Assembly (NCBI RefSeq): GCF_004570385.1
Contig: NZ_SPQL01000001.1
Span: 248,001-312,000, forward strand
From: Blastococcus sp. CT_GayMR19
GTDB taxonomy: Bacteria > Actinomycetota > Actinomycetes > Mycobacteriales > Geodermatophilaceae
DNA length: 64,000 bases
Reading direction: 5' to 3'
The notes below the pieces were generated by a model. That model saw only the letters and a program-made list of their open reading frames with translations, was not told where the DNA came from and searched no databases. Positions 1-64,000 of this stretch are shown here, one piece after another. The translations under genes were made by a program, and so were the position numbers. Every line of letters begins with the position of its first letter. Within the stretch, counting starts at the first letter, position 1.

Positions 1-772
1 CGACCGCGCCGGCCGCCGTCCCGCCCGCTCCCCCGGCACCGGGCATGGCTGCCACGTCCGCTCCCAGGTCCCGCGCGAGGACGGCGGCGTAGCGGGTCAG
101 CGCCGCGTCCAGGACGGCGACGTCCGCCGGTGACGCCCCCTTCTGCGGTCCGAACACCGCCGCGGCACCGGCGGGACCGGTGAGCGGGTTGTCCACGTCG
201 GAGGCGACGACCAGCTCGACGTCCCGGATGCGTGGATCGAGGCCGGAGACGTCCACGCGATCGAGACCGGCCAGGGCCGCGCCGCCGGGCGGGAGCTCCC
301 CGCCGTCCCCGTCGAGCAGCCGCACGCCGAGCGCCTGCAGCATGCCCGCGCCGCCGTCGGTCGTGGCGCTGCCGCCGATGCCGAGGACGATCCGCCGCGC
401 GCCGTCGTCCAGCGCGGCGCGCAGGAGCTCACCCACCCCGAAGGTGCCGGCGGTCAGCGGCGCGAGCTCGGACAGCTGGCCGAGGCCGGCGGCCGTGGCG
501 AGCTCGACCACCGCCGTGTCGCCGTCGCGCGCGACGACCGCGTCGACCGGGCGGCCGTCCGGCCCGGCGACGCGAGCCGGCAGCGGGACGTAGCCGGCGC
601 GCAGCGCGGCGGCTACGGTCCCCTCGCCGCCGTCCGCGATCGGGCGGAGGAGCAGCTCGGCATCCGGCAGCACCCGGGCGATCCCCTCGGAGATGGCGAC
701 CGCGACGTCCTCCGCGGCCAGGCTGCCCTTGAACGAATCGGGAGCGACGACGATGCGCACGGGGAGCAGCAT
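1..772 (-). CDS. glxK: Glycerate kinase, 3'-truncated by the window edge
   Basis: Glycerate 2-kinase family, phosphorylating D-glycerate with ATP in the cytoplasm. The reverse strand reads from an ATG at 772: MLLPVRIVVAPDSFKGSLAA, the standard N-terminus of this family. ADGGEGT and the GIGGSATTDGGAGML glycine-rich segment follow, then SDVDNPL and FGPQKGAS, all typical GlxK motifs. About 257 codons are present; family members have about 370-380, so the C-terminal third lies left of the window. The acyl-CoA dehydrogenase gene starts divergently 27 bp away, so both promoters must overlap this gap or the genes' 5' ends. Glycerate kinase fits the glyoxylate genes further right (aminotransferase at 18073, malate synthase at 24149), but it is not in their operon. 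Confidence 0.92.
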   Translation of the reverse strand, partial: MLLPVRIVVAPDSFKGSLAAEDVAVAISEGIARVLPDAELLLRPIADGGEGTVAAALRAGYVPLPARVAGPDGRPVDAVVARDGDTAVVELATAAGLGQLSELAPLTAGTFGVGELLRAALDDGARRIVLGIGGSATTDGGAGMLQALGVRLLDGDGGELPPGGAALAGLDRVDVSGLDPRIRDVELVVASDVDNPLTGPAGAAAVFGPQKGASPADVAVLDAALTRYAAVLARDLGADVAAMPGAGGAGGTAAGAV

Positions 773-799
773 GCTCCCCTTCGTCGTAGCGTCGCCGCC

Positions 800-1972
800 G
801 TGACCGACTTCTACGCCCTCGACGAGCTGCTGGCGCCCGAGGAGATCGAGATCCGGGACCGCGTGCGCGACTTCTGCGCGCGCGAGGTGACGCCGCGGAT
901 CAACGACTACTGGGAGCGCGCCGAGTTCCCGTTCGAACTGGTGCCGAAGATCGCCGCGCTCGGCATCTCCGGCGGCACCGTGCAGGGGTACGGCTCCCCC
1001 GGCATGAGCGCGGTGGCGGCCGGGCTGGTCGCCGCCGAGTGGGCGCGCGCCGACGGCAGCATCGGCACCTTCTACGGCGTGCACAGCTTCCTGGCGATGC
1101 AGTCGATCGCGATGCTCGGCTCGGAGGAGCAACGCGAACGCTGGCTGCCCGCGATGGCGCGGGTGGAGAAGATCGGCGCGTTCGGGCTCACCGAGCCGGC
1201 CCACGGCTCCGACGCCGTCGGCCTCGAGACTTCGGCCCGCCGCGACGGCGACGCCTACGTGCTCACGGGTGCGAAGAAGTGGATCGGCAACGGCTCGATC
1301 GCCGACTACGTGATCATCTGGGCCCGCGGTGAGGACGGCGCCGTCGGCGGCTACGTGGTCGAGAAAGGCACCCCCGGCTACGAGGCCACCGTCATGACCG
1401 GGAAGACGGCGCTGCGCGCCGTCTGGCAGGCCGAGATCACGCTGACCGACGTGCGGGTACCGGCGGAGAACAGGCTGGCGAACTGCCATTCCTTCAAGGA
1501 CGTCGCCGTCGTGCTCGACCGGACGCGCTACACGGTGGCGTGGCGGGCGCTGGGCCTCGCGACGGCGTCCTACGAGTTGGCGCTGGCGCACGCGCTGCGC
1601 CGCGAGCAGTTCGGCCAGCCGATCGCCGGGTTCCAGCTCGTGCAGGACAAGCTCGCGCGGATGCTCGCCGAGATCACCTCGATGCAGCTGATGTGCTGGC
1701 GCCTGTCGAAGCTGGCCGACGCCGGCCGCATGACCGCCGCCATGGCGTCGCTGGCGAAGATGAACCACGCGGCGAAGGCCCGGGCGATCGTGGCCGACGC
1801 CCGCGACATCCTCGGCGGCGACGGCATCCTGCTGGACAACCACGTCGCGCGGCATCACGCCGACATGGAGGCCATCTTCACCTTCGAGGGCACCGACTCC
1901 GTCCAGGCCCTGATCGTGGGCCGGGAGATCACCGGGCTGTCGGCGATCAGCGGCCGCAAGCCCGCTCGCTGA
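800..1972 (+). CDS. Acyl-CoA dehydrogenase, glutaryl-CoA dehydrogenase-like
   Basis: FAD-dependent acyl-CoA dehydrogenase of 390 aa, starting at GTG 800. The usual order of domains is present: an N-terminal helical domain, a middle beta domain with FGLTEPAHGSDA and GAKKWIGNG, then a C-terminal helical domain. FTFEGTDSVQALIVGREITG near the C-terminus carries the glutamate that is the catalytic base in the glutaryl-CoA dehydrogenase subgroup; FGQPIAGFQLVQ and DILGGDGIL are also typical of that subgroup. A decarboxylating glutaryl-CoA dehydrogenase is therefore the best guess. Closely related enzymes on other short acyl-CoAs cannot be excluded. It stands alone, converging on a small gene that ends 1 bp after its stop. 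Confidence 0.88.
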   Translation: MTDFYALDELLAPEEIEIRDRVRDFCAREVTPRINDYWERAEFPFELVPKIAALGISGGTVQGYGSPGMSAVAAGLVAAEWARADGSIGTFYGVHSFLAMQSIAMLGSEEQRERWLPAMARVEKIGAFGLTEPAHGSDAVGLETSARRDGDAYVLTGAKKWIGNGSIADYVIIWARGEDGAVGGYVVEKGTPGYEATVMTGKTALRAVWQAEITLTDVRVPAENRLANCHSFKDVAVVLDRTRYTVAWRALGLATASYELALAHALRREQFGQPIAGFQLVQDKLARMLAEITSMQLMCWRLSKLADAGRMTAAMASLAKMNHAAKARAIVADARDILGGDGILLDNHVARHHADMEAIFTFEGTDSVQALIVGREITGLSAISGRKPAR

Positions 1973-1973
1973 C

Positions 1974-2234
1974 TCAACTGGTGCGCGTCAGTGCCCTGCC
2001 GACGGCGGTCAGCCGTGCGCACTCGGGGCAGGCGGTGCGCCCGACACCGACCCGCGCCCACTGCTGCGAACCCCACACCTGGACGATCGCCCCGCAGACC
2101 GCCAGCTCGACCTCGCCGTCGAGCTCCGCCGGAAGGCGGTGCGCCTCGACGGCGTGCCACGGGGCGGGGTGCTCCGCCGGATGCCCCTTCGACCACCGAT
2201 CGGGGCGGGCGAACCCCACCGCATAGGTCTCCAT
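1974..2234 (-). CDS. Small hypothetical protein
   Basis: 86-aa protein read from an ATG at 2234 (METYAVGFARPDRW...). It has no membrane segment or signal peptide. Three cysteines are visible, one in LAVCGAIV and a CPEC pair near the C-terminus, so a single metal site or disulfide is possible. The start was chosen because the coding-like composition begins there; the open frame runs further upstream without any recognisable sequence. It converges on the acyl-CoA dehydrogenase with one base between the stops. I do not recognise the family. Confidence 0.6.
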   Translation of the reverse strand: METYAVGFARPDRWSKGHPAEHPAPWHAVEAHRLPAELDGEVELAVCGAIVQVWGSQQWARVGVGRTACPECARLTAVGRALTRTS

Positions 2235-2386
2235 GTCGGACGTGTGCCCCGCGTCACAGCCGGTCAATCGCCGATCAGGCGGATCCGCCCGATCCGGTAC
2301 CGCGCCGCAATCAGGGAAACTCCGGATGTCCCGACGGCGGAATGTCGCGTTACCGTCGGAGACCCACCGAGGAGGGAGCACGGGGC

Positions 2387-2692
2387 ATGGATCCGGTCAG
2401 CCTGCTGGTGGGTGGGGTCCTCCTGGCGGTCGGTTTCGCGGCCGGGCGGCTCGGTCGCCGGCGGCCGGCCCCTCCCCCGCCGGTGACTCCCCTCTGCGGC
2501 TGCGGCCACGCCCTGAGCCAGCACGACCGGGGGACGTCGACCTGCTACGCGGAGTTGCGCCGCGACACGTTCGACAAGCGGGGCCGCTGGTCCGGGCACT
2601 CCTGGGTGCCGTGCACCTGCCGTCAGTACGTGGGGCCGCGGCCGATCGACGAGGTGTTCGCGCCGCGACTCCTCCCGCCCGGCCTCGACTGA
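2387..2692 (+). CDS. Small membrane-anchored cysteine-rich protein
   Basis: 101-aa protein starting at ATG 2387, with a GGAGGGAG ribosome binding site about 8 nt upstream. Residues 3-22 form one N-terminal membrane helix (MDPVSLLVGGVLLAVGFAAG), followed by an RRRP linker and a soluble part with five cysteines and histidines: LCGCGHALSQHD, then a single Cys in TCYAEL, then a closing PCTC. That pattern suggests a zinc-binding ribbon on the cytoplasmic side. It looks like a conserved actinobacterial hypothetical of unknown role. The lipase gene starts 59 bp downstream in the same direction. Confidence 0.75.
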   Translation: MDPVSLLVGGVLLAVGFAAGRLGRRRPAPPPPVTPLCGCGHALSQHDRGTSTCYAELRRDTFDKRGRWSGHSWVPCTCRQYVGPRPIDEVFAPRLLPPGLD

Positions 2693-2751
2693 CCCTGGCC
2701 CGTGCTGGGCACACAGCAGGAAGCACGCCCGGCACCACCTTCGGAGGGCCC

Positions 2752-3543
2752 GTGACCGTTCGCCCCGACCCCCGGCCCGCGCGCCGCCGGGCCGCCCTCC
2801 TGGCCGCGACCGAACCGGTCCGCACGATGGTCAGTGCCGGCGCCCTGGCCGCGAGCCTTCCGCTGCTCCGCGCGGCACCGCGTGGGGAGCCGCATCCGGT
2901 GCTCGTCCTCCCGGGGCTGATGGCCTCGGACCTGTCGACGAAGACCCTGCGCGGGTGGCTGGGGCGGCTCGGCTATCCCGTCGTCGGCTGGGCGCTGGGC
3001 CGCAACCGGGGCACGACCAGAGAGGTCACGACCGAGCTGCCGGCCCTCATCGCCCGGCTGGCCGCCGAGCACGGCGCGCCGGTGAGCATTGTCGGCTGGA
3101 GCCTCGGCGGGATCTTCGCGCGCCGGCTGGCGCGGCGGACTCCCCGTCAGGTCCGTCAGGTGATCTCGCTCGGCTCCCCGTTCGCCTCGTCCGGAGGCCA
3201 CCCCGACGGCGGCCCCGCGAGCCGCGTCTACCGGCGCTACTCCCCGCTGCATGCGGTCGACAGCACCCCGAGCCCCGGCGGTTCGCTCGCCCGCCCACTG
3301 CCGGTGCCGAGCACGGCGGTCTACTCACGGTGGGACGGCGTCGTCGACTGGCGGGCCTGCCGCCAGCAGCCGGGGCCGCGCAGCGAGAACGTCGCGGTGC
3401 GCAGCAGCCATCTGGGCATGGGGCACGACCCCGCCGTCCTCTGGGTCGTGGCCGACCGGCTGGCCCAGCCGCCGGACGCCTGGCGCCCGTTCGAACGCCC
3501 CACCCGCTTCGGCCTCGGCGCCCTCTTCCCCGCCGAGGATTGA
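2752..3543 (+). CDS. Alpha/beta hydrolase (lipase/esterase family)
   Basis: 263-aa alpha/beta hydrolase from GTG 2752, with GGAGGGCCC just upstream. The nucleophile elbow is GWSLGG (Ser), preceded by VLVLPGLMASD, which supplies the oxyanion loop. The candidate acid is in YSRWDGVVDW and the catalytic His in SSHLGMGHDP, so the triad appears complete. There is no clear signal peptide, although a weakly hydrophobic patch lies near residues 22-40. The substrate is unknown; the family includes PGAP1-like lipases and esterases. The same C-terminal sequence (ENVAVRS ... ERPTR...GALFPAED) recurs as a decayed fragment at 7010-7077. Confidence 0.82.
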   Translation: MTVRPDPRPARRRAALLAATEPVRTMVSAGALAASLPLLRAAPRGEPHPVLVLPGLMASDLSTKTLRGWLGRLGYPVVGWALGRNRGTTREVTTELPALIARLAAEHGAPVSIVGWSLGGIFARRLARRTPRQVRQVISLGSPFASSGGHPDGGPASRVYRRYSPLHAVDSTPSPGGSLARPLPVPSTAVYSRWDGVVDWRACRQQPGPRSENVAVRSSHLGMGHDPAVLWVVADRLAQPPDAWRPFERPTRFGLGALFPAED

Positions 3544-3612
3544 GTGCCCGGCCAACCGACGGGGACGTCGCCAGGGAGTCGCGCCGGGCCGGCCGGCCGT
3601 AGCGTTCCCCGG

Positions 3613-4692
3613 GTGACGGCCGAGCGGTCGGACGGCATTCCGGATCAGCGCACGCCACAGGCCGACGTTGCGGCGCTGATCCCGATGGTGCGCCGGATCG
3701 TCGCCGCACGGGTGCAGGACGGCCCGACCGCCGACGACCTCGTGCAGGAGACGCTCGTCCGGGTCCTCGCCGCCGCCCCGCGCGTGGAGCCCGGGATGCT
3801 GGAGTCGTACGCGATCGTCACGGCGCGGAACGTCGTCGCGTCGCTGTGGCGGGAGCGCGACCGGCACCGGCGCAACCAGCACCGCGTCGTCGACCTGCTG
3901 CCGGAGCAGACCCATGACGACGGCCTGGTGGCGCAGGAGGAGCAGAACGCAGTCGTGCAGGCCCTGGCCCGCCTCTCGGAGCGGGAACGCGACACCCTCC
4001 TCGCCCACGAGGTCTCCGGTCAGGACACCCGCTCGCTCGCCGGCGAGATCGGCTCCACCGCGGGCGCCGTCGCCGCGCAGCTGAACCGCACCCGCGCGCG
4101 ACTGCGGGTCGAGTACCTGCTGGCCCTCGACCAGGCGGAGCCGCCCACCGAGCGGTGTCGCCCGGTGCTGCTCGCCCTCTCCAGCGGGGACCGGCGCCGG
4201 CAGCGAGAGGTCGACGCCGCCCGCCACCTGCTCGAGTGCGACCTCTGCGCCCGGCTCAGCGAGCCGCTCATGGAACGCGGCCAGGCCCGCGACGACGAGA
4301 TCCGCATCCCCATCCACGTCGACGCCGACATCGTCGCGGCCCGTCAGGCCGCGCGCGAGCTCGCGTCGCGGCTGGGGTTCTCCAAGACCGACCTGACCCT
4401 GATCGCCACGGCGGTGTCCGAGGTGGCGCGCAACATCGTGCGCTTCGCCGGTCTGGGCGAGATCGTCGTCGAACTGCTCGACCAGCCGCGCCGGGGCGTG
4501 CGGGTCGTGGCGATGGACACCGGACCGGGCATCGCCGATGTGGAGCAGGCGCTCGCCGATGGATACAGCACGTACCAGGGCCTGGGGCTGGGACTACCCG
4601 GAGCTCGCCGTTTGATGGACGAGTTCGCCATCATGACCGAGATCGGTCGCGGCACGACCGTGACCATGACGAAATGGCGGGAAGAGCGATGA
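3613..4692 (+). CDS. ECF sigma factor - zinc motif - RsbT-type kinase fusion
   Basis: 359-aa protein starting at GTG 3613. Residues 20-90 are sigma region 2 (TADDLVQETLVRVL) and 115-170 are region 4 (LSERERDTLLAHE, then the HTH). Residues 181-215 contain Cys182 and H205-X3-C209-X2-C212, the HX3CX2C pattern of zinc-binding anti-sigma domains. Residues 233-359 are a GHKL ATPase with an N-box at about 266-280 (SEVARNIVRFAG), a G1 box DTGPGI and a G2 box GLGLGLPGARRLMDEF. These match RsbT (stressosome switch kinase) rather than RsbW. One polypeptide thus joins promoter recognition, a possible redox/zinc sensor and the kinase that normally phosphorylates RsbR/RsbS. The next gene overlaps by ATGA, and RsbR-, RsbS- and RsbU(N)-like genes follow. 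Expected role (inference): the kinase domain docks on the stressosome and its release frees the sigma part. No separate anti-sigma gene is present. Confidence 0.88.
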   Translation: MTAERSDGIPDQRTPQADVAALIPMVRRIVAARVQDGPTADDLVQETLVRVLAAAPRVEPGMLESYAIVTARNVVASLWRERDRHRRNQHRVVDLLPEQTHDDGLVAQEEQNAVVQALARLSERERDTLLAHEVSGQDTRSLAGEIGSTAGAVAAQLNRTRARLRVEYLLALDQAEPPTERCRPVLLALSSGDRRRQREVDAARHLLECDLCARLSEPLMERGQARDDEIRIPIHVDADIVAARQAARELASRLGFSKTDLTLIATAVSEVARNIVRFAGLGEIVVELLDQPRRGVRVVAMDTGPGIADVEQALADGYSTYQGLGLGLPGARRLMDEFAIMTEIGRGTTVTMTKWREER

Positions 4693-5594
4693 CTCGGAGC
4701 ACGGACGCGAACATCACCTCCGCGGACGTCGGGGCGATGCGCCGCGCGGACGAGGACGAGCTCCTCCCCCAGCTCGTGGCCCATCTGCGCGAGCACCGGA
4801 CGACGCTGCGCCAGGACTGGGCGAGTCGCATCCAGGAGTCCGGCCTCCTCCTCGCCATGACGTCTCAGGAGATGGCCGCGGAGACCACCTCGGTCTACGA
4901 CAACTACGTCGAGGTCCTCGAGACCGGGAGCGTGGAGGCCCTGCAGCGGTACGCGCGCGACCTGTCGGAGCGGATCATCCCGCGCGGGGTGGAGACCCAC
5001 GAGGTCGTCGGGATCGTGCTGCTCCTGCGCGACGTCCTCGCGCGTTTCCTGTTCGACAAGTACCAGCGTGACTTCGGGCTGCTCAACCGCGTGCTCGACG
5101 CCTACGAGCCGGCCGCCAACCGCATCGCCAACACCGTCGCGGTCAGCTTCGTCGAGGAGCGCGAGCGGGTCATCCGGCAGCAGCAGGACTCCATCCGCGA
5201 GCTCTCCACGCCGGTGCTGCCCGTCCGCGAGCGGCTGCTCATCCTCCCGATCATCGGCGTCCTGGACAGCGAGCGGGCCCGCCAGCTCACCGAGCAGCTG
5301 CTCACCGGCATCCGGACCCACCGGGCGAAGGTCGTCGTCATCGACATCACCGGTGTGCCCGACGTCGACGAGGCCGTGGCCAACCACCTGGTGCAGACCG
5401 TCGACGCCAGCCGCCTCATGGGCGCCAGCGTGATCATCACGGGGCTGTCGCCGCTCATCGCCCAGACACTCGTGACGATCGGGGTCGACCTGAGCAAGAT
5501 GGACACCATCGGCGACCTCCAGGGCGGTCTGGAGGAGGCCGAGCGCCTGCTCGGCTACACCGTCGGCCGGGAAAGCAGCCCCGCCAGCCCATGA
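4689..5594 (+). CDS. RsbR-type stressosome protein (N-terminal sensor plus STAS)
   Basis: 301-aa protein whose ATG overlaps the preceding TGA. Residues about 20-165 are an all-helical RsbR-type N-terminal sensor domain (LREHRTTLRQDWASRI ... YARDLSERIIPRGVETHEV). A linker helix and RELSTPVLPV lead into the STAS domain at about 175-290. Two threonines sit where RsbR is phosphorylated by RsbT: T221 in DITGVPDVD and T251 in IITGLSP. It should form the stressosome scaffold with the RsbS-like protein encoded next and be a substrate of the RsbT domain of the upstream fusion. No haem, PAS or LOV ligand motif is visible in the sensor domain, so its signal is unknown. Confidence 0.9.
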   Translation: MTRSTDANITSADVGAMRRADEDELLPQLVAHLREHRTTLRQDWASRIQESGLLLAMTSQEMAAETTSVYDNYVEVLETGSVEALQRYARDLSERIIPRGVETHEVVGIVLLLRDVLARFLFDKYQRDFGLLNRVLDAYEPAANRIANTVAVSFVEERERVIRQQQDSIRELSTPVLPVRERLLILPIIGVLDSERARQLTEQLLTGIRTHRAKVVVIDITGVPDVDEAVANHLVQTVDASRLMGASVIITGLSPLIAQTLVTIGVDLSKMDTIGDLQGGLEEAERLLGYTVGRESSPASP

Positions 5595-6013
5595 CCACCG
5601 GCCCGAAGCTGGTCTCGATCCTGCGGCAGGGCTCCTACCTGATCGCATCGATCCACACCGCCCTGGACGACACCCAGATGGTGCGGTTCCAGGAGGACCT
5701 GGTCGAGCAGATCGGCCGGTACCGGTCCCGCGGCGTGATCATCGACGTCGCGGCCCTCGACGTCCTGGACTCGTTCGGCGCGCGCACGCTGCGCACCATC
5801 GCCGAGATGGCCCGGCTGCGCGGGGCGGTGACGGTCATCGTCGGGATCCAGCCGGACGTCGCGTTCGCCATGGTGTCACTCGGCATGGCCACCGGCAGCG
5901 TCGTCACGCTGCTCGACCTCGAGGAGGGGCTGGCGTTCCTCGACAGCCGGACGCAGCGGAACGCGACGTCGGGCCGGCCGGCACTGCGGACGCTGTCCCG
6001 AGGGGCCCCGTGA
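5591..6013 (+). CDS. RsbS-type single STAS-domain protein
   Basis: 140-aa protein starting at an ATG that overlaps the RsbR-like stop. It is a single STAS domain: VSILRQGSYLIASIHTALDD, then VIIDVAALDVLDSFGART with Ser61 at the RsbS phosphoacceptor position, then VGIQPDVAFAMVSLG. In Bacillus, RsbS is the minimal stressosome core protein that sequesters RsbT until phosphorylated. The residues needed for that are present here. The C-terminal 20 residues (SRTQRNATSGRPALR) are basic and unlike RsbS. The gene is translationally coupled to both neighbours. Confidence 0.9.
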   Translation: MTTGPKLVSILRQGSYLIASIHTALDDTQMVRFQEDLVEQIGRYRSRGVIIDVAALDVLDSFGARTLRTIAEMARLRGAVTVIVGIQPDVAFAMVSLGMATGSVVTLLDLEEGLAFLDSRTQRNATSGRPALRTLSRGAP

Positions 6014-6408
6014 TGGACGAGCTGGACGTCCTCACCAAGGACTACCGGGTCGCGTTCCTCCACTACCTGCCGCGCCGGGAGGAGGCCGCACTCCATCGCG
6101 CGTACGAGCTGGGCCGTTCTGCCGTGGCCGAGGGGCTCAGCATCCTGGAGCTGGCCCGGGTCCATCACGAGATCTTCCTCGAGGTCCTCCGGGAGACGCC
6201 CCCCGCGGAGCTGCCCGAGGTCGCGACGGCCGCCTCCGAGTTCCTCCTGGAGGTGCTGGCGACCTTCGACATGGCCCAGCGGGCCTTCCTCGAGGGACAT
6301 GCGGCCGCCCGGGACGACCAGGGCCCCCGACCGGGGAGCGGGATCAGGGCTCCCCGGCCGGAGGCTCGGGACGGCGCAGCTCGGGGTTCTGCGCCGGGTC
6401 TCGCTTAG
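6010..6408 (+). CDS. RsbU N-terminal (RsbT-binding) domain protein without phosphatase
   Basis: 132-aa helical protein. The start is GTG 6010 (GTGA overlap with the previous stop) or the next codon, ATG 6013. Residues 5-95 (LTKDYRVAFLHYLPRREEA ... GLSILELARVHHEIFLEVL ... FDMAQRAFLEG) match the pattern of the RsbU N-terminal domain, which binds RsbT. A PP2C phosphatase domain, which RsbU normally carries, is absent, and the last 30 residues are disordered and Arg/Pro-rich. It therefore probably acts as a docking partner or competitor for the fused kinase rather than as an enzyme. Its stop overlaps the stop of the convergent gene on the other strand. Confidence 0.78.
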   Translation: MMDELDVLTKDYRVAFLHYLPRREEAALHRAYELGRSAVAEGLSILELARVHHEIFLEVLRETPPAELPEVATAASEFLLEVLATFDMAQRAFLEGHAAARDDQGPRPGSGIRAPRPEARDGAARGSAPGLA

Positions 6409-6719
6409 TTGTTCTCGATCCGGACCGGGCCGGTGGCGCTCTCACAGACCGTGCGCGAACGGCCGGTGCGGTCGACGGCGATCGCCTGCCCGAGCACCCC
6501 CGCCGCCACAGGGCCGACGTCGACGAGGTCGCAGGCGTTGAGTGCAGCCGCGACTGCGGCGTTGAGGTCGACGGCGTCCTCGATGGTGATGTCGCCGACG
6601 ACCACGTTCACCAGGCCGTCCGCGATCACCGGCTGCGCGCTGGCCGGTGTGGCGAAGCCCGTGGCGAGAACGGTTCCTGCGAATACGGTGGCGATCGACT
6701 TCTTGGCGATGCTGGTCAT
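6405..6719 (-). CDS. Small secreted protein
   Basis: 104-aa protein from an ATG at 6719. A Sec signal peptide covers residues 1-28 (KKSIATVFAGTVLATGFATP, ASA then QP as the likely cleavage site). The mature part of about 76 residues begins VIADGLVNVVVGDITIEDAV and has two cysteines (ACDLVD and RTVCES) that could form a disulfide. It resembles small exported actinobacterial proteins of unknown role. Its TAA stop overlaps the stop of the RsbU-like gene, so the stress module and this gene converge with no terminator between them. Confidence 0.8.
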   Translation of the reverse strand: MTSIAKKSIATVFAGTVLATGFATPASAQPVIADGLVNVVVGDITIEDAVDLNAAVAAALNACDLVDVGPVAAGVLGQAIAVDRTGRSRTVCESATGPVRIENN

Positions 6720-7009
6720 GACTGGTGCCCTTCGTGTGAGTTCTGCTGCCGATTCCCGGAGGCGTTCTCGCCGTGCCGGGCCGTGCACGCATGAAGACCC
6801 CTCGAGGGCGCGGCCATGACGACGGCTGCTGCGCACCCGTCCCCCGCTCGGGCCGAACCGCTGACCTGCGGGGACAGCCCACCGGAGCCGCTCGTGCATC
6901 GCGCGAGAAATCCCGCGGAGCCGCGTCATGGAACGCGGGCCGCAGCGTCCCGCCATCGCCGGATGGCCGGCCTCAGGCCGGTGGGGCCACGCAGCCAGTA
7001 CCAAGCCGC

Positions 7010-7077
7010 CAGAACGTCGCGGTGCGCAGCCACTCGAACGTCCGACCCGCCTCGGCGCGCTCTTCCCCGCCGAGGAC
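7010..7077 (+). pseudogene. Decayed C-terminal fragment of the lipase at 2752
   Basis: Read in two frames, this stretch encodes QNVAVRS and then LERPTRLGALFPAED. These match the C-terminus of the lipase gene (ENVAVRSSH and FERPTRFGLGALFPAED at about 3388-3541) with the intervening coding sequence of about 90 bp missing. The DNA matches closely (gaacgtcgcggtgcgcagc in both). It has no start or context of its own. The region 6720-7094 otherwise shows no gene. Confidence 0.75.
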
Positions 7078-7094
7078 TGGACGGCCGGCTGCGC

Positions 7095-7550
7095 TCAGAC
7101 CTCGTCGGCGACGCGGGTCAGGGCCCGCACGAGCCCGGCCACCCGATCGGACCCGAGCGCGGTCGCCACCGCCGACTCGTGGGCACGAACCAGCGCCTCG
7201 AGCCGCGTCAAGCGGTCCCGCCCTCGCTCCGACAGGTGGACGACGACCTTGCGACCGTCCTCGGGATCGGGCAGCCGGTAGGCCAGCGCGGCGTCGACGG
7301 CGCCGTCGACCAGGCGTGTCAGCGTGGGCCCGGGCAGGTGCAGCGCGGCCACCAGCTCGCCCATCGAGCGGCCTCGCGCCCCGCCGAGCGAGCGCAGCAG
7401 GCGGTAGCCCTCGAGCGTGGCGTCGTCCTCGGCCAGGACGGTCGCGAGCCCGCGCGCGAGCCGACGCTGCGTCACGGTCAGCAGTTCGACCAGATCGTCC
7501 GACACCCGACCGGGCGACGATCCGGCCTCGGCTTCGCTCGCGGGAGCCAT
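7095..7550 (-). CDS. MarR-family transcriptional regulator
   Basis: 151-aa MarR-type winged-helix protein from an ATG at 7550. The wHTH spans about 20-110 (LLTVTQRRLARGLATVL, GRSMGELVAALHLPGPTLTRLVDGAV, then the wing DPEDGRKVVVHLSERGRDRL). It is divergent from the AmiC-like gene with 20 bp between the start codons. Its place next to an amide sensor, permease and acetamidase parallels the mycobacterial acetamidase locus, where a MarR-like regulator represses the operon. The perfect palindrome at 8622-8635, upstream of the permease, is a candidate operator. Inducer inferred to be a short-chain amide. Confidence 0.85.
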   Translation of the reverse strand: MAPASEAEAGSSPGRVSDDLVELLTVTQRRLARGLATVLAEDDATLEGYRLLRSLGGARGRSMGELVAALHLPGPTLTRLVDGAVDAALAYRLPDPEDGRKVVVHLSERGRDRLTRLEALVRAHESAVATALGSDRVAGLVRALTRVADEV

Positions 7551-7570
7551 GGCCGCACCATACTCAGCGG

Positions 7571-8614
7571 GTGACCGACCGGACCCGACCGCTCGACCCG
7601 TGGGAGGTCCTCCTCGCGGGTCCGCGGGAGAACGCGGTCCGGGTCGGGCTGGCCGTACCGCTCTCGGGCCCGCTGGCCATGACGGCGCCGTCGGCCCTCG
7701 ACCTCGCCGGGCTGGCTGCCGACGAGGTGAACGCCGCGGGGGGCATCGGTGGCCGGCCGGTCGAGCTGGTCGCCGTCGACTCCGGGCGGACCCCTGCGGT
7801 CGTCGCCGCCGACGCTGCCGCGCTGCACCGGGCGGGCGCCTTCGACCTGCTCGTCGGCTTCCACACGAGTGACGTGCACCGGGCGCTCGAGCGTGCCCTG
7901 CCCCCCGAGGCCCGTTACGTCTTCCCCCCTCCCCACGAGGGCGGACGTCGGCGCCCCGGAGTGCTGCGGATCGGACCGTCGCCCCTGGAACAGCACGCCG
8001 CGGCGCTGAGGTGGCTGACCCTGAACCGCCGCGCGCGCCGGTGGGTGCTGCTGGGCACCGACTACGTCTGGCCTCGGACGGTGCACCGTGCCGCTCGGCA
8101 GGTCCTGTCGGCCGCCGGCGCGCAGGTCGTCGGCGAGGCGTTCGTCCCGTTCGGGCCGGGTGACGCGGGCCTGCTCGTCGATCTGGTCCTCCGCAGCCGG
8201 GCCGACGCCGTCCTCCTCAGCCTGGTCGGTCGCGACCTCGTCGCGTTCAACCGGGAGTTCACGCGGGCCGGACTCGACCGGCGGGTGGTGCGGCTGTCGG
8301 GAGCACTGGAGGAGAACGGGCTCTACGCGCTCGGCGGCGACGCCACCGGAGAACTGTTCGCCTGCATGCCGTCCTTCGCGGCGTCCGAGGACGCCTCCGA
8401 CGAGGGACAGTTGGCCCTCCAGGAGCGGCATGCCCGCCGGTCCGGCCCCCGGGCGCCCGTGATCTGCGCCTACGCGCGCGGCGTCTACGACGGGGTGCGA
8501 CTCGCCGCTGCGCTCGCGGACGGCCGGCCGGCCGCACGCGCCAGCGCAGGCCCCCGGCTGGGGCGCGCGGACGGACTCGTGTTCAGGGACGTGCTCCCCG
8601 CCCGCGCGTCCTGA
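7571..8614 (+). CDS. AmiC-like amide-binding protein (type I periplasmic-binding fold, cytoplasmic)
   Basis: 347-aa protein from GTG 7571. The fold is that of branched-chain-amide binding proteins: VRVGLAVPLSGPLAM, then AADEVNAAGGIGGRPVELV and the second lobe. There is no signal peptide or lipobox, so it should stay in the cytoplasm like AmiC, the amide sensor of amidase operons, rather than serve an ABC importer. No ABC transporter genes are nearby; instead a MarR regulator sits divergently and a permease plus acetamidase follow. Expected role: amide sensing coupled to control of the operon. AmiC partners an antiterminator (AmiR) in Pseudomonas, and none is visible here. Confidence 0.78.
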   Translation: MTDRTRPLDPWEVLLAGPRENAVRVGLAVPLSGPLAMTAPSALDLAGLAADEVNAAGGIGGRPVELVAVDSGRTPAVVAADAAALHRAGAFDLLVGFHTSDVHRALERALPPEARYVFPPPHEGGRRRPGVLRIGPSPLEQHAAALRWLTLNRRARRWVLLGTDYVWPRTVHRAARQVLSAAGAQVVGEAFVPFGPGDAGLLVDLVLRSRADAVLLSLVGRDLVAFNREFTRAGLDRRVVRLSGALEENGLYALGGDATGELFACMPSFAASEDASDEGQLALQERHARRSGPRAPVICAYARGVYDGVRLAAALADGRPAARASAGPRLGRADGLVFRDVLPARAS

Positions 8615-8621
8615 GTAGTTA

Positions 8622-8635
8622 CTTCCACTTGGAAG
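8622..8635. promoter_or_regulatory. Palindromic candidate operator upstream of the permease/acetamidase operon
   Basis: CTTCCA-CT-TGGAAG is a perfect 6-2-6 inverted repeat in the 84-bp gap before the permease start, 64 bp upstream of its ATG. The size and symmetry suit a MarR-type dimer. Assignment to the MarR gene at 7095 is inferred from proximity. Confidence 0.55.
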
Positions 8636-8698
8636 CAGTTGGTTCTACTCTCTCCCCGGCCCGGCTCCACGCCGGGAGACGGAGACGTAGGAGCAGTC

Positions 8699-10069
8699 AT
8701 GAGCGAGCACCGCACCAGCAACGACCCCGCCGGCCCGGTGCCCGGTGCGGCACGCGGCCCCATCCCAGCCACCGGCGACCCCGATCCCGGCGTGGAGGCC
8801 TTCGGCTATCGCCAGGAACTGAAGCGCTCGCTCACCTTCACCGACCTGCTGGTCTACGGCCTCGTCTTCATGGTGCCGATCGCCCCGTTCGGCATCTTCG
8901 GCGGCGTCTTCCAGGCCTCCGGCGGCATGGTCGCCCTGGCGTACGCCGTCGGCATGCTCGCCATGGCGTTCACCGCGGGCTCGTACGCGCAGATGTCCCG
9001 GGCGTTCCCGATGGCCGGCTCGGTCTACACCTATGCCGGGCGCGGCGTCGCCCAGCCGGTCGGGTTCATCGCCGGCTGGATGATCCTGCTCGACTACGTA
9101 CTGGTTCCCGGCCTGCTCTACCTCATCGCATCGATCGCGATGAACTCCATCGTGCCGTCGATCCCGGTGTGGGTCTGGCTGGTCGGCTTCGTCGTGCTGA
9201 ACACCGCCGTCAACTACATGGGCATCGAGTTCACCGCCCGCATCAACAAGCTGATGCTGATCGGTGAGCTGATCGTGCTGGCGATCTTCCTCGTCATCGG
9301 CGTCGTCGCACTGGCCTCGGGCGCGGGTCGCGGTTTCGACTTCTCCCCGATCTACAACAGCGACACGTTCTCCCTCGAGCTGGTCTTCGGCGCCGTCTCC
9401 ATCGCCGTCCTGAGCTTCCTCGGCTTCGACGGCATCTCGACCCTGGCCGAGGAGAACCGGGACGCCGCCCGCTCGCTCGGCAAGTCGATGATCGCCGCCC
9501 TGGTGCTCGCCGGGACGGCGTTCTACGACGCGGCCGACGTCGCCGGCGGGGCCTGGCTGGCCACCCTCACCGCCGTCGCGACCGCCGTCGCCTGGGGCTT
9601 CGCCAACTCCCTCGTCGCGCAGGCGGCCACCTCGCGGCTGCTGTTCGCCATGGCCCGCGACCGCCAGCTCCCGTCCTTCCTGGCCAAGGTGGACCCGAAG
9701 CACCGCGTGCCGGTCAACGCGACGCTGTTCGTCGCGGTGATCTCCCTGGCCCTGGGCATCTACATGAGTCAGCGCGACGACGGCATCACGCTCCTGTCGA
9801 CCCTGGTGAACTTCGGTGCGCTGACGGCGTTCCTGCTGCTGCACGTGTCGGTGGTGGTGCACTTCGTCGTCAAGCAGAAGAGCCGCAACTGGGGGCCGCA
9901 CCTCGTCGTTCCCGTCGTCGGCTTCGCGATCCTCGCCTACGTCGTCTACAACGCCCAGGTCGCCGCGCAGACGCTCGGGTTCGTCTGGCTGGGCATCGGC
10001 GTCGTCCTCCTCGTCGCCCTGCTGGCCACCGGGCGCGAGGCGGAGCTGAAGGCGGAGGAGAGCCTGTGA
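8699..10069 (+). CDS. APC-family amino acid/amide permease, possibly lacking one helix
   Basis: 456-aa inner-membrane transporter of the amino acid-polyamine-organocation superfamily. The start is ATG 8699, preceded by gtAGGAGca; the open frame extends upstream but without an RBS. Hallmarks are TFTDLLVYGLVFMVPIAPFG in helix 1, SYAQMSRAFPMAGSVYTYAG, and SIAVLSFLGFDGISTLAEE in helix 6. After AALVLAG the sequence jumps directly to TAFYDAADVAGGAWLATLTA. From memory of relatives, this position usually has another hydrophobic helix and a loop of about 30 residues, so an in-frame deletion is suspected. The GTG of the acetamidase overlaps the stop, implying a shared mRNA. Substrate inferred to be an amide or amine. 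Confidence 0.85.
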   Translation: MSEHRTSNDPAGPVPGAARGPIPATGDPDPGVEAFGYRQELKRSLTFTDLLVYGLVFMVPIAPFGIFGGVFQASGGMVALAYAVGMLAMAFTAGSYAQMSRAFPMAGSVYTYAGRGVAQPVGFIAGWMILLDYVLVPGLLYLIASIAMNSIVPSIPVWVWLVGFVVLNTAVNYMGIEFTARINKLMLIGELIVLAIFLVIGVVALASGAGRGFDFSPIYNSDTFSLELVFGAVSIAVLSFLGFDGISTLAEENRDAARSLGKSMIAALVLAGTAFYDAADVAGGAWLATLTAVATAVAWGFANSLVAQAATSRLLFAMARDRQLPSFLAKVDPKHRVPVNATLFVAVISLALGIYMSQRDDGITLLSTLVNFGALTAFLLLHVSVVVHFVVKQKSRNWGPHLVVPVVGFAILAYVVYNAQVAAQTLGFVWLGIGVVLLVALLATGREAELKAEESL

Positions 10070-11088
10070 GCGACCTGGAGGTCGTGGCTCTCAGCCCGAC
10101 GCCGGAGCAGCTCCGGTACACGTTCGGCGGCGGCGAACCGCTACTGACCGTGCGGCCGGGGACGGTCGTGGAGCTGACCACCGAGGACTGCTTCGGCGGT
10201 CGGGTGCGCAGCGCCGACGACCTGCCCAGCCAGGTCTGCGAGTTCCCCTACCTCAACCCCGTCACCGGTCCGATCGCCGTCGACGGCGCCGAACCGGGCG
10301 ACACGCTGGCCGTGCACCTGGTCGAGATCGTGCCGGCCCGCGACTGGGCCGTGTCGGCGACGTTCCCGCACTTCGGGGCCCTCACCGCCACGCACAACAC
10401 GGCGATGCTGCACGACCCTCTGGAGGAGGTCGTCTGGGTCTACGAGGTCGACCGGGAGCGGGGCACCTGCCTGTTCCGGCCCCGCAAGGGTGGCCCCGAG
10501 GTGGAGCTGCCACTGGACCCGATGCACGGCACCATCGGCGTCGCCCCGGCGGCGAACGAGGTGTTCGCCAGCATCACCCCGGGGGCCCACGGCGGGAACA
10601 TGGACACCCCCGAGATGCGGGCGGGGACGACGGCGTACTTCAACGTGAACGTCCCCGGCGGGCACCTCTCGCTCGGCGACGGGCACTGCCGCCAGGGCGA
10701 GGGGGAGGTGTGCGGGACGGCGGTGGAGGCGGCGATGCGCACCGTCGTCGTGGTCGACCTGATCAAGGGGGGCGGCCCAGCCTGGCCGCGCATCGAGAGC
10801 GACGACTTTCTCATGTCGACCGGGTCGACGCGGCCACTCGAGGACGCCTACCGGGTCAGCCAGCACGACCTCGTCACGTGGGCTGCGCAGCTGACCGGCT
10901 GGGACACCCTCGACGCCTACCAGCTGGTCAGCCAGGCAGGCCTGGCGCCGGCGGGCAACGTCGTCGACACCAACTACACGATGGTCGCGAAGCTGGCGAA
11001 GAAGTACCTCGGCTCCGGCGCGACGGTCGCCGACGGCGTACACGACCGGCTGCGGGAGACCGCTGCGGCCTACCTCGCCCAGCGCTGA
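10066..11088 (+). CDS. Acetamidase/formamidase
   Basis: 340-aa FmdA/AmdA-family amidohydrolase from GTG 10066, overlapping the permease stop by GTGA. It hydrolyses short aliphatic amides to the acid plus ammonia. Recognisable segments are VVELTTEDCFGG near the N-terminus, NPVTGPIAVDGAEPGDTLAVH, the metal-site-like HFGALT region, and HGGNMD followed by GGHLSLGDGHCRQGEGEVCG, a hallmark of the family. The length is usual (about 320-420 aa). With the permease it makes an uptake-and-degradation pair for nitrogen or carbon supply, probably controlled by the MarR/AmiC-like pair upstream. Confidence 0.9.
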   Translation: MSDLEVVALSPTPEQLRYTFGGGEPLLTVRPGTVVELTTEDCFGGRVRSADDLPSQVCEFPYLNPVTGPIAVDGAEPGDTLAVHLVEIVPARDWAVSATFPHFGALTATHNTAMLHDPLEEVVWVYEVDRERGTCLFRPRKGGPEVELPLDPMHGTIGVAPAANEVFASITPGAHGGNMDTPEMRAGTTAYFNVNVPGGHLSLGDGHCRQGEGEVCGTAVEAAMRTVVVVDLIKGGGPAWPRIESDDFLMSTGSTRPLEDAYRVSQHDLVTWAAQLTGWDTLDAYQLVSQAGLAPAGNVVDTNYTMVAKLAKKYLGSGATVADGVHDRLRETAAAYLAQR

Positions 11089-11221
11089 CGAGGGAGAAGG
11101 GCCCGGCGACGGGCTCCACTTTCCGGCCAACCACCGCCAGACGCGCGGGCGCCGGCCCGCCGAGTGTCGGTCATGAGCCTGCGGACAGCCGCCTCGGAGG
11201 GAAATCTGCCGGCCGCGGCGG

Positions 11222-11704
11222 TCATTGGTGGTACTGGTGGACGACGGCGTGCCCCTTGCCGCGGCCGATGAGCCACCGGTTGACCGGCACCGTGACCACG
11301 AACGCGACGAGCAGGGCGAAGGCCAGCGAGCCCCAGAACAGGAACGAGGTCAGGCCGGCCTCCATGGCGCCCGGCACGAGCAGCATGACCGCGTTGTCGA
11401 CGATCTCCATGACCGTGATGGAGAGGGTGTCCGCCGCGAAGGCCACACCCAGCGCCGCCTTCAGCGGCAGGCCCGAGCGCAGCACGGGCGCGACGGTCAG
11501 CGAGTAGCCGAAGAGGAACGCCAGGGCCACGGCCAGGGCGATGGTGGCTCCGTCGGACCACCCCAGTGCGGTGCCGATGACCATGCCGAGCACCTCACCG
11601 ATCGCACAGCCCGTGAGGCAGTGCAGCGTGGCGCTGACCGCCAGACGGGTGAGCGCCGCGCCGTCGGTGGTGTCGGTCGCGCTGCCGTGATGGTGCATGT
11701 CCAT
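11222..11704 (-). CDS. DUF4396-type membrane protein with His-rich N-terminus
   Basis: 160-aa integral membrane protein from an ATG at 11704. The N-terminus is MDMHHHGSATD, followed by four or five hydrophobic segments (LHCLTGCAIGEVLGMVIG, ATIALAVALAFLFGYSLTV, ALGVAFAADTLSITVMEIV, LFWGSLAFALLVAFVVTV). Conserved polar positions inside the helices include HCLTGC, a Cys/His set that could bind metal. This matches the DUF4396 group of uncharacterised proteins. A CsoR-like palindrome lies 35-51 bp upstream of the start, so copper-dependent control is plausible. No copper ATPase or chaperone is adjacent. Confidence 0.8.
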   Translation of the reverse strand: MDMHHHGSATDTTDGAALTRLAVSATLHCLTGCAIGEVLGMVIGTALGWSDGATIALAVALAFLFGYSLTVAPVLRSGLPLKAALGVAFAADTLSITVMEIVDNAVMLLVPGAMEAGLTSFLFWGSLAFALLVAFVVTVPVNRWLIGRGKGHAVVHQYHQ

Positions 11705-11738
11705 GATCTGCCTCCACTCGTCGTCCCCGACATCAGGT

Positions 11739-11755
11739 ATACCCCTAGGGGGTAT
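11739..11755. promoter_or_regulatory. CsoR-like palindromic operator
   Basis: ATACCCC-TAG-GGGGTAT, a perfect 7-3-7 inverted repeat in the promoter region of the DUF4396 gene. Operators of CsoR-family (copper- or nickel-sensing) repressors in actinobacteria have this ATACCC/GGGTAT layout. The csoR gene itself is not in the window. Confidence 0.65.
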
Positions 11756-11807
11756 CGAGGTCAAGAGGGTAGAGCTCGGCATCTCAATCCGTGAGGTCAC
11801 CGGACGC

Positions 11808-12629
11808 TCAGGGTGCGGCGTAGACCTCGATCTCCGCTGCGCCGGTGTTGCCGCCGCTGGTCCGGTCCGCATCGATCCGCAGGACCTGCCCGGTGAACTC
11901 GACCTCGACGAGTGCGCCCGCCGTCCCCGCCTCGAACGGGCCGTAGGTCCGTCCGCCGTCGACGGTCACGGTGAAGGTCTCCACCACCGAGGAGCCGTCG
12001 CTCATGGAGCGGCTGCGCAGAGCCATCCCGACGATGCGCACCGACCGGCGCAGATCCAGGGTGAGGGACGCGTCGTCGCCGTCCCCGGCACTGGACCACT
12101 CCGTCGCCGGGTTCCCGTCGATCGCCGACGCCGCCCGGAAGTCGTCGGAGAACTCCGAGCTGACGTCGACCACGGCTGCCCCCAGAGCCGCGTTCTCGCC
12201 GGGGGTGCCGGCAGCGTCGGCCCGCGGGGTGCGGAAGCTTCTGAGCTCGCTGCGGTAGAGGTCACCGTCCGATCCAGAGCCCTGGACCCGGTAGAAGTAC
12301 TCGGTGTCCGGCTCGAGCCCGCTCATGACGGCCTCGTGGTCGGTGTGCGCACCGCCGCCCATGTCGGCATCCGTCGCGATCCCGTCGCCCAGCGACTCGT
12401 CCCGTCCGAACACGACAGCGCACGCCAAGTCGAGCTCGGTCGTGACGCGGAGGACAGCCGTCGTGCCCGACGCGTCGGGCACCACTACGGGCTCCTCGAC
12501 GAACACGGACTCGGCCGCGCGCACCTCCTGCTCCTCGGACACGGCCGGCTCCGCTCCACCGCACCCCGTCAGGACCAGCAGGGCGGCCGACGCCGGGACG
12601 ACCAGCGCGCGCAGCGCTCGGGAGCTCAT
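11808..12629 (-). CDS. Lipoprotein with fibronectin-like and discoidin-like domains
   Basis: 273-aa protein from an ATG at 12629. The signal peptide ends in a lipobox (LLVLTGC), giving a membrane-anchored lipoprotein. The first half reads like a fibronectin III domain (GLEPDTEYFYRVQGSGSDGD). The second half resembles an F5/8 type C (discoidin) carbohydrate-binding domain: AASAIDGNPATEWSS, SLTLDLRRSVRIVGMALRSR, and a C-terminal GAAEIEVYA. It has no catalytic motif, so it probably binds a ligand or surface glycan outside the cell. It is divergent from the HAD gene at 12882. A slightly earlier in-frame GTG start is possible. Confidence 0.8.
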   Translation of the reverse strand: MSSRALRALVVPASAALLVLTGCGGAEPAVSEEQEVRAAESVFVEEPVVVPDASGTTAVLRVTTELDLACAVVFGRDESLGDGIATDADMGGGAHTDHEAVMSGLEPDTEYFYRVQGSGSDGDLYRSELRSFRTPRADAAGTPGENAALGAAVVDVSSEFSDDFRAASAIDGNPATEWSSAGDGDDASLTLDLRRSVRIVGMALRSRSMSDGSSVVETFTVTVDGGRTYGPFEAGTAGALVEVEFTGQVLRIDADRTSGGNTGAAEIEVYAAP

Positions 12630-12881
12630 GACCCGCCGAACCGGCGTCCGACGTCCGGTGTTCCGCCGCTCGGCACCCGACGTCACACAGGTGGCCGTGC
12701 CGGGTGATGCTTCCGGCATGGCCACGGAGGGAGCTCAGGACCGGCAGACTTCGACCACCCGGTCCAGACCCGACCTGGACCTGCCGGCGGCTCCGGCCCT
12801 CTGAGGTCCGCCGGCGATGCGCGGTCCCGCTCCCGGGCGCCGGCGGTGCCCCGTCCCAGCCATTCCCCTGGAGGAGAACGC

Positions 12882-13553
12882 ATGGACATCCCCCGAGTCG
12901 TCGTGTTCGACGTGAACGAGACCTTGTCGGACATGTCACCACTGGGCCGACGGTTCGCCGACGTCGGCGCTGCTGAGTCGACCGCCGCCTTGTGGTTCGC
13001 CTCGCTGCTGCGCGACGCCTTCGCGCTCACTGCCGCGGGCGGGACGGCGGACTTCGCGACCATCGGCGCAGCGGGGCTCCGCAGCGCCTTCACCGGTGTG
13101 CCCCTGACCATGGATCTCGACGCCGCGGTCGGCCACGTCATGAGCGGCTTCCTCGCGCTCGACGTGCACCCCGACGTGCCGGACGGCGTCCGTGCGCTGA
13201 AGCGGACCGGCCGCCGGCTCGTCACCCTGAGCAACGGCTCCGCGAGCGTGGCGGAGCGCCTGCTGACCGGCGCCGGCCTCCGCGAGGAGTTCGAGCACCT
13301 GCTGTCGGTCGAGGGCGCGGGCGTGTGGAAGCCGGCCCCCGGCTCATACGGCTACGCGGCGCGGGTATGCGGGGTGGACCCGTCCCAGATGATGCTCGTC
13401 GCGGTACATCCCTGGGACATCGACGGCGCCGCCCGCACGGGCATGGCGACGACGTGGATCAACCGCGACGGCCTGCCCTATCCGGAGTACTTCAACCCGC
13501 CGACGCACACCGTCACCGCGCTGACCGAACTGCCCGACCGGCTCACGGGCTGA
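12882..13553 (+). CDS. Haloacid dehalogenase type II (HAD superfamily)
   Basis: 223-aa HAD hydrolase from ATG 12882, with GAGGAG 6 nt upstream. Motif I is VVFDVNETLSDM with the nucleophile Asp; motif II is VTLSNGS; the lysine is in GVWKPAPGSYGYAA; motif III is VAVHPWDIDGAARTGM. It groups with L-2-haloacid dehalogenases, which release halide from 2-haloalkanoates, but the substrate could differ. A clear paralogue, sharing VFDVNETLSDM and HPWDIDGAAR, lies in the island at 47876, next to a broken haloalkane dehalogenase. Confidence 0.87.
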   Translation: MDIPRVVVFDVNETLSDMSPLGRRFADVGAAESTAALWFASLLRDAFALTAAGGTADFATIGAAGLRSAFTGVPLTMDLDAAVGHVMSGFLALDVHPDVPDGVRALKRTGRRLVTLSNGSASVAERLLTGAGLREEFEHLLSVEGAGVWKPAPGSYGYAARVCGVDPSQMMLVAVHPWDIDGAARTGMATTWINRDGLPYPEYFNPPTHTVTALTELPDRLTG

Positions 13554-13654
13554 CCGAGGTATCGGACGGCCCCCTGTGTACCGGCAGGCGCAACCGCTTT
13601 CCGGAACCGGCGCCGCGGTGATCCGAACGGCAGCCTTCTCCCGAATGCTTCTTC

Positions 13655-13903
13655 GTGGGATCGCCGTCTCGGGAGCAGCACTACCGGATCATCGAGCCGC
13701 TGCTCGAGGCCGGCCTCGAACTCGAGCAGGTTCGCGCCCTCCTATTCCGCCTCGCCTTCGACGCGATCGTCGGCGCGGGCAGCACCTCCGTGGGGGGCCT
13801 GACGGAGCTCGTCCGCGACCAGCCTGCCGAGGTCCAGGCCGCCTGGCTCCGCGCGCTCGGCGAGATGATCGCGCTCGGCACCTCTACGCCTCCAGGCCCG
13901 TGA
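13655..13903 (+). CDS. Small hypothetical protein
   Basis: 82-aa helical, acidic protein from GTG 13655. Residues 10-75 (RIIEPLLEAGLELEQVRALL, FDAIVGAGSTSVGGLTELV) read like a genuine soluble protein. The first ten codons lack an RBS, so the start is uncertain. It converges with the HAD gene at 13914, leaving 10 bp between stops. I do not recognise the family, and it could be a remnant. Confidence 0.45.
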   Translation: MGSPSREQHYRIIEPLLEAGLELEQVRALLFRLAFDAIVGAGSTSVGGLTELVRDQPAEVQAAWLRALGEMIALGTSTPPGP

Positions 13904-13913
13904 CGCGGCCGGG

Positions 13914-14576
13914 TCAGCGCGACAGCCGGGCCAGTGCGGTCGCCAGCTCCCCGAGGTCGGCGACCTCGAGCTCCGGCTGCGGCCCCTCCGGGTCGACGGA
14001 GTGCCCAGGACGGCGGACCCGGACGACGGCCATCCCCGCCTCCAGCGCCCCGCGGGTGTCGCGGGCCGAGGCCGGCACGTGGACGTCGACACCCGCCGCC
14101 ACCGCTCGCCCGTAGAGCTCCGGATGCGGCTTGTACGCGTGCAGCCGTTCGCTGGTGAGCACGTCCGCCTCGTCCATGAACGGCGCCACCCGGGTGCGGG
14201 CGAACAGCGCGTCGTCGACGTTCGACAACACCCCCAGGCGGTGGTCGGACCGGAGGGCGGTCAGCGCGTCCGGGACGTCCGGCCAGAGCGGCCAGTCAGG
14301 CAGGCCGTCCAGTAGCCGCACCACGTCGGCATCCGGATCGCCCCGCAGGTCGAGGGCCCGGTAGGTGCCGGCCAGCGCCCGCCGGCAGTGCTCGGCGAAG
14401 GGCACCCACTCGGCCGTGTCCTTCTGGGAGGCCTTGTTGCGGGCGTCCCAGTCGTCGTAGACCGCGTCCCCGGCGGCCGGCCAGCCCCGTCGTCCCCCGA
14501 TCTCGGCCAGGGTCGCCGCCGCACCCGTCCGGGAATCGATCAGGGCACTGAACAGGTCGAAGGTGAGGAAGGCCAT
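13914..14576 (-). CDS. HAD-type hydrolase (haloacid dehalogenase-like)
   Basis: 220-aa protein from an ATG at 14576. Motif I is LTFDLFSALIDS (nucleophile Asp6), motif II LGVLSNVDD, the lysine AYKPHPELYGRA, and motif III lies in VPASARDTRGALEAGMAVVRV. It is related to but distinct from the two type II haloacid dehalogenases at 12882 and 47876. Its motif I lacks the N-E-T that they share. Substrate unknown; sugar phosphates or 2-haloacids are both possible. It is divergent from the GlcG-like gene. Confidence 0.8.
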   Translation of the reverse strand: MAFLTFDLFSALIDSRTGAAATLAEIGGRRGWPAAGDAVYDDWDARNKASQKDTAEWVPFAEHCRRALAGTYRALDLRGDPDADVVRLLDGLPDWPLWPDVPDALTALRSDHRLGVLSNVDDALFARTRVAPFMDEADVLTSERLHAYKPHPELYGRAVAAGVDVHVPASARDTRGALEAGMAVVRVRRPGHSVDPEGPQPELEVADLGELATALARLSR

Positions 14577-14671
14577 GACCCATCCTCACCACGTCGTCCG
14601 GGGCCTGCAGGCCGGCTCGGCATTCCGGGGTCGGTTTGCTGCATCCACGGCCTGGCTGTTCGAATGTCGCG

Positions 14672-15088
14672 GTGCTCACTCATGACGAAGCCCTGACCCT
14701 CTGTGCCGCCTCCCGTGCCGCCGCCGAGGACCTCGGCGTCCCCATGTCCTTCGCCGTCATGGACCCGGGAGGGCACCTGATCGCCCTCACCCGCATGGAC
14801 GGCGCCCCCTGGATCAGCGCCGACGTCGCCCAGGGCAAGGCGTGGACCTCCGCTGCGTACGGCGCACCCAGCCATGCGCAGAAGGAGAAGATGACGCCCA
14901 TGCCCAACTTCGCGGGCGCGCTGACCACCATGACCCACGGCCGGTTCACCCCGCAGACCGGCGCGGTGCCGGTCTACCGGGACGGGGCCCTCCTCGGTGC
15001 TCTCGGCGCCAGCGGCGGCACCGGCGACCAGGACGAGGCCGTGTGCACGAAGGCCGTCGAGGGCTCCGGGTTCACCACCTCCCGCTGA
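14672..15088 (+). CDS. GlcG/HbpS-family (DUF336) protein
   Basis: 138-aa protein chosen to start at GTG 14672 (LTHDEALTLCAASRAAAEDLG), where family homology begins; an in-frame TTG at 14636 would add 12 unrelated residues. Hallmarks are PMSFAVMDPGGHLIALTRMD, followed by GKAWTSAAYGAPS and GALLGALGASGGTGDQDEAV. This family includes the GlcG protein of glycolate operons and the haem-binding HbpS. It sits beside the glycolate oxidase-like gene at 15161 (convergent), so a link to glycolate oxidation is reasonable though unproven. No RBS is visible, so translation may be leaderless. Confidence 0.8.
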   Translation: MLTHDEALTLCAASRAAAEDLGVPMSFAVMDPGGHLIALTRMDGAPWISADVAQGKAWTSAAYGAPSHAQKEKMTPMPNFAGALTTMTHGRFTPQTGAVPVYRDGALLGALGASGGTGDQDEAVCTKAVEGSGFTTSR

Positions 15089-15101
15089 GCCCACCGCGCC
15101 C

Positions 15102-15147
15102 GCACGACGACGGCCCGCCGCGAGATCGCGGTGGGCCGTCGTCGTGC
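15102..15147. terminator. Strong hairpin between convergent genes
   Basis: A 21-bp stem (15102-15122 with 15127-15147, one G-T mismatch) around an AGAT loop. It lies 14 bp past the GlcG-like stop and 13 bp before the oxidase stop, so it can end transcription from both sides. Confidence 0.8.
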
Positions 15148-15160
15148 TCGGGGCTACGTG

Positions 15161-18076
15161 TCAGTCGGCCAGGGCCTCGAGGACGAGCTCGACCGGGTGG
15201 CGGGCCTGGCGCTCGGTGCCGTGGTGGATCTGCTCGCGGCAGGAGACCCCGGTCGCGGCGATCACCGCGTCCGGCGCGGCGGCCCGGACGGCGGGGAACA
15301 GCCGGTCCTCCCCCACCCTCAGTGAGACGTCGTAGTGCTCGGCCTCGTAGCCGAACGACCCGGCCATGCCGCAGCAGCCGGCGTCGAGCTCCTGCACCGT
15401 CACGCCGGGGATCCGCTGCAGCAGCGCGACCGTCGCTGCGGTGCCCGCCTCGGCCTTCTGGTGGCAGTGGCCATGGAAGACGATGGTCCGCCCGGCCAGC
15501 CAGCTGTCCTCGCGCAGTCGCAGCCGGCCGGCGTCGATGGCCTCGACGAGCAGCTCCTCCGGCAGCCTCACCTGCGCCGCCACGGCCTTCACGTTGGCGT
15601 CGTCCGGCAGCAGCTGCACGTGCTCCGCGCGCAGCGTGAGGATGCAGGACGGTTCACAGCCGACGATCGGCCCCTCGGCCGCGCCGCTCGCGCACAGCGA
15701 GTCGGCGAGATTCTTCGCCTTCTGACGGGCGTCGTCCAGCAGGCCCTTGGAGATGCTCGGCCGGCCGCAGCAGCCCTTGCTCTCCAGCCGGACGTCGTAG
15801 CCGGCGGCCTCCAGCAGCTGGACGACCGCCTTGCCGATGCCGGGCTCGGTGAAGCTGGTGAACGAGTCGGCGAGCATCGTGACCCTGCCCTGCGTCGGCG
15901 CCTCCGGGCGCTGGTGGCGCCGGAACCAGCGGGGCAGGTTCTGCCGCTCGTAGTGCGGCAGGGGGCGCTGCCGGGCGATGCCGAGCAGGCGCTCCATCAA
16001 CGTTCGCAGTGGACGGATCCGGCCGGGGATGTTGGACAGCGGCGCGGTGGCCGAACCCAGCCGGTTCAGCGTGCGGATGGAGCCGAAGATGCGGGAGCGC
16101 AGCGGAACGCCGTGGACGTCGTGCTTGGCGGCCAGCGCCTCGCTCTTCATCGCGGCCACGTCCACGCCCAGGGGGCACTCGCTCTTGCATGCCTTGCACA
16201 TGAGGCAGAGGTCCAGCACCTCGTGCAGGCGCTCGTCGGCCAGGGCGGCGTGCGGGTCACCCTCGCTCAGCGCCTTGACCAGCGCGCCGGCCCGCCCGCG
16301 CGTGGAGTGCTCCTCCATGCGGGTGGCGATGTAGGACGGGCACATCGCGCCGGTCGTCGACTTCCGGCAGAGGCCGATGTTCATGCACCGGTCAGCGGCG
16401 CCGAACATGCCGCCCACGACGTCGAACTGCAGACGTGTGTGCAACGGGCCGGGCACCGGGGGGTTCGCGTCGCGCAGGTGCTCGGTCATCGACGGCGAGT
16501 CGACGATCTTGCCCGGGTTGAGCGTGCCGGCCGGATCGAACAGCCCCTTGACGCGGCGCATCGCCTCGTAGAGCTCGTCGCCGAACAGCTCGCGGTTGAA
16601 CTCGCTGCGGGCCAGCCCGTCGCCGTGCTCGCTGGAGTTGACGCCGCCGTACTCGCGGACGAGGTCCTTGACCTCGACCGCGACTGCCCGCATGACCTCG
16701 ACCTGACCGGGCTTGGTGAGGTCGACGAAGGGCCGGATGTGCAGGCAGCCCACCGAGCAGTGTCCGTAGAAGCCGGCCTCGAGCCCGTGCCGGTCGAGGA
16801 CGTCGCGGAACCGCGCCGTGTACTCGGCCAGGTGCTTGGGGTCGACGGCGGTGTCCTCGACGAACGCCAGCGGTCGCAGGGCGCCGACCGAGGCGGCCAT
16901 GAGCAGCCCGAGCGCGGACTTGCGGACCTTGAGCAGGGCGCCCTGCTCGGCCGGTGTGATCGCGCGCAGCGTGTGGTAGCCGTGCCCGTTGCGCTCCCAG
17001 AGCGCGGTCAGCTCGTCCAGCGAGGCGACGAGCTCGTCCTGGTCGTCACCGGTGAAGGAGACGAACAGCAGTGCCTCCGGGTCACCCTGCAGGATCTCGC
17101 CGAGCGCGGCGTACTCGATCTTCTGCCGCGAGAGGTCGAGGATCGTCTTGTCCATCAGCTCGACCTGGGCGGGGTCGCAGGACAGCGCGTCCTCGGTGGC
17201 GTTGATCGCGCCCTGGACGGTCTCGAAGTGGCCGACGGCGAAGACCTGCTTCGCCGGCTTGGGCACCAGGCCGACGCGCGCCGAGGTGACGATGGCCAGC
17301 GTGCCCTCGGAGCCGACGAGGAACTTGGCCAGGTCGAAGGGGGCGCCGTCGGCGAGGCGGTCCAGCCGGTAGCCACCGGCCCGCCGCCAGAAGTTGGGGA
17401 AGCCCGTGGCGATCGCATCGGCGTGCTCCGCCACGAGCTTCGGCAGCTCGCGGTAGATGCCGGCCTCGAGGGTCGTCCCCTCGGCCCGCCGGGCCCGCTC
17501 GGCCTCGTCCACGACGCCGAAGGTCGCCGTCGACCCGTCGGCGAGGACGACGTCGACCTCCTGGACGTGGTCGATCGTCATGCCGAACCGGACCGATCCG
17601 CTGCCGGCGGAGTTGTTGCCGATCATCCCGCCGATCGTGGCGCGATTGCTGGTCGAGGTGTCCGGCCCGAACATCAGCTTGTGCGGCGCGGCCGCACGGT
17701 TCAGGTCGTCCTGCACCACGCCGGGCTCCACCCGGGCGGTGCGGGCCTGCGGATCCAGCTCGGTGATCCGGTTCATGTGCCGGGAGAGGTCGAGCACCAG
17801 GCCGGGACCCACGGTCTGGCCGGCCAGGCTGGTGGCGGCGCCGCGGGCGAGCACCGGGATGCCGGCCTCGCCCGCGAGCCGGACGGCGGCCACCACGTCC
17901 GCGACGTGCCTCGGGTACACCACCCCGACCGGGGTCATCGTGTACATGCTGGCGTCCTGCGAGAACAGGTGGCGGGTGTAGTCGTCGAACGCGACCTCGC
18001 CGTCCAGCTGACGGGTCAGCTCGCGCTCGAGCTCAGCGGCATCCACCCCGACCGTGCGCTCGGGCGCGGCCGTCAT
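15161..18076 (-). CDS. FAD-linked oxidase / Fe-S protein fusion (glycolate or D-lactate oxidase type)
   Basis: 971-aa fusion from an ATG at 18076. Residues about 40-520 are a PCMH-type FAD domain and C-terminal oxidase domain (RGAATSLAGQTVGPGLVLD, TIGGMIGNNSAGSGSVRFG, FLVGSEGTLAI, EHGDGL). They are followed by a ferredoxin-like region (CMNIGLCRKSTTGAMCPSY, CLMCKACKSECPLG) and two CCG domains (GCCGRPSISKG, GCCGMAGSFGYEAEHYDVS) of the GlcF type. The protein should oxidise a 2-hydroxy acid such as glycolate or D-lactate and pass electrons to the quinone pool. The ATG overlaps the aminotransferase stop, so glyoxylate made here could be transaminated at once. The length is normal for such single-chain versions. 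Confidence 0.88.
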   Translation of the reverse strand: MTAAPERTVGVDAAELERELTRQLDGEVAFDDYTRHLFSQDASMYTMTPVGVVYPRHVADVVAAVRLAGEAGIPVLARGAATSLAGQTVGPGLVLDLSRHMNRITELDPQARTARVEPGVVQDDLNRAAAPHKLMFGPDTSTSNRATIGGMIGNNSAGSGSVRFGMTIDHVQEVDVVLADGSTATFGVVDEAERARRAEGTTLEAGIYRELPKLVAEHADAIATGFPNFWRRAGGYRLDRLADGAPFDLAKFLVGSEGTLAIVTSARVGLVPKPAKQVFAVGHFETVQGAINATEDALSCDPAQVELMDKTILDLSRQKIEYAALGEILQGDPEALLFVSFTGDDQDELVASLDELTALWERNGHGYHTLRAITPAEQGALLKVRKSALGLLMAASVGALRPLAFVEDTAVDPKHLAEYTARFRDVLDRHGLEAGFYGHCSVGCLHIRPFVDLTKPGQVEVMRAVAVEVKDLVREYGGVNSSEHGDGLARSEFNRELFGDELYEAMRRVKGLFDPAGTLNPGKIVDSPSMTEHLRDANPPVPGPLHTRLQFDVVGGMFGAADRCMNIGLCRKSTTGAMCPSYIATRMEEHSTRGRAGALVKALSEGDPHAALADERLHEVLDLCLMCKACKSECPLGVDVAAMKSEALAAKHDVHGVPLRSRIFGSIRTLNRLGSATAPLSNIPGRIRPLRTLMERLLGIARQRPLPHYERQNLPRWFRRHQRPEAPTQGRVTMLADSFTSFTEPGIGKAVVQLLEAAGYDVRLESKGCCGRPSISKGLLDDARQKAKNLADSLCASGAAEGPIVGCEPSCILTLRAEHVQLLPDDANVKAVAAQVRLPEELLVEAIDAGRLRLREDSWLAGRTIVFHGHCHQKAEAGTAATVALLQRIPGVTVQELDAGCCGMAGSFGYEAEHYDVSLRVGEDRLFPAVRAAAPDAVIAATGVSCREQIHHGTERQARHPVELVLEALAD

Positions 18077-19248
18077 GGCTGCTGGAGGCGCTCGAGGGCC
18101 GCCTGGATCCCGTCCGGATCGACCTTGACGCCGGCGCGCGTCAGGCCCATCTGCACACCGGCGAGCGTGCCGGCCAGCGTCAGGTCGTTGAAGTGGCCGA
18201 GGTGCCCGATCCGGAACACCTTGTCGGTCAGCTTGCCCAGGCCCGCGCCCAGCGACATGTCGTACTCGCGGAGGATGACCTTGCGAACCTCGTCCGCGCC
18301 GCCCTCGGGCATCAGGATCGCGGTCAGCGAGCCGGAGTACTCGCGCTCGTCGAGGGCGAGCACCTCCAGGCCCCAGCCGCGTACCGCGGCCCGGGTCGCC
18401 TCGGCGTGCCGGGTGTGGCGGGCGTAGACGTTCTGCAGGCCCTCCTCCTCCAGCATGATCAGCGCCTCGCGCAGGCCGTAGAGGATGTTCGTCGCCGGGG
18501 TGTAGGGCCAGAAGCCGTTGACGTTCGCGCCGAGGATCGGCTGCCAGTCCCAATAGGACCGCGGGAGCTTCGCGGTCTTCGAGGCCTCGAGGGCCTTCTC
18601 GCTGATCGCGTTGAAGCTGATCCCCGGCGGCAGCATGAGGCCCTTCTGCGAGCCGGAGATCGTGACGTCGACGCCCCACTCGTCGTGCCGGTAGTCGATG
18701 CTGCCCAGCGAGGAGATGGTGTCGACCAGGAGCAGCGCCGGGTGACCAGCGGCGTCGATGGCCTTGCGGACCTCGCCCACCCGGCTGGTCACACCGGTGG
18801 AGGTCTCGTTGTGGACCACCATCACGGCCTTGATCGCGTGGCCGGTGTCGGCGGTCAGGCGCTCCTGCACGGCCTCCGGCGGGACGCCGTGGCGCCAGTC
18901 GCCGGGGACGAAGTCGACGTCGAGGCCGAGCTTGCCGGCCATCTCCTGCCAGAGGGTGGCGAAGTGGCCGGTCTCGAAGCAGAGGACGCGGTCACCGGGC
19001 GAGAGCGTGTTGACGAGCGCGGCCTCCCAGGCGCCGGTGCCGGACGCGGGGAAGATGACGACCGGCTGCGTGGTGCCGAAGGGCGCCTTGACCGCCTCGA
19101 GCACCTCCTTGCCGAGCGCGGCGAAGTCCGGGCCCCGGTGGTCGATCGTCGGGTGGTCCATCGCCCGCAGGACGCGGTCGGGGACGTTGGTCGGCCCCGG
19201 GATCTGCAGGAAGTGTCGACCGCCCGTGCTGGAGCCCGGCAGTGGCAT
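18073..19248 (-). CDS. sgaA: Serine-glyoxylate aminotransferase
   Basis: 391-aa class V aminotransferase from an ATG at 19248. It transfers the amino group of serine to glyoxylate, giving hydroxypyruvate and glycine. Signatures are HFLQIPGPTNVPDRVLRAMD, FPASGTGAWEAAL, and DTISSLGSIDYRHDEWGVDV. The PLP lysine is in TISGSQKGLMLPPG, and RIGHLGHFNDL is near the C-terminus. The length matches the family. It is first in a two-gene operon with the FAD/Fe-S oxidase (4-bp overlap) and divergent from the SLC13 permease. The shared 225-bp promoter region holds the inverted repeat at 19405-19429, likely an IclR-type site. Confidence 0.92.
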   Translation of the reverse strand: MPLPGSSTGGRHFLQIPGPTNVPDRVLRAMDHPTIDHRGPDFAALGKEVLEAVKAPFGTTQPVVIFPASGTGAWEAALVNTLSPGDRVLCFETGHFATLWQEMAGKLGLDVDFVPGDWRHGVPPEAVQERLTADTGHAIKAVMVVHNETSTGVTSRVGEVRKAIDAAGHPALLLVDTISSLGSIDYRHDEWGVDVTISGSQKGLMLPPGISFNAISEKALEASKTAKLPRSYWDWQPILGANVNGFWPYTPATNILYGLREALIMLEEEGLQNVYARHTRHAEATRAAVRGWGLEVLALDEREYSGSLTAILMPEGGADEVRKVILREYDMSLGAGLGKLTDKVFRIGHLGHFNDLTLAGTLAGVQMGLTRAGVKVDPDGIQAALERLQQP

Positions 19249-19404
19249 GGGTTTGCCTCTCGTCACGCCTCGAGCGCCCGGGGCCCGAAGTTCACGTTGC
19301 GGAAGATACCTACCGATTGACGGATCCCGCGAGCGCGGGTACACGCGCTGTGTGATCCTTGACACCGGGCAAGGACGCCCACTTAGATACCCCAGAGCGA
19401 AAAT

Positions 19405-19429
19405 GGCGTTTCGCATTGCGGAAAACGCC
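19405..19429. promoter_or_regulatory. Nested inverted repeat, candidate IclR-type operator
   Basis: GGCGTTT at 19405-19411 pairs with AAACGCC at 19423-19429, and the centre CGCATTGCG is itself a palindrome. A second half-site, GTTGCGGAA, lies at about 19296-19304, near the aminotransferase start. The TTTCGCA-TTGCGGAAA form resembles IclR-family operators, and an IclR gene is encoded at 23206. Confidence 0.6.
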
Positions 19430-19473
19430 TGGCACGCAGACCGCCTCGGCCTGCCCGACCACAGGGGACATCG

Positions 19474-21009
19474 GTGTCCGTACAGCTAGTCCTGATCTTG
19501 ATTCTCCTGGTGGTCTTCCTGATCGCCACAGTGCTGCCGGTGCACATGGGTGCACTGGCGATGGTCGCGGCCTTCATCGCCGCCTACTTCATCTTCGGCA
19601 CCGAGGAGACGGAGACGACGCCGGCGTACGACGACGCGGTCTTCGGCTTCTTCCCGGGGTCGCTGTTCGTCGTCCTCGTCGGCGTCACCTACCTGTTCGC
19701 GATCGCCAAGAACAACGGCACCGTCGACTGGCTCGTGCACGCCGCGGTCACGGCGTCGGGCGGTCGCCTGGCGGCCATCCCGTGGGCCATGTTCGCTGTC
19801 ACCGGTGCGCTCACCGCGATCGGCGGCGTCGTGCCCGCGGTGGTGGCGATCATCGCCCCGGTCGGCATGTCGTTCGCCCGCCGGTACGGGATCAACCCCG
19901 TGCTCATGGGTCTGTTCATCATCAACGGCGCTACCGCCGGCGGCTTCTCCCCGCTGTCGGTCTTCGGCGTCATCACCAACACGGTCGTCGCGGACAACGA
20001 CCTGCCCGGCAGCCCGCTGTTCCTCTGGGGCGCCTCCATCGTCATCAACATCCTGCTGTCGATCCTGGTCTTCTTCCTCTTCGGCGGGCGCAAGCTGCTC
20101 GGCGGCGAGCGGGTCGACACGAGCAACTCCCGGGACGACGACTTCGTCGCGGCCACCGTTGCCGGCGACGCGACCGAGGACACCGGAGAGGACATCCCCG
20201 GCGGACCGGCCCGCAGGACCGCCGTCGGCACCACCGGCACGGGGGGCGCGGCAGTCCCGGGCAGCCGCGCGACCGGGGCCGAGCACGGTCACCCGCACGG
20301 TTCCACGGGCTATGCGCACGCCCACGACGAGGACGAGGACCGAGCCGAGACCAAGGCGGTGCAGACGACCGCGATCGCCGAGGAGCACCACGAGGACGTC
20401 GTCACCACCCTCGACCGCGACCGGACGCTGACCCTGATCGGGCTCGGCCTCCTGGTGGTCGGTGCCCTCGTCTTCGACCTGGACATCGGCCTGCTGGCGA
20501 TCACCGTCGGCGTGATCCTGTCCCTGGTCGCCCCGCGCGGCGCCAAGGGCGCCGTGGGTCAGATCGCCTGGCCGACCGTGCTGCTGATCTGCGGCATCGT
20601 CACCTACGTCGGGCTCATGCAGGACCAGGACGTCCCCGGGTGGCTCGGCGACAACGTCGCCGCGTTGGGTCTCCCGCTGATCGCCGCGCTGCTGATCTGC
20701 TACATCGGCGGCGTCGTCTCGGCCTTCGCCTCGACCACCGGCATCCTCGGTGCGCTCATCCCGCTGGCCGTGCCCTTCCTGCAGGGCGACAACGCGGTGG
20801 GGGCGATCGGCCTGATCACCGCGCTGGCATTGTCGTCGTCCATCGTCGACTCCAGCCCCTTCTCGACCAGCGGCGCACTGGTGGTGGCCAACGCCACCGA
20901 GGCCGAACGGGACAGGACCTTCCGGAACCTGACGGTCTGGGGCTTCTCGATGGTCGCGGTGATCCCGCTGGTCACCTGGCTGATCCTGGTGGTCCCCGGC
21001 TGGCTGTGA
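19474..21009 (+). CDS. SLC13/MatC-type dicarboxylate permease with His/Asp-rich loop
   Basis: 511-aa inner-membrane transporter from GTG 19474, with AGGGGACA upstream. The first half (LVLILILLVVFLIATVLPVH, ALTAIGGVVPAVVAIIAP, NGATAGGFSPLSVFGVITN) matches the MatC N-terminal type of C4-dicarboxylate/malonate carriers. The second half repeats the motif as SSSIVDSSPFSTSGALVVAN. Between them, residues about 210-315 form a long hydrophilic loop with EHGHPHGSTGYAHAHDEDED, unusually rich in His and Asp, which could bind metal. The substrate is probably a dicarboxylate or 2-hydroxy acid feeding the neighbouring glyoxylate genes. A strong terminator follows. Confidence 0.85.
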   Translation: MSVQLVLILILLVVFLIATVLPVHMGALAMVAAFIAAYFIFGTEETETTPAYDDAVFGFFPGSLFVVLVGVTYLFAIAKNNGTVDWLVHAAVTASGGRLAAIPWAMFAVTGALTAIGGVVPAVVAIIAPVGMSFARRYGINPVLMGLFIINGATAGGFSPLSVFGVITNTVVADNDLPGSPLFLWGASIVINILLSILVFFLFGGRKLLGGERVDTSNSRDDDFVAATVAGDATEDTGEDIPGGPARRTAVGTTGTGGAAVPGSRATGAEHGHPHGSTGYAHAHDEDEDRAETKAVQTTAIAEEHHEDVVTTLDRDRTLTLIGLGLLVVGALVFDLDIGLLAITVGVILSLVAPRGAKGAVGQIAWPTVLLICGIVTYVGLMQDQDVPGWLGDNVAALGLPLIAALLICYIGGVVSAFASTTGILGALIPLAVPFLQGDNAVGAIGLITALALSSSIVDSSPFSTSGALVVANATEAERDRTFRNLTVWGFSMVAVIPLVTWLILVVPGWL

Positions 21010-21032
21010 GCCCGGCAGTGCACTGAAACAGG

Positions 21033-21078
21033 ACGCGACCGCGCCCCGTCGGCCCCCGCCGTCGGGGCGCGGTCGCGT
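21033..21078. terminator. Rho-independent-type terminator after the permease
   Basis: A perfect 16-bp stem (21033-21048 with 21063-21078) that ends in CGCGTTT, beginning 23 bp after the permease stop and followed only by a short T run. It separates the permease from the CoA-transferase operon. Confidence 0.8.
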
Positions 21079-21124
21079 TTCCGCCACGATGATCCGAACA
21101 ACCGCCAGTCCGCGGAGGCAGCTT

Positions 21125-22417
21125 GTGAACCCGGCCCAGACGTCCCCGAACCCCGAGTCCCAGCCGCCCCTGACCGGCGTCACGGTCCTCGAGGTGGGCG
21201 TGTTCATGGCGGCGCCCTTCGCCGCCATGCAGCTCGCCGACCTGGGCGCCCGCGTGGTCAAGGTCGAGGACCCGCGCAGCGGTGACCCGGTGCGGGCGAG
21301 CGGGCCGTTCCTGGAAGGCGAGAGCTCCCCCTACCTGCGGCTCAACCGCAACAAGGAGTCCGTGGCACTCGACCTGAAGTCGCCCACCGGCAAGCAGGCC
21401 TTCCTGGCCCTGGTCCGGGAGGCGGACGTGGTGATCGAGAACCTGCGCCCCGGGGCCATGGCGCGGCTCGGCCTGGACGCCGAGAGCATCTGGGCGGAGA
21501 ACCCGCGGGTCGTCTACGCCTCCGGGTCCGGCTGGGGTCAGGACGGGCCGCTGGCGCCGCTGCCGGGGCTCGACATCATGGCGCAGGCCCGGAGCGGGAT
21601 CATGAGCATCACCGGCACACCCGGGGGTGAGCCGGTCAAGGTCGGCGTCCCGGTCTGCGACCTGGTCTGCGGCCTGTACCTGTCCCTGGCGGTGACCGCC
21701 GCACTGCGCGAGCGGGACCGGACCGGGATCGGCCAGGCGATCGACGTCTCCCTCTTCGAGGCCGGGGTCAGCCTGGCGGTGTGGGAGGCCGGCAAGTACT
21801 TCGCCACCGGCGAGGTGGGCGGACCGCTCGGGTCGGCGCACCAGAGCCAGGCGCCGTACCAGGCCTTCGAGACGTCGGACGGCTGGATCACCATCGGCGC
21901 GAACACGCCCAACACCTGGGCCGGGTTCTGCCGAACACTCGGCATGACCGACGAACTGGCCGACGAGCGCTACTCCGACGCCACACGCCGGCACGCCCGC
22001 CGCGGGGAACTCCTCGACGTCATCGAGTCCCGCACCCGGGCCCGCACCACGGCCGACCTGCTCGCCGCCCTCGGCGAGGCGGGCGTCCCGTGCGCACCGA
22101 TCAACGACTACGGGCAGGTGTTCACCGACGACCACCTGGCCGCCCGGAACTTCTTCTGGGACGCCCCGCACCCGGCGCTCGGACCGGTCCGCCAGATCGG
22201 CTCGCCGATGCGGCTCTCGCGCAGCCCCGCCGTCCGCGGGGTGGCGGGCCCACCGCTGGGTGGTGACACCCGTGCGGTGCTGACCCGCCACGGCGTCCCC
22301 GGCGACGTCGTCGACGCGATCGCCGGGCCGGCAGGCACCCCGGACACCGCCCCCACCGACGAGTCGGTCGCCGTCCCCCGGCGCCCGCAGCCACCCGCAC
22401 CCGGGGAGGGAGCATGA
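21125..22417 (+). CDS. CaiB/BaiF family CoA-transferase (class III)
   Basis: 430-aa family III CoA-transferase from GTG 21125, with CGGAGG 6 nt upstream. Typical segments are LTGVTVLEVGVFMAAPFAAM, DLGARVVKVEDPRSGDPVR, LNRNKESVALDLKSPTG, and VGVPVCDLVCGLYLSLAVTA, where the Asp is the expected acyl-anhydride nucleophile. It moves CoA between carboxylic acids; the substrate here is unknown. Its stop overlaps the crotonase start, and both lie between a dicarboxylate permease and malate synthase. Activation of an imported acid to its CoA ester is the likely first step of a short pathway. Confidence 0.9.
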   Translation: MNPAQTSPNPESQPPLTGVTVLEVGVFMAAPFAAMQLADLGARVVKVEDPRSGDPVRASGPFLEGESSPYLRLNRNKESVALDLKSPTGKQAFLALVREADVVIENLRPGAMARLGLDAESIWAENPRVVYASGSGWGQDGPLAPLPGLDIMAQARSGIMSITGTPGGEPVKVGVPVCDLVCGLYLSLAVTAALRERDRTGIGQAIDVSLFEAGVSLAVWEAGKYFATGEVGGPLGSAHQSQAPYQAFETSDGWITIGANTPNTWAGFCRTLGMTDELADERYSDATRRHARRGELLDVIESRTRARTTADLLAALGEAGVPCAPINDYGQVFTDDHLAARNFFWDAPHPALGPVRQIGSPMRLSRSPAVRGVAGPPLGGDTRAVLTRHGVPGDVVDAIAGPAGTPDTAPTDESVAVPRRPQPPAPGEGA

Positions 22418-23184
22418 GCGAGCTCGAGGTCACGCAGGACGGCGGAGTGCTCACCGTCCTGTTCAACCGGCCGGAGGCACGCAATGCGATGACCTTCGCC
22501 ATGTACCAGGGCCTCGAGGAGGCCTGTGCCCGGGCCGACGCCGACGACTCGGTGCGCGTCATGGTGCTGCGTGGCGCCGGCGGCCGCGCCTTCGTCGCCG
22601 GCACCGACATCAGCCAGTTCTCGACCTTCACCAGCGGCGAGGACGGCATCGCCTACGAGGAGGGCATCTCGCGGGTGGTCAACCGGCTGGAGGACGTCAC
22701 CGTCCCGACCGTCGCCGCGATCGAGGGGCCCTGCGTCGGTGGCGGCCTGGCGCTGGCGGCCGCCTGCGACCTGCGGGTCGCGACGGAGTCCTCCCGCTTC
22801 GGGGTGCCGATCGCCCGGACCCTCGGCAACTGCCTGTCGATGAACTCCTATTCGCTCCTGGTCCACCACCTCGGCCCCGGCCGGACGCTGGACATGCTGC
22901 TGCGGGCCCGGCTGCTGTCGGCGGCGGAGGCGCACGCGGCCGGCTTCGTCGGCGAGGTGGTCGCCGACGGGGAGCTCGAGCCTGCGCTGACCGCGCTGCT
23001 CGAGGTGCTGCTCAGCCACGCCCCGCTGAGCATGAAGGCGGCCGGCCGGGCGGTCGCCCGTCTGCGGCGGGCGAACCTGCCCGACGGGGACGACATCGTC
23101 CGCGAGGTCTTCGGCAGCGCCGACTTCCGGGCCGGAGTGGCCGCCTTCGTCAACCGGAAGCCGGCCAGCTGGACCGGCCACTGA
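22414..23184 (+). CDS. Crotonase-fold protein (enoyl-CoA hydratase/isomerase family)
   Basis: 256-aa protein whose ATG overlaps the CoA-transferase stop. The oxyanion-hole segments are AFVAGTDISQF and GPCVGGGLALAAACDLRVA, so CoA-thioester binding is expected. The two glutamates that act in true enoyl-CoA hydratases are not evident: the usual GVPEITLG stretch reads GVPIARTLG, and the usual GG(T) loop reads NCLSMNS. It may therefore be a lyase, isomerase or thioesterase of the crotonase superfamily. Coupled translation suggests that it acts on the CoA ester made by the transferase upstream. Confidence 0.85.
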   Translation: MSELEVTQDGGVLTVLFNRPEARNAMTFAMYQGLEEACARADADDSVRVMVLRGAGGRAFVAGTDISQFSTFTSGEDGIAYEEGISRVVNRLEDVTVPTVAAIEGPCVGGGLALAAACDLRVATESSRFGVPIARTLGNCLSMNSYSLLVHHLGPGRTLDMLLRARLLSAAEAHAAGFVGEVVADGELEPALTALLEVLLSHAPLSMKAAGRAVARLRRANLPDGDDIVREVFGSADFRAGVAAFVNRKPASWTGH

Positions 23185-23205
23185 GCCGTCCTGCCGGGAG
23201 CGAGG

Positions 23206-23973
23206 TCAGGCGGAGGGACGCTCGGCCAGCTCGAGAGCCAGTTCGCGGCTGGCCTCGGTGAGCAGCGGAACCGCGCGCGCGACGAGTTCCGGTGTCATGC
23301 GCGCGTCGGGACCGGACACCGACACGGCCATGCGGAAGTCGGCCGCCCGGACCGGCACGGCCACGCAGCGGACGCCGGCCTCCTGCTCGCCCTCGTCGAT
23401 GGCGAAGCCGTCGCGACGGATCCCGTGCAGCGCCAGGATCAGTTCGTCCGGGTCGGTGATGGTCCGCGACGTCTGTGCGGGCATCCCGGCCCGCTCCACG
23501 AGCGCGCGGACCTGCTCGTCGGGCAGGAGCGAGAGCGTGGCCTTGCCGACGCCGGTGGAGTGCGCGAAGACCCGCCGGCCGACCTCGGTGAACATCCGCA
23601 TCGTGTGGTGCGACGGCACCTGCTGGATGTAGGTCACGCGGTCCCGCTCGAGGACGGCGAGGTTGGCCGACTCACCGAGTTCCGCGACGAGCGCCTCGAG
23701 CACCGGGCGGCCCGAGGCGCCGAGCATCGCGCCCGCGGCCTCGCCCAGCGGGACGAGCCGGGAGCCGAGCGCGTAGCGGCGATTGGGCAGCTGGCGCATG
23801 TACCCGCGGTCGACGACGGTACGCACCAGGCGGTGGATCGTCGGGACCGGCAGCCCACACGCCACGGCGATCTCGCTGATCGAGGACTCACCACCGGCGG
23901 CCGCGACGGCCTCGAACACGTCGAGGACACGCCCGACTGACTGCACTCCGCCGGCCGGTGCGGCTTCTCCCAC
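23206..23973 (-). CDS. IclR-family transcriptional regulator
   Basis: 255-aa regulator. GTG 23973 was chosen because GAGGGAG lies 8 nt upstream and homology begins there (GGVQSVGRVLDVFEAVAAAG); an ATG at 24024 would add 17 residues. The winged helix is at about 8-70 (SSISEIAVACGLPVPTIHRLVRTV), followed by the effector domain (FAHSTGVGKATLS, DEGEQEAGVRCVAVPV). The family includes glyoxylate-responsive regulators (AllR, IclR). Its position between the CoA-transferase pair and malate synthase, and the inverted repeat at 19405, suggest it controls this whole cluster. A half-site-like CATACGGAAAAA at about 24022-24033 lies in its own promoter. Confidence 0.88.
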   Translation of the reverse strand: MGEAAPAGGVQSVGRVLDVFEAVAAAGGESSISEIAVACGLPVPTIHRLVRTVVDRGYMRQLPNRRYALGSRLVPLGEAAGAMLGASGRPVLEALVAELGESANLAVLERDRVTYIQQVPSHHTMRMFTEVGRRVFAHSTGVGKATLSLLPDEQVRALVERAGMPAQTSRTITDPDELILALHGIRRDGFAIDEGEQEAGVRCVAVPVRAADFRMAVSVSGPDARMTPELVARAVPLLTEASRELALELAERPSA

Positions 23974-24148
23974 GGATCGGGCTCCCTCGAGCTGTTTCGC
24001 CTGCCGAACAGGAACTAACAGCATACGGAAAAACGAGCCCCCGAAACCATTCGGTTCACCGGCGCACCCGGCCACGCTGCCGCCGGCCATCCTGCTACGC
24101 GACGGAGTCGCCCTGACCGCGGCGCGTGCGAGCGCGACCGCGTGCTGG

Positions 24149-26389
24149 TCAGTGCGCCGGGCTCGGCGTCTCGTCGGAGAGAACGGCTTCGCGCGTCCCC
24201 GACTCCTCGTCACCGTCGTCGGTCGCCTTGGCCTTCTGCCGCCACTGGGTCAGTGCCCGCTCGGTGTAACCGTTCGGCTCCCGACGTCCGGAGAAGACGA
24301 GGTCCAGCGCGGCCTGGAAGGACGGGCTGGCGTCGAGGTCGGCGCACATCGGCTGGTACCCCGGCTCGGCGGCGTTCTGCTCGTCGACCACCGCGGCCAT
24401 CCGGGCGAAGGTCTCGCGCACCTGGCCCTCGTCGACGAGCCCGTGGTGCAGCCAGTTGGCGATCTGCTGACTCGAGATCCGCAGCGTCGCGCGGTCCTCC
24501 ATCAGGCCGACGCCCTCGAGGGTAGGGACGGTGGAGCAGCCGATCCCCAGCCCCACCCAGCGGACGACGTAGCCCAGGATCGACTGCGCGTTCGTCTCCA
24601 GCTCGTGCCGCTTCTCCTCCTCGGACAGTCCGGCGCCGCCGTCGGGCAGGACGGGGGGCACGAGCAGGTTGCGCCGGTCGGCGAGCGGACGCTTCTTGAG
24701 CTCCTCCTGGACGGCGAGCACGTCGGTCTCGAGGTAGTGCAGCGCGTGCAGCGTGGCCGCGGTCGGCGAGGGGACCCAGGCGGTGTTCGCCCCGGCCCGC
24801 GGGTGCCCGCCCTTGGTGTCGAGCATCTCCCGCATCGCCGAGGGCTTGGCCCACATGCCCTTGCCGATCTGCGCCTGGCCGGCGAATCCCGCGCGCAGGG
24901 CCACGTCGACGTTGCGGTCCTCGTAGGTCGTCAGCCAGGTCGCCGAGCGCTGCTCGTCCTTGCGGACCACCGGGCCCGCCTCGAAATCGGTGTGGATCTC
25001 GTCGCCGGTGCGGTCCAGGAATCCGGTGTTGACGAAGATCACCCGGTCGGCAGCGCGGGCGATGCAGGCCTCGAGGTTGACCGAGGTCCGCTTCTCCTCG
25101 TCCATGATGCCGATCTTGAGAGTCGTGGGCTCCATGCCGAGTGCTTCCTCCACCGCGGCGAGCAGCTCCACCGACAGCGACACCTCATCGGGGCCGTGCA
25201 TCTTCGGCTTGACGATGTAGACGCTGCCCGTGCGGGTGTTGGAGTACTTGGCCTTGCCGCGCAGCTCGTGCAGTGCGGCGGTCGCGGAGACGAGCGCGTC
25301 GAGGACCTCCTCGAGGATGGGCTCGCCGGCGGCGGTCCGGACGGCGTCCAGGCGCATGTGGTGCCCCACGTTCCGGACGAGCAGCAGCGAGCGGCCGGGC
25401 AGGGTCAGCTCATGGCCGTCGGTGCCGACGTAAGTGCGGTCGCCGTGCACCGAGCGCGTCACGGTGCGCCCGCCCTTGGCGAACGAGGCGGTCAGCTCCC
25501 CGGTCCGCAGCCCGAGCCAGGACCGGTAGCCGCCGACCTTGTCCGGGCCGTCCACCGTGGAGACCGAGTCCTCCAGGTCCACGATGGTGCTCACCGCTGA
25601 CTCCAGCACCGCGTCGGACACGCCGGCGTGGTGCTGGGTGCCCACCCGGGTCGACGGGTCGATGGTCAGCTCCAGGTGCAGCCCGTTCCGGCGCAGCAGC
25701 ACGGCGGCCGGACGGTCGCCGTCCCCCGGCTGGTGACCGGCGAACTGTGCCGGGTCGGCCAGGCCGGTCGTCCCCGACGACGTCTCGACGGTCAGCTCGC
25801 CGGGCGAGGGCACCCGGTACGCGACCACGTCGGCATGGCTGCCGTCGGCCAGCGGGAAGAACTGGTCCAGCAGGCGGTCGGCCTCGGCGATGACCTGCGC
25901 GCCGCGGCGCTCGTCGTAGCCGCGCTCGAGTTCGTGGTCGAGGGGCAGCGCGTCGGTGCCGTAGAGCGCGTCGTAGAGCGAGCCCCAACGGGCGTTGGCC
26001 GCGTTCAGCGCGTACCGGGGCACGGTCGCGGGGACGACCAGCTGCGGACCGGCCACCTCGGCGATCTCGCGGTCCACGCGGTCCACCCGAACGCTCGGCT
26101 CCTCCACGGGCACCAGGTAGCCGATCTCGGTGAGGAACGCCTCCAGCTCCGCGACGTCGCCGGCTCCGTGCTCCCGGTGCCAGGCGTCGATGCGCTCCTG
26201 GAGCTCGTCCCGGCGGCGCAGCAGCTGATCGACCCGGCCGGCGAACCGCTCGTGCAGGTCGGCGACGGTCGACCAGAACCACGCCGGCTCCAGGTCGAGC
26301 CCGGGGAGCAGCTCGTCGGCCACGAAGTCGCCCAGTGCGGGGTCGACCCGCAGGCCTGCGTGGGTGCTGTCGTCGCTCACGGTCGCCAC
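24149..26389 (-). CDS. glcB: Malate synthase G
   Basis: 746-aa enzyme from GTG 26389, with GAGGGAG 7 nt upstream. It condenses glyoxylate with acetyl-CoA to malate in the glyoxylate shunt. Family features include PRYALNAANARWGSLYDALYG, STIVDLEDSVSTVDGPDKV, RSLLLVRNVGHHM, and KMHGPDEVSLS. KIGIMDEEKRTSVNLEACI and GKGMWAKPSAM are also present, with LRISSQQIANWLHHGLVDE carrying the C-terminal catalytic region. The length matches isoform G (about 720-740 aa). It is transcribed toward the IclR gene. The 337 bp upstream (26390-26726) hold no gene and lead into the island boundary. Confidence 0.95.
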   Translation of the reverse strand: MATVSDDSTHAGLRVDPALGDFVADELLPGLDLEPAWFWSTVADLHERFAGRVDQLLRRRDELQERIDAWHREHGAGDVAELEAFLTEIGYLVPVEEPSVRVDRVDREIAEVAGPQLVVPATVPRYALNAANARWGSLYDALYGTDALPLDHELERGYDERRGAQVIAEADRLLDQFFPLADGSHADVVAYRVPSPGELTVETSSGTTGLADPAQFAGHQPGDGDRPAAVLLRRNGLHLELTIDPSTRVGTQHHAGVSDAVLESAVSTIVDLEDSVSTVDGPDKVGGYRSWLGLRTGELTASFAKGGRTVTRSVHGDRTYVGTDGHELTLPGRSLLLVRNVGHHMRLDAVRTAAGEPILEEVLDALVSATAALHELRGKAKYSNTRTGSVYIVKPKMHGPDEVSLSVELLAAVEEALGMEPTTLKIGIMDEEKRTSVNLEACIARAADRVIFVNTGFLDRTGDEIHTDFEAGPVVRKDEQRSATWLTTYEDRNVDVALRAGFAGQAQIGKGMWAKPSAMREMLDTKGGHPRAGANTAWVPSPTAATLHALHYLETDVLAVQEELKKRPLADRRNLLVPPVLPDGGAGLSEEEKRHELETNAQSILGYVVRWVGLGIGCSTVPTLEGVGLMEDRATLRISSQQIANWLHHGLVDEGQVRETFARMAAVVDEQNAAEPGYQPMCADLDASPSFQAALDLVFSGRREPNGYTERALTQWRQKAKATDDGDEESGTREAVLSDETPSPAH

Positions 26390-26726
26390 TGTGTTCTCCC
26401 TCGTCGGTGGGACCCACCGTCCCGCTGGTCTCGGTCGACTCCCGGCCGGGTCACGAACTTATCTCGCCCGCTCCCGCCGCCGTCGGCTGCCCAGGAAAGT
26501 ACGGGCTGGACGGTCCCGCGGGGCCGGTTCGTCGCGGTGACCGGTCGCCTCAGCGCCGGATCCGTCAGTCGCGGCCCGCACGGCGATGAACGCGCCCGCC
26601 GCCGCCCGAGAACCGGCGGGGGAGGTGTCAAGGATCGACCGAGACGGCGTCGACGATCAGCCGAGACGGCGGCCGGCATCAACCGAACCCGATTCGTCAG
26701 GGATCAGGCGAGCTCGCACAGGCTTC
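26390..26726. other. Intergenic region between glcB and the island
   Basis: 337 bp with no supported gene. The malate synthase promoter must lie in the left part. I see no clear palindrome or RNA feature. The 39-bp attachment repeat begins at the right end. Confidence 0.5.
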
Positions 26727-26765
26727 TGCTCCCCCGAGTGGACTCGAACCACTAACCCTGCGATT
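26727..26765 (-). repeat. Left attachment repeat (tRNA 3' end fragment)
   Basis: 39 bp identical to 55629-55667. On the reverse strand it gives the variable loop, T stem-loop and 3' acceptor strand of a tRNA. Asn is likely from the sequence AATCGCAGG followed by GTTAGTGGTTCGAG and discriminator G. The bases to its right do not form the rest of a tRNA, so this is a fragment. Confidence 0.85.
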
Positions 26766-26884
26766 GCCTGGTGGTATTTCACCTCCGCGGCCTCCTGGAC
26801 TCCAGATAAGCCCTCTGGGCTGCACTTTCCGTCGTGGACCCTGACCGATGGACTCCCTTGAGCACCCCTGCTGACCTCTGAATT

Positions 26885-26904
26885 GTGCGGGTAAAGTGTG
26901 GGTA
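26885..26904. repeat. Arm-type repeats beside the integrase gene
   Basis: GTGCGGGTA (26885-26893) and GTGTGGGTA (26896-26904) stand in direct repeat 11 bp apart. The second overlaps GTAAAGTGTGGG, which recurs at 55572-55583 inside the other end of the island. Likely integrase arm-binding sites, which would also let integrase affect its own promoter. Confidence 0.5.
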
Positions 26905-26915
26905 GGATGCGGTTC

Positions 26916-28058
26916 ATGGGACGCCCACAGCTCGCGCTCGGGACGTACGGCACCATCCGTGTCTACAAGACCGACGCCGGATACCGGGCCATCACCAAGG
27001 CGCGGGACTATGACGGCAAGACGCGGTCGGTCGAGCGGTGGGACAAGACCAAGGCCGCCGCCGAACGGTCCCTCAAACTGGCCCTACGCGACCGGTCCCG
27101 GACCCAGGCCGACGGCGACATCACCGCCGAGACCCGGGTCTCGGCACTGGCCGAAGCCTGGTACGCGGGACTGAAGGACCTCTCCCCCGTGACCATGCAG
27201 GCCTACCGCGACCGACTCGACCGGCAGATCCTGCCCGGCCTCGGGCAGCTGCGGGTACGCGAGCTCAGTATCGGCGTCCTCGACCGGCACCTCCGGCTCA
27301 TCGTCGACAAGCACGGCACATCCACGGCCAAGATGTGCCGGTCGGTGCTCTCCGGCATGTGCACCCTGGCTGCCCGCCACGACGCCCTCGAACGCAATCC
27401 GGTGCGAGCCTTGGGACCGGTCAGCGCGAAAGCAAGGAAGGCGCCGCGGGCCATGACAGTGCCGGAACTGCGGCAGCTGCGCGCCGCCCTCACCTACGAC
27501 GACCAAGCCATCGGTCGGGATCTCCCCGATCTGGTCGGCTTCATGATGGCCACCGGGCTGCGCATCGGGGAAACAACCGCCCTGGCCTGGGACGCCGTCG
27601 ACCTCGACCTGGGAACCGTCGACGTGCGCGGCGCAGCCATCCGGGTCAAGGGCCAGGGACTGGTCATCAAGACCACCAAGACCGACGCCGGCACCAGGAC
27701 ACTGGTACTCCCCCAGTGGTGCGTCACGATGCTCCGGCGCCGGGCCGCAACGGTCATCCCCGCTGAGGGCAGCACGCAGGCCAGGCCAGTGTTCCCTGCG
27801 CCGCTCGGCGGCTGGCGCGACCCGTCGAACACCCAGGCCGACCTGCGCCAGGCCTTCGCCAACGCTGGCTTTGACTGGGTGACCTCCCACGTCTTCCGCA
27901 AGACCGTTGCCACGGTGATGGACCAGGCCGGCCTCTCCTCTCGAGCAGCCGCCGACCAACTCGGCCACGCCAACACCTCCATGACCACCGACGTCTATTT
28001 CGGCCGCAAGGTTCTGGTCACCGGCGCAGCGGCCGTACTGGAGGTCATCGGCACCTGA
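26916..28058 (+). CDS. int: Tyrosine-type site-specific integrase
   Basis: 380-aa integrase. The start ATG 26916 follows GGTAGG; earlier GTG/ATG codons at 26898 and 26907 are possible. The N-terminal arm-binding region (RPQLALGTYGTIRVYKTDAG) is followed by the SAM-like core-binding domain at about 75-165 and the catalytic domain at about 180-375. Catalytic residues are visible: R216 in ATGLRIGE, a lysine in IKTTKTDAG, H325 and R328 in SHVFRKT, H351 in QLGHANT, and the nucleophile Y361 in TDVYFG. All six are present, so the enzyme is probably active. It reads inward, away from the attachment repeat 150 bp upstream. Confidence 0.93.
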   Translation: MGRPQLALGTYGTIRVYKTDAGYRAITKARDYDGKTRSVERWDKTKAAAERSLKLALRDRSRTQADGDITAETRVSALAEAWYAGLKDLSPVTMQAYRDRLDRQILPGLGQLRVRELSIGVLDRHLRLIVDKHGTSTAKMCRSVLSGMCTLAARHDALERNPVRALGPVSAKARKAPRAMTVPELRQLRAALTYDDQAIGRDLPDLVGFMMATGLRIGETTALAWDAVDLDLGTVDVRGAAIRVKGQGLVIKTTKTDAGTRTLVLPQWCVTMLRRRAATVIPAEGSTQARPVFPAPLGGWRDPSNTQADLRQAFANAGFDWVTSHVFRKTVATVMDQAGLSSRAAADQLGHANTSMTTDVYFGRKVLVTGAAAVLEVIGT

Positions 28059-28356
28059 AGCCAGCCGTAGCGAGCGAGGATGACCGCGCCCTCTCGCCGG
28101 TCTCCTCGCGACTCGCAGTCGAATGACCACAGCGATTATTCATCGAGTGGCCGAAAAGAAGCAGGAGAAGTACAGGAGTCCCGACAAGTACGACAGTCAG
28201 GCTGGACTAGTCATCCAGTACGACGCCAGTTGTGCCCATGTGCATCGGCTGGGCTCAGGCACGGCAATGCCCCGTCTCGAACATTGGCTACTTGCCCGGA
28301 CAGGAGGAACACTCCAGACCGTTGGAGCATCGTTGCCCTATGGACTCCCCCAAGTC
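28059..28356. other. Intergenic region between integrase and excisionase-like gene
   Basis: 298 bp, noticeably less GC-rich than its neighbours (for example the A-rich stretch around 28130-28200). An open frame runs through it into the next gene but has no recognisable protein sequence. Probably a promoter or recombination-accessory region. Confidence 0.4.
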
Positions 28357-28743
28357 GTGGTCAAAGAGGCCGAGGGCCTTCCCGAGGCTGGCTCCGACGA
28401 GCTAGTGGCCCCCAGCCAGCCCGGTGAGTACCTGAAGACCGGCGAGCGCTTCATCCGCCGCCTCATCGCCGAGCGCCGCATCGTCTACGTCGAGCTCGGG
28501 AAGTACGTCCGAGTGGAGCGGTCGGTTTGGGACGCCCTTATCGAATCCGGCCGAGTCCCCAGGCACCGAGGCGCCGGTAACCGGCCTGCGCAGGCTCTCA
28601 GTGTGCAGGCGAAGTCGAGAGGTGCACCGCCAGCTCGCAGACAGCGAGTGGGGCGTCGCCGCCGAGCTTCAGGGGGGCCAGATATGTGCTGGCGGCGCAC
28701 GCACTCCTACGCCCGGGGCGGACCAGCCGTCCCCGGGACGTGA
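28357..28743 (+). CDS. Excisionase-like HTH protein
   Basis: About 128 aa if it starts at GTG 28357; the open frame continues upstream without coding character. Residues about 20-70 read EYLKTGERFIRRLIAERRIV and then YVELGKYVRVERSVWDALI. This matches the excisionase/MerR-like winged-helix fold (excisionase family DNA-binding proteins) found beside actinobacterial integrases. The C-terminal 60 residues are Arg/Gly-rich and lack a recognisable fold; typical excisionases end after the HTH. Its position after the integrase supports a role in excision or integrase control. Start uncertain. Confidence 0.6.
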   Translation: MVKEAEGLPEAGSDELVAPSQPGEYLKTGERFIRRLIAERRIVYVELGKYVRVERSVWDALIESGRVPRHRGAGNRPAQALSVQAKSRGAPPARRQRVGRRRRASGGPDMCWRRTHSYARGGPAVPGT

Positions 28744-28908
28744 AGGCCTTCCGCCGGGGCGATTTCCGACAGTCGCTCCGGGTCTTGGCTGGGCACCGCG
28801 AACTCCGAAGGCCGCCTCCTGCACGGCGACAGGACGACGATGCGCTCGGCAGATCGGGTTTCGCGGGTGATGCGTGCTCCCTACCGACGTCGTCCGGAAG
28901 TCCTCGCC

Positions 28909-29238
28909 ATGCCGCGCCGCGCCATTACCGTCACGCATCTGTTTGAGACCGTCCGCTATCGCCCGGACAATCGCGTCGACCTCGACAAGCTGCCGACCGG
29001 CAACCTGTTGTACGCCACACGCGCCTTGTTCGCGAGCCTGCCCAGGACCGGCTCGTCGACAGTGACCGCAAGCCGTTACGTCTCGATCGAGGACATGCAG
29101 GTGGCCGGGCGCACCCTGCTTTTCGATCTCATGTCGGGCCGGCCCGCCCCCGCGAACTCGGCACCGTCGGGAGAAGACACCTATCTCAGGAGTCTCCGCC
29201 GGGCTCGCCGGACCGCGTCGCGGGTCACGTGCCGCTGA
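28909..29238 (+). CDS. Hypothetical protein, possibly truncated
   Basis: 109 aa from ATG 28909 (PRRAITVTHLFETVRYRPDN). Residues 5-80 look like true protein (LPTGNLLYATRALFASLP, TASRYVSIEDMQVAGRTLLF); the rest is Arg-rich and runs 14 bp into the 3' end of the convergent glycosidase gene. It may be the N-terminal part of a longer protein cut by a deletion. I do not recognise the family. No RBS is obvious. Confidence 0.5.
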   Translation: MPRRAITVTHLFETVRYRPDNRVDLDKLPTGNLLYATRALFASLPRTGSSTVTASRYVSIEDMQVAGRTLLFDLMSGRPAPANSAPSGEDTYLRSLRRARRTASRVTCR

Positions 29239-30991
29239 GGTGCCGGGCGGCGTTGACCAGGCCGACGTGGCTGAATGCCTGGGGGGTGTTGCCGAGCTGG
29301 CGTCCGGTGGCCGTGTCGTACTCCTCGGCGAGCAGCCCCAGGTCGCTGCGCAGGCTCAGCAGTCGTTCGAAGAGCCGCCTGGCCTCCGCGGTGCGGCCGA
29401 TGCCGTGCAGCGCCCCGACCAGCCAGAAGCTGCAGATCAGAAAGGTGCCCTCGCCGCCGGGCAGTCCGTCGACGCCTCCGTCGGCCTCCACCCGGTAGCG
29501 CAACAGCAGCCCGTCCTCGGCGAGCTCCCGCTGGACGGCGTCCACCGTGCCGGCGACCCGTGGGTCGCTCCAGTCGAGGAACCCGGACCGCGGGATGAGC
29601 AGCAGTGCGGCGTCGAGGCCGGAGGAGCCGTAGAACTGGGTGAACGTCCCCCGGTCGGCGTCGTAGCCCTTGGCGCAGACCTCGTCGTGGATCTCCTGAC
29701 GCAGGGCCCGCCAGCGGTCGACCGGACCGTCAAGCCCGTGGCTCTCGACCGCGCGCACGGCGCGGTCGACGCCCGCCCACGCCATGACCTTCGAGTGGAC
29801 GAACGGACGGCGCGGACCGCGGACCTCCCAGAGGCTGTTGTCCGGCTGGTCCCACGCGCCCTCCAGGAAGTCCATCAGCTCCTTCTGCAGCTGCCAGTGG
29901 TCCCCGGTGCTCGCCAGCCCCGCCTCCCGGGACAGGTGCAGCCCGTCGAGGACCTCGCCCCACACGTCGAGCTGGAACTGGGCGGCCGCGGCGTTGCCGA
30001 CCCTGACCGGCGCGGACCCCTCGTAGCCGGGCAGCCAGGGCAGCTCGTACTCGGGGATGCGGCGGGAACCGTCCAGGGCGTACATGATCCGCAGGTCCTT
30101 GGCGTCGCCGGCCACCGCCCGAAGCAGCCACTCCCGCCAGGCGCGCGCCTCGGCGGTGTATCCGGTCCCCAGCAGAGCCTGCAGCGTGAAAGTGGCGTCA
30201 CGCAGCCAGCAGAACCGGTAGTCCCAGTTGCGCGACCCGCCGAGCTGCTCGGGCAACGACGTGGTCGCGGCCGCGACGATCCCCCCGGTCGGGGCGTAGG
30301 TCAGCCCCTTGAGGGTGAGCAGCGACCGGCGGACGGCGTCGCCCCACTCCCCCTCGTAGGTGCAGCGGCTCAACCACTCGGCCCAGAACGACTCCGTCCC
30401 GGCCAGCGCCCGTTCCGCGTCGACCGGAACCGGCCGCGGCAGGTGCGAGGCGTGGTGGGTGAGCACGAACGGGACCCGCTCGCCCGCGGCCACCTCGAAC
30501 TCGCCGCAGGTCGTGAGCTCCCGCCCCTGGAGGTCGACCGGAGTACGCAGCCAGACGGCGTCCGGACCGGCCACCCCGGCAAGGTCGCCGTCGACGCGGC
30601 GCACCCACGGCAGGAGGTGGCCGTAGTCGAACCGCAGGATCAGCTCCATGCGCATCGGCACCCGGCCGGAGACTCCCTCGACGATGCGCACGACGTCGGC
30701 CGCCTCCCCGCGTGGAGGCATCAGGTCGAGCACCCGCACGGTTCCGCCGGGCGTCACCCACTCGGTCTCCAGGATCAGCGAGTCCCCGCGGTACCGGCGT
30801 CGCGTGCAGACGCCGCCGGTCGCCGGCGCCAGCAGCCACCGGCCGGCCGACTCGTCCCCGAGGAGCGCGGCGAAGCAGGCCGCGGAGTCGAAGCGGGGCA
30901 GGCACAGCCAGTCGATCGACCCGTCCCGCCCCACGAGGGCAGCCGTCTGGAGGTCCCCGATCAGGCCGTAGTCCTCGATCCGGCCGGCCAT
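29225..30991 (-). CDS. Glycoside hydrolase family 15 protein (trehalase/glucoamylase-like)
   Basis: 588-aa enzyme from an ATG at 30991. The N-terminal beta domain starts RIEDYGLIGDLQTAALVGRD and GSIDWLCLPRFDSAACFAAL, and the (alpha/alpha)6 domain contains SRNWDYRFCWLRDATFTLQA, the GH15 WRD segment. VRVGNAAAAQFQLDVWGEVL and LLIPRSGFLDWSDPRV also fit. NTPQAFSHVGLVNAA near the C-terminus is shared with bacterial GH15 trehalases. Likely substrates are trehalose or short alpha-glucans, giving glucose. The next gene on the same strand upstream is a glucose dehydrogenase, so the pair could turn trehalose into gluconolactone. No signal peptide, so it is cytoplasmic. Confidence 0.9.
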   Translation of the reverse strand: MAGRIEDYGLIGDLQTAALVGRDGSIDWLCLPRFDSAACFAALLGDESAGRWLLAPATGGVCTRRRYRGDSLILETEWVTPGGTVRVLDLMPPRGEAADVVRIVEGVSGRVPMRMELILRFDYGHLLPWVRRVDGDLAGVAGPDAVWLRTPVDLQGRELTTCGEFEVAAGERVPFVLTHHASHLPRPVPVDAERALAGTESFWAEWLSRCTYEGEWGDAVRRSLLTLKGLTYAPTGGIVAAATTSLPEQLGGSRNWDYRFCWLRDATFTLQALLGTGYTAEARAWREWLLRAVAGDAKDLRIMYALDGSRRIPEYELPWLPGYEGSAPVRVGNAAAAQFQLDVWGEVLDGLHLSREAGLASTGDHWQLQKELMDFLEGAWDQPDNSLWEVRGPRRPFVHSKVMAWAGVDRAVRAVESHGLDGPVDRWRALRQEIHDEVCAKGYDADRGTFTQFYGSSGLDAALLLIPRSGFLDWSDPRVAGTVDAVQRELAEDGLLLRYRVEADGGVDGLPGGEGTFLICSFWLVGALHGIGRTAEARRLFERLLSLRSDLGLLAEEYDTATGRQLGNTPQAFSHVGLVNAARHLSGT

Positions 30992-31040
30992 GGCCGCACC
31001 TCGCTCCCTGTCACTCGTCGTCCCGTCGAAGGTCAGCAGG

Positions 31041-32123
31041 TCAGCAGGTCAGGTCGAGGACCACCTTGATGTCGTCGTCCTCCGGCCGGAACGCTTCGCC
31101 GAAGGAGTCCAGCGGCAGCCGACGGGAAATCAGCCGCTGGAGCCAGGACACATCCGCAGCGGCGAGCGCCTTCGCGGCCTGGGCGTAGTGGTCGAGGTTC
31201 GCATTGACCGAGCCGACTACGACGTCGTTCTCCAGCACGAGGGAGCGGTTGAGGTCTCCCGCGTCCAGCCGCACGGTCCGGCCTGCCGAGGAGATCCCGG
31301 TGAGGCAGACGATGCCGTAGTGCTGGGTCGTCCCCATGGCGTCGAGCACCAACGAGGGCACCCCGGTGGCCTCCACCACGACGTCGGGCGGCCCCATCGC
31401 CGCAACGGCGGCTGCGAACCCGTCGCAGTGGTAGGCCGCTCCGAGGGACACGACCAGCTCCGGCTTGAGGCCGTCACGGACCACGTCCAGGACGTGGACG
31501 TCGAGCCCGCGCTGCCGTCCCAGCAGTGCGGCGAGCAGCCCGATCGGACCGGCGCCGGTCACGAGCACGCGCTCGGGTTCGAACCACGAGCGCTGTCCGA
31601 TGCGCTCGATCTGGTCCCAAGCCTTGGCGACGACGCTCGCCGGCTCGAGCAGCACGCCCACCTGCTCCAGGTGGGCGTCCACTGCGACGGCGTAGGCGGG
31701 CTCCACGCACCAGCTCTCACTCGCGTACCCGTCGAGTTCCTTGATCCCGCGTTCGGTGTAGCGGCCGTTGCGGCACATGTCGAACTGCCCGTGGGCGCAG
31801 GCTCCGCACGGCACCGGGTCGGGGCGACGCACCACGCCGACGACCAGATCGCCCCGCGCGAAACCCGAGCCGCCCGGGGCTTCCCGCACTCGCCCCAGCG
31901 ACTCGTGGCCGAGGACCAGTCGATCCCGGCCCGGCGGAGCCGTGCCGTACTCCGCCGCGGCGATCTCCCGGTCCGTACCGCAGATCCCGACGGCCAGGCC
32001 GTCAACAAGGAGGTCACCGAGCCCGGGCAGGGGGTCGGATACGTCGAGAACGGTCACCGAGTCGGCGACCCCAGGGATCACGGTCAGCGCGCGCAGATCG
32101 TCCTCCGTCCGTCCGGCCACCAC
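31041..32123 (-). CDS. Zinc-dependent glucose 1-dehydrogenase-type MDR alcohol dehydrogenase
   Basis: About 351-360 aa. The longest frame with a standard codon starts at GTG 32123. Homology (RALTVIPGVADSVTVLDV) starts right after a CTG at 32096 that has GGAGGA 4 nt upstream, so a CTG start is plausible. Catalytic-zinc residues lie in VGICGTDREI and LGHESLG; structural-zinc cysteines are in PCGACAHGQFDMCRNG. The Rossmann motif is VLVTGAGPIGLLAALLG. The architecture is that of microbial glucose dehydrogenases (NAD(P)+ to gluconolactone). It stands 50 bp upstream of the GH15 gene on the same strand, suggesting one operon for trehalose/glucose oxidation. Confidence 0.85.
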   Translation of the reverse strand: MVAGRTEDDLRALTVIPGVADSVTVLDVSDPLPGLGDLLVDGLAVGICGTDREIAAAEYGTAPPGRDRLVLGHESLGRVREAPGGSGFARGDLVVGVVRRPDPVPCGACAHGQFDMCRNGRYTERGIKELDGYASESWCVEPAYAVAVDAHLEQVGVLLEPASVVAKAWDQIERIGQRSWFEPERVLVTGAGPIGLLAALLGRQRGLDVHVLDVVRDGLKPELVVSLGAAYHCDGFAAAVAAMGPPDVVVEATGVPSLVLDAMGTTQHYGIVCLTGISSAGRTVRLDAGDLNRSLVLENDVVVGSVNANLDHYAQAAKALAAADVSWLQRLISRRLPLDSFGEAFRPEDDDIKVVLDLTC

Positions 32124-32413
32124 AGGCAGATGCTTCGTGTAGGGAGCGGTCCTCCCGATGCTCCGCTACTCGGAACCGGACAGCCACACGTCGACGTCCC
32201 AGAAACGCCGACCGGCCGGGAAGAGCCGCCGGGCGGTGGACCAGATCGTGCTGACCGCGACCAGCCTCCCCGAGGTCGCCACAGTCCCGCTGACCCACGA
32301 CCGGCGCCCATGTGGAGGCCCGCTGCCCTCCGGCGAGCTCGCCTCTGGAGCTCACCGCCGCTGACCACACGGCCGCTCTGGTCGCTCTGGTCGCCGCCGC
32401 GTCCTGAGCCGCG

Positions 32414-32535
32414 CGAAGTTGAAGATGCCGTGACAAGTCGGGTCGGCCCTCGGTTACAGCCAGCCGCGCAGGCATGGTGAGAACGCAGCGCCCACGGCGA
32501 CCGAACCATGCACCCATGAACCGGAGGACGACGTG
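32414..32535 (+). repeat. Diverged leader copy of a STAS gene (copy A)
   Basis: This stretch is similar to 46804-46920, the leader of the broken STAS gene. Shared parts are gaagttga..atgcc-type sequence at the left and CATGAACCGGAGGAC-ACGTG at the right, which includes the RBS and start. After the start codon copy A soon loses similarity and runs into the LapA-like gene, so only the 5' end of a STAS gene remains. No other gene is supported in 32124-32579. Confidence 0.55.
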
Positions 32536-32579
32536 CCCGCGACTCGTCATGGACGGTCGACTGGTCACCGGATCATCGG

Positions 32580-32969
32580 TCACCTCTTGGTTCGTCGGGC
32601 GCGCAGCGCTACGCCGGCCAGGCCGACGACGAGCCCTCCCAGCGCCGCCGCGATGACCAGCGCCAGTACAAGCGGCGCCTGAACATTCGCGAAGACAAGG
32701 CTGATGTCCACGGTCTGGGTGTTGAAGATGACGAACAACACCAGGATGACCGTCACGAAGACCAGCAGCGCCGCCGCCAAGGTGAGTCCAGCCCCGCCAG
32801 CCCGATGGGGCGTCGCGGGGCCCCCGCGCGTGGGTGCGGGCGTGCTGCTGTCCGGCGCTCGCCGAGACGCAGGAGCAGTGGGCGGGCCGCCGGGGGCGGG
32901 ACCTCCCGGGGCCTTGGACACGGGCGGAAGTTCGGACGAGCTCGAGGGTCGCCCTCCAGTGGTAGTCAC
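32580..32969 (-). CDS. LapA-domain (DUF1049) membrane protein
   Basis: 129 aa if the start is GTG 32969; an ATG at about 32998 is an alternative and neither has a clear RBS. Residues 1-60 are a Pro/Ser/Ala-rich disordered tail. Then two membrane helices follow (LTLAAALLVFVTVILVLFVI and PLVLALVIAAALGGLVVGLA) joined by FNTQTVDISLVFANVQ, the LapA/DUF1049 signature. The end is basic (RARRTKR). The family is linked to envelope assembly in Gram-negatives; its role in actinobacteria is unknown. Confidence 0.8.
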   Translation of the reverse strand: MTTTGGRPSSSSELPPVSKAPGGPAPGGPPTAPASRRAPDSSTPAPTRGGPATPHRAGGAGLTLAAALLVFVTVILVLFVIFNTQTVDISLVFANVQAPLVLALVIAAALGGLVVGLAGVALRARRTKR

Positions 32970-33486
32970 ACAGGACAGGGTCCCCGCCCACGCCATGCGG
33001 CGCGAGAGCCTAAGACCGATCGTCACCGGACCGCAAAGATTCGGCAGCTCGAGTGCGCTCGACCGTCCAGCCGTGCCGGGCACCTCCGGAACGGTGTCCG
33101 GGCGAACCCTCCTCCACACAGGATCGTGAATCGCTGGCTAGTCGGGTCCTCGGCGGGGACTGATCGGGGTTGCCGGCAGGAACCTCGAAGGCGATCAGCG
33201 GTCCCTCCCAGGCAGTCAGCCGGATGCGTGCCGACCGAAGCAAGAGGTCGCTGTGGCCGAAGCTCTGCGGGCGCGCTGCGCTCTTGGAGTCCGCGCCGCC
33301 AGCCACCATGCCGCTACCCGCCAGAGGCGGACGACGTCGTGGCGGTAAGCCTTAGGCGTACCCCGCAACGGGCTGTGTAGTGCGACCGCCCCGCCGAACT
33401 CGTTCCGACGAGCGCGCCCAGCCTGGCCCGCGCATCATCGACACCACGGCCCGGACACTGCGGCAAAGAAGGATCGGAGGACTGAA
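32970..33486. other. Gene-poor region
   Basis: About 517 bp with short open frames on both strands but no coding character, RNA structure or repeat that I can support. It separates the LapA-like gene from the small acidic gene. Confidence 0.4.
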
Positions 33487-33708
33487 GTGGCACTCGATGA
33501 CGACATGACGACTCCTCCGCTGGGACCCATGGACCACGGAACCCCAGCCGACCGCGCGGAGGGGACGATGTCGGAGGATCAGTATCTGGGCAGGGACAGC
33601 CTCGCCGACCTAGAAGCTGACGGCGGCGCCGACCAGCCCATCGACGCCGGTGGCGTAGGGGCAGACGACCCCACGACCGAGACCGACGAAGACACCCGCT
33701 TCGCCTGA
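33487..33708 (+). CDS. Small acidic hypothetical protein
   Basis: 73-aa protein from GTG 33487 with ATCGGAGG 7 nt upstream, a good RBS. It is very acidic and low in hydrophobics (ALDDDMTTPPLGPMDHGTP, DSLADLEADGGADQ, TTETDEDTRFA), probably disordered. Small Asp/Glu-rich proteins of this kind occur near stress genes in these organisms, but I know no defined function. Confidence 0.6.
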   Translation: MALDDDMTTPPLGPMDHGTPADRAEGTMSEDQYLGRDSLADLEADGGADQPIDAGGVGADDPTTETDEDTRFA

Positions 33709-33756
33709 CCCGAGCAAGCGGTTACGCACACCCCCCGAGGGCGGACCAGGCGGCGC

Positions 33757-34002
33757 GTGGTTCACCACCGACGGCGTGGCCCAGGGGGGATCGAAACCGC
33801 GGTCGAGGCCGGCCCGGACGTCGTGCTCCTCCCCTGCCACGACGCCTACATCAGCGACCCCGCTGTCCAGGAACAGCTCCACGAGGTGATGAACGTCCCT
33901 CCCACGCGGCTGGACGCCGACGTACCGGCGTACGTGGTGCTCGGCTTCTGCGCGCCGGACTGCCGGCCGCCACTGTCGTGCTGGATGCCTTTCACGCCGT
34001 GA
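33757..34002 (+). other. Open frame of uncertain status (possible gene fragment)
   Basis: Codes PDVVLLPCHDAYISDPAVQE and TRLDADVPAYVVLGFCAPD. The second segment resembles part of DUF302 proteins, but the order of blocks is not that of an intact member, and the 3' end overlaps the ISL3 transposase remnant in another frame. Most likely debris. Confidence 0.3.
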
Positions 34003-34123
34003 AGCTCGCCCAGAACACCGTCGACGCGGTCCGCCGGCGGGTGCAGCAGGAGCAGACCGGGCATCGCGGCCACAAGATGACCCGCTCTACCGGATTCGCC
34101 GGGTCCTGCTGCGCGGCGCCTGA
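33969..34123 (+). pseudogene. ISL3-family transposase fragment, frameshifted
   Basis: Reads ATVVLDAFHAVKLAQNTVDA and VRRRVQQEQTGHRGHK, then after a one-base frame change DPLYRIRRVLLRGA and a stop. This is the middle of the ISL3 DDE transposase (the VxDxFHxVKLAN region followed by RRRVQQ). No terminal inverted repeats or other transposase parts were found nearby, so only a scar remains. Confidence 0.75.
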
Positions 34124-34291
34124 GCTGCGCATCATCATCCTTGGGAGGGCGCCGACCGCGGGGCCGGGCTCGACGTGAAGGCATCGACCGCTGCCCCGAG
34201 CGCATCGAGGAGCTCCTCGACGTCATGACGAGTTCGTGACGAGTCCGCGAAAGCATGGGGACACCGGGCAACGGCTGCGACAGTGGGGGGA

Positions 34292-34594
34292 ATGAGCACC
34301 TCCGGACCGCTGAGCCAGCACGATTCCGTCCCACTGACCGAGGTCGTCGACATGCGCCAAGGCTCCGTGCGCGTGAGCGGACATCTCACCGTGCAAGGGG
34401 CCGACCTTCTAAGGGGCACCGTGGAGACTATGCGCCGCGACGGCCACAGTACGGTGCTCCTAGATCTTCAGGACCTGCAAGCCGCCGATTCCGCTGGCCT
34501 GCAGGTTCTGCGCAACCTTCGGCAGTCCGTGGCCGCAGATGGCGGAGAGCTCTTCGTCTCGCCATCGCCGAGAGGGCTGACCCCGCGGCTCTGA
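34292..34594 (+). CDS. STAS-domain anti-sigma factor antagonist
   Basis: 100-aa protein from ATG 34292, with GGGGGGA just upstream. Single STAS domain: SVRVSGHLTVQGADLLRGTV, then TVLLDLQDLQAADSAGLQVL with the Ser of ADSAG at the usual phosphoacceptor site. Anti-anti-sigma proteins of this type bind an anti-sigma kinase (RsbW type). It is one of three close relatives in the island (the others at 43096 and, broken, 46917) that share SGHLTVQGADLLRGT. No sigma factor or kinase gene accompanies it. Confidence 0.85.
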   Translation: MSTSGPLSQHDSVPLTEVVDMRQGSVRVSGHLTVQGADLLRGTVETMRRDGHSTVLLDLQDLQAADSAGLQVLRNLRQSVAADGGELFVSPSPRGLTPRL

Positions 34595-34879
34595 CGTCTC
34601 GGACGTGACACACCGCCTGCTCCCTGGAACCTGATCATCCACGAGACCATCCGGCAAGCAGCACGGCAGCCGCAGACGGCCTACAACGCGGCCTCCTTCC
34701 GCCTGCCGCGCACGTACCCCCCCCAGGGGCGGTCGTTTCCGGCCGACCGGGGTAGATAGCGACAAAGATCGTCATGACAGTCGTGCGCGGAGAGCAGTTG
34801 CCGTAGCGGCCCTCAAGCCTTTCGTCTCGGCGGCTCTGAACGCGGCCTTCCGGGGGCCCGACGGCCCGAAACGAGCGTC
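34595..34879. other. Gene-poor region
   Basis: 285 bp without a supported gene. A run of eight C (ccccccccagggg, about 34718) is the only notable feature. Confidence 0.35.
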
Positions 34880-35251
34880 CTGACGACGCGACGCTCAACC
34901 ACTGCGACGCCAGTTGTCGTCTACGCCGTCCTCTATGTCCTCCTCGAGCCGTTCGGCTACCTGACCGCCCACCTGGCGGCGACGGTCGCGTCCTCGATGC
35001 TCGCCAACGAGCTGCACCGCCGGCTCACCTTCCACGCCGAGGACCGGGTGCACTGGCTGGGGCCGGCGGGTGTCCTTCCTCGGACCACGAGCCCCGCCCT
35101 CGCCTGGCTCAACGCGGCCGTGGCTCCACCCCGCTCGCGCTTGCAGCTCTCCCTGGCCGCAGCCGTCACCGCCGTGATCGGGCTGCTGCGCTGCCTCGCC
35201 CTCCGGTGGATCCTCCGCCCTTCCGCGCAACCTGATCACCCGGACGCCTGA
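34880..35251 (+). pseudogene. GtrA-like membrane protein lacking a normal start
   Basis: The frame is open from about 34880, but the first ATG (34997) falls inside the conserved part. Before it the frame reads VVVYAVLYVLLEPFGYLTAH and LAATVASSMLANELHRRLTF, the two helices and NxxxxRxxTF motif of GtrA-like flippase-type proteins. After it comes HAEDRVHWLGPAGVL and two further hydrophobic stretches. With no ATG, GTG or TTG upstream in frame, the 5' end is probably lost; a CTG start at 34880 is a less likely alternative. Confidence 0.55.
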
Positions 35252-35302
35252 GCACCGCGCGTTATGGGAGCCCGGCGGCTCCGAGCTGCGTAGCGTGATC
35301 GC

Positions 35303-36973
35303 GTGGCCGAGCCGACGTCCCCCGCGTCCTCCCCCTGGGGACGGCGCGGGCGCGTGGCCGGCACCTGGGTGCTGCGGGTCGCGCTGGCCGTAGCCGGCGC
35401 CCTGACCGCCGTGCTCCTCTTCGGTCGCGTGCACGCGCCGATCGGTCCCTTTGACGCGACCCTGGCCTTCTATCCGGTGGGTGGCGGGGCGCAGGTCGCG
35501 GTCGCGCCGCTCGGCGAGCTGGTCGTCGACGTCTACGACGGGCCGCTGCGGCTGGACGTCACCCTGCTGCGGGTCGACCAGGAGCGGGCACAGCGACTGG
35601 CGACCGACCCGGTGCGGCTGGCCGGCGTCGTCGACCGCGTGAGCGAGAACCTCCGCAGCGCGGTGGTCGAACTCTTGTGGAAGACCGCTCTCCTCGCCCT
35701 GGCGGGCGCCGCGGTCACCTCCTGGGCCGTGCTGCACAGGCGCAGGGAACCGCTGATCGCCGTAGGCGTGACCGGCGCGCTCCTCCTAGGCACGGCGGGC
35801 CTGGGTGCGGCCACCTGGCGGCCCGAGGCGCTCTCCCAGCCGACCTACACCGGGCTTCTGGTCAACGCGAACAACCTGATCGGCAGCGCCGAGGACCTCG
35901 TCGCTCGCTTCGACGCCTACCGCGCCTCGCTCGAGGACCTCGTCGCTAACGTCGGGACGCTCTACTCGGCGATCTCCGCGCTGCCGGCGCGCGGTGGCAC
36001 AGACGAAACGGTGGCGCTGCTGCACGTCTCCGACCTGCACCTCAACCCCGCCGGCTTCGACCTGATGCGCCAGGTGGCCCAGCAGTTCCGAGTCGACGCC
36101 GTGCTCGACAGCGGCGACATCACCGACTGGGGCAGCCAGCCGGAGAACCAGCTGGTCGCCCGGGTGGGCCAGCTCGGCGTCCCCTACGTCTACGTCCGTG
36201 GCAACCACGACTCGAGGACGACGGCGGCGCTGATAGCCGAGCAGCCCAACGCCGTCGTGCTCGACGCGTCGACGACGGCGACGGTGGGCGGCCTGACCGT
36301 GGTCGGCATGCCGGATCCGCGGTTCACCCCCGACAAGACCACCGGGGACGACAACGCGGGACCTGAGGTGCTTGAGGAGGCGGGAAAGGAGTTGAGGCGG
36401 ATGATCGGCACGCTTCCCGCGCCACCTGCCGTCGCCCTGGTGCACGACCCGAAGCTGGCGGCGCCGCTGCAGGGGGCCGTCCCACTCGTCCTCGCCGGGC
36501 ACACGCACGAACGTAAGGTGACCGAACTGGAGGACGGCAGCCTGCTCATGGTGCAGGGCTCCACCGGCGGCGCGGGCCTCCGCGCGCTGCAGGGCGAGTA
36601 CCCCGAGCCGCTCACCTGCACGGTGCTTTACCTCGACGCGGACACCGGTGAGCTCCGCGCCTACGACGAGATCACCCTCGGCGGGCTGGGCGAGACCGAG
36701 GTGACCATCCAGCGCACCGTCATCCCCGCGACCCTGGAGGGACTGGAGCGGACCGGCGAGGCAGAGCAGTCGGAGGATGAAGAGGGGACCGGGCAGACAG
36801 GGCAGACCGGTCCGGCAGGGGAGACCGGTCAGGCGGGGCAGGCCAGCGGGGCTGGGCAGGCCGGCGGGGCGGGGCAGGCCGGCGGGGCGGACGGCACGGA
36901 GGAGTCCCCTCAGCTCGGGGAGTCACCGGACCCGGCCGGCGGGTCGCGCAGCTCTGCGTCGCCGACCGGGTGA
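35303..36973 (+). CDS. Membrane-anchored metallophosphoesterase with repetitive tail
   Basis: 556-aa protein from GTG 35303. Two membrane helices flank an extracytoplasmic-like region (WVLRVALAVAGALTAVLLFG at about 23-42; LLALAGAAVTSWAV at about 130). The calcineurin-like domain follows from about 240: LLHVSDLHLNP, DSGDITDWG, VRGNHDSR, LVHDPK and LAGHTHERK, giving the full DxH-GD-GNHD-H-GHxH metal set. The last 70 residues are low-complexity Gly/Gln/Ala repeats (GQTGQTGPAGETGQAGQ type). Two-metal phosphatase, substrate unknown. A broken relative follows at 37105. Confidence 0.87.
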   Translation: MAEPTSPASSPWGRRGRVAGTWVLRVALAVAGALTAVLLFGRVHAPIGPFDATLAFYPVGGGAQVAVAPLGELVVDVYDGPLRLDVTLLRVDQERAQRLATDPVRLAGVVDRVSENLRSAVVELLWKTALLALAGAAVTSWAVLHRRREPLIAVGVTGALLLGTAGLGAATWRPEALSQPTYTGLLVNANNLIGSAEDLVARFDAYRASLEDLVANVGTLYSAISALPARGGTDETVALLHVSDLHLNPAGFDLMRQVAQQFRVDAVLDSGDITDWGSQPENQLVARVGQLGVPYVYVRGNHDSRTTAALIAEQPNAVVLDASTTATVGGLTVVGMPDPRFTPDKTTGDDNAGPEVLEEAGKELRRMIGTLPAPPAVALVHDPKLAAPLQGAVPLVLAGHTHERKVTELEDGSLLMVQGSTGGAGLRALQGEYPEPLTCTVLYLDADTGELRAYDEITLGGLGETEVTIQRTVIPATLEGLERTGEAEQSEDEEGTGQTGQTGPAGETGQAGQASGAGQAGGAGQAGGADGTEESPQLGESPDPAGGSRSSASPTG

Positions 36974-37104
36974 GCGCCTCGTCCTAGGAGACTGCTGACC
37001 AAGGGGAGTCTGTGTGGGGCGGTGATCTGAGGTTGGCGCGGGCAGGCCCGCCATCAATGGCCGGCAGCGGCAGACAGGTAACAACCTTGAGACTCGACAA
37101 CGTG

Positions 37105-37462
37105 GTCGACCTGCCCGCTGGGACGCGCTCAGCGAGGTGGCCGACGACGCCCCCCGCATCGTGTTGATGCACGACCCCACCGCATTCCCTGAGCTACCGG
37201 CGGGCACCGCGCCCCTCGCCGTCGCCGGCCACACCCACTGCGGCAGGTCGCTCTGCCCGGCGCGCCGAAGTGGTCTTACCTGGCGCTCACGAGCGAGGAG
37301 AAGATCGTGGCCGAGGGGTGGGCGCCCGAGGACTACGGCGCCTCCGGAAAACGTCTCTTCGTCAGCTGCGGTATCGGCTTCAGCGTGGTCCCGGTGCGGA
37401 TCAACGCCTTTCCGGAGGTCGCCTTCTTCCGGCTCACCGGCACTGCTGATGGCGGCCGCTGA
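37105..37462 (+). pseudogene. Truncated, frameshifted metallophosphoesterase
   Basis: WDALSEVADDAPRIVLMHDP and TAPLAVAGHTHCG are in one frame. The sequence then continues one frame over as QVALPGAPKWSYLALTSEEK, ASGKRLFVSCGIGFSVVPVR, and INAFPEVAFFRL to a stop at 37460-37462. This is the C-terminal third of a calcineurin-like phosphoesterase of the YkuE type. The N-terminal metal motifs are absent and a frameshift splits the GHTHCGQ motif. It lies just after the intact, more distant metallophosphoesterase. Confidence 0.8.
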
Positions 37463-37778
37463 GGGCGTGCGGTGGTTCAGCGACAGCCCGCGGCCGGACG
37501 GGCCCAGCCGTCGCATCTGCACGCGGGCATCAGCCCCGACCGGAGCCAGCAGACTCAGGTTCGCACCGTTCGGGGGCGTGCACCCGGACGCAGAAGTTGG
37601 CGATGCAGGCGCGAACCCATTGCCCCCCTGATCTCTCCGAGGCCTCTGGCGTCGGATGCGTTCGGGACGAGGCCGCGTCGTCGTGCGCCGGTGCTCTACC
37701 GGGCCGACCTCCCTCCGGCCGGGGAGACTGAATCGCACGACGGCCGGCACCGCGGCCAGGAGACCGTTGAGGAGGGCC
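37463..37778. other. Intergenic region before the DUF2254 gene
   Basis: 316 bp without a supported gene. The promoter of the DUF2254 gene should lie in the right half; GGAGG at its end is the RBS. Confidence 0.35.
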
Positions 37779-39161
37779 ATGGCAGGGCTTCTGACGTCCG
37801 GCCGGAGGCGGCTGGCGCGGCTGCGCACCGCCGTCAACGGGGCGCTGTGGCCCATTCCGGCCGCGCTGATCGTCGGCGCCATCGGTCTCGGTGTGGGCCT
37901 GCCGATCCTCGACGGCGCGCTCCAGGATCCCGGGCAGGTGCCGCTGATCCACGTCTTCGGCGGTGGACCCTCCGCGGCACGCAGCATCCTCGGGGCCATC
38001 GCCGGTTCGCTGATCTCGGTGACCACGCTGCTGTTCTCGCTGACGATCGTCACGCTGCAGCTGGCCAGCAGCCAGTACACGCCTCGGCTCCTGCAGACCT
38101 TCGTCCGCGATCGGGTGGTGCAGGTCTGCCTGGGCACGCTGCTGGGAACGTTCGTCTACGCCCTCACCGTGCTGCGCAGCGTTCGCTCTGCCGACGAGTC
38201 CGGTGCCGGCGCCTTCGTACCCCGCATATCGGTCACCGTCGGGTTCCTCTTCACGCTGGCCTCGGTCGCTGCACTCCTGGTCTTCCTGGCCCACCAGACC
38301 GGACAGCTTCGGGTGGAGACCATGATGCGCGAGGTGCACGCGGAGGCTTCCGAGACGCTGGACCGCCTGGCACGCCAATTGAACGAGGACGAGCACCCCG
38401 ACCAGCCGCTGCCTCCAGTCGCCGCCGGAGCCAGGCCGTTGTGCGCGACAGCCAGCGGGTTCCTGGTCCAGGTGCAGGAAGAAGCGCTGCTGCTCGCCGC
38501 CGCTGACGCCGAGGCCGCACTGTGCGTGGACAAACGACCCGGGGACGCGGTCGTCGCGGGGACGCCGCTGGCCTGGGCGTGGCCGCTGCACCCCGGAAGT
38601 TGGGACCACGAATCGTTGGAAACGGCGATCGGGCGCGAGGTCACGGTCGCCCACGAGCGCTCGGAGGTCGCCGATCCCAGCTACGGGCTGCGCAAGCTGG
38701 TGGACATCGCTGCCCGCGCGCTGTCCCCGGGCATCAACGATCCGACGACCGCTGTCCACGCGCTGTCCCACCTGTCGGCCCTGCTCGGGTCGCTCACCGA
38801 ACGGGACACGTGGCACCGGCGGCTGACCGACGACGAGGGCCGCAATCGGGTGTTCCTGCGGTCCGGAGAGTTCGGCGACCTGCTCGACCTCGCGGTCACC
38901 CAGATCCGCGACTACGGCCGCCGCGACGCCACCGTCGTCGGCCGGCTGTTCGGCCTGCTGGCCGAAGTGGGCTGGCAAGCCCGCACCCCGACCCAGCGGA
39001 ACGCCGTCGGCCTGCAGTGCCGGCTGCTCACCGAGCAGAGTCTCGCCGAGCTCCCCACCGGGCGCACCGCCGACGACGTGCACCGCTGGGCGGCCGCGGT
39101 GGACGCCGCGCTCGACGGTCGCTGGCAGTCGGCCGACGGGGTCACTCACCCACCGCGGTGA
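37779..39161 (+). CDS. DUF2254 integral membrane protein
   Basis: 460-aa protein from ATG 37779 with GGAGG 5 nt upstream. Four N-terminal helices lie at about 20-165, including FGGGPSAARSILGAIAGSLI and TTLLFSLTIVTLQLASSQY, a DUF2254 hallmark. A soluble C-terminal half follows with ALSPGINDPTTAVHALSHL and FGDLLDLAVTQIRDYGRRD, also typical. The function of the family is unknown; transport has been suggested from its topology. A truncated second copy lies at 44145-44340. Confidence 0.87.
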   Translation: MAGLLTSGRRRLARLRTAVNGALWPIPAALIVGAIGLGVGLPILDGALQDPGQVPLIHVFGGGPSAARSILGAIAGSLISVTTLLFSLTIVTLQLASSQYTPRLLQTFVRDRVVQVCLGTLLGTFVYALTVLRSVRSADESGAGAFVPRISVTVGFLFTLASVAALLVFLAHQTGQLRVETMMREVHAEASETLDRLARQLNEDEHPDQPLPPVAAGARPLCATASGFLVQVQEEALLLAAADAEAALCVDKRPGDAVVAGTPLAWAWPLHPGSWDHESLETAIGREVTVAHERSEVADPSYGLRKLVDIAARALSPGINDPTTAVHALSHLSALLGSLTERDTWHRRLTDDEGRNRVFLRSGEFGDLLDLAVTQIRDYGRRDATVVGRLFGLLAEVGWQARTPTQRNAVGLQCRLLTEQSLAELPTGRTADDVHRWAAAVDAALDGRWQSADGVTHPPR

Positions 39162-39332
39162 CCCTTGTGAGGGCCGGCGTGGCCGGCACTCCTCGCGTTG
39201 CCGAGTACGGGAGCAGGACCGGCCCATCGTCATGACAATCCGATGACGACGCCGACTGGTCGCGCATCACTCGGTCAGGCCAGGGAACCCGCGACACAAC
39301 GGTCCGACCGGACGGAGAACGGAGACATCACG

Positions 39333-39848
39333 ATGCGTCTGCAGCGAAGCCGGCGGGGGGCGGGTCTGGTGCTGGCGGCCGCCCTCGCCCTGACCGGGGC
39401 CGGGCTGTCCGGCTGTGCCGACGGGACGGACGACTCGGCGATGGCGCCGGACCTGGAGCCCGAAGTGCCCGACATCCGGGGCGAAGACGAACTGGACGAC
39501 CCTTACCGGGGACTGCTCGACGCCGCCTTCGTCGAGGACCTGCCCGCCTACGACACCCAGGAGGTGACAGTGCTGGCGGCCGTGGACGAGGTCCTCTCTC
39601 CGCGCAGCTTCACCGTCACTTCTCCGAGCGATTCCGAGGTCGGCCCGGTCCTCGTCGTCACTGCCGAGAAGGCCGCCGAGTTCGAGCCGGGGGCCGGCGA
39701 CGAGTTGATTCTCGCGGCAACGGCGGCCAACGAGTTCGACGCAGACGCCGTGGCCGAGGATTACGGGCTCACGCTGGACAGCGAACAGTACGAGGAGTGG
39801 AACGGCGAGATGTTCCTCGTCGCGACGATCATCCAACCGGCACCCTGA
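39333..39848 (+). CDS. Lipoprotein of unknown function
   Basis: 171-aa protein from ATG 39333, with ACGGAGA about 8 nt upstream. Signal peptide with lipobox GAGLSGC at residues about 22-28. The mature part is acidic, with a single domain of about 110 residues (DTQEVTVLAAVDEVLSPRSF, GPVLVVTAEKAAEFEPGAGD) resembling small OB- or beta-barrel-like lipoproteins. It converges with the GerMN lipoprotein gene. No known family recognised. Confidence 0.75.
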   Translation: MRLQRSRRGAGLVLAAALALTGAGLSGCADGTDDSAMAPDLEPEVPDIRGEDELDDPYRGLLDAAFVEDLPAYDTQEVTVLAAVDEVLSPRSFTVTSPSDSEVGPVLVVTAEKAAEFEPGAGDELILAATAANEFDADAVAEDYGLTLDSEQYEEWNGEMFLVATIIQPAP

Positions 39849-39869
39849 CGCGCTCGCCCAGGTCGGCGG

Positions 39870-40511
39870 TCAGGACGGTGCGGCAGGGACGGCGGAGGGG
39901 GACCGGGCCGGCGGCACCTCGGGAGCGGTCACGAACACGGCGTAGTCGCGGGCGGTCAGCGGAGCGGAGGTGAGCTCTCCCGTCGGGAGCGGCGCCTCCA
40001 CAGGGTCGCCGTCGATGGTGAGCCGCACGGCGTCGACGCCGGTCACGCTGGTGGCGGTCAGCACGAGCTGCGCGACGGCCCGGCGGCTGGCTCCCCCGGA
40101 CGGCGCCCCGGAGGGCAGGGAGATGTCTATGGTCGCCGTCCGCTGGGACAGGTCGGTCAACAAGAGCCGCACCTCCGGCGTCAACACGCTCGACAACTCT
40201 TCCTCCTGCTCGGCGGCGCTGGGCCCTGCCTCCAGCTGCGCCAAGAGGTCGGCGAGCCGCTGGCGCACCGTCGTCCCGTCGACCTCGCGGGGCCGACCGA
40301 CGAGCACCTCGTCGGCGCCCACCAGGAAGATCTGCGACGGCGACTCTACGGGCGCGGCGGTGCTGGGCGCCGTCGGTGCCGGGGTGCGGTCCGCCAGCCC
40401 GTAGGGCACCTCCGACGACGGGATCGCGCGCGGCTCGTCACCCACCGGCACGCCGCAGCCCCCCACACACAGGGTGAGCCCCACTGCCGCGAGTCCGCGC
40501 CACCGGCTCAT
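39870..40511 (-). CDS. GerMN-domain lipoprotein (short LpqB-like)
   Basis: 213-aa protein from an ATG at 40511 that overlaps the histidine kinase stop. Lipobox TLCVGGC is at the end of the signal peptide. Residues about 60-160 form a GerMN domain (SQIFLVGADEVLVGRPREVD, VRQRLADLLAQLEAGPSAAE, ATIDISLPSG, RAVAQLVLTATSV). LpqB, the accessory lipoprotein of the MtrAB system, has GerMN plus a beta-propeller; this version has GerMN only. Coupled translation after regulator and kinase supports a role as the kinase's extracytoplasmic partner. Confidence 0.82.
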   Translation of the reverse strand: MSRWRGLAAVGLTLCVGGCGVPVGDEPRAIPSSEVPYGLADRTPAPTAPSTAAPVESPSQIFLVGADEVLVGRPREVDGTTVRQRLADLLAQLEAGPSAAEQEEELSSVLTPEVRLLLTDLSQRTATIDISLPSGAPSGGASRRAVAQLVLTATSVTGVDAVRLTIDGDPVEAPLPTGELTSAPLTARDYAVFVTAPEVPPARSPSAVPAAPS

Positions 40512-41896
40512 CTCGGCCGCACCGAAAGGGACAGTGTGAATCGCGTGCCGCCGTTCGGACCGTCGGAGCACCACGCCGATCCACCGTGCCGGGCGGCCGT
40601 TTCCGCCACGATGGCCAGGCCCAGACCCGCTCCGGGCAGGGAGCGCCGGGCGGCTCGCGGGCCGCGGGCGAACCGCTCGAAGATGCGTTCACGGTCCGCC
40701 GCGGCCACGCCCGGACCGGCGTCGTCGACCGTCACCCAAACGGCGTCGCCGCGCCGCTGGACACCGACGGCGCATAGCCCTCCGGCGTGGCGGTCGGCGT
40801 TGTCCAGCAGGTTGCGCACCGCCCGCTCCAGGGTCGTCTTGTCGCCGGGGACGGTGGTGTCGGCACCGGCCGGCACCTCGAGCAGCTCAGCGGGCCGGCC
40901 GCTGTCGGTGAGCACCTGGCGCACGAGGCCAGCCAGGCAGACCGGCTGCGCAGAGCTCGGCAGATCCGCACCGTCCAGCCTGGCCAGCTGCAGCAGGTCG
41001 TCGAGCGTGCGGCGTAATCGTGACAGCTCGCCCTCCACCAGGGCCAGCGCCTCGCGGCCGCGCGGCGACAGTTCCTCCCGGCGACTCCCGAGCACCTCGA
41101 CGCTGGTGACCAGGGTGGTGAGCGGGCTGCGCAGCTCGTGGCTCACGTCGCCGACGAACCGGGCGTCCCGCTCGATCCGCGCCGCCAGCGCATCGACCAT
41201 GCTGTTGAAGCCGGCCACGATGCCCACGAGGTCTGGGTCGTCGGTCCCCGTCAGTCGGGTCCCGAGCTCGCCCCCGGCGATGCAGATCGCCGCCTCGGCC
41301 ACCTGCTCCAAGGGCTGAAGCGCCCGGCGGCTGGCCCAGACGCCGAAGGCCGTCCCGGCCGCGGTCGCTACCAGCGCCCCGGCCGCCAGCACTGCGGCCA
41401 GCGTGCTGAGCACCTGCCGGAGCTCGGTCAGCGGCCCCAGCTCGTAGAACTCTATGTCCGTCTCATGCAGGCGCAGACCGACGATCAGCCGCGGGCCGTC
41501 CCCGGTCTCGACGACCAGCCTCGCCGCCGCCTCCGTCGTCACCAGCCGCCGGAGTTCCGCCGGAACGTCGTCTGCTCCGACGTCCAGGCTGGAGGAGAAC
41601 CAGGATTCGCCGTCATGCACGACGACATCCGCACCGCCCGACGGCACCAGCTCGCCCAGCACGTCCCCGACCTCGGTGCCGGCCGTCGCGAGCCGGCTGT
41701 CCAGGACGTTCGCGTCGGCGAATGCCTGCCGCGTCAGCGACGCCTCGCGCTGGTCGAGCAGGTAGCTGCGCGCCAGCAGAAACGTGGTGCTCACCAGCAC
41801 GAGGGAGACGATCAGGGTGCCGGCTGCATAGCCGAGCACGATCCGCGCCCGCAGCCCCTTCCGGGGCAGGCCGGGCCCCCGGAGGGCGTGCCTCAC
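40508..41896 (-). CDS. Sensor histidine kinase (MtrB/CseC-like)
   Basis: 462-aa inner-membrane kinase. Helix 1 is at about 18-45 (IVLGYAAGTLIVSLVLVSTT), then an extracytoplasmic sensor of about 120 residues and helix 2 (LAAVLAAGALVATAAGTAFG). HAMP follows, then HisKA with the phosphoacceptor His in FVGDVSHELRSPLTT. HATPase_c has N box LLDNADRHAG, G1 DDAGPGVA and G2 GAGLGLAIVAETAARHGG. The frame starts at 41896 and overlaps the response regulator stop. With the GerMN lipoprotein after it, the order regulator-kinase-lipoprotein copies the mtrA-mtrB-lpqB layout used for envelope and osmotic stress. Confidence 0.92.
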   Translation of the reverse strand: MRHALRGPGLPRKGLRARIVLGYAAGTLIVSLVLVSTTFLLARSYLLDQREASLTRQAFADANVLDSRLATAGTEVGDVLGELVPSGGADVVVHDGESWFSSSLDVGADDVPAELRRLVTTEAAARLVVETGDGPRLIVGLRLHETDIEFYELGPLTELRQVLSTLAAVLAAGALVATAAGTAFGVWASRRALQPLEQVAEAAICIAGGELGTRLTGTDDPDLVGIVAGFNSMVDALAARIERDARFVGDVSHELRSPLTTLVTSVEVLGSRREELSPRGREALALVEGELSRLRRTLDDLLQLARLDGADLPSSAQPVCLAGLVRQVLTDSGRPAELLEVPAGADTTVPGDKTTLERAVRNLLDNADRHAGGLCAVGVQRRGDAVWVTVDDAGPGVAAADRERIFERFARGPRAARRSLPGAGLGLAIVAETAARHGGSAWCSDGPNGGTRFTLSLSVRPR

Positions 41897-42597
41897 TGCG
41901 GGTCCAGCCGGTAGCCCAGGCCACGGACGGTGACCACCACGCGCGGCGCGCTCGGATCACGCTCAACCTTGGTGCGCAGCCGGCGCACGTGCACGTCGAC
42001 GAGCCGCTCGTCGCCGAAGAAGCCGTGCTGCCAGACGCGCGCGAGCAGGACCTGCCGGCTCAGCACTCGGCCGGGGGACGAAGCCAGCTCGCACAGCAGC
42101 CGGAACTCGGTGAGGGTCAGGGGTAGCTGCTCCTCACCGCGGTGCACGGTGCCCCGCACCTCGCGCAGCACGAGCGGCGCGACCGGGTCGCTGTCCAGCA
42201 CCAAGGCCTCGGGCAGGTCGGTCTCCGTGGCCGGCCTCACCCGGCGGCGCAGGGCACGCAGACGGGCGGTGATCTCCTTGACCGCGAACGGCTTAATCAC
42301 GTAGTCGTCGGCGCCCGCGTCGAGGGCGCTCTCGATGTCGCTGGTGTCAGCGCGGGCGCTCACCACGATGATCGGTAGGTCCAGCGTGCCGCGGACCTGG
42401 CGGATGACCTCGAAGCCGTCCATGGAGCCGAGCATGAGGTCCACGATCATCAGGTCGGGGGCGCTCACCGCAACGGCCTGCAGGGCCTCCTCGCCGGATC
42501 CAGCCTCTGCGACGTCGTAGCCCTCGTCCTCCAGAGCCCAGCGCAGCGCCGTTCGGATGTGGTCGTCGTCCTCCACCACCAGCAGTCGCAGGGCCAT
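41893..42597 (-). CDS. OmpR-family response regulator
   Basis: 234-aa regulator from an ATG at 42597. The receiver has the acidic pocket VVEDDDH, the phosphoacceptor Asp in LMIVDLMLGSMDG, VVSARAD for the Thr/Ser site, and the lysine in VIKPFAVKE. The C-terminal winged helix at about 135-234 has LPLTLTEFRLLCELASSPG, VLLARVWQHGFFGDERLVDV and HVRRLRTKVE. First gene of the three-gene sensor operon on the reverse strand. Divergent from the STAS pair at 42743; the gap of 145 bp holds both promoters. Confidence 0.92.
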   Translation of the reverse strand: MALRLLVVEDDDHIRTALRWALEDEGYDVAEAGSGEEALQAVAVSAPDLMIVDLMLGSMDGFEVIRQVRGTLDLPIIVVSARADTSDIESALDAGADDYVIKPFAVKEITARLRALRRRVRPATETDLPEALVLDSDPVAPLVLREVRGTVHRGEEQLPLTLTEFRLLCELASSPGRVLSRQVLLARVWQHGFFGDERLVDVHVRRLRTKVERDPSAPRVVVTVRGLGYRLDPQ

Positions 42598-42742
42598 CGC
42601 TCACCATGGTGCCATCGCCGTCCGACATTCCTGCTCGGTGCCGGCAAGCCGTCATGCAATCGCAAAGCCGTTCACCTGCTGATCGCAATGTCCGGCAGCC
42701 AGGGTCGAGTCGTCCCGTCCCGAAGCAGCGAAGGAGATGCCG

Positions 42743-43096
42743 ATGACAGCCGCCGCCGTCCGTGCCGCCGCCCACACCCGGCTCGACACCGAGCGCGACC
42801 AGGTGACGATCCAGCTCAGCGACGAACTCCTTGCCGACGGGCTGGCTGACGTCCGTTGGTTGATGCACGACGCCCTGCTCGCCGGCGCCCGGCAGCTGGT
42901 CGTGGATGTCAGCGCTGTGCAGCACCTGGCCAGCCCCGCCGTCGCCAGCTTCCTGTCCGCGCACCGGACCTGCCGCGCCCGGGGCGGCGCCGTCGTCCTG
43001 CGCGGCGCGAACCGCCGCATCCTCGACCTGCTGCATCGCACCGGCCTGTGGCGGGTGCTGGAGCTCGAGTCCGCCACCGGCCGGCGGGCGGCGTGA
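42743..43096 (+). CDS. STAS-domain protein
   Basis: 117 aa. ATG 42743 was chosen because GGAG lies 6 nt before it; an ATG at 42737 is also in frame. The STAS core reads DQVTIQLSDELLADGLADVR, ARQLVVDVSAVQHLASPAVA and LRGANRRILDLLHRTGLWRV. A Ser lies in LASPAVA where the phosphoacceptor is expected. It is distinct from the SGHLTVQGADLLRGT group but is translationally coupled (TGATG) to a member of it. Divergent from the OmpR-type regulator. Confidence 0.82.
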   Translation: MTAAAVRAAAHTRLDTERDQVTIQLSDELLADGLADVRWLMHDALLAGARQLVVDVSAVQHLASPAVASFLSAHRTCRARGGAVVLRGANRRILDLLHRTGLWRVLELESATGRRAA

Positions 43097-43353
43097 TGGC
43101 CACGCTCACCGAGACCGTCAACGTGCGGACCGGACACATCCGGGCCAGCGGTCATCTGACGTCGCAGGGTGCCGACCTCCTCCGCGGCACGGCAGAGTCG
43201 CTGCACGGCAGCGGTCACGCGCGCGTCGTCCTCGACCTTCAAGACGTCCAACACGCGGACGATTCGGGCCTGAACATCCTCCGTGGCCTGGGCGAGGAGT
43301 TCGCGGCGCGGGGCGGCGAGCTCGTTGTCCGGCACTGCCCGGAAACGGCCTGA
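43096..43353 (+). CDS. STAS-domain anti-sigma factor antagonist
   Basis: 85-aa protein whose ATG overlaps the previous stop. TGHIRASGHLTSQGADLLRG, then VVLDLQDVQHADDSGLNILR with Ser in DDSG as the phosphoacceptor, then RGGELVVRHCPET. Close relative of the STAS proteins at 34292 and 46917. Together with the upstream STAS protein it makes a two-STAS unit without kinase or phosphatase, so its partner must be encoded elsewhere. Confidence 0.83.
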   Translation: MATLTETVNVRTGHIRASGHLTSQGADLLRGTAESLHGSGHARVVLDLQDVQHADDSGLNILRGLGEEFAARGGELVVRHCPETA

Positions 43354-43358
43354 CGAGC

Positions 43359-43380
43359 CCGGTTCGCCGGGGGGAACCGG
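43359..43380. terminator. Hairpin after the STAS pair
   Basis: CCGGTTC (43359-43365) pairs with GAACCGG (43374-43380) around a G-rich loop, 5 bp after the stop, followed by AAAC. Candidate terminator. Confidence 0.5.
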
Positions 43381-43411
43381 AAACTCGCGTCTCGCCGGCG
43401 GGCGTGCCCGC

Positions 43412-43439
43412 TGTTCTGCCTGCGAACAGAGGCAGAACA
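43412..43439. repeat. 10-bp inverted repeat
   Basis: TGTTCTGCCT (43412-43421) and AGGCAGAACA (43430-43439) form a perfect inverted repeat with an 8-bp spacer. It could be a second terminator hairpin or an operator. The rest of 43440-43794 shows no gene. Confidence 0.5.
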
Positions 43440-43794
43440 AGGTTCAGCTCGCGCTCGCAGGCGCTCCACGATGAAACGCCGAGAGGGGGGACCGGTCGAA
43501 GCATGAGCGACCGGCTAACATCGCGCCGCGGCGACGGCTCGCTCACCTGAGCGGGTCGAGGCAGCGGTCGCCGTTCCCGGAAACGTTCGGCGTAGTTCTG
43601 GCCCTCTCTGCCGTACTGGCTGTATTGGGAGCACACCGACCGGCCCGGAACATCCGGTTCCCGGGCAGCCCCACGCCGCACGACGATGATCCACACCCGC
43701 GTACCGCACTCGGTCCCGACAGCCGTCTTGAACTGATGCGCACTCGTCATCCAATCGTCAGGTACCTGCGGTCCCGGCGGGGAATCAAGAGACC

Positions 43795-44055
43795 TTGACG
43801 AGCTGGCGTGACCAAGTCGAGAGTCTGCCGGTCGAAATCCGAATCAAGGCCCACCTGGTCTACGAATTGGCCTCCGACCGGATGTCCGGGCAACCGGTCG
43901 ATGCGACTGCGGGCGCTCTACGCGCCGTGGCGAAAGCGGAAGGCATCGACAGCGAGCATCCGTGGATCGACGACGCCGCAATCGAGATCTCGCAACGCCC
44001 GAAGGACGGCCCTTCATGGCCGGGACCGGCGGGCACTGGTCTGCCTTCCGCATGA
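43795..44055 (+). CDS. Small hypothetical protein
   Basis: 86 aa from TTG 43795 (TSWRDQVESLPVEIRIKAHL). Residues 5-65 are helical and protein-like (VYELASDRMSGQPVDATAGA, EGIDSEHPWIDDAAIEIS); the last 20 are Pro/Gly-rich and run into a region with a decayed DUF2254 copy. The start is weak and the true gene may be shorter. Family not recognised. Confidence 0.45.
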   Translation: MTSWRDQVESLPVEIRIKAHLVYELASDRMSGQPVDATAGALRAVAKAEGIDSEHPWIDDAAIEISQRPKDGPSWPGPAGTGLPSA

Positions 44056-44144
44056 TCGAGGACGTGATTGAAACGGTCCGGGTGTCTCCGCTGAGCCGCC
44101 CGCCTGGGCGGGCGCCGCACCTGGCCAGCGGTCGTCTGGTCACG

Positions 44145-44340
44145 GCTACAGAGCTCCCTCTGGCCACTTCCGGTGCTGGCATCCTGGTAACCGTAGAGCT
44201 GGGCGTGGGGCTACCGGCCCTGGACGTCGTGCTGGAGGAGCCGGGCGGCGACCATCCGCTGACCTTCGCGTTCGGCGGTGGGCCCTCGGCGGCTCGTGAC
44301 CTGCTGGCCGCCATCGCCGGGTCGCTGATCTCTGTGACCG
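44145..44340 (+). pseudogene. Truncated DUF2254 copy
   Basis: Encodes ILVTVELGVGLPALDVVLEE and FAFGGGPSAARDLLAAIAGS LISVT, matching residues about 35-85 of the intact DUF2254 protein at 37779 (VGLPILDGAL, FGGGPSAARSILGAIAGSLI). The frame then breaks, and an unrelated C-terminal piece (ETELRLWEQQLHDAMVGRW) follows to a stop at 44417-44419. All later membrane and soluble parts are missing. Confidence 0.8.
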
Positions 44341-44438
44341 GCCTGACGAGACAGAGTTGCGGCTGTGGGAACAGCAGCTCCACGATGCGATGGTCGGGCG
44401 CTGGACGCGCCAGTACTGAGCGCCGGCCGACGTCAGCT

Positions 44439-45398
44439 CTAGCCCCCCGAAACCGCGGGGGCGATTCTCTGCCCGTAATCGTCGGCGTAGGCCGCAGCGA
44501 TCTTCTGAGCCGAGCCGCCTACGCGGAGAAACTGCTTATCGACGACGTCCAGGTAGTCACCGACCGCGGCCTCGACAAGCTCACCGGCGTGGCGGACGTC
44601 CGGGACGGCAGAGCGCCGGGCCGCCTCGGTCAGTTCCGTGGCCACTCCCAGCATGGCGGGTAGAGAGAGGTTCTGGTCGGCGTCCCGGACGTTGTAGGTC
44701 TCGGAGAATTGCGTGAGATCGCCGCGCAATTGCGCCATCGACATCGCGAGGTTCTCGAGCACCGACGCGGCGAGCACCGACCGCTGTCCAGCGACCAGGC
44801 CAACCGTGTCGACACGACGCAGCAGGGACAGGCGGACGGCCAGAGCGCGGCGCCGGGTGAGAGCCGGGTACACCTGGAGGACCCACGAGACCGCCGCGGT
44901 TATCAGGGGGAATCCGAGCAACGCCTCCACCGGCACTGCGATCCGCAGCCAGCCGTCCGCCGGCACGATGTCACCGAACCCAAGGGTCGCCAGGGTTACG
45001 GCCGAGAGGTAGACCGCGTCGGTCCAAGACGCCCGTGCGGATGAGTCCAGGCCGCTGCCGAAGACGAAACCGGATGGCAGGTGCGGCCAGTACACCAGGG
45101 ACCAGCCGAGCAAGATCAGGAGCACCCAGGCGACGACGACCACTGGCATGGCCAGCGACCCTCTCGGGCGCGACCACGGGCGGCGACGCTGCGAACGACC
45201 GACGCGCCAGACCCATCGGATGAGCCGCCGGCTGAGACCGCCGCGCTCGCTCGGGTGCCAGATCGTGTGGAAGGCGTTGCGCAGCGTCCCAGCACGAGCG
45301 CCGCACCCACCACGGTCACCGACCACCCCAGGACACCGGCCACCAGCGGAGCGTGCCAGGACCTCGACCGTCGGACGGGGCGGGGGCGGCGAGGGCAA
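44439..45398 (-). CDS. Two-helix potassium channel protein, N-terminus probably frameshifted
   Basis: Ion_trans_2-type channel. Helix 1 is MPVVVVAWVLLILLGWSLVY; the pore loop TLATLGFGDIVPADGW carries the selectivity filter TLGFGD; helix 2 is IAVPVEALLGFPLITAAVSW. A soluble C-terminal part of about 150 residues follows. The open frame starts at TTG 45398, but its first 35 residues look artificial. In another frame, 45343-45290 encodes AGVLGWSVTVVGAALVLG, which would be the natural first helix before TLRNAFHTIWHPSERGG. A one-base loss at about 45290 explains both. Function of the shortened product uncertain. Confidence 0.72.
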   Translation of the reverse strand: MPSPPPPRPTVEVLARSAGGRCPGVVGDRGGCGARAGTLRNAFHTIWHPSERGGLSRRLIRWVWRVGRSQRRRPWSRPRGSLAMPVVVVAWVLLILLGWSLVYWPHLPSGFVFGSGLDSSARASWTDAVYLSAVTLATLGFGDIVPADGWLRIAVPVEALLGFPLITAAVSWVLQVYPALTRRRALAVRLSLLRRVDTVGLVAGQRSVLAASVLENLAMSMAQLRGDLTQFSETYNVRDADQNLSLPAMLGVATELTEAARRSAVPDVRHAGELVEAAVGDYLDVVDKQFLRVGGSAQKIAAAYADDYGQRIAPAVSGG

Positions 45399-45418
45399 AT
45401 CCCGGGTAGGAGCCGGAC

Positions 45419-45931
45419 ATGTGGTTCGACTCGTGGTCAGACCTTGCCCGCATTGTCGCCGTCGGAACGGCGGCCTACGTCGCGCTCGTCGTGCTGCTGC
45501 GCGCCTCCGGTAAACGCACCCTCGCCAAGCTGAACGCCTTCGACTGGGTCATCAGCGTCGCCTTCGGCTCCACCTTGGCCACTGTGCTCCTCAGCACCGA
45601 CGTCTCGTGGAGCGAGGGAGCCGTCGCCCTCGCCCTTCTGGCGGGGCTGCAGTACGTCGTCGCACGGACGACCACTTGGCTGCCCGGAGGACGGAGTGTG
45701 GTCACCGCGCGGCCGACCCTTCTCCTGGAGGACGGCAAGGTCCTGACAGACGCGATCCACCAGCAGCGGATCACCATCAGCGAGTTGCGACAGGCCATCC
45801 GGGCGTCTGGCTCCGGCGACCTGAACGCGATCGCCGCGGTGGTCCTGGAGACCGACGGGTCGCTCAGCGTCATCCCAGCCGAGCAGGCAGGTGACAGGTC
45901 GGCGCTGCAAGGCGTCGCGCGGTCCGCGTGA
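45419..45931 (+). CDS. DUF421 (YetF-like) membrane protein
   Basis: 170-aa protein from ATG 45419. Three N-terminal helices (ARIVAVGTAAYVALVVLLRA, FDWVISVAFGSTLATVLLS, AVALALLAGLQYVVARTT) with GKRTLAKLNAFDWV, a family signature. The cytoplasmic domain follows: RPTLLLEDGKVLTDAIHQQR, ISELRQAIRASGSGDLNAIA, and VVLETDGSLSVIP. Role unknown; relatives are linked to envelope stress and sporulation in Bacillus. A 34-codon remnant of a second copy lies at 46526-46630. Divergent from the channel gene. Confidence 0.87.
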   Translation: MWFDSWSDLARIVAVGTAAYVALVVLLRASGKRTLAKLNAFDWVISVAFGSTLATVLLSTDVSWSEGAVALALLAGLQYVVARTTTWLPGGRSVVTARPTLLLEDGKVLTDAIHQQRITISELRQAIRASGSGDLNAIAAVVLETDGSLSVIPAEQAGDRSALQGVARSA

Positions 45932-46075
45932 TGAGGCGCTCCGATCTCTACTCAGGGCCGGGCGGGACGCGGCAGTACCGGATCGGCCGAGCTCCACCTC
46001 CGGGCCTGCGCGCCGTCGTGACCGCCATACAGAGAGGGCACGAGGTGCTCGGGGCGCAGTCGGACCGGTCACCGA

Positions 46076-46521
46076 TCACGAGCCGTTGCGCAGCGCCCGT
46101 GCGTCGATGTCGAACAAGACGTCATCGGCCGCCGCCGGGCTGACCTCGCCGCCGCGGCGGGCTTGCAGGACAGCATCGCGTTCGGCCTCGGTGGCGCGGG
46201 CGAGGAGGCCGCGGAGCTGCTCACCGGCATGCTCCCCACCGACGCCGCCGTCCACGAGGCCGTCGACGCCCTTGCGGTACTCGAGCCTGCTCTCGTACTG
46301 CGCGATGACGGTCGTCCTGACCTCCTGGTCGACGTCGTCCACTGCGCGGATGTGTACCAGCGCCGCCTCCGCCACCTGCCGGTGCAGCCGCCGTGCATCC
46401 GCTTGCACGTCGGCGTCGGTGGCGACCCCGAGGCGGCGGATGAGCGGGGCGAGCGTGAGTCCCTGCACCACCAGCGTTCCGATGACCACGAGCAGCGCCA
46501 CCAACACCACCTCCTCCCGTG
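46076..46521 (-). pseudogene. C-terminal fragment of a CPA1-type Na+/H+ antiporter
   Basis: The reverse strand reads REEVVLVALLVVIGTLVVQG and LTLAPLIRRLGVATDADVQA, the last transmembrane helix of NhaP-like antiporters, then a soluble C-terminus (AEAALVHIRAVDDVDQEVRT) to the stop at 46076. The upstream nine or more helices are missing; the sequence stops where the DUF421 remnant begins on the other strand. Not a functional gene. Confidence 0.78.
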
Positions 46522-46525
46522 CCGG

Positions 46526-46630
46526 GTGGCTGCCGTCGTCCTGGAGACCGACGGCTCGCTCAGCGTCATAACAGTGCAGTCGGTCGGGGACCGTTCGGCG
46601 CTCGACGGCGTCTCGAGTGCGCGGCCGTAA
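46526..46630 (+). pseudogene. C-terminal remnant of a second DUF421 gene
   Basis: 34 codons, VAAVVLETDGSLSVITVQSV then GDRSALDGVSS, ending in TAA. It matches the end of the intact DUF421 gene (VVLETDGSLSVIP and GDRSALQGVARS). It abuts the antiporter fragment on the other strand, marking a deletion junction at about 46522. Confidence 0.8.
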
Positions 46631-46803
46631 CGGCGGCCGGCGGGGCATGACGTATCAGGCGACGCGATAAACGCGATCGGGTCCGGGGAGGTTCCGCCGA
46701 CGACGACGCCGTCGCGGTCCAGTCCCATTGCCCTGAGGCAGCTGAGCTCCGGCCGCTCACCACATCGGACCACGCCGCTTCGGTGGTCCCGTCGTGACCC
46801 CTC

Positions 46804-46920
46804 GGAAGTTGACGACGCCATGACGACTCGGCCAAGCCCCGGCTGCAGCCGCTGGGAGGGTGGGGTCACCGAGCGCCGACGGTGGCCGGACTACGCACCA
46901 TGAACCGGAGGACCACGTGA
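46804..46920 (+). repeat. Diverged leader copy of a STAS gene (copy B)
   Basis: Similar to 32414-32535: shares the gaagttga start and CATGAACCGGAGGACCACGTG-type end with RBS GGAGG. Here it leads directly into the broken STAS gene, so it marks the natural 5' region of that gene. Confidence 0.55.
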
Positions 46921-47215
46921 CCACCCACCCGCCGCGCGACCCGCGACGCCACGTCCATGGCCCGAGGTCGTCGATCCGCGCACCGGCACCGTGCGAGTCA
47001 GCGGTCACATCACGGTGCAGGGGGCCGACCTCCTGCGAGGCACGGTGGAGAGCCTTCGCGCAGAGCGGACACGTCTCCGTACTCCTCGATCTGCAGGACG
47101 TGCGGGCCGCCGACGATGCCGGCCTGCAGGTGCTGCGCGCCGTCCGCAGAGACTTCGCCGCGACCGGCGGAGAGCTCGTGGTCCGGCACCTGCCGGAGAA
47201 GGCCAGTCGCCTCAC
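46917..47215 (+). pseudogene. Frameshifted STAS anti-sigma antagonist
   Basis: GTG 46917 with GGAGG 8 nt upstream begins TTHPPRDPRRHVHG. After a frame change come GTVRVSGHITVQGADLLRGT and VESLRA; after a second change come GHVSVLLDLQDVRAADDAGL, QVLRAVRRDFAATGGELVVR and HLPEKA. All STAS blocks seen in the intact relatives at 34292 and 43096 are present but in three pieces. ADDAG has Ala or Asp where the other copies carry a phosphoacceptor Ser. Confidence 0.82.
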
Positions 47216-47875
47216 TGATCGCGGTCCGCGCCTCGGCGCTCCGGCAGGCAGGCGACCCCGGGGTGATCACGGCATCTTCGCCCCAGCGCCGGCAGCGGGT
47301 TGTGGCTCGCAGCGGCGACTGGGCGTGCGCCGTCGCGGTTGCCGATGGAACTGACCGGTCAGGTCCTGCGTCGTCGAGCACGCGGGGCAACGCCGGCCAG
47401 ACCGACGACCAGGCGAACCCCGTCCGAGCCGCAGCAGGTGGGTGCTCGCACGTGGTGCCGACTCGCACGTGGTGCCGGTTGTTGCGCACGCGGTCACGAG
47501 GAGGTCGCCCGGCGGCGCTGCGTGCGTGTTCGAGTCGGCGTCGGCACCGGGGACCTTCATGACCCAGGAGCAGCGGCGGAGGGCAGGCCGATCTGGACGC
47601 CCGTCTGCAGACCAACCAGGTGCAGCAGGCCCTGAGCGGCGCCGGGGACGCACGGGGGAGACGCCCGGCACCCCCTCTGATCGCTGTCGGCTGAGGGCGG
47701 TTCGCTCTGGACGCCGGCCGTGTCAACGGTCCGGTCCGCGATCAGCGGTGCGCCACCCCTCCGCTGAGAAGCCTCGCCCCTGAGACCCCGTCGGGGTGCA
47801 ATCGGCCAGGCTATGTCGGCATCAGCCCGCACCGCCCCCTGCTATCGACAGATGCAGCTCCAGCTGGGAGAGCCG
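47216..47875. other. Gene-poor region
   Basis: About 660 bp without a supported gene on either strand. Apart from the 16-bp tandem repeat at 47445-47477, no structure stands out. The haloacid dehalogenase promoter should be at the right end. Confidence 0.4.
47445..47477. repeat. Tandem 16-bp repeat
   Basis: CTCGCACGTGGTGCCG occurs twice, at 47445-47460 and 47462-47477, separated by one A. Each contains the palindrome CACGTG. Possible protein-binding site; no gene start is within 300 bp. Confidence 0.5.
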
Positions 47876-48544
47876 ATGAGCCCCGTCCCTTCCGTGATCG
47901 TCTTCGACGTCAACGAGACCCTGTCGGACATGAGGCCGATGGCCGCTCGGTTCACCGACATCGGCGCCCCCGACCATCTGGCCAGGCTGTGGTTCACCCT
48001 GCTGCGGGACGGTTTCGCGCTCACGGCCGCTGGGGCGCAACGCCCCTTCGCCGACCTCGGGGTCGACGCGCTGCACAGCGTGCTGAACGGCGTCGACCTG
48101 GACCGTGACCTGGACGCCGCTGTCGATCACGTGATGCGCGGCTTCGGCGAGCTGAGCCTGCACGCCGACGTGGCCGAGGGCATCCCCGCGCTGCACCGGT
48201 CCGGGCGCAGGCTGGTCACCCTCACCAACGGCGCGACACAGGTCGCCGAGCGTCTGTTCGCCGAGGCCGGGATCAGGGATGAGTTCGAGGCGCAGCTGTC
48301 GGTGGAGGACGCCGGCGCCTGGAAGCCGGCCCGGGCCGCCTACGAGTACGCCGCCCAGCGGTGCGACACCGAGCTCGCGGACATGCTGCTCGTCGCCGTC
48401 CATCCGTGGGACATCGACGGCGCCGCGCGCGCCGGCATGGCCACCGCCTGGATCAGCCGGAGCGCAGTGCCCTACCCCCGATGCTTCGCCGTCCCGTCAT
48501 TGACGGCCACGAGCCTCCCCGAACTCGCCGGACAACTGACCTGA
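47876..48544 (+). CDS. Haloacid dehalogenase type II
   Basis: 222-aa HAD enzyme from ATG 47876, with GGGAG 6 nt upstream. Motif I is VIVFDVNETLSDM, motif II VTLTNGA, the lysine AWKPARAAYEYAA, and motif III VAVHPWDIDGAARAGM. It is a paralogue of the chromosomal gene at 12882, clearly more similar to it than to the HAD protein at 13914. It sits tail to tail with a haloalkane dehalogenase gene that is now broken. The pair would once have served a haloalkane to alcohol to haloacid route; only the haloacid step could remain. Confidence 0.87.
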   Translation: MSPVPSVIVFDVNETLSDMRPMAARFTDIGAPDHLARLWFTLLRDGFALTAAGAQRPFADLGVDALHSVLNGVDLDRDLDAAVDHVMRGFGELSLHADVAEGIPALHRSGRRLVTLTNGATQVAERLFAEAGIRDEFEAQLSVEDAGAWKPARAAYEYAAQRCDTELADMLLVAVHPWDIDGAARAGMATAWISRSAVPYPRCFAVPSLTATSLPELAGQLT

Positions 48545-48553
48545 CGACGCCCC

Positions 48554-49484
48554 CTACCGCGGCCGTCGTGCCGAGGAGTGCGGGGTGGCGGCGATCAGGT
48601 CGATGACGACGCGGGCCAACTCGGGGCCGACGTCCTCCTGCAGGAAGTGCCCACCCCCGGAGAGCGTCGTGTGTGGCAATCCCCGCGCCCCTGGAACCTC
48701 CTTCTGGAACACGCGGTCGCCGCCCCCGGTGATGGGGTCGCCGTCGGAGAACGCCGTGAGGAACGGCCTGCCGAAGCGGGACAGCGTCGCCCATGCGGCC
48801 CGGTTGGCGGCGGAGGCCGGATCGTCGGGACTGGTCAGCACCAGGCCCGGGAGACCCGCGCGCCGGCCGTGAACGAGTCGTCCGGGAACGGTGCGTCGTA
48901 GCCGGCCACCACCTCTGGGGCCAGGTCGCTGGCGGTGCCGTTGGAGACGACGCGTCCGACGTCGAACCGCTCCGCTGTGGCGGCGAACCGTTCAGGCCAG
49001 GAACGCCGCGCTCATCGGGTGGTCGCCGGTGGGGAGTCCGGTGTTGGCGGCCGCCACCCGACTGAAGCGGTCGGGGTGCTCGCCGACCAGCCGAAGTCCG
49101 AGCAGTCCGCCCCAGTCCTGGCAGACGAGAGTGATGTCCCGCAGGTCCAGCCCGTCGAACAGCGCCGCCCGCAGCCACTCGACGTGGCGGGCGTAGCTGT
49201 AGTCACCCTGGTGCGCCGGCTTGTCCGACCGGCCGAACCCGACCAGGTCCGGCGCTACGACGCGTAGCCCGAAGCCGGCCAGCACGGGGATCATCCGTCG
49301 GTACAGGAACGACCAGGAGGGTTCGCCGTGCAAGGAGCACCGTCTCGCCGTCCTCGGGGCCGTCCTCCACGTAGGCGACGCGCAGCTGACCGCCATCGAG
49401 GTCATCGATCTCCACGTACCTGCTCTCGTACGGGAAGTCGGGCAGGTCGGCAAAGCGATGCTCGGGGGTGCGCACCTTCCCCAC
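48554..49484 (-). pseudogene. Haloalkane dehalogenase, multiple frameshifts
   Basis: The reverse strand from 49484 reads [20 protein letters not shown], then shifts to [40 protein letters not shown] and [20 protein letters not shown] with nucleophile Asp in CQDWGG. It shifts near 48993 to RFDVGRVVSNGTASDLAPEV and again near 48850 to LTSPDDPASAANRAAWATLS and GGGHFLQEDVGPELA with the catalytic His. All catalytic blocks are recognisable but at least three frame changes break the gene. Alpha/beta hydrolase family, closest in pattern to bacterial haloalkane dehalogenases. Confidence 0.88.
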
Positions 49485-49520
49485 GGCCCGGAGGCTATGC
49501 CGCCGTGGCAGCCATGCTCG

Positions 49521-50252
49521 CTACTTCTTGAGTCGACGGCTGCCGCCGTGCCAGTCCTCCTGGATGCCGACCTCGTCCACGTCGACACCGAGCCCAGCCA
49601 GCTGGGGACGCTCGCGGAGGCTGCGCTTCAACTCGGCGAAGCCAGGGAATCCGGCCAGGCCGACGACGTGGTCCCAGAGCCGGACCGCGTCCTCCTCGGC
49701 CGGCAGTCGACTGATGACCGGGCCGAAGAAGGCCACGCCGGTGGGCGGCTGGAAGTGGATGATGGGGGTACCGACGTCCTTGCCGGTGAGCGCGAGCGCC
49801 TCGTCGGTCTCCGCGCGGATCACCGGGTCGAACGACGGATCGTCGAGGGTATCGGCGAGCTCGGCCGGCAGGCCCGCCTCGGCCAGAAGTGGCTCGACGA
49901 ACGGGCGGGTGCCGCGGCGCTCGCGAGCTCCCGGCTCGTTCTCGGTCTCGGCGGGGGCGTCGAAGATGTGTCGTCCGAACGCTTCGTACAGCGGGCCCAC
50001 TGTCTCCCGGCCATGCTCGACCCGGGCCCGGGCGGCGACCCGTAACAGCCTCAGGCCGGCCGTGTGGCCGGCCTCGTACTCCGGCGGGAACTGCGCGTCG
50101 TAGTCGACCTCAGCGTTGATCAGCCGCAGCGAGATGAACCGCCAGTCCACGGTGTACTCCCGCTGACGTATGACAGCGCGCACCCACTTGCTGGTCATCC
50201 AGGCGAACGGACAAACGGGGTCGAAGTAGAAGTTGACGTCGGCGTCGGTCAT
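49521..50252 (-). CDS. DsbA-family oxidoreductase (mycothiol-dependent nitroreductase type)
   Basis: 243-aa protein from an ATG at 50252. Thioredoxin-fold DsbA/FrnE family: [20 protein letters not shown] holds the N-terminal Cys of the active site, and the helical insert and [20 protein letters not shown] (cis-Pro region) follow. It resembles Rv2466c of M. tuberculosis, which has CPWC; here the second Cys is replaced (CPFA), so a one-Cys, mycothiol-coupled mechanism is expected. Mycothiol use fits an actinobacterium. It lies between two broken genes but looks intact itself. Confidence 0.83.
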
Positions 50253-50456
50253 GCTTCGACGGTAACCACGCGTCACACCGGAGCGGACGCGGGCGGCGGC
50301 GTCACTCCCCCGTCCCGACCGCCGCGCGGCCGACCGATCCTTCCCATCGTGGGGCCATGTCGACCACAGACGCGACGGCCTGAGTGCCGGGCGGTCCGGG
50401 ACGGCCGACCTGCTGTGACCGGGCCCGTTTCTCGAGCCGTCGGTAGCGTCTGCCGG

Positions 50457-51115
50457 GTGGACAGGGCCGAACTGCTCGATCTCCGCACCGACGACCGGGC
50501 GGCCCTCCTGCTGGTCGGGCTCCGCGGCGACTGGTAGCCCTACTGCTGCGCCAGGCGGTCCGCCTGGCTCAATCGCCACCCCGACTCATCGCCGCCGGCG
50601 CCGAGGTCGTGTTCGCCTCGGTCGACCCCCCGGCGGTCCAGCTCGCCGTGAACCACACCTGGCACCTGCCCTTCCGCTGGATCAGCGACCCCGGCGGGCA
50701 GCGCCTGGCCCGACGGCTGGGCGCCTGGGACGAGAAGGCGGAAATCTTCCGGCCGGTCGTGCTCGCGGTCGCACCCGATGGGCGCGAGATCTTCCGCGAG
50801 CTCTCGCGGGACTTCACCGACCGGCCGGACGACGAGCCCATCCTCACCGTGATCGAAGGGCTCGCACTTCCTGCCCGAGCGGTTCCGCGCCCATGGTCAC
50901 CCGAAGGCATCGAGTCGCGGCCCTCGAAGCGGGCGTTCACGCCGGCCTCGTTCATCCCCTACTTCCGAGCCATCCGGTTCAACACGCTTGCCCTGAGCGA
51001 GCGCATGGTCGACCCCCGCGACCGCGAACAACTGCTCACCGAGCACCACATGGCCGACTCCTTCCTCGCCTCCTTCGACCAGTGGCGCGCCGAACACCCT
51101 CCAGCGGACCAATGA
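50457..51115 (+). pseudogene. Peroxiredoxin-like gene with amber stop and frameshift
   Basis: GTG 50457 begins DRAELLDLRTDDRAALLLVG and LRGDW, then TAG at 50535-50537, then PYC. In AhpC/TSA-type proteins this stretch reads W-C-P-x-C, so the stop replaces the peroxidatic Cys codon. One frame over, the gene continues LRQAVRLAQSPPRLIAAGAE VVFASVDPP and then FRWISDPGGQRLARRLGAWD to a stop at 51113-51115. The downstream part from 50609 is open and might still be translated, but without the active site it cannot be a peroxidase. Confidence 0.75.
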
Positions 51116-51238
51116 ACGGATGGCAGCGGCCCGACCCGCTCGCCATCACCGGCGACGTCCATGGGCACGTCGCTCCCCTCCTCGCCCGCCCGTAGAAACG
51201 GCTTCCCCAGGTCGTCTGCCAGGTCTAGCGTTGCTGTC

Positions 51239-51293
51239 CGGTGCGCCGGGAAGTCTGGTCGGCAGTCGTGTTCCCGACTGCCAGGAGTGCACC
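51239..51293 (+). promoter_or_regulatory. Structured 5' leader with motif shared with nhaA (copy 1)
   Basis: 25 nt at 51239-51263 match 53904-53928 at 24 positions, including GCCGGGAAGTCTGGTCGGC. After it, 51261-51268 pairs with 51275-51282 (8 bp, loop TGTTCC), directly followed by the SD AGGAG. GGTGC (51240-51244) can pair with GCACC (51289-51293), right before the ATG. The fold would enclose the SD, as in translational riboswitches. Ligand unknown; see findings. Confidence 0.6.
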
Positions 51294-52208
51294 ATGGCCA
51301 CGTCGACGACGTCCGTTCCTGCGCTGCGCATGGAGCGGCTCGGCAAGCGCTTCGGGACCACCGACGCCGTGGTCGATCTGTCGCTGATCGTTCCGGCAGG
51401 TGAGGTGTTCGGCTTCCTCGGTCCGAACGGCGCCGGGAAGTCCACCACCATCCGGATGCTGCTCGGGCTGCTGCTGCCGACGTCGGGTGCGGCATGGGTG
51501 TTCGACGCTCCGGCCGGGGACGTCGAGCGGGCTCACGAGATGCTGGCCTACGTGCCGGCGGACGTCGCACTGTGGCCGGCGCTGACCGGCCGGGAGTGCC
51601 TGAGCCTGCTGGCCGGGGTCGGTCCCGGCATCGACGCCGCCTACCGGGACGAGCTGCTGGAGCGCTTCGCTCTTGACCCGGACCGGAAAGCCCGCACCTA
51701 CTCCACCGGCAACCGGCAGAAGGTGGCCCTGGTCGCCGCATTCTCGACCAGGGCGCCGCTGCTGGTGCTCGACGAGCCGACCAGCGGGCTGGACCCGCTC
51801 ATGGAGCGGGAGTTCCGGGCCTGCATCGCCGAGGCGGCCGCCCGCGGGCAGACGGTGTTCCTCAGCTCGCACCAGCTGGCCGAGGTGGAGGCGGTCTGTT
51901 CTCGGGTGGGCATCCTGCGCAGTGGCCGGCTGGTCGAGGTCGCTGGCATGGCCGACCTGCGACGGCTGCACCGATCCGAGGTCATCGTCGAGCTGGCGGC
52001 ACCCGAGCCCGGGCTGCGCGGCCTCGCGGACCTGCCGGGTGTCGCCGACGTGCGGTGGCCCAGTCCGCTGCGGCTGGAGCTTTCCCTGACCGGGCCACCG
52101 GGCACCGTCCTGCGGGCCCTGGGCGGCGCTGACGTCGCGCACCTGGAGGTGCGGGAACCCAGCCTCGAGGAGATCTTCCTCGACTACTACGGCCAGGTCC
52201 CGGCGTGA
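51294..52208 (+). CDS. ABC transporter ATP-binding protein (exporter type)
   Basis: 304-aa ATPase from ATG 51294 with AGGAG 6 nt upstream. Walker A is GPNGAGKST, the Q-loop is near LAYVPADVALWP, the signature YSTGNRQKV (an STGN variant of LSGGQ, common in drug/ion exporters), Walker B LLVLDEPTSGLDP, and the H-loop SSHQLAEVEA. The C-terminal 80 residues (VIVELAAPEPGLRGLADLPG) match the DrrA/NatA-like extension. Its stop overlaps the permease GTG. The leader shared with nhaA hints at ion (Na+) efflux, but antibiotic or lipid export is equally compatible with the protein. Confidence 0.9.
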   Translation: MATSTTSVPALRMERLGKRFGTTDAVVDLSLIVPAGEVFGFLGPNGAGKSTTIRMLLGLLLPTSGAAWVFDAPAGDVERAHEMLAYVPADVALWPALTGRECLSLLAGVGPGIDAAYRDELLERFALDPDRKARTYSTGNRQKVALVAAFSTRAPLLVLDEPTSGLDPLMEREFRACIAEAAARGQTVFLSSHQLAEVEAVCSRVGILRSGRLVEVAGMADLRRLHRSEVIVELAAPEPGLRGLADLPGVADVRWPSPLRLELSLTGPPGTVLRALGGADVAHLEVREPSLEEIFLDYYGQVPA

Positions 52209-53854
52209 CCACCCGGACAGCACCCGAGCGCGTGCCGGCCGCCGGCGGCCCGTTCTCAACGAGCCGGTCGGCAGGCCGGTCAGCGACCGCGACCGCGGCC
52301 GCCGTCCGCCAAGTCCGCCGTGGCAGCGCGATCCTCGCCGTTGTCTGCGGCGGAATGACTGCCCTCGTCGCCGTCCAGTACCGGGGGCTGGCCGGTGCCC
52401 TCGGCGCGGATTCGCTGGCCGCACTCGCCGAGAACCCGGCGATCCGCACGCTCTTCGGCCCGCCGGTCGGGCTGGACACTGCCGGCGGGTTCACCGTGTG
52501 GCGGACCGGCACCGTGCTCGCGGTCCTGGTGGGGATCTGGGCGGCGTCGACGGCCACCCGGCTGACCCGCGGCGACGAGGAGGCCGGGCGGTGGGACCTG
52601 CTGCTCGCCGGACGCCTGCGGCTGCCGTCCCTGGTGGCCCGCGTGCTCGTCGTGCTGCTGGGCGCCTCAGCGGTGGTCGGCGCGGCCGGCGGGCTCGGGC
52701 TGGTCGTCGCCGGGGCGCCGGTGTCGGGGTCGGTGCTGTTCACCGCATGCCTGGCCGGTACCGGCATGGTCGGCTCGGCGCTCGGGGTTCTCTGCGCGCA
52801 GCTGTTCGCTGACCGGCGCTCGGCGTCCGGGGTGGCGGTCGCGGTCCTGCTCGCCGGCCTGCTGGCCCGCATGGTGTCCGACGGGGTGCCGGCGCTGGCC
52901 TGGCTGGCGTGGTTCACCCCGTTCGGGCTGCTGGGACGGGCCGCGCCGTTCGCTGAGGACCGGTGGCTGCCGCTGCTGGTGCTCGCGGTTCTCGTCACCG
53001 CGGTGGCGGTCCTCGCCGTCGCCCTCGCCACCGGGCGCGACGTCGGCCACGGCCGGCTCGCCGGTCGCGACCGACGGACCGCGCCGAGCCGGCTGCTCAC
53101 CTCATTGCCCGGCCTTGCCGTGCACCGCACGGGCCGCCCGCTGGCCGGGTGGGCCACCGGGGCGATGGCCTACTTCCTGCTCATCGGTCTGCTGGCGACG
53201 ACGATGACGGAGTTCCTCCGGGACAACCCCGCGTTCGCCGACCTGGCCGCCCAGGCAGGATTCGCGCAGCTCGTCTCCGTGGAGGGCTACGTGTCGGCGC
53301 TGTACACCCTGCTCGCCGTCGTCATCGGGGCGTTCACAGCCAGCCGGGTCGCCGCGACCGCTGCCGACGAAACCGCCGGACGCCTGGCGCTGCTGTACTC
53401 CCGGCCGGTCAGTCGCGCCCGGTGGGCCGCCACCGAGGCCGCAGCCGTCACCCTTGCCGCGGTCGGCCTCGCCGCCGCCACGGGCCTCGCCGCCTGGGCC
53501 GGAACTGCCTGGGTCGACGCCGGCCTGGGCCTGGGCGACGCCGTGACCGGCGCGCTGTCCGTCCTCCCGGTTGCACTGCTGTGCCTCGGTGCCGCTCTCG
53601 CCGCCCTGGGCTGGGCCCCGGCGGCGGTGCTCGCCATCGGCGTGCTGCCGGCCGTCGGCGGCTACCTGCTGATCGTGTTCGCCGATACCTTCGGCTGGCC
53701 GCGCGCGGTCCGCTGGTTTTCCCCGTTCGCCCACCTCAACGACGTTCCGGCCGAGCCGTGGAACGTTGCGGGCGGGATCGGGATGCTCGCCGTCGCGGTG
53801 GCGCTCGCCACCGCGGGATGTCTGGGCTACGCCCGCCGTGATCTGGCCGGCTGA
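52205..53854 (+). CDS. ABC transporter permease (ABC-2-like, about 12 helices)
   Basis: 549-aa inner-membrane protein from GTG 52205, overlapping the ATPase stop. Two similar halves, each about six helices: first [20 protein letters not shown] and [20 protein letters not shown]; second [20 protein letters not shown] and [20 protein letters not shown], with [20 protein letters not shown] before helix 3 of that half. The D-E-x-x-G-R-x-x-L motif occurs in both halves ([11 protein letters not shown] and [10 protein letters not shown]). This is the layout of exporter permeases of the Nat/tetronasin type. It forms a complete two-gene exporter with the ATPase. Confidence 0.88.
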
Positions 53855-53903
53855 TCCCGTGCGGGTGCGGTGACACCTGCTTCGCGTCACGTACGGTGGG
53901 TGT

Positions 53904-53970
53904 CGGTGTGCCGGGAAGTCTGGTCGGCGGTTCCATAGCCGACCCCACGACCTCCTGGAGCTGTTGCCTC
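53904..53970 (+). promoter_or_regulatory. Structured 5' leader with motif shared with the ABC exporter (copy 2)
   Basis: 53904-53928 repeats the leader motif of 51239-51263 (one C/T difference). GGTCGGC (53922-53928) pairs with GCCGACC (53938-53944), a 7-bp hairpin at the same place as in copy 1 but with different stem and loop bases. TGGAG, a weak SD, and GTG 53971 follow. Starts 50 bp after the permease stop, so nhaA may be read both from the upstream operon and from its own promoter. Confidence 0.6.
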
Positions 53971-55347
53971 GTGACCACCCCCGCAGCCGGCTCGTTCCGG
54001 CTCTTCGACCGCGGCTCGTGGCCCGAGACCAGCCGCGTCGCAGGAATCCTGCGCAAGGAGACCGTCGGCGGCGTCCTGCTGATCATCGGCGCGCTCACCG
54101 CGCTGGTCTGGGCGAACAGCCCGTGGGCGGCGGCCTACGCCACGATCCGGGACACCCGGGTCGGTCCTGCATCGCTGCACCTGGACCTGAGCCTGGGGAC
54201 CTGGGCCGCTGACGGGCTGCTGGCGATCTTCTTCTTCGTCGCCGGATTGGAGCTCAAGCGCGAGTTCGTCGCCGGCGATCTGCGCAACCCCCGCCGGGCC
54301 GCGCTACCGGTCGCCGCCGCCGTCGGAGGCATGGCCGTCCCCGCCTTGCTCTACGCCGCGGTGAACCTCGGCGCCGGAGAAGGCGCCCTGCGCGGTTGGG
54401 CCATCCCGACCGCGACCGACATCGCCTTCGCCCTCGCCGTGCTGGCCGTCATCAGCACCCATCTGCCGGCCGCGCTGCGCACCTTCCTGCTCACCCTGGC
54501 GATCGTGGACGACCTGCTGGCCATCACGATCATCGCCGTCTTCTACACCGCCTCCCTGACGGTCACCCCGCTGCTGCTCGCGCTCCTCCCGCTTGCCGTC
54601 TTCGGATTCCTGGTCCAGCGCCGCGTCCGGTCGTGGTGGCTGCTGCTGCCACTGGCCGCCCTCACCTGGGTACTGGTGCACGAATCCGGCGTGCACGCCA
54701 CCGTCGCCGGAGTGCTGCTGGCGTTCACCGTGCCCGTGGTGCGCAGCGAGGCCGCCGGTGGCCCGGACGCCGGCCCCGGGTTGGCCGAACACTTCGAGCA
54801 CCGCATCCGGCCCCTGTCGGCGGCCGTCGCAGTGCCGGTGTTCGCCTTCTTCTCCGCCGGGGTCACCGTCGGCGGCCTGTCCGGACTGGGAGCGGCGCTG
54901 ACCGACAGCGTGGCGGTCGGCATCGTCGTCGGCCTGGTCGCCGGCAAGGCCATCGGCATCACCGCCGCAACCTGGCTGGTCAGCCGGTTCACCCGCGCGG
55001 AACTGAACGGCGACCTCGGCTGGCCCGACGTGCTCGGACTATCCCTGCTCGGCGGGATCGGGTTCACCGTCTCCCTGCTCATCGGGGAGCTCGCCTTCGG
55101 CGCAGGATCAGTGCGCGACGAACACGCCAAGATCGGGGTGCTGGCCGGCAGCCTGCTCGCGGCGCTGCTCGCCGCCGTCCTCCTGAGGCTGCGGGACCGC
55201 CGCTACCGGCGCATCGCCGAGGCCGACACCCGCGACGCCGACGCCGACGGGATCCCGGACGTGTACCAGCATCCAGGCCCCCGCGTCCGGACCGAGACGG
55301 TCACCGAACGCGCGGAACCTCCACAGGGCTCACCCCCGAACCACTAG
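53971..55347 (+). CDS. nhaA: NhaA-type Na+/H+ antiporter
   Basis: 458-aa antiporter from GTG 53971 ([15 protein letters not shown]). About 12 helices. [10 protein letters not shown] carries the paired aspartates needed for Na+/H+ exchange; [20 protein letters not shown] and [18 protein letters not shown] are NhaA hallmarks, and [20 protein letters not shown] ends the membrane part. The cytoplasmic tail of about 60 residues is longer than in E. coli and contains [15 protein letters not shown], a Ca2+-binding-like DxDxDG repeat. It exports Na+ (or Li+) in exchange for protons. The leader motif suggests shared control with the ABC exporter upstream. Confidence 0.93.
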
Positions 55348-55571
55348 AGAACGACCAAGATCACGTGGCACACGCCTCCTGCCACAAGCCGTGTCTGGGC
55401 GACCGCCGGCGTCGACGGTGCGCAGGCTGATGCCGTGTGCGCGCTGCGTGCCCACGCACCCTCATCAAGGCCCGGTCGGCGACGACTTCGCACTGAGGTC
55501 CGGCCAACGACTGGCAGGTCAGTCGGGTTGGCGCACGGAAACGTCCGAGGAACCAGATAACGAATCGCCGA

Positions 55572-55583
55572 GTAAAGTGTGGG
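55572..55583. repeat. Arm-type motif inside the right end of the island
   Basis: GTAAAGTGTGGG, identical to the motif beside the integrase gene (26891-26902). It lies 46 bp inside the right attachment repeat. The rest of 55348-55628 holds no gene. Confidence 0.5.
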
Positions 55584-55628
55584 GCACACCGCGATCAGCG
55601 ACGCTGCCAGGCCTGCGACCTGCGGTTT

Positions 55629-55667
55629 TGCTCCCCCGAGTGGACTCGAACCACTAACCCTGCGATT
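55629..55667 (-). repeat. Right attachment repeat (tRNA 3' end fragment)
   Basis: 39 bp identical to 26727-26765. On the reverse strand it gives T arm and acceptor 3' strand of a tRNA. The bases to its right (tgatcttgagcgg...) do not supply a D arm, anticodon arm or matching 5' acceptor strand, so this too is only a fragment. Confidence 0.85.
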
Positions 55668-56287
55668 TGATCTTGAGCGGTTGGCTCGCGTTGGGACACG
55701 TTGAGCCCGCAGGTCAGGCCGAATGTGAAGCGTTGGCTGCAGCTGTTGGGGACGACTGGAGACGGGTGTATTGGGTGCGTAAAGAGTGCCCTATCGCGAC
55801 AGTCGCGCGCTTACGACCGACCCCCTCCTCTCCCCCGCCGGCACGGTCAGATGCCGGCCTCCTGCCGTCTCGGCCGCCCGGGGGCAGTAAGACGTGCAAG
55901 GCAGCACTCGCGGGCGAGGAGCGCGCCGATGCGCTGCTCGTAGGCCGGGTGGGATGCGAAGAGCCGCCGCGGCCACCTGCAGCGAGCGCCCGCCAGAGCC
56001 CGAGCCGGTCGACGGGGACCACGCGGCGCGGCGCCGCACATCACTAGGCGACCGGTGCCCGCTCGGCTTCATCCACAGGCCTCCTCGCCGCAGCAGTGCC
56101 CGATTAGCGTGCCGGCCGGTGCTGACACGCGCGGTCCTCGTAATGACCGCTCAACCCCTAGGGCTTGAGGCCGGTGCGCAACGCGTCTCCGACGCAGTCG
56201 TAAGAAAAATCCGCCGCACCTGTCACTAAACGGTCCGAAACAGCGCCTTCTCCGGCTGAGAGCAACAGCCGCCGGGTGGGAGCGCCG
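55668..56287. other. Gene-poor region right of the island
   Basis: 620 bp without an intact gene. On the reverse strand around 55905-55965 a short frame reads RRLFASHPAYEQRIGALLA, which resembles the C-terminus of M48-type peptidases and may be a remnant. Nothing else is supported. Confidence 0.35.
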
Positions 56288-56737
56288 ATGTGGAAGCAGG
56301 ACCGGACCGCACACACCACCGACGCGTCTCCCACTCCCGAATCGGACAACGCTGCTGAGAGCCGAGCGACCGGCGGCAGCGACGACATCGCGCCGATCGG
56401 ACAGGCCGTCCGCCCCTGGATTCTCCAGGCCCTCGTCGCCGCCTACGGCGGGGACACCTATCGGCTGCTGACCGATCTCGCCGACCTGCTCGAAGCGAGC
56501 GTCGCCTACGTCGACCGGCCCACTGTCGAGGCCCATCTGGAGCGAGCGTTGTCCGACGGCGACTGGTCGGCGGTCGCCGCCCAGTTCACCGCCATGGCGT
56601 TCGACGAGCACGTCGGGGATGCCGGCACCCTTCGCACCGACTGGATCGAGGACAGGCTGCACCGAGCCGGCGTCGTCGGTCGCACCCTGCGCGCCACCGG
56701 TAGGTCGGGGCCATCGCGGCAGCCGAGGCGGCGATGA
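56288..56737 (+). CDS. Hypothetical protein
   Basis: 149 aa from ATG 56288 (WKQDRTAHTTDASPTPESDN). A disordered N-terminus of about 40 residues precedes a helical domain: AVRPWILQALVAAYGGDTYR, LLTDLADLLEASVAYVDRPT and VEAHLERALSDGDWSAVAAQ. No membrane segment or known motif. Its stop overlaps the start of the Zn-finger/HTH gene by ATGA, so the two are probably co-translated and functionally linked, perhaps as mobile-element maintenance genes. Confidence 0.65.
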   Translation: MWKQDRTAHTTDASPTPESDNAAESRATGGSDDIAPIGQAVRPWILQALVAAYGGDTYRLLTDLADLLEASVAYVDRPTVEAHLERALSDGDWSAVAAQFTAMAFDEHVGDAGTLRTDWIEDRLHRAGVVGRTLRATGRSGPSRQPRRR

Positions 56738-57795
56738 AGGTCAGTCGCACCTGCCCGGCCTGCGGCTACACCGCCGACTACTCCAGCGCCGCACTCGCCG
56801 ACGCTCATTATCCCCGGCACTCGTGCGCCAAGCACCGGCGCGGCCTCGAGCAAGCCCGCCGCCGAACCGAGCGACTTCAGGCGCGAGTGACGCGCGAGTG
56901 CACCCATCCGGAAGCACGCCACGCACACGGAACCCGTGCCGCCTACGTCAAGGACCGCTGCCGCTGCACCAGGTGCACCGCCGCCAACACCGCCGCCGGT
57001 CGCATCGTCACCCGAGAGCGGATGTACGGCCGCTGGCAGCCGTACATCGACGCCGACCCCGTCCGCGAGCACATCGCTGCGTTGCGTGCGGTCGGGATCG
57101 GTGTCGAGCGCATCGCTGCCCTCGCCGGCCTCTCCGTCAGCCACACCCGTGAGCTGGCCGAGTCCGGCCGCGGCAACTCTCGAGGAACGCGGCGGGTCCG
57201 CCCAAGCACGGCCACGCGCGTGCTGAGCATCGGCATCAATGAGGCCAGCCGGGCGCCGCACAGCCGCGTCGACGCCACCGGCACCCGCCGCCGCCTACAA
57301 GCGCTCATCGCCATCGGCTGGCCCGCCGAGCTACTGGCAAACGTGCTCGGCCGCCGCCCCAACAGCTTGCACCGCAGCATGACCGGCGAGTCGGTCACCG
57401 CTCGAACAGCCCACGACGTCGCGACCCTGTACGAGCGGCTGTGGAACTGTCGGCCGCCACGGATGACCGGCGAGCAACGTGCCGCCGCAGACGCCGCCCA
57501 AGCCCACGCCGCTGCACAAGGCTGGCCGACACCGCTGGCCTGGGATGACATCGACACCGACCCCACACCGCCGGCAGTGACCGCCAGCCCCTTCCGACAG
57601 CACGAGATGGACGAGATCGCAATCGAACGTGCCGTTGCCGGTGACATCTCTTACAACGACCTCACTGCAGTCGAACAACAAGAGGTCGTCCGCCGTCTCA
57701 CCGCCCGCGGTAGCTCAATCCGAGACATTGCTGCCCGGCTCGGCACCACGAAGCGGACCGTCTCCCGCCGGCGCGCATCCTTCGGCGCGGCATAA
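56734..57795 (+). CDS. Zinc-finger / helix-turn-helix DNA-binding protein
   Basis: 353 aa from ATG 56734. The N-terminus has a C2H2/C4-like pattern (CPACGYTADYSSAALADAH, HSCAKH). A second cluster reads HGTRAAYVKDRCRCTRCTAA, an H-x(10)-CxCxxC pattern seen in proteins of actinobacterial phages and islands. HTH-like segments follow: GVERIAALAGLSVSHTRELA near 130, and a C-terminal SIRDIAARLGTTKRTVSRRR. The protein probably binds DNA as a regulator of the mobile segment. Exact family unknown. It supports the view that the region right of 55.67 kb is also accessory. Confidence 0.72.
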   Translation: MKVSRTCPACGYTADYSSAALADAHYPRHSCAKHRRGLEQARRRTERLQARVTRECTHPEARHAHGTRAAYVKDRCRCTRCTAANTAAGRIVTRERMYGRWQPYIDADPVREHIAALRAVGIGVERIAALAGLSVSHTRELAESGRGNSRGTRRVRPSTATRVLSIGINEASRAPHSRVDATGTRRRLQALIAIGWPAELLANVLGRRPNSLHRSMTGESVTARTAHDVATLYERLWNCRPPRMTGEQRAAADAAQAHAAAQGWPTPLAWDDIDTDPTPPAVTASPFRQHEMDEIAIERAVAGDISYNDLTAVEQQEVVRRLTARGSSIRDIAARLGTTKRTVSRRRASFGAA

Positions 57796-58063
57796 CCATC
57801 GGGCTGCGGACAGGCCCGACCTTCACCGCAGCGCCGACCGGTTGGCGAGGTCGGCCTCTCGCGCGATCTTGACCGTCACTGACCGCCGCGCCCCGGGTCG
57901 TTCCCGGGATTTGCCGTTGCTCAAGGCACGTGCCTCGGCGGGCGCCCGCGACTGCCCTGCGGTATGACCGCGGCCGCGAGTCAATTGATGGCGGAAGGGA
58001 CAAGCAGGTCGGAGACGTCCTCCTGCCAGAGATTCCGGCTTCGTCCCCGTACCGTCCGAATTC

Positions 58064-58522
58064 ATGCGCATCCGTGCCCCGTGGCTCCTCGCCGTGCCCG
58101 TGATGGCTGCCTGCTCCGGCCCCGGCGACTCGGCAGTCGGCGCGGGCTCCCCGGCACCAGCGGAGGTCCCCGAGACCGTTGAGGCCACCACCATCTCGGG
58201 ATGGATGGTGCTCGACGGCACGACGAACGGGTGCGGAGACGAACAGATCACCGTCGAAGTCGGCAGCGGACCACCTGAGCGCCCGACTGCGGCCATTGTC
58301 GGCTCCACCTTCTTCGGGTTCGACTGCGCGTTCCAGTTCGACATGGAAGTGCCTGTTGTGCCCTGCTACGAGGTCACGATCGACGGCACGCCGATCGGGC
58401 GCTACCCGGGAAACGGTGCGCCAGAGCGAATCGACGTGGGGCTCGTCGACCCCGCCAACGTCTACGGCCCGGAGGGGGGAAGCGAGCCCCCCACGCCGTA
58501 CAGCGATGGCGACTACTGCTGA
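58064..58522 (+). CDS. Lipoprotein of unknown function
   Basis: 152 aa from ATG 58064. Signal peptide with lipobox PVMAAC (Cys at about residue 17). The mature domain has four cysteines (NGCGDEQ, FGFDCAFQF, VVPCYEV, and a C-terminal DGDYC) that may form two disulfides. Acidic, beta-rich in appearance. No family recognised. It stands alone; 57796-58063 shows no gene. Confidence 0.7.
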   Translation: MRIRAPWLLAVPVMAACSGPGDSAVGAGSPAPAEVPETVEATTISGWMVLDGTTNGCGDEQITVEVGSGPPERPTAAIVGSTFFGFDCAFQFDMEVPVVPCYEVTIDGTPIGRYPGNGAPERIDVGLVDPANVYGPEGGSEPPTPYSDGDYC

Positions 58523-58659
58523 CCGGGATCATCCAAAGGCGGCCACGAGCGGGGTTCCGCCTCGGCCGCTGAACTCCCAGCTGCGCCGGCTACGAGTTGT
58601 TGCTTCCCGACACAGAGCGAGGGGTTCGTTGGCGGCGGTGCTCCAGGGGTCCCTCGCGG

Positions 58660-59049
58660 CTACGCCCCGGCCGGCCAGACGGACCGCCCCTCGCTCGCCG
58701 CGTAGATGGCGCGAAGGACCTCCCTCGCTCTGCAACCTTTTGTCACGAAGCCGATTGCTCCGGCCTCGCGGGCTGCCCTGACTACGCACGGGCGGGCCTC
58801 TGCACTGAACATCAGCACGCTCGCGCCGGATCGTTCGGCGGTCAGCCGGCGAGTGGCCTCGATCCCGGACATGTTCGGCATGGTCACGTCCATGAGGACG
58901 ACGTCGGGCTTGACCTGATCGGCGCGCTCGATGGCCTCGAGCCCGTCGACCGCCTGCCCGACGACGGAGACCCCGTCGGTTGACTCAAGCAGGTCGATGA
59001 CGGCGGCTCGCACGACCGGATGGTCGTCGACGACCAGTACGCGGATCAC
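58660..59049 (-). CDS. Receiver-only response regulator (NarL-type receiver without HTH)
   Basis: 129 aa from GTG 59049 (IRVLVVDDHPVVRAAVIDLL). Complete receiver: acidic pair in VVDDHP, phosphoacceptor Asp in PDVVLMDVTMPNMSG, Ser in LMFSAEA, lysine in GFVTKGCRAREV. It ends SEGRSVWPAGA, just where the linker to a LuxR-type HTH would begin, and no HTH is found in any frame after the stop. So it is either a truncated NarL-type regulator or a single-domain phosphate-transfer protein. No histidine kinase is adjacent. Confidence 0.8.
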   Translation of the reverse strand: MIRVLVVDDHPVVRAAVIDLLESTDGVSVVGQAVDGLEAIERADQVKPDVVLMDVTMPNMSGIEATRRLTAERSGASVLMFSAEARPCVVRAAREAGAIGFVTKGCRAREVLRAIYAASEGRSVWPAGA

Positions 59050-59369
59050 TCGATCGCTCCGCCCCGGCTGGCGCAGGCTGCGATCATGCAGGCAAGTTAC
59101 TACTAGGCCACGTCGTAGACGAGCCGGGCGCCGGAACTTAACAAATGCAGGCAACGGGGCGTTGCCCCTGTTCGCCACGGGTGGATGCTCCGGCTTCCGC
59201 CAGTGTTTCTCCTGTGACCGTACATGGGCCGCCGTCGGGGGCGGGGCCGACGCACCTGGGGCCTGGTGCAACCGTGCCGTCAAGCCGACACTGGCGCCGG
59301 GCAGCCCGCTCCCCCGTGGCGGGCTGCCCGCCATGCCCCTTGGGGCGACTGCCCACGAGAGGTGGCGGC
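59050..59369. other. Intergenic region with strong hairpin
   Basis: 320 bp without a supported gene. A perfect 12-bp stem (59298-59309 with 59319-59330, loop TCCCCCGTG) lies 40 bp upstream of the VOC gene start. It could be a terminator or attenuator. Confidence 0.5.
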
Positions 59370-59918
59370 ATGTCCGACGACCGCAGCACAGCGTCGACCC
59401 GAACAGACCACCTGCGCTGTGGCTGCTGTGGACAGGCCCGCGCACGAAGCCGTCTGGCGGAACTCGGCGATACCCCGGGGACCTTCATCTGCACCCGCTG
59501 CGCGCTGTGGGCCGCCGGTCGGATCGCCCGCTCCTCGCGACTGGGCAAGCTCCGCCGTCGGCTACCGCACCGACACCCAAGACCCGGCGTGCTGACGGCC
59601 GTCCCTGTGCTCGCCGCGACCGACCTCGACCGAACCGCTGAGCTCTACAGCGCAGCCGGCTTCGACGTGACGGGCCGCCACGACGGATACCTGGTCTTGC
59701 ACGCCGGACCCGTCGAGCTGCACTTCGCCCAGGACCAGGAGACCACACCTGGCGCTTGCTACTTCCACGTCACCGATGTCGCCACAGTGCGGGAACGGCT
59801 CGAGGCCATGGTGGCCGGCTCCACCGGACCGTTGGGCGACACCGACTACGGCCTACGAGAGTTCTGGTTCACCGACCCCGACGGCAACCGGGTCCGCTTC
59901 GGCTCCCCAGTCAGCTAG
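59370..59918 (+). CDS. VOC-family protein with N-terminal zinc ribbon
   Basis: 182 aa from ATG 59370, GAGAGG upstream. Residues 16-48 carry CGCCGQARARSRLAELGDTP and FICTRCALW, a CxxC...CxxC ribbon. Residues about 68-182 are one VOC (glyoxalase/bleomycin-resistance) domain: TAVPVLAATDLDRTAELYSA, GFDVTGRHDGYLVLHAGPVE, ELHFAQDQ, and REFWFTDPDGNRVRFGSP. Such proteins bind antibiotics or metals or catalyse small-molecule chemistry; with mer genes next door, thiol or metal handling is possible but unproven. Its stop overlaps the merR stop on the other strand. Confidence 0.8.
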   Translation: MSDDRSTASTRTDHLRCGCCGQARARSRLAELGDTPGTFICTRCALWAAGRIARSSRLGKLRRRLPHRHPRPGVLTAVPVLAATDLDRTAELYSAAGFDVTGRHDGYLVLHAGPVELHFAQDQETTPGACYFHVTDVATVRERLEAMVAGSTGPLGDTDYGLREFWFTDPDGNRVRFGSPVS

Positions 59919-60304
59919 AGGTAGCGACAGACAGTCGCGGGATCGCAGCGGGCCGGCTCGACCGTGGTCGCGTCCGCCTGCAGCTGGGCAACCGTGCCCC
60001 GCAGCTCCTGGAGCTCGGCGATCTGACGGTCCAGGTCACTCAGTCGGTCGCTGAGCAGCTCCTGCACGTGCTCACATGGCGCCTGGCCGCCGTCGCGGAT
60101 CTGCAGGATCTCTCGGATTTGCGCGAGGGTCAGCCCCGCGCTCTGGCTGCGGCGGATGAAGGCGAGGCGGCTGATGATCTCGGGCGGGTAGTCCCGGTAG
60201 CCCGCCCCCGTTCGGTCCGGAGACGGCAGTAGCCCTGCCTCTTCATAGAAGCGCAGCGCCTTGGTCGTGGTCCCGGTGGCCTCCGCTAATTCACCGATCC
60301 TCAT
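59915..60304 (-). CDS. merR: MerR-family mercury-responsive regulator
   Basis: 129 aa from an ATG at 60304. The N-terminal HTH is MRIGELAEATGTTTKALRFY, then EEAGLLPSPDRTGAGYRDYP and a dimerisation helix (LSDLDRQIAELQELRG). Cysteines in QAPCEHVQ and in the C-terminal PARCDPATVCRYL give the three-Cys arrangement by which MerR binds Hg(II). Divergent from merA. The perfect dyad at 60334-60357 between TTGACC and the probable -10 fits a MerR operator in an over-long spacer. Confidence 0.87.
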   Translation of the reverse strand: MRIGELAEATGTTTKALRFYEEAGLLPSPDRTGAGYRDYPPEIISRLAFIRRSQSAGLTLAQIREILQIRDGGQAPCEHVQELLSDRLSDLDRQIAELQELRGTVAQLQADATTVEPARCDPATVCRYL

Positions 60305-60331
60305 GATCCCGTCCGTCCCGCCAACATGCAC

Positions 60332-60363
60332 TTGACCTTCCCCTGCACTGGAAGGTCCAACCT
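60332..60363 (+). promoter_or_regulatory. MerR-type operator and merA promoter
   Basis: GACCTTCC (60334-60341) and GGAAGGTC (60350-60357) form a perfect 8-8-8 dyad. A -35-like TTGACC starts at 60332, and a -10-like CAACCT lies about 20 bp on. Operators lying inside a long spacer are typical of MerR-activated promoters. Confidence 0.7.
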
Positions 60364-60401
60364 AAGTCGAGTCCGTCAATGCGAGGCGCAGGAGGTGCAC
60401 G

Positions 60402-61793
60402 GTGGACAAGGACTACGACGTCGATCTGGCGGTGATCGGTTCAGGTGGCGCGGCGATGTCCGCGGCCATCGCCGCCCGTCAGGCAGGCGCCAGCGTGGTG
60501 CTGATCGAGCGGGCGACCCTGGGCGGTACCTGCGTGAACATCGGCTGTGTCCCGTCCAAGACGCTTCTGGCCGCGGCCGGCGCCCGTCACAGCGCGGCCA
60601 CCAATCCCTTCGCCGGCGTCCCGACGTCCGCCGGAGGAGTGGACCTGGCCGCCTTGATTGCGCAGAAGGACGAACTCGTCGCCGACATGCGCCAGGCCAA
60701 GTACGCCGACGTCGCTGCCGCCTACGGCTTCGAGGTCCGCCCCGGCCACGCGCGATTCCTCGACCGCGACACGATGGCCGTCAACGGCGAGCCGCTGCGG
60801 GCCCGGGCCTACCTGCTGGCGACCGGCGCGGAGCCGGCCCGGCCGGATCTGCCCGGCCTGGGCGCCGTGGATTGCCTGACGTCCACGACCGCGATGGAGC
60901 AGACCGAGCTGCCCGAGTCGCTCGTCGTGATCGGCGGCGGTTTCGTCGGGATGGAGCAGGCTCAGCTCTTTGCCCACCTGGGCGCGAGGGTCACGATCGT
61001 GGGTCGCCTGGCTCCCCACGCCGAGCCGGAACTGACCGAGATCCTCCGGAGAGTGTTCGCCGACGACGGCATCACGGTGTTCGAGGAGCACGCCACCGAG
61101 GTCCGCTCGGACTCAGGCGGTGTCCTCGTCACGACAGCGTCCGGCCACGAGGTGCGCGGCCAGCGGTTGCTGGTCGCTACCGGGCGTCGGGCGCGTACCG
61201 AAGCTCTGAATCTCGACGCGGGTGATGTGAAGACCGACGGTCGTGGCTTCGTCGCCGTCGACGAGCACCAGCGCACCTCCAATCCTCGGGTCTTCGCTGC
61301 CGGCGACGTCTCGGGCGCTCCGCAGTACGTCTACGTCGCCGCTGCCGGCGGCCGCGTCGCCGCTCTGAACGCGCTGGCCGGTAGCCCGGCGGAGGGGCAG
61401 GCCAGCATCGACTACACCGGCCTTCCTGCCGTGATCTTCACCCGGCCACAACTGGCCTCGGCCGGGCTCACCGAGACCGAGGCGATCGAGCGGGGCCACG
61501 TCTGTGAGTGCCGAGTGCTCGGCTTCGACGACGTGCCCCGGGCACTGGTCAACCGGGACACCCGCGGCGCGCTCAAGGTCGTCGCCGACGCCGAGACCGG
61601 CCGGGTGCTCGGCGTGCACGCGCTCGGCGAGGGCGCCGGCGAGATCATGCTGGCCGCGACCTACGCGATCAAGGCGTCCATGACCGTCGACGAGGTGGCC
61701 GACACCTGGGCGCCCTACCTCACGATGGCCGAGAGCCTGCGGATCGCAGCCGGCCTTTTCCGGAATCAGATGCCGACGTCCTGCTGTGCCTGA
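60402..61793 (+). CDS. merA: Mercury(II) reductase
   Basis: 463-aa flavoprotein from GTG 60402 with AGGAGG upstream. It reduces Hg(II) to Hg(0) with NADPH. FAD motif VIGSGGAAMSAAIAARQAG, redox pair C44/C49 in GGTCVNIGCVPSKT, NADPH motif VVIGGGFVGMEQAQLFAHLG, FAAGDVSGAPQYVYVAAAGG, and the C-terminal vicinal pair C461-C462 (TSCCA) that delivers Hg(II). The N-terminal NmerA domain is absent, as in many actinobacterial forms. It is followed by merB. No merT or merP transporter is seen in the window. Confidence 0.94.
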   Translation: MDKDYDVDLAVIGSGGAAMSAAIAARQAGASVVLIERATLGGTCVNIGCVPSKTLLAAAGARHSAATNPFAGVPTSAGGVDLAALIAQKDELVADMRQAKYADVAAAYGFEVRPGHARFLDRDTMAVNGEPLRARAYLLATGAEPARPDLPGLGAVDCLTSTTAMEQTELPESLVVIGGGFVGMEQAQLFAHLGARVTIVGRLAPHAEPELTEILRRVFADDGITVFEEHATEVRSDSGGVLVTTASGHEVRGQRLLVATGRRARTEALNLDAGDVKTDGRGFVAVDEHQRTSNPRVFAAGDVSGAPQYVYVAAAGGRVAALNALAGSPAEGQASIDYTGLPAVIFTRPQLASAGLTETEAIERGHVCECRVLGFDDVPRALVNRDTRGALKVVADAETGRVLGVHALGEGAGEIMLAATYAIKASMTVDEVADTWAPYLTMAESLRIAAGLFRNQMPTSCCA

Positions 61794-61962
61794 GGCTCCC
61801 GAACCCCAGGTAGCGCAGCGGCCGGCTCGCTCTCGGGCGCCGCCCTGATGCTCGTGTGCAGGGCCGCAGCGCCGCCCGGTCGCCGAACGAGCAGAACCTG
61901 GCGCCCGCAGCGACAGCAGCCTGAACTGACTCACCTGCTCCACAGACGAAAGGCACCCGCCC

Positions 61963-62646
61963 GTGACTGAGAACCCGAGACTCATCGGCCGCCTCGACTC
62001 CGCCGGACTGCCGGCAGACAACCTCCTCAACCGCCGAGCGGCCCTGCCCGGCCCGGTCCAGCAGCTGCACCGCCACATCCTCGGGGCCATCGCCTCCACC
62101 GGGACCCCGCCCACCATGGCGCAACTGACCGGCTGGGCCGGAGAGCTGAGCATCGAGTTGTCCCCGGCGCTGCGCGCCCTGGCCGACACCGAGCTCGTCT
62201 TCACCGACACCGAACTCACGACCGTCACCGGAGGCGTGCCCTTTGCCGCCAACAACGTCTCTGCCCACCGTGTCCACATCGCGGGCGGCCCCGCCGTGGC
62301 CGCCAACTGCGCGGTGGACGCCCTCGGCATCCCGGCCATGCTCGGCCGCGACGCCGAGATCCACTCCACCGACCCGCACAACGGCGAGCCGGTCGTGGCC
62401 ACCAGCCGGGCAGGGACGTGGCAGTGGCAACCGGAGAGCGCGGTGGTCTTCGTCGGTTCGAACGGGTCCTCCGGTCCGCTCACGCAGTCCTGCTGCCCGG
62501 TCATCAACTTCTTCACCGACGAGGACAACGCCCGGGCCTACCAGCGTCAGCACCACCTCGACGGCGACGTGCTGACCATGCCGGAGGCCGCCGAGGCCGG
62601 CGCCCTGGTGTTCGGCGAGCTGCTCACCGGGAGAAAACCGGCCTGA
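61963..62646 (+). CDS. merB: Organomercurial lyase
   Basis: 227 aa from GTG 61963. MerB cleaves carbon-mercury bonds and hands Hg(II) to MerA. The catalytic set is visible: C116 and D119 in ANCAVDALGIPAML, and C177/C178 in TQSCCPVINFF. The N-terminal winged-helix-like part (PVQQLHRHILGAIASTGTPP) is also typical. It lies 169 bp after merA on the same strand. With merR and merA it gives broad-spectrum (organic and inorganic) mercury resistance. Confidence 0.93.
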   Translation: MTENPRLIGRLDSAGLPADNLLNRRAALPGPVQQLHRHILGAIASTGTPPTMAQLTGWAGELSIELSPALRALADTELVFTDTELTTVTGGVPFAANNVSAHRVHIAGGPAVAANCAVDALGIPAMLGRDAEIHSTDPHNGEPVVATSRAGTWQWQPESAVVFVGSNGSSGPLTQSCCPVINFFTDEDNARAYQRQHHLDGDVLTMPEAAEAGALVFGELLTGRKPA

Positions 62647-62680
62647 GCCCCTCATCCCGCGACCCAAGCAAGGAGATCCG

Positions 62681-64000
62681 ATGAGCGAGCACGTCGACGT
62701 TGCCGTCATAGGCATGGGGCCCGGTGGCGAGGTCGCGGCCAGCAGACTGCTGGCTGCCGGCCGGCGGGTTGCGGTGATCGAGCGGGAGCTGATCGGCGGT
62801 GAATGCGCCTACTGGGCCTGCATTCCATCGAAGACCGTGCTGCGCCCGCCCGAGGCCGCGGGCGAGGTCGACCGCGTCCAGGGGGCAGACGGCGCCCGCC
62901 TCGATTGGACCGAGGCGCGTGACTACCGGGACTACATGGCGCGCCACCTCGACGACACCCGGCAGGTCCGCGGCTACGCGAAACAGGGCGCCCTCGTCCT
63001 CAAGGGCGAAGCCCGACTACTCGCACCGGGGCGCCTCGACGTCGCCGGCCGTGAGCTGACCGCCGACCACGTCATCGTGGCCACCGGCTCCGACGCCGCC
63101 GTCCCGCCCATCGACGGCCTCGACACCGTCACGACGTGGACGAACCGGGAGACCTACACAGCCCACGACCTGCCCGCTCGGGCCGTCATCGTCGGCGGCA
63201 GCGCCGTAGGGGTAGAAACCGCTCAGTTCCTGACCCGCTTCGGCGTGCAGGTCACCCCCGTTCAGCGCAGCGAACGACTCCTTCGCCGGGAAGAACCCCG
63301 CGTGGGCGAGCTGGCTCAGAAGTACCTGAAGGAAGCCGGCGTCGATGTTCGTACCGGTGCCGGGCCCACGCGGGCCTACCGGGAAGGCGCCGACGGCGTG
63401 CTCGATTTGGCCGACGGCACCCAGGCACGCGGCGACGTCGTCATCCTGGCGACCGGCCGCACCCCACGCACCGAAGGGCTCGGGCTCGAAGATGCCGGCG
63501 TCACGCTCGGCGAACGAGGCGAGGTCCTGGTCGACGACCGCTGCCGAGCGGCCGACGGCGTCTGGGCGCTCGGCGACGTCACCGCCGTCATGCCCTTCAC
63601 CCACGTTGCCAAGTACCAGGCCCGCATCGTCGCTGAGGCCATCGTTGGCCGGCCGCGTCCGGCTCACTATGGCGGCATCCCCCGTGTCGTCTTCGCCGAC
63701 CCCGAGATCGCCGCTGCTGGGCTCACCCAGGCCCACGCCGACCAGAGAGACCTGAGCACGGCGGCCGCCGAGATCGACCTGGCCCGGACGATTGCCCGCC
63801 CGTGGACGTACGAGAACAACCCCCGAGGGCACCTGGGGCTCCTCGCCGACAAGGACCGCCGCATCCTCATAGGCGCCTGGGCAATAGGCCCTCAAGCCGG
63901 CGAATGGATCCACCAGGCGTCACTGGCGATCCGCACTCACCTCCCGATCGACACGCTGCTCGATCAGGTCGCTCAGTACCCCACCTACAGCGAGGGGTAT
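62681..64000 (+). CDS. MerA-like pyridine nucleotide-disulfide oxidoreductase, 3' end outside the window
   Basis: At least 440 aa from ATG 62681, with AAGGAG 5 nt upstream. FAD motif VAVIGMGPGGEVAASRLLAA, redox cysteines in GGECAYWACIPSKT, NAD(P) motif AVIVGGSAVGVETAQFLTRF, and WALGDVTAVMPFTHVAKYQA. It belongs to the dihydrolipoamide dehydrogenase/mercuric reductase group but is clearly different from merA upstream (CAYWAC rather than CVNIGC). It is 34 bp from merB, so co-transcribed. Whether a vicinal Cys pair ends the protein cannot be seen. It may be a second reductase for mercury or its thiol complexes. Confidence 0.88.
   Translation, partial: MSEHVDVAVIGMGPGGEVAASRLLAAGRRVAVIERELIGGECAYWACIPSKTVLRPPEAAGEVDRVQGADGARLDWTEARDYRDYMARHLDDTRQVRGYAKQGALVLKGEARLLAPGRLDVAGRELTADHVIVATGSDAAVPPIDGLDTVTTWTNRETYTAHDLPARAVIVGGSAVGVETAQFLTRFGVQVTPVQRSERLLRREEPRVGELAQKYLKEAGVDVRTGAGPTRAYREGADGVLDLADGTQARGDVVILATGRTPRTEGLGLEDAGVTLGERGEVLVDDRCRAADGVWALGDVTAVMPFTHVAKYQARIVAEAIVGRPRPAHYGGIPRVVFADPEIAAAGLTQAHADQRDLSTAAAEIDLARTIARPWTYENNPRGHLGLLADKDRRILIGAWAIGPQAGEWIHQASLAIRTHLPIDTLLDQVAQYPTYSEGY

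Follow-up and report, generated by a model that had tools for sequence, protein, structure and literature searches.

We analysed a 64,000-nt window of the genome of Blastococcus sp. CT_GayMR19 (NZ_SPQL01000001.1, positions 248,001 to 312,000 of the forward strand), and all coordinates below are positions within this window. A gene for a fusion protein is followed by RsbR-, RsbS- and RsbU_N-like genes, with these features:

3600..3605, + strand: TAGCGT, a TANNNT element seven bases upstream of the start codon, likely -10
3613..4692, + strand: fusion gene, 359 aa, with sigma regions 2 and 4, a ZAS-type zinc domain and an RsbT kinase
3670..3864, + strand: Sigma70 region 2, residues 20-84 (Pfam)
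3946..4104, + strand: Sigma70 region 4, residues 112-164 (Pfam)
4156..4248, + strand: ZAS-type motif C182-x22-H205-x3-C209-x2-C212 (ligand conservation; hhalign)
4294..4689, + strand: RsbT-type kinase, residues 228-359
4689..5594, + strand: RsbR-like protein, 301 aa (RsbRD_N, STAS)
5370..5372, + strand: E228 codon, in the place of Bacillus RsbR T171 and Listeria T175
5466..5468, + strand: T260 codon, in the place of Bacillus T205 and Listeria T209
5591..6013, + strand: RsbS-like protein, 140 aa (STAS)
5771..5773, + strand: S61 codon, in the place of the RsbS phospho-serine
6010..6408, + strand: RsbU_N-only protein, 131-132 aa, start GTG 6010 or ATG 6013, without a phosphatase domain

The frame at 3613-4692 contains no internal stop, and its product matched the Pfam models Sigma70_r2 (residues 20-84, E 5.2e-12), Sigma70_r4_2 (residues 112-164, E 2.3e-6) and HATPase_c_2 (residues 239-354, E 8.6e-14). 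The sigma part also matched the ECF model TIGR02937 with 66.7 bits against a cut-off of 42.9, and the Pfam matches to sigma regions 2 and 4 were retained in 9/9 fusions. A sigma factor fused to an RsbT kinase within an RsbR/RsbS operon is thereby confirmed. An earlier sequence-only reading had described a single 359-aa protein with both sigma regions, a zinc motif and a complete RsbT-type kinase; this description holds, with C182 added as a ligand that it had overlooked, and of the domain models that it had named, those for the sigma regions and the kinase gave matches while zf-HC2 was not called. Neither a stop nor a frameshift separates the sigma and kinase parts. The full-length fusion recurs in 29 of the 112 genomes of the family and was also found elsewhere in the order, class and phylum, and its occurrence in so many genomes rules out chance or a frameshift as its source. 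On plasmids the fusion was not found, as none of the 105 plasmid records matched covers 80% of the query.

The RsbR-, RsbS- and RsbU(N)-like genes with overlapping starts, as first read, were confirmed by Pfam and by gene coordinates, adjacent genes overlapping by a few bases. The RsbR-like protein matched STAS (E 7.6e-14) and RsbRD_N with 24.3 bits, which is exactly the cut-off of that model; the RsbS-like protein matched STAS (E 7.2e-12), and the last protein matched RsbU_N (E 3.3e-15). Solved stressosome proteins were matched by the RsbR-like (E 5.7e-36) and RsbS-like (E 1.3e-23) proteins, and the match of the RsbU_N protein to solved Bacillus RsbU was weak (E 0.0048). Alignment suggests that the RsbU_N gene may begin at ATG 6013 rather than at GTG 6010. 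No SpoIIE/PP2C domain was found after RsbU_N in the window (by Pfam) or in the loci L218 and L219, and in the other 15 complete fusion operons the RsbU_N frame stops about 20 residues or less past the matched part. A search of genome neighbourhoods for the fusion beside RsbR/RsbS, which the sequence-only reading had proposed, returned the same four-gene operon intact in all 18 complete loci examined, which are spread over several families of actinobacteria and a second class, with an RsbU_N free of any additional domain next to the fusion each time.

Of 13 fusion starts scanned, 10 have a TANNNT element at this distance, versus 0 of 169 background windows. TAGCGT is thus likely the -10 of a leaderless, housekeeping-type promoter, which fits post-translational control. 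An ECF-type autoregulatory promoter was unsupported, a GGAA[CT]-type pattern occurring in 5 of 17 scanned loci at no common position. A conserved neighbour as a dedicated target was likewise unsupported: no flanking frame was shared by more than 6 of 16 loci, and many of the shared ones were antisense to real genes.

The ATP-binding residues of the fused kinase were invariant in 9/9 fusions (E270, R273 and N274; D302-x-G304-P-G-I307; G323LGLGLPG330), in the N-box, G1 and G2 motifs. Compared with the kinases of 12 RsbR-RsbS-RsbT modules, the domain shows 47-63% identity. In its own genome, the whole fusion as query gave a single match at 1e-8, and the RsbT domain, searched with an E limit of 1 against the frames of ten stretches around other HATPase matches (the genome has 32 HATPase matches in total), gave none. 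The kinase might still act as RsbW does, as an anti-sigma factor to the sigma factor of its own chain, with RsbR and RsbS as anti-anti-sigma factors, since the HATPase family is common to RsbW and SpoIIAB and the NCBIfam SpoIIAB model matched with E 1e-12, though far under its cut-off. However, the domain is closer to the RsbT of RST operons than to the compared HATPases of its own genome and clusters with the RsbT of other fusions in RST-module trees, and an RsbW-like identity was therefore rejected. The sigma factor here is also ECF-type, whereas the known RsbW partners are SigB/F-type. Such a one-chain partner switch is improbable.

Elsewhere in the genome, contig 42 carries a SigB/F/G-type sigma gene, close to which lie HATPase, SpoIIE and STAS genes. 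RsbV, RsbW and a phosphatase, reported as missing, are thus missing from the operon but not from the genome, where RsbV-, RsbW- and SpoIIE-type genes lie elsewhere. These genes are partners of the kind that the sequence-only reading thought could account for the signalling instead, but none has RsbU_N. No second RsbU_N was found in the genome, and no phosphatase of the genome carries this domain. Because no other was found, the RsbU_N of the operon is the only recognisable candidate docking partner for RsbT, in line with the role first suggested for this lone, PP2C-less domain. Cross-talk with the SigB/F/G-type system is possible. The fusion might even feed this general system in trans, its ECF part being a docking or silent domain; the genes on contig 42 would suit such a role, but the lack of RsbU_N in the phosphatases of the genome and the persistence of sigma regions 2 and 4 across the nine fusions make it very improbable.

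The RsbS phosphosite had been placed correctly at S61, which aligns with S59 in Bacillus and is a serine in 16/16 aligned fusion operons. T221 and T251, proposed as the RsbR phosphosites, were wrong; the equivalents of Bacillus T171 and T205 are E228 and T260. None of the 18 complete fusion operons has Ser/Thr at the RsbR priming site, versus 22 of 24 other RsbRs (L223, the same record as L095, counted once; the third RsbR of L230, outside the pattern, unscored). Glu occupies this position in 13 of the 18 operons, and Val, Ala or His in the other 5. The link between the fusion and loss of the priming site was perfect in the first 34 RsbRs and was broken by two of six further unfused RsbRs, those of L224 (Lys) and L231 (Glu), which weakens it. 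Because 2 of the 24 unfused RsbRs lack Ser/Thr there, a priming Thr is not a strict stressosome requirement. In the best PDB match, 9o4h, presumably the Listeria T175E variant, a Glu stands at the position of E228. Reportedly, T175E locks a pre-activated state (PMC12154155). E228 may thus be a natural phosphomimic, though the mimic is not universal among the fusions because 5/18 operons have Val, Ala or His.

The four zinc ligands (C182, H205, C209 and C212) were unchanged in 9/9 fusions, and a Cys with H-x3-C-x2-C is the ligand pattern of a ZAS anti-sigma domain. Pfam zf-HC2 was absent from 9/9 fusions scanned (E limit 5; HMMER filters drop most matches above 0.1), and the relatives L052 and L053 matched zf-HC2 at the corresponding position. 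hhalign related the fusion motif to the zf-HC2 stretch of ECF52-like relatives with a probability of 94.9 over 32 columns, from small alignments. The motif resembles a ZAS-type anti-sigma domain that kinase-less sigma-ZAS proteins also have, and because of this resemblance, release from the stressosome alone may not suffice to free the sigma factor. In the rival account nearest to the sequence-only reading, the sigma factor would be merely tethered and active once the kinase leaves RsbR/RsbS, with RsbU_N as a sink or decoy against rebinding and ZAS as a structural remnant. The retained RsbS phospho-Ser and kinase motifs and the lack of an effector domain on RsbU_N agree with it, but ligands invariant in every fusion compared are unlike a remnant, and the constant company of RsbU_N in the 18 operons also counts against it, so that we regard it as unlikely. 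ZAS could also be the main sensor, oxidation of its thiols or loss of its zinc freeing the sigma factor while the stressosome sets location or threshold only. The conserved H-x3-C-x2-C plus C182 would allow this, and in SigH/RshA-type systems a ZAS anti-sigma factor can be a redox switch (PMC8999054). However, a redox switch leaves the joint retention of a full kinase, RsbR, RsbS and RsbU_N in 18/18 complete operons unexplained, and because kinase-less relatives keep the same ligands, these need not mean redox sensing; we give it little credence.

The usual stressosome output is a multi-step relay, RsbU-RsbV-RsbW-SigB. As in Bacillus, Listeria and Mycobacterium marinum, homologues of RsbR, RsbS and RsbT occur together here, with the RsbS phospho-Ser and RsbU_N retained. 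Unlike in those systems, RsbT bears a sigma factor and a ZAS-type domain, RsbU is without its phosphatase part, the RsbR priming Thr is replaced, mostly by Glu, and the operon has no RsbV/RsbW relay. In other RST modules RsbT stands alone and RsbU_N is usually joined to an effector (SpoIIE phosphatase, histidine kinase or HD domain), whereas here RsbU_N is bare and the effector is on RsbT. Non-SigB outputs of the same core, a diguanylate cyclase in Moorella and a CheY-like gene in Vibrio (PMC4976288), are separate proteins there, in contrast to the output fused to the kinase here. ECF52 sigma factors (SCO4117) likewise have sigma regions 2 and 4 and then a zinc-finger module, and their transmembrane, proline-rich and carbohydrate-binding C-terminus (PMC5826349) is replaced here by RsbT. 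Identity between the fusion and the sigma-zinc proteins L023-L029 is only about 26-32%; we infer this set to be ECF52-like, and Pfam calls zf-HC2 in two of its members. Kinase-less sigma-ZAS proteins of Actinomycetota share the sigma-ZAS module (L220, 61% identical over it); those read further have a hydrophobic membrane-like stretch and more, judged by eye, where the fusion has its kinase. Each half thus has separate relatives, sigma-zinc proteins and the stand-alone RsbT of RsbR-RsbS-RsbT modules.

Among the genomes searched, RsbU_N was found in 11 of 12 with the fusion and 5 of 5 with solo RsbT, versus 0 of 17 that belong to the same family but lack the fusion. FastTree gave a single fusion clade in four trees (support 1.0 for RsbR, 0.32 for RsbS, 0.93 for RsbT and 0.998 joined). 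IQ-TREE runs, which covered RsbR, RsbS and the joined set, recovered it in the joined (83) and RsbS (support 9) trees and not in RsbR; the sigma-ZAS clade had a support of 0.67. A single origin of the fusion is suggested with weakened confidence. The sequences show directly the architecture, the operon, the conservation, which phosphosites were kept or lost, and the co-occurrence.

Assembly, phosphorylation, release, docking, sigma activation and the direction of regulation we infer from these sequences, and we lean, modestly, towards a one-step stressosome in which release or re-docking of the kinase gates a sigma factor that bears its own anti-sigma domain. RsbR and RsbS would build the usual STAS scaffold, holding the fusion by its RsbT domain and so keeping the sigma factor off RNA polymerase; the internal ZAS domain would be a second, built-in brake, and RsbR priming would be hard-wired as Glu in most members. 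Upon stress, the RsbT domain would phosphorylate RsbS S61, releasing the fusion, and the freed domain would dock on the lone RsbU_N protein. In related systems, RsbT docking is thought to turn on the effector fused to RsbU_N. Here docking, or release itself, would open the sigma-ZAS part of the fusion itself, and the sigma factor could then join RNA polymerase. The one-protein shortcut first proposed thus keeps its RsbT-type fusion, operon and phosphatase loss, while its RsbR phosphosites and the role of its zinc motif need revision. More tentatively, and with the balance somewhat against it, the output arm may have been rebuilt as a whole: the effector shifted from RsbU_N to the kinase, RsbT docking on bare RsbU_N opening an internal anti-sigma clamp, priming replaced by permanent negative charge in most members, and one protein serving as kinase, anti-sigma and sigma factor, dispensing with the RsbV-RsbW relay.

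If the one-step stressosome is true, the path from stressosome to transcription would be shorter than the RsbU-RsbV-RsbW-SigB relay, and its output could be read with four purified proteins and RNA polymerase. The natural priming-site Glu would be a living phosphomimic, one that the authors of PMC12154155 could not make in Listeria. The fusion would also be a soluble, kinase-controlled case of the fused sigma-ZAS design, and, with the effector apparently swapped from RsbU_N to RsbT, one could test whether the RsbT-RsbU_N contact is a general output switch. Some soil actinobacteria appear to link a large stress-sensing complex straight to a sigma factor, which is fused to the kinase of that complex.

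The frame at 3613-4692 is stop-free and encodes 359 amino acids, in which Pfam found sigma region 2, sigma region 4 and HATPase_c_2, and the product scored over the model cut-off of TIGR02937 (ECF sigma). These matches bear out the sequence-only reading that a sigma factor and an RsbT-like kinase are joined in one protein, and the sigma-zinc-RsbT architecture is near certain. The downstream frames matched, in order, RsbRD_N plus STAS, STAS, and RsbU_N, and neighboring genes of the operon share a few bases:

3613-4692: sigma-zinc-RsbT fusion
4689-5594: RsbR-like protein
5591-6013: RsbS-like protein
6010-6408: RsbU_N-only protein

The neighborhood comparison proposed with the sequence-only reading placed the fusion beside RsbR and RsbS in other genomes too: each of the 18 distinct complete fusion loci (the window, L037-L044, L088, L089, L091-L093, L199, L200, L218 and L219) holds the fusion together with RsbR, RsbS and an RsbU_N protein. 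This count leaves out L090, which duplicates the L041 record, and L198, whose contig ends after the RsbR start. Eight of the 29 full-length fusions from the family search were examined as loci, and Modestobacter caceresii may be among the other 21. RsbU_N stands alone by Pfam in the window, L218 and L219, and in the other 15 operons the frame stops about 20 residues or fewer past the matched segment.

The distribution of the fusion is patchy. A search of 60 relatives and the own genome found some match in 21 of 61 and a full-length fusion in 9 of 61. The family search matched 31 of 112 genomes (29 full length, G025, where the fusion is truncated by the contig end, and G464), including 3 of the 16 genomes of the own genus. 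The class search at 1e-20 matched 76 of 394 genomes, four at full length (own, G067, G106, G268), three by the sigma-zinc part only (G165, G122, G137) and the remainder by the RsbT part only. The phylum search at 1e-40 matched 30 of 396, again four at full length (own, G106, G711, G769), with G711 and G769 from a different class. At least six named genomes carry full-length fusions: Modestobacter caceresii, Geodermatophilus aquaeductus, two strains of Humibacillus xanthopallidus, a Nocardioidaceae MAG and a Tetrasphaera MAG. At L228 (G464, contig C1; about 4297-5378), the fusion gene is split over several frames with the rest of the operon kept, reflecting decay or sequencing error.

C182, H205, C209 and C212 were invariant in 9/9 fusions. 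The sigma regions and HATPase predicted by the sequence-only reading were recovered, but Pfam zf-HC2 was called in none of the nine. More distant relatives, L052 and L053, did match it at the equivalent position, and hhalign of the fusion motif against zf-HC2 relatives gave a probability of 94.9 over 32 columns, spanning H205-C212 but not C182, from small alignments of 9 rows and of 4 rows that included an identical pair. Twelve closer kinase-less relatives (L046, L094, L201-L203, L220-L222, L225-L227, L233) share the same motif, followed, in all nine whose next stretch was read (not L225-L227), by a hydrophobic stretch, as judged by eye. In a FastTree of 18 fusions, 12 kinase-less relatives and 3 outgroups, the fusions formed one clade (support 0.67) nested within the kinase-less family. 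For ECF52, a fused zinc finger has been proposed as a brake (PMC5826349, in excerpt). A sigma-ZAS-membrane protein likely shed its sensor part and was then joined to RsbT. One genome, G044, contains both a kinase-less sigma-ZAS gene cut by a contig end (L046, C368) and a fusion (L044, C410). In G677 (L222/L223) and G707 (L224/L225), of other classes, kinase-less sigma-ZAS and unfused RsbR-RsbS-RsbT genes lie at separate places, and these pairs resemble the two presumed parents.

TAGCGT lies seven bases upstream of the GTG start of the fusion gene. TANNNT beginning 10 to 18 bases ahead of the start was found at 10 of 13 fusion starts, compared with 0 of 169 equal-sized windows farther upstream, in a scan with hand-chosen starts, four of 17 loci omitted and the L037 start placed three bases early. 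It was absent at the starts as set in L038, L044 and L089, the last chosen inside a TACTGT. In L088 (Modestobacter caceresii), the TAGCGT-GTG region at about 5974-5990 is not in the fusion's frame, pointing to a sequencing error or another start. Because the motif looks like a leaderless, housekeeping-type promoter, the fusion is probably controlled after translation.

The closest PDB match of the window RsbR was 9o4h, and E228 of the window protein, at the place of Bacillus T171 and Listeria T175, aligned with Glu in 9o4h and Ala in 9o3z. Entry 9o4h is, by our inference, the T175E variant of Listeria described in PMC12154155; that preprint reports that T175E takes a pre-activated arrangement on assembly and that the mutant was not obtainable in the living bacterium. 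In excerpts of the Bacillus literature, RsbS phosphorylation is said to require prior T171 phosphorylation (PMC7522486), T171A weakens the response by a factor of 10 to 100 that varies with background, and stressosomes without both phosphosites can still signal (PMC3944199), so caution is needed in reading weight into the T171-type site. These counts are of related sequences rather than independent events. Across the 18 complete fusion operons, the residue at the E228 position was Glu 13 times, Val three times, and Ala and His once each, with Gly in the disrupted L228; it was Ser/Thr in 22 of 24 unfused RsbRs (18/18 plus 4/6 more, with K in L224 and E in L231); T260 (T205 equivalent) and the RsbS phospho-site Ser were each kept in 16/16 fusion operons, L218 and L219 excluded.

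The sequence-only reading called RsbV, RsbW and the phosphatase domain missing, which holds for the operon. The own genome gave 32 HATPase_c_2, 16 SpoIIE and 16 STAS matches, and contig 42 holds one SigB/F/G-type sigma over cut-off with HATPase, SpoIIE and STAS matches within about 5 kb; partner-switch parts therefore exist elsewhere, but none carries RsbU_N. The single RsbU_N of the genome lies in the fusion operon. RsbU_N was present in 11/12 fusion genomes (the exception, G067, has a cut locus), 5/5 solo-RsbT genomes and 0/17 same-family genomes without the fusion. At 42737-43350 and 46860-47351, the window also has a pair of adjoining STAS domains, encoded in overlapping frames, and near them a third frame that contains a STAS domain; a YetF-like frame lies between, and the group may be a further partner-switch cluster.

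The RsbT domain of the fusion shared 47-63% identity with the stand-alone kinases of 12 RsbR-RsbS-RsbT modules, its ATP-site residues were kept in 9/9 fusions, and the window RsbR reached up to 81% identity with RsbR of unfused modules. In unfused modules, the domains joined to RsbU_N were varied.

Table. Domains joined to RsbU_N in unfused modules (ten proteins scanned).
SpoIIE + HATPase: L047, L204, L205, L206
SpoIIE: L224
Histidine kinase (HisKA_3), beside RsbR-RsbS-RsbT: L096 6440-8380; L232 2718-4115
HD domain (HD_5), beside a module with several RsbRs: L230 (G785, contig C51) 5427-6410
PAS only: L097
GAF only: L231

The HD_5 protein may direct stressosome output to c-di-GMP breakdown, and the HisKA_3 proteins may link it to two-component signaling. 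Among other known stressosome outputs are, in Moorella, a diguanylate cyclase and, in Vibrio, a CheY-like gene (PMC4976288); mycobacteria also have RsbRST (PMC8115616). Titles and abstract openings found across open-licence PMC papers described no sigma-RsbT fusion, and "HATPase" and "stressosome" were absent from the accessible text of two ECF reviews (PMC8999054, PMC8103513); the fusion is provisionally novel, within literature that does not include the main ECF re-classification.

Given the range of domains joined to it, RsbU_N seems to be a portable domain for docking RsbT, with the effector apparently shifted onto the kinase in the fusion operons. The sigma-ZAS part may be opened by kinase release or, alternatively, by RsbU_N docking. 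As judged from sequence, the sigma factor is probably controlled directly by the stressosome.
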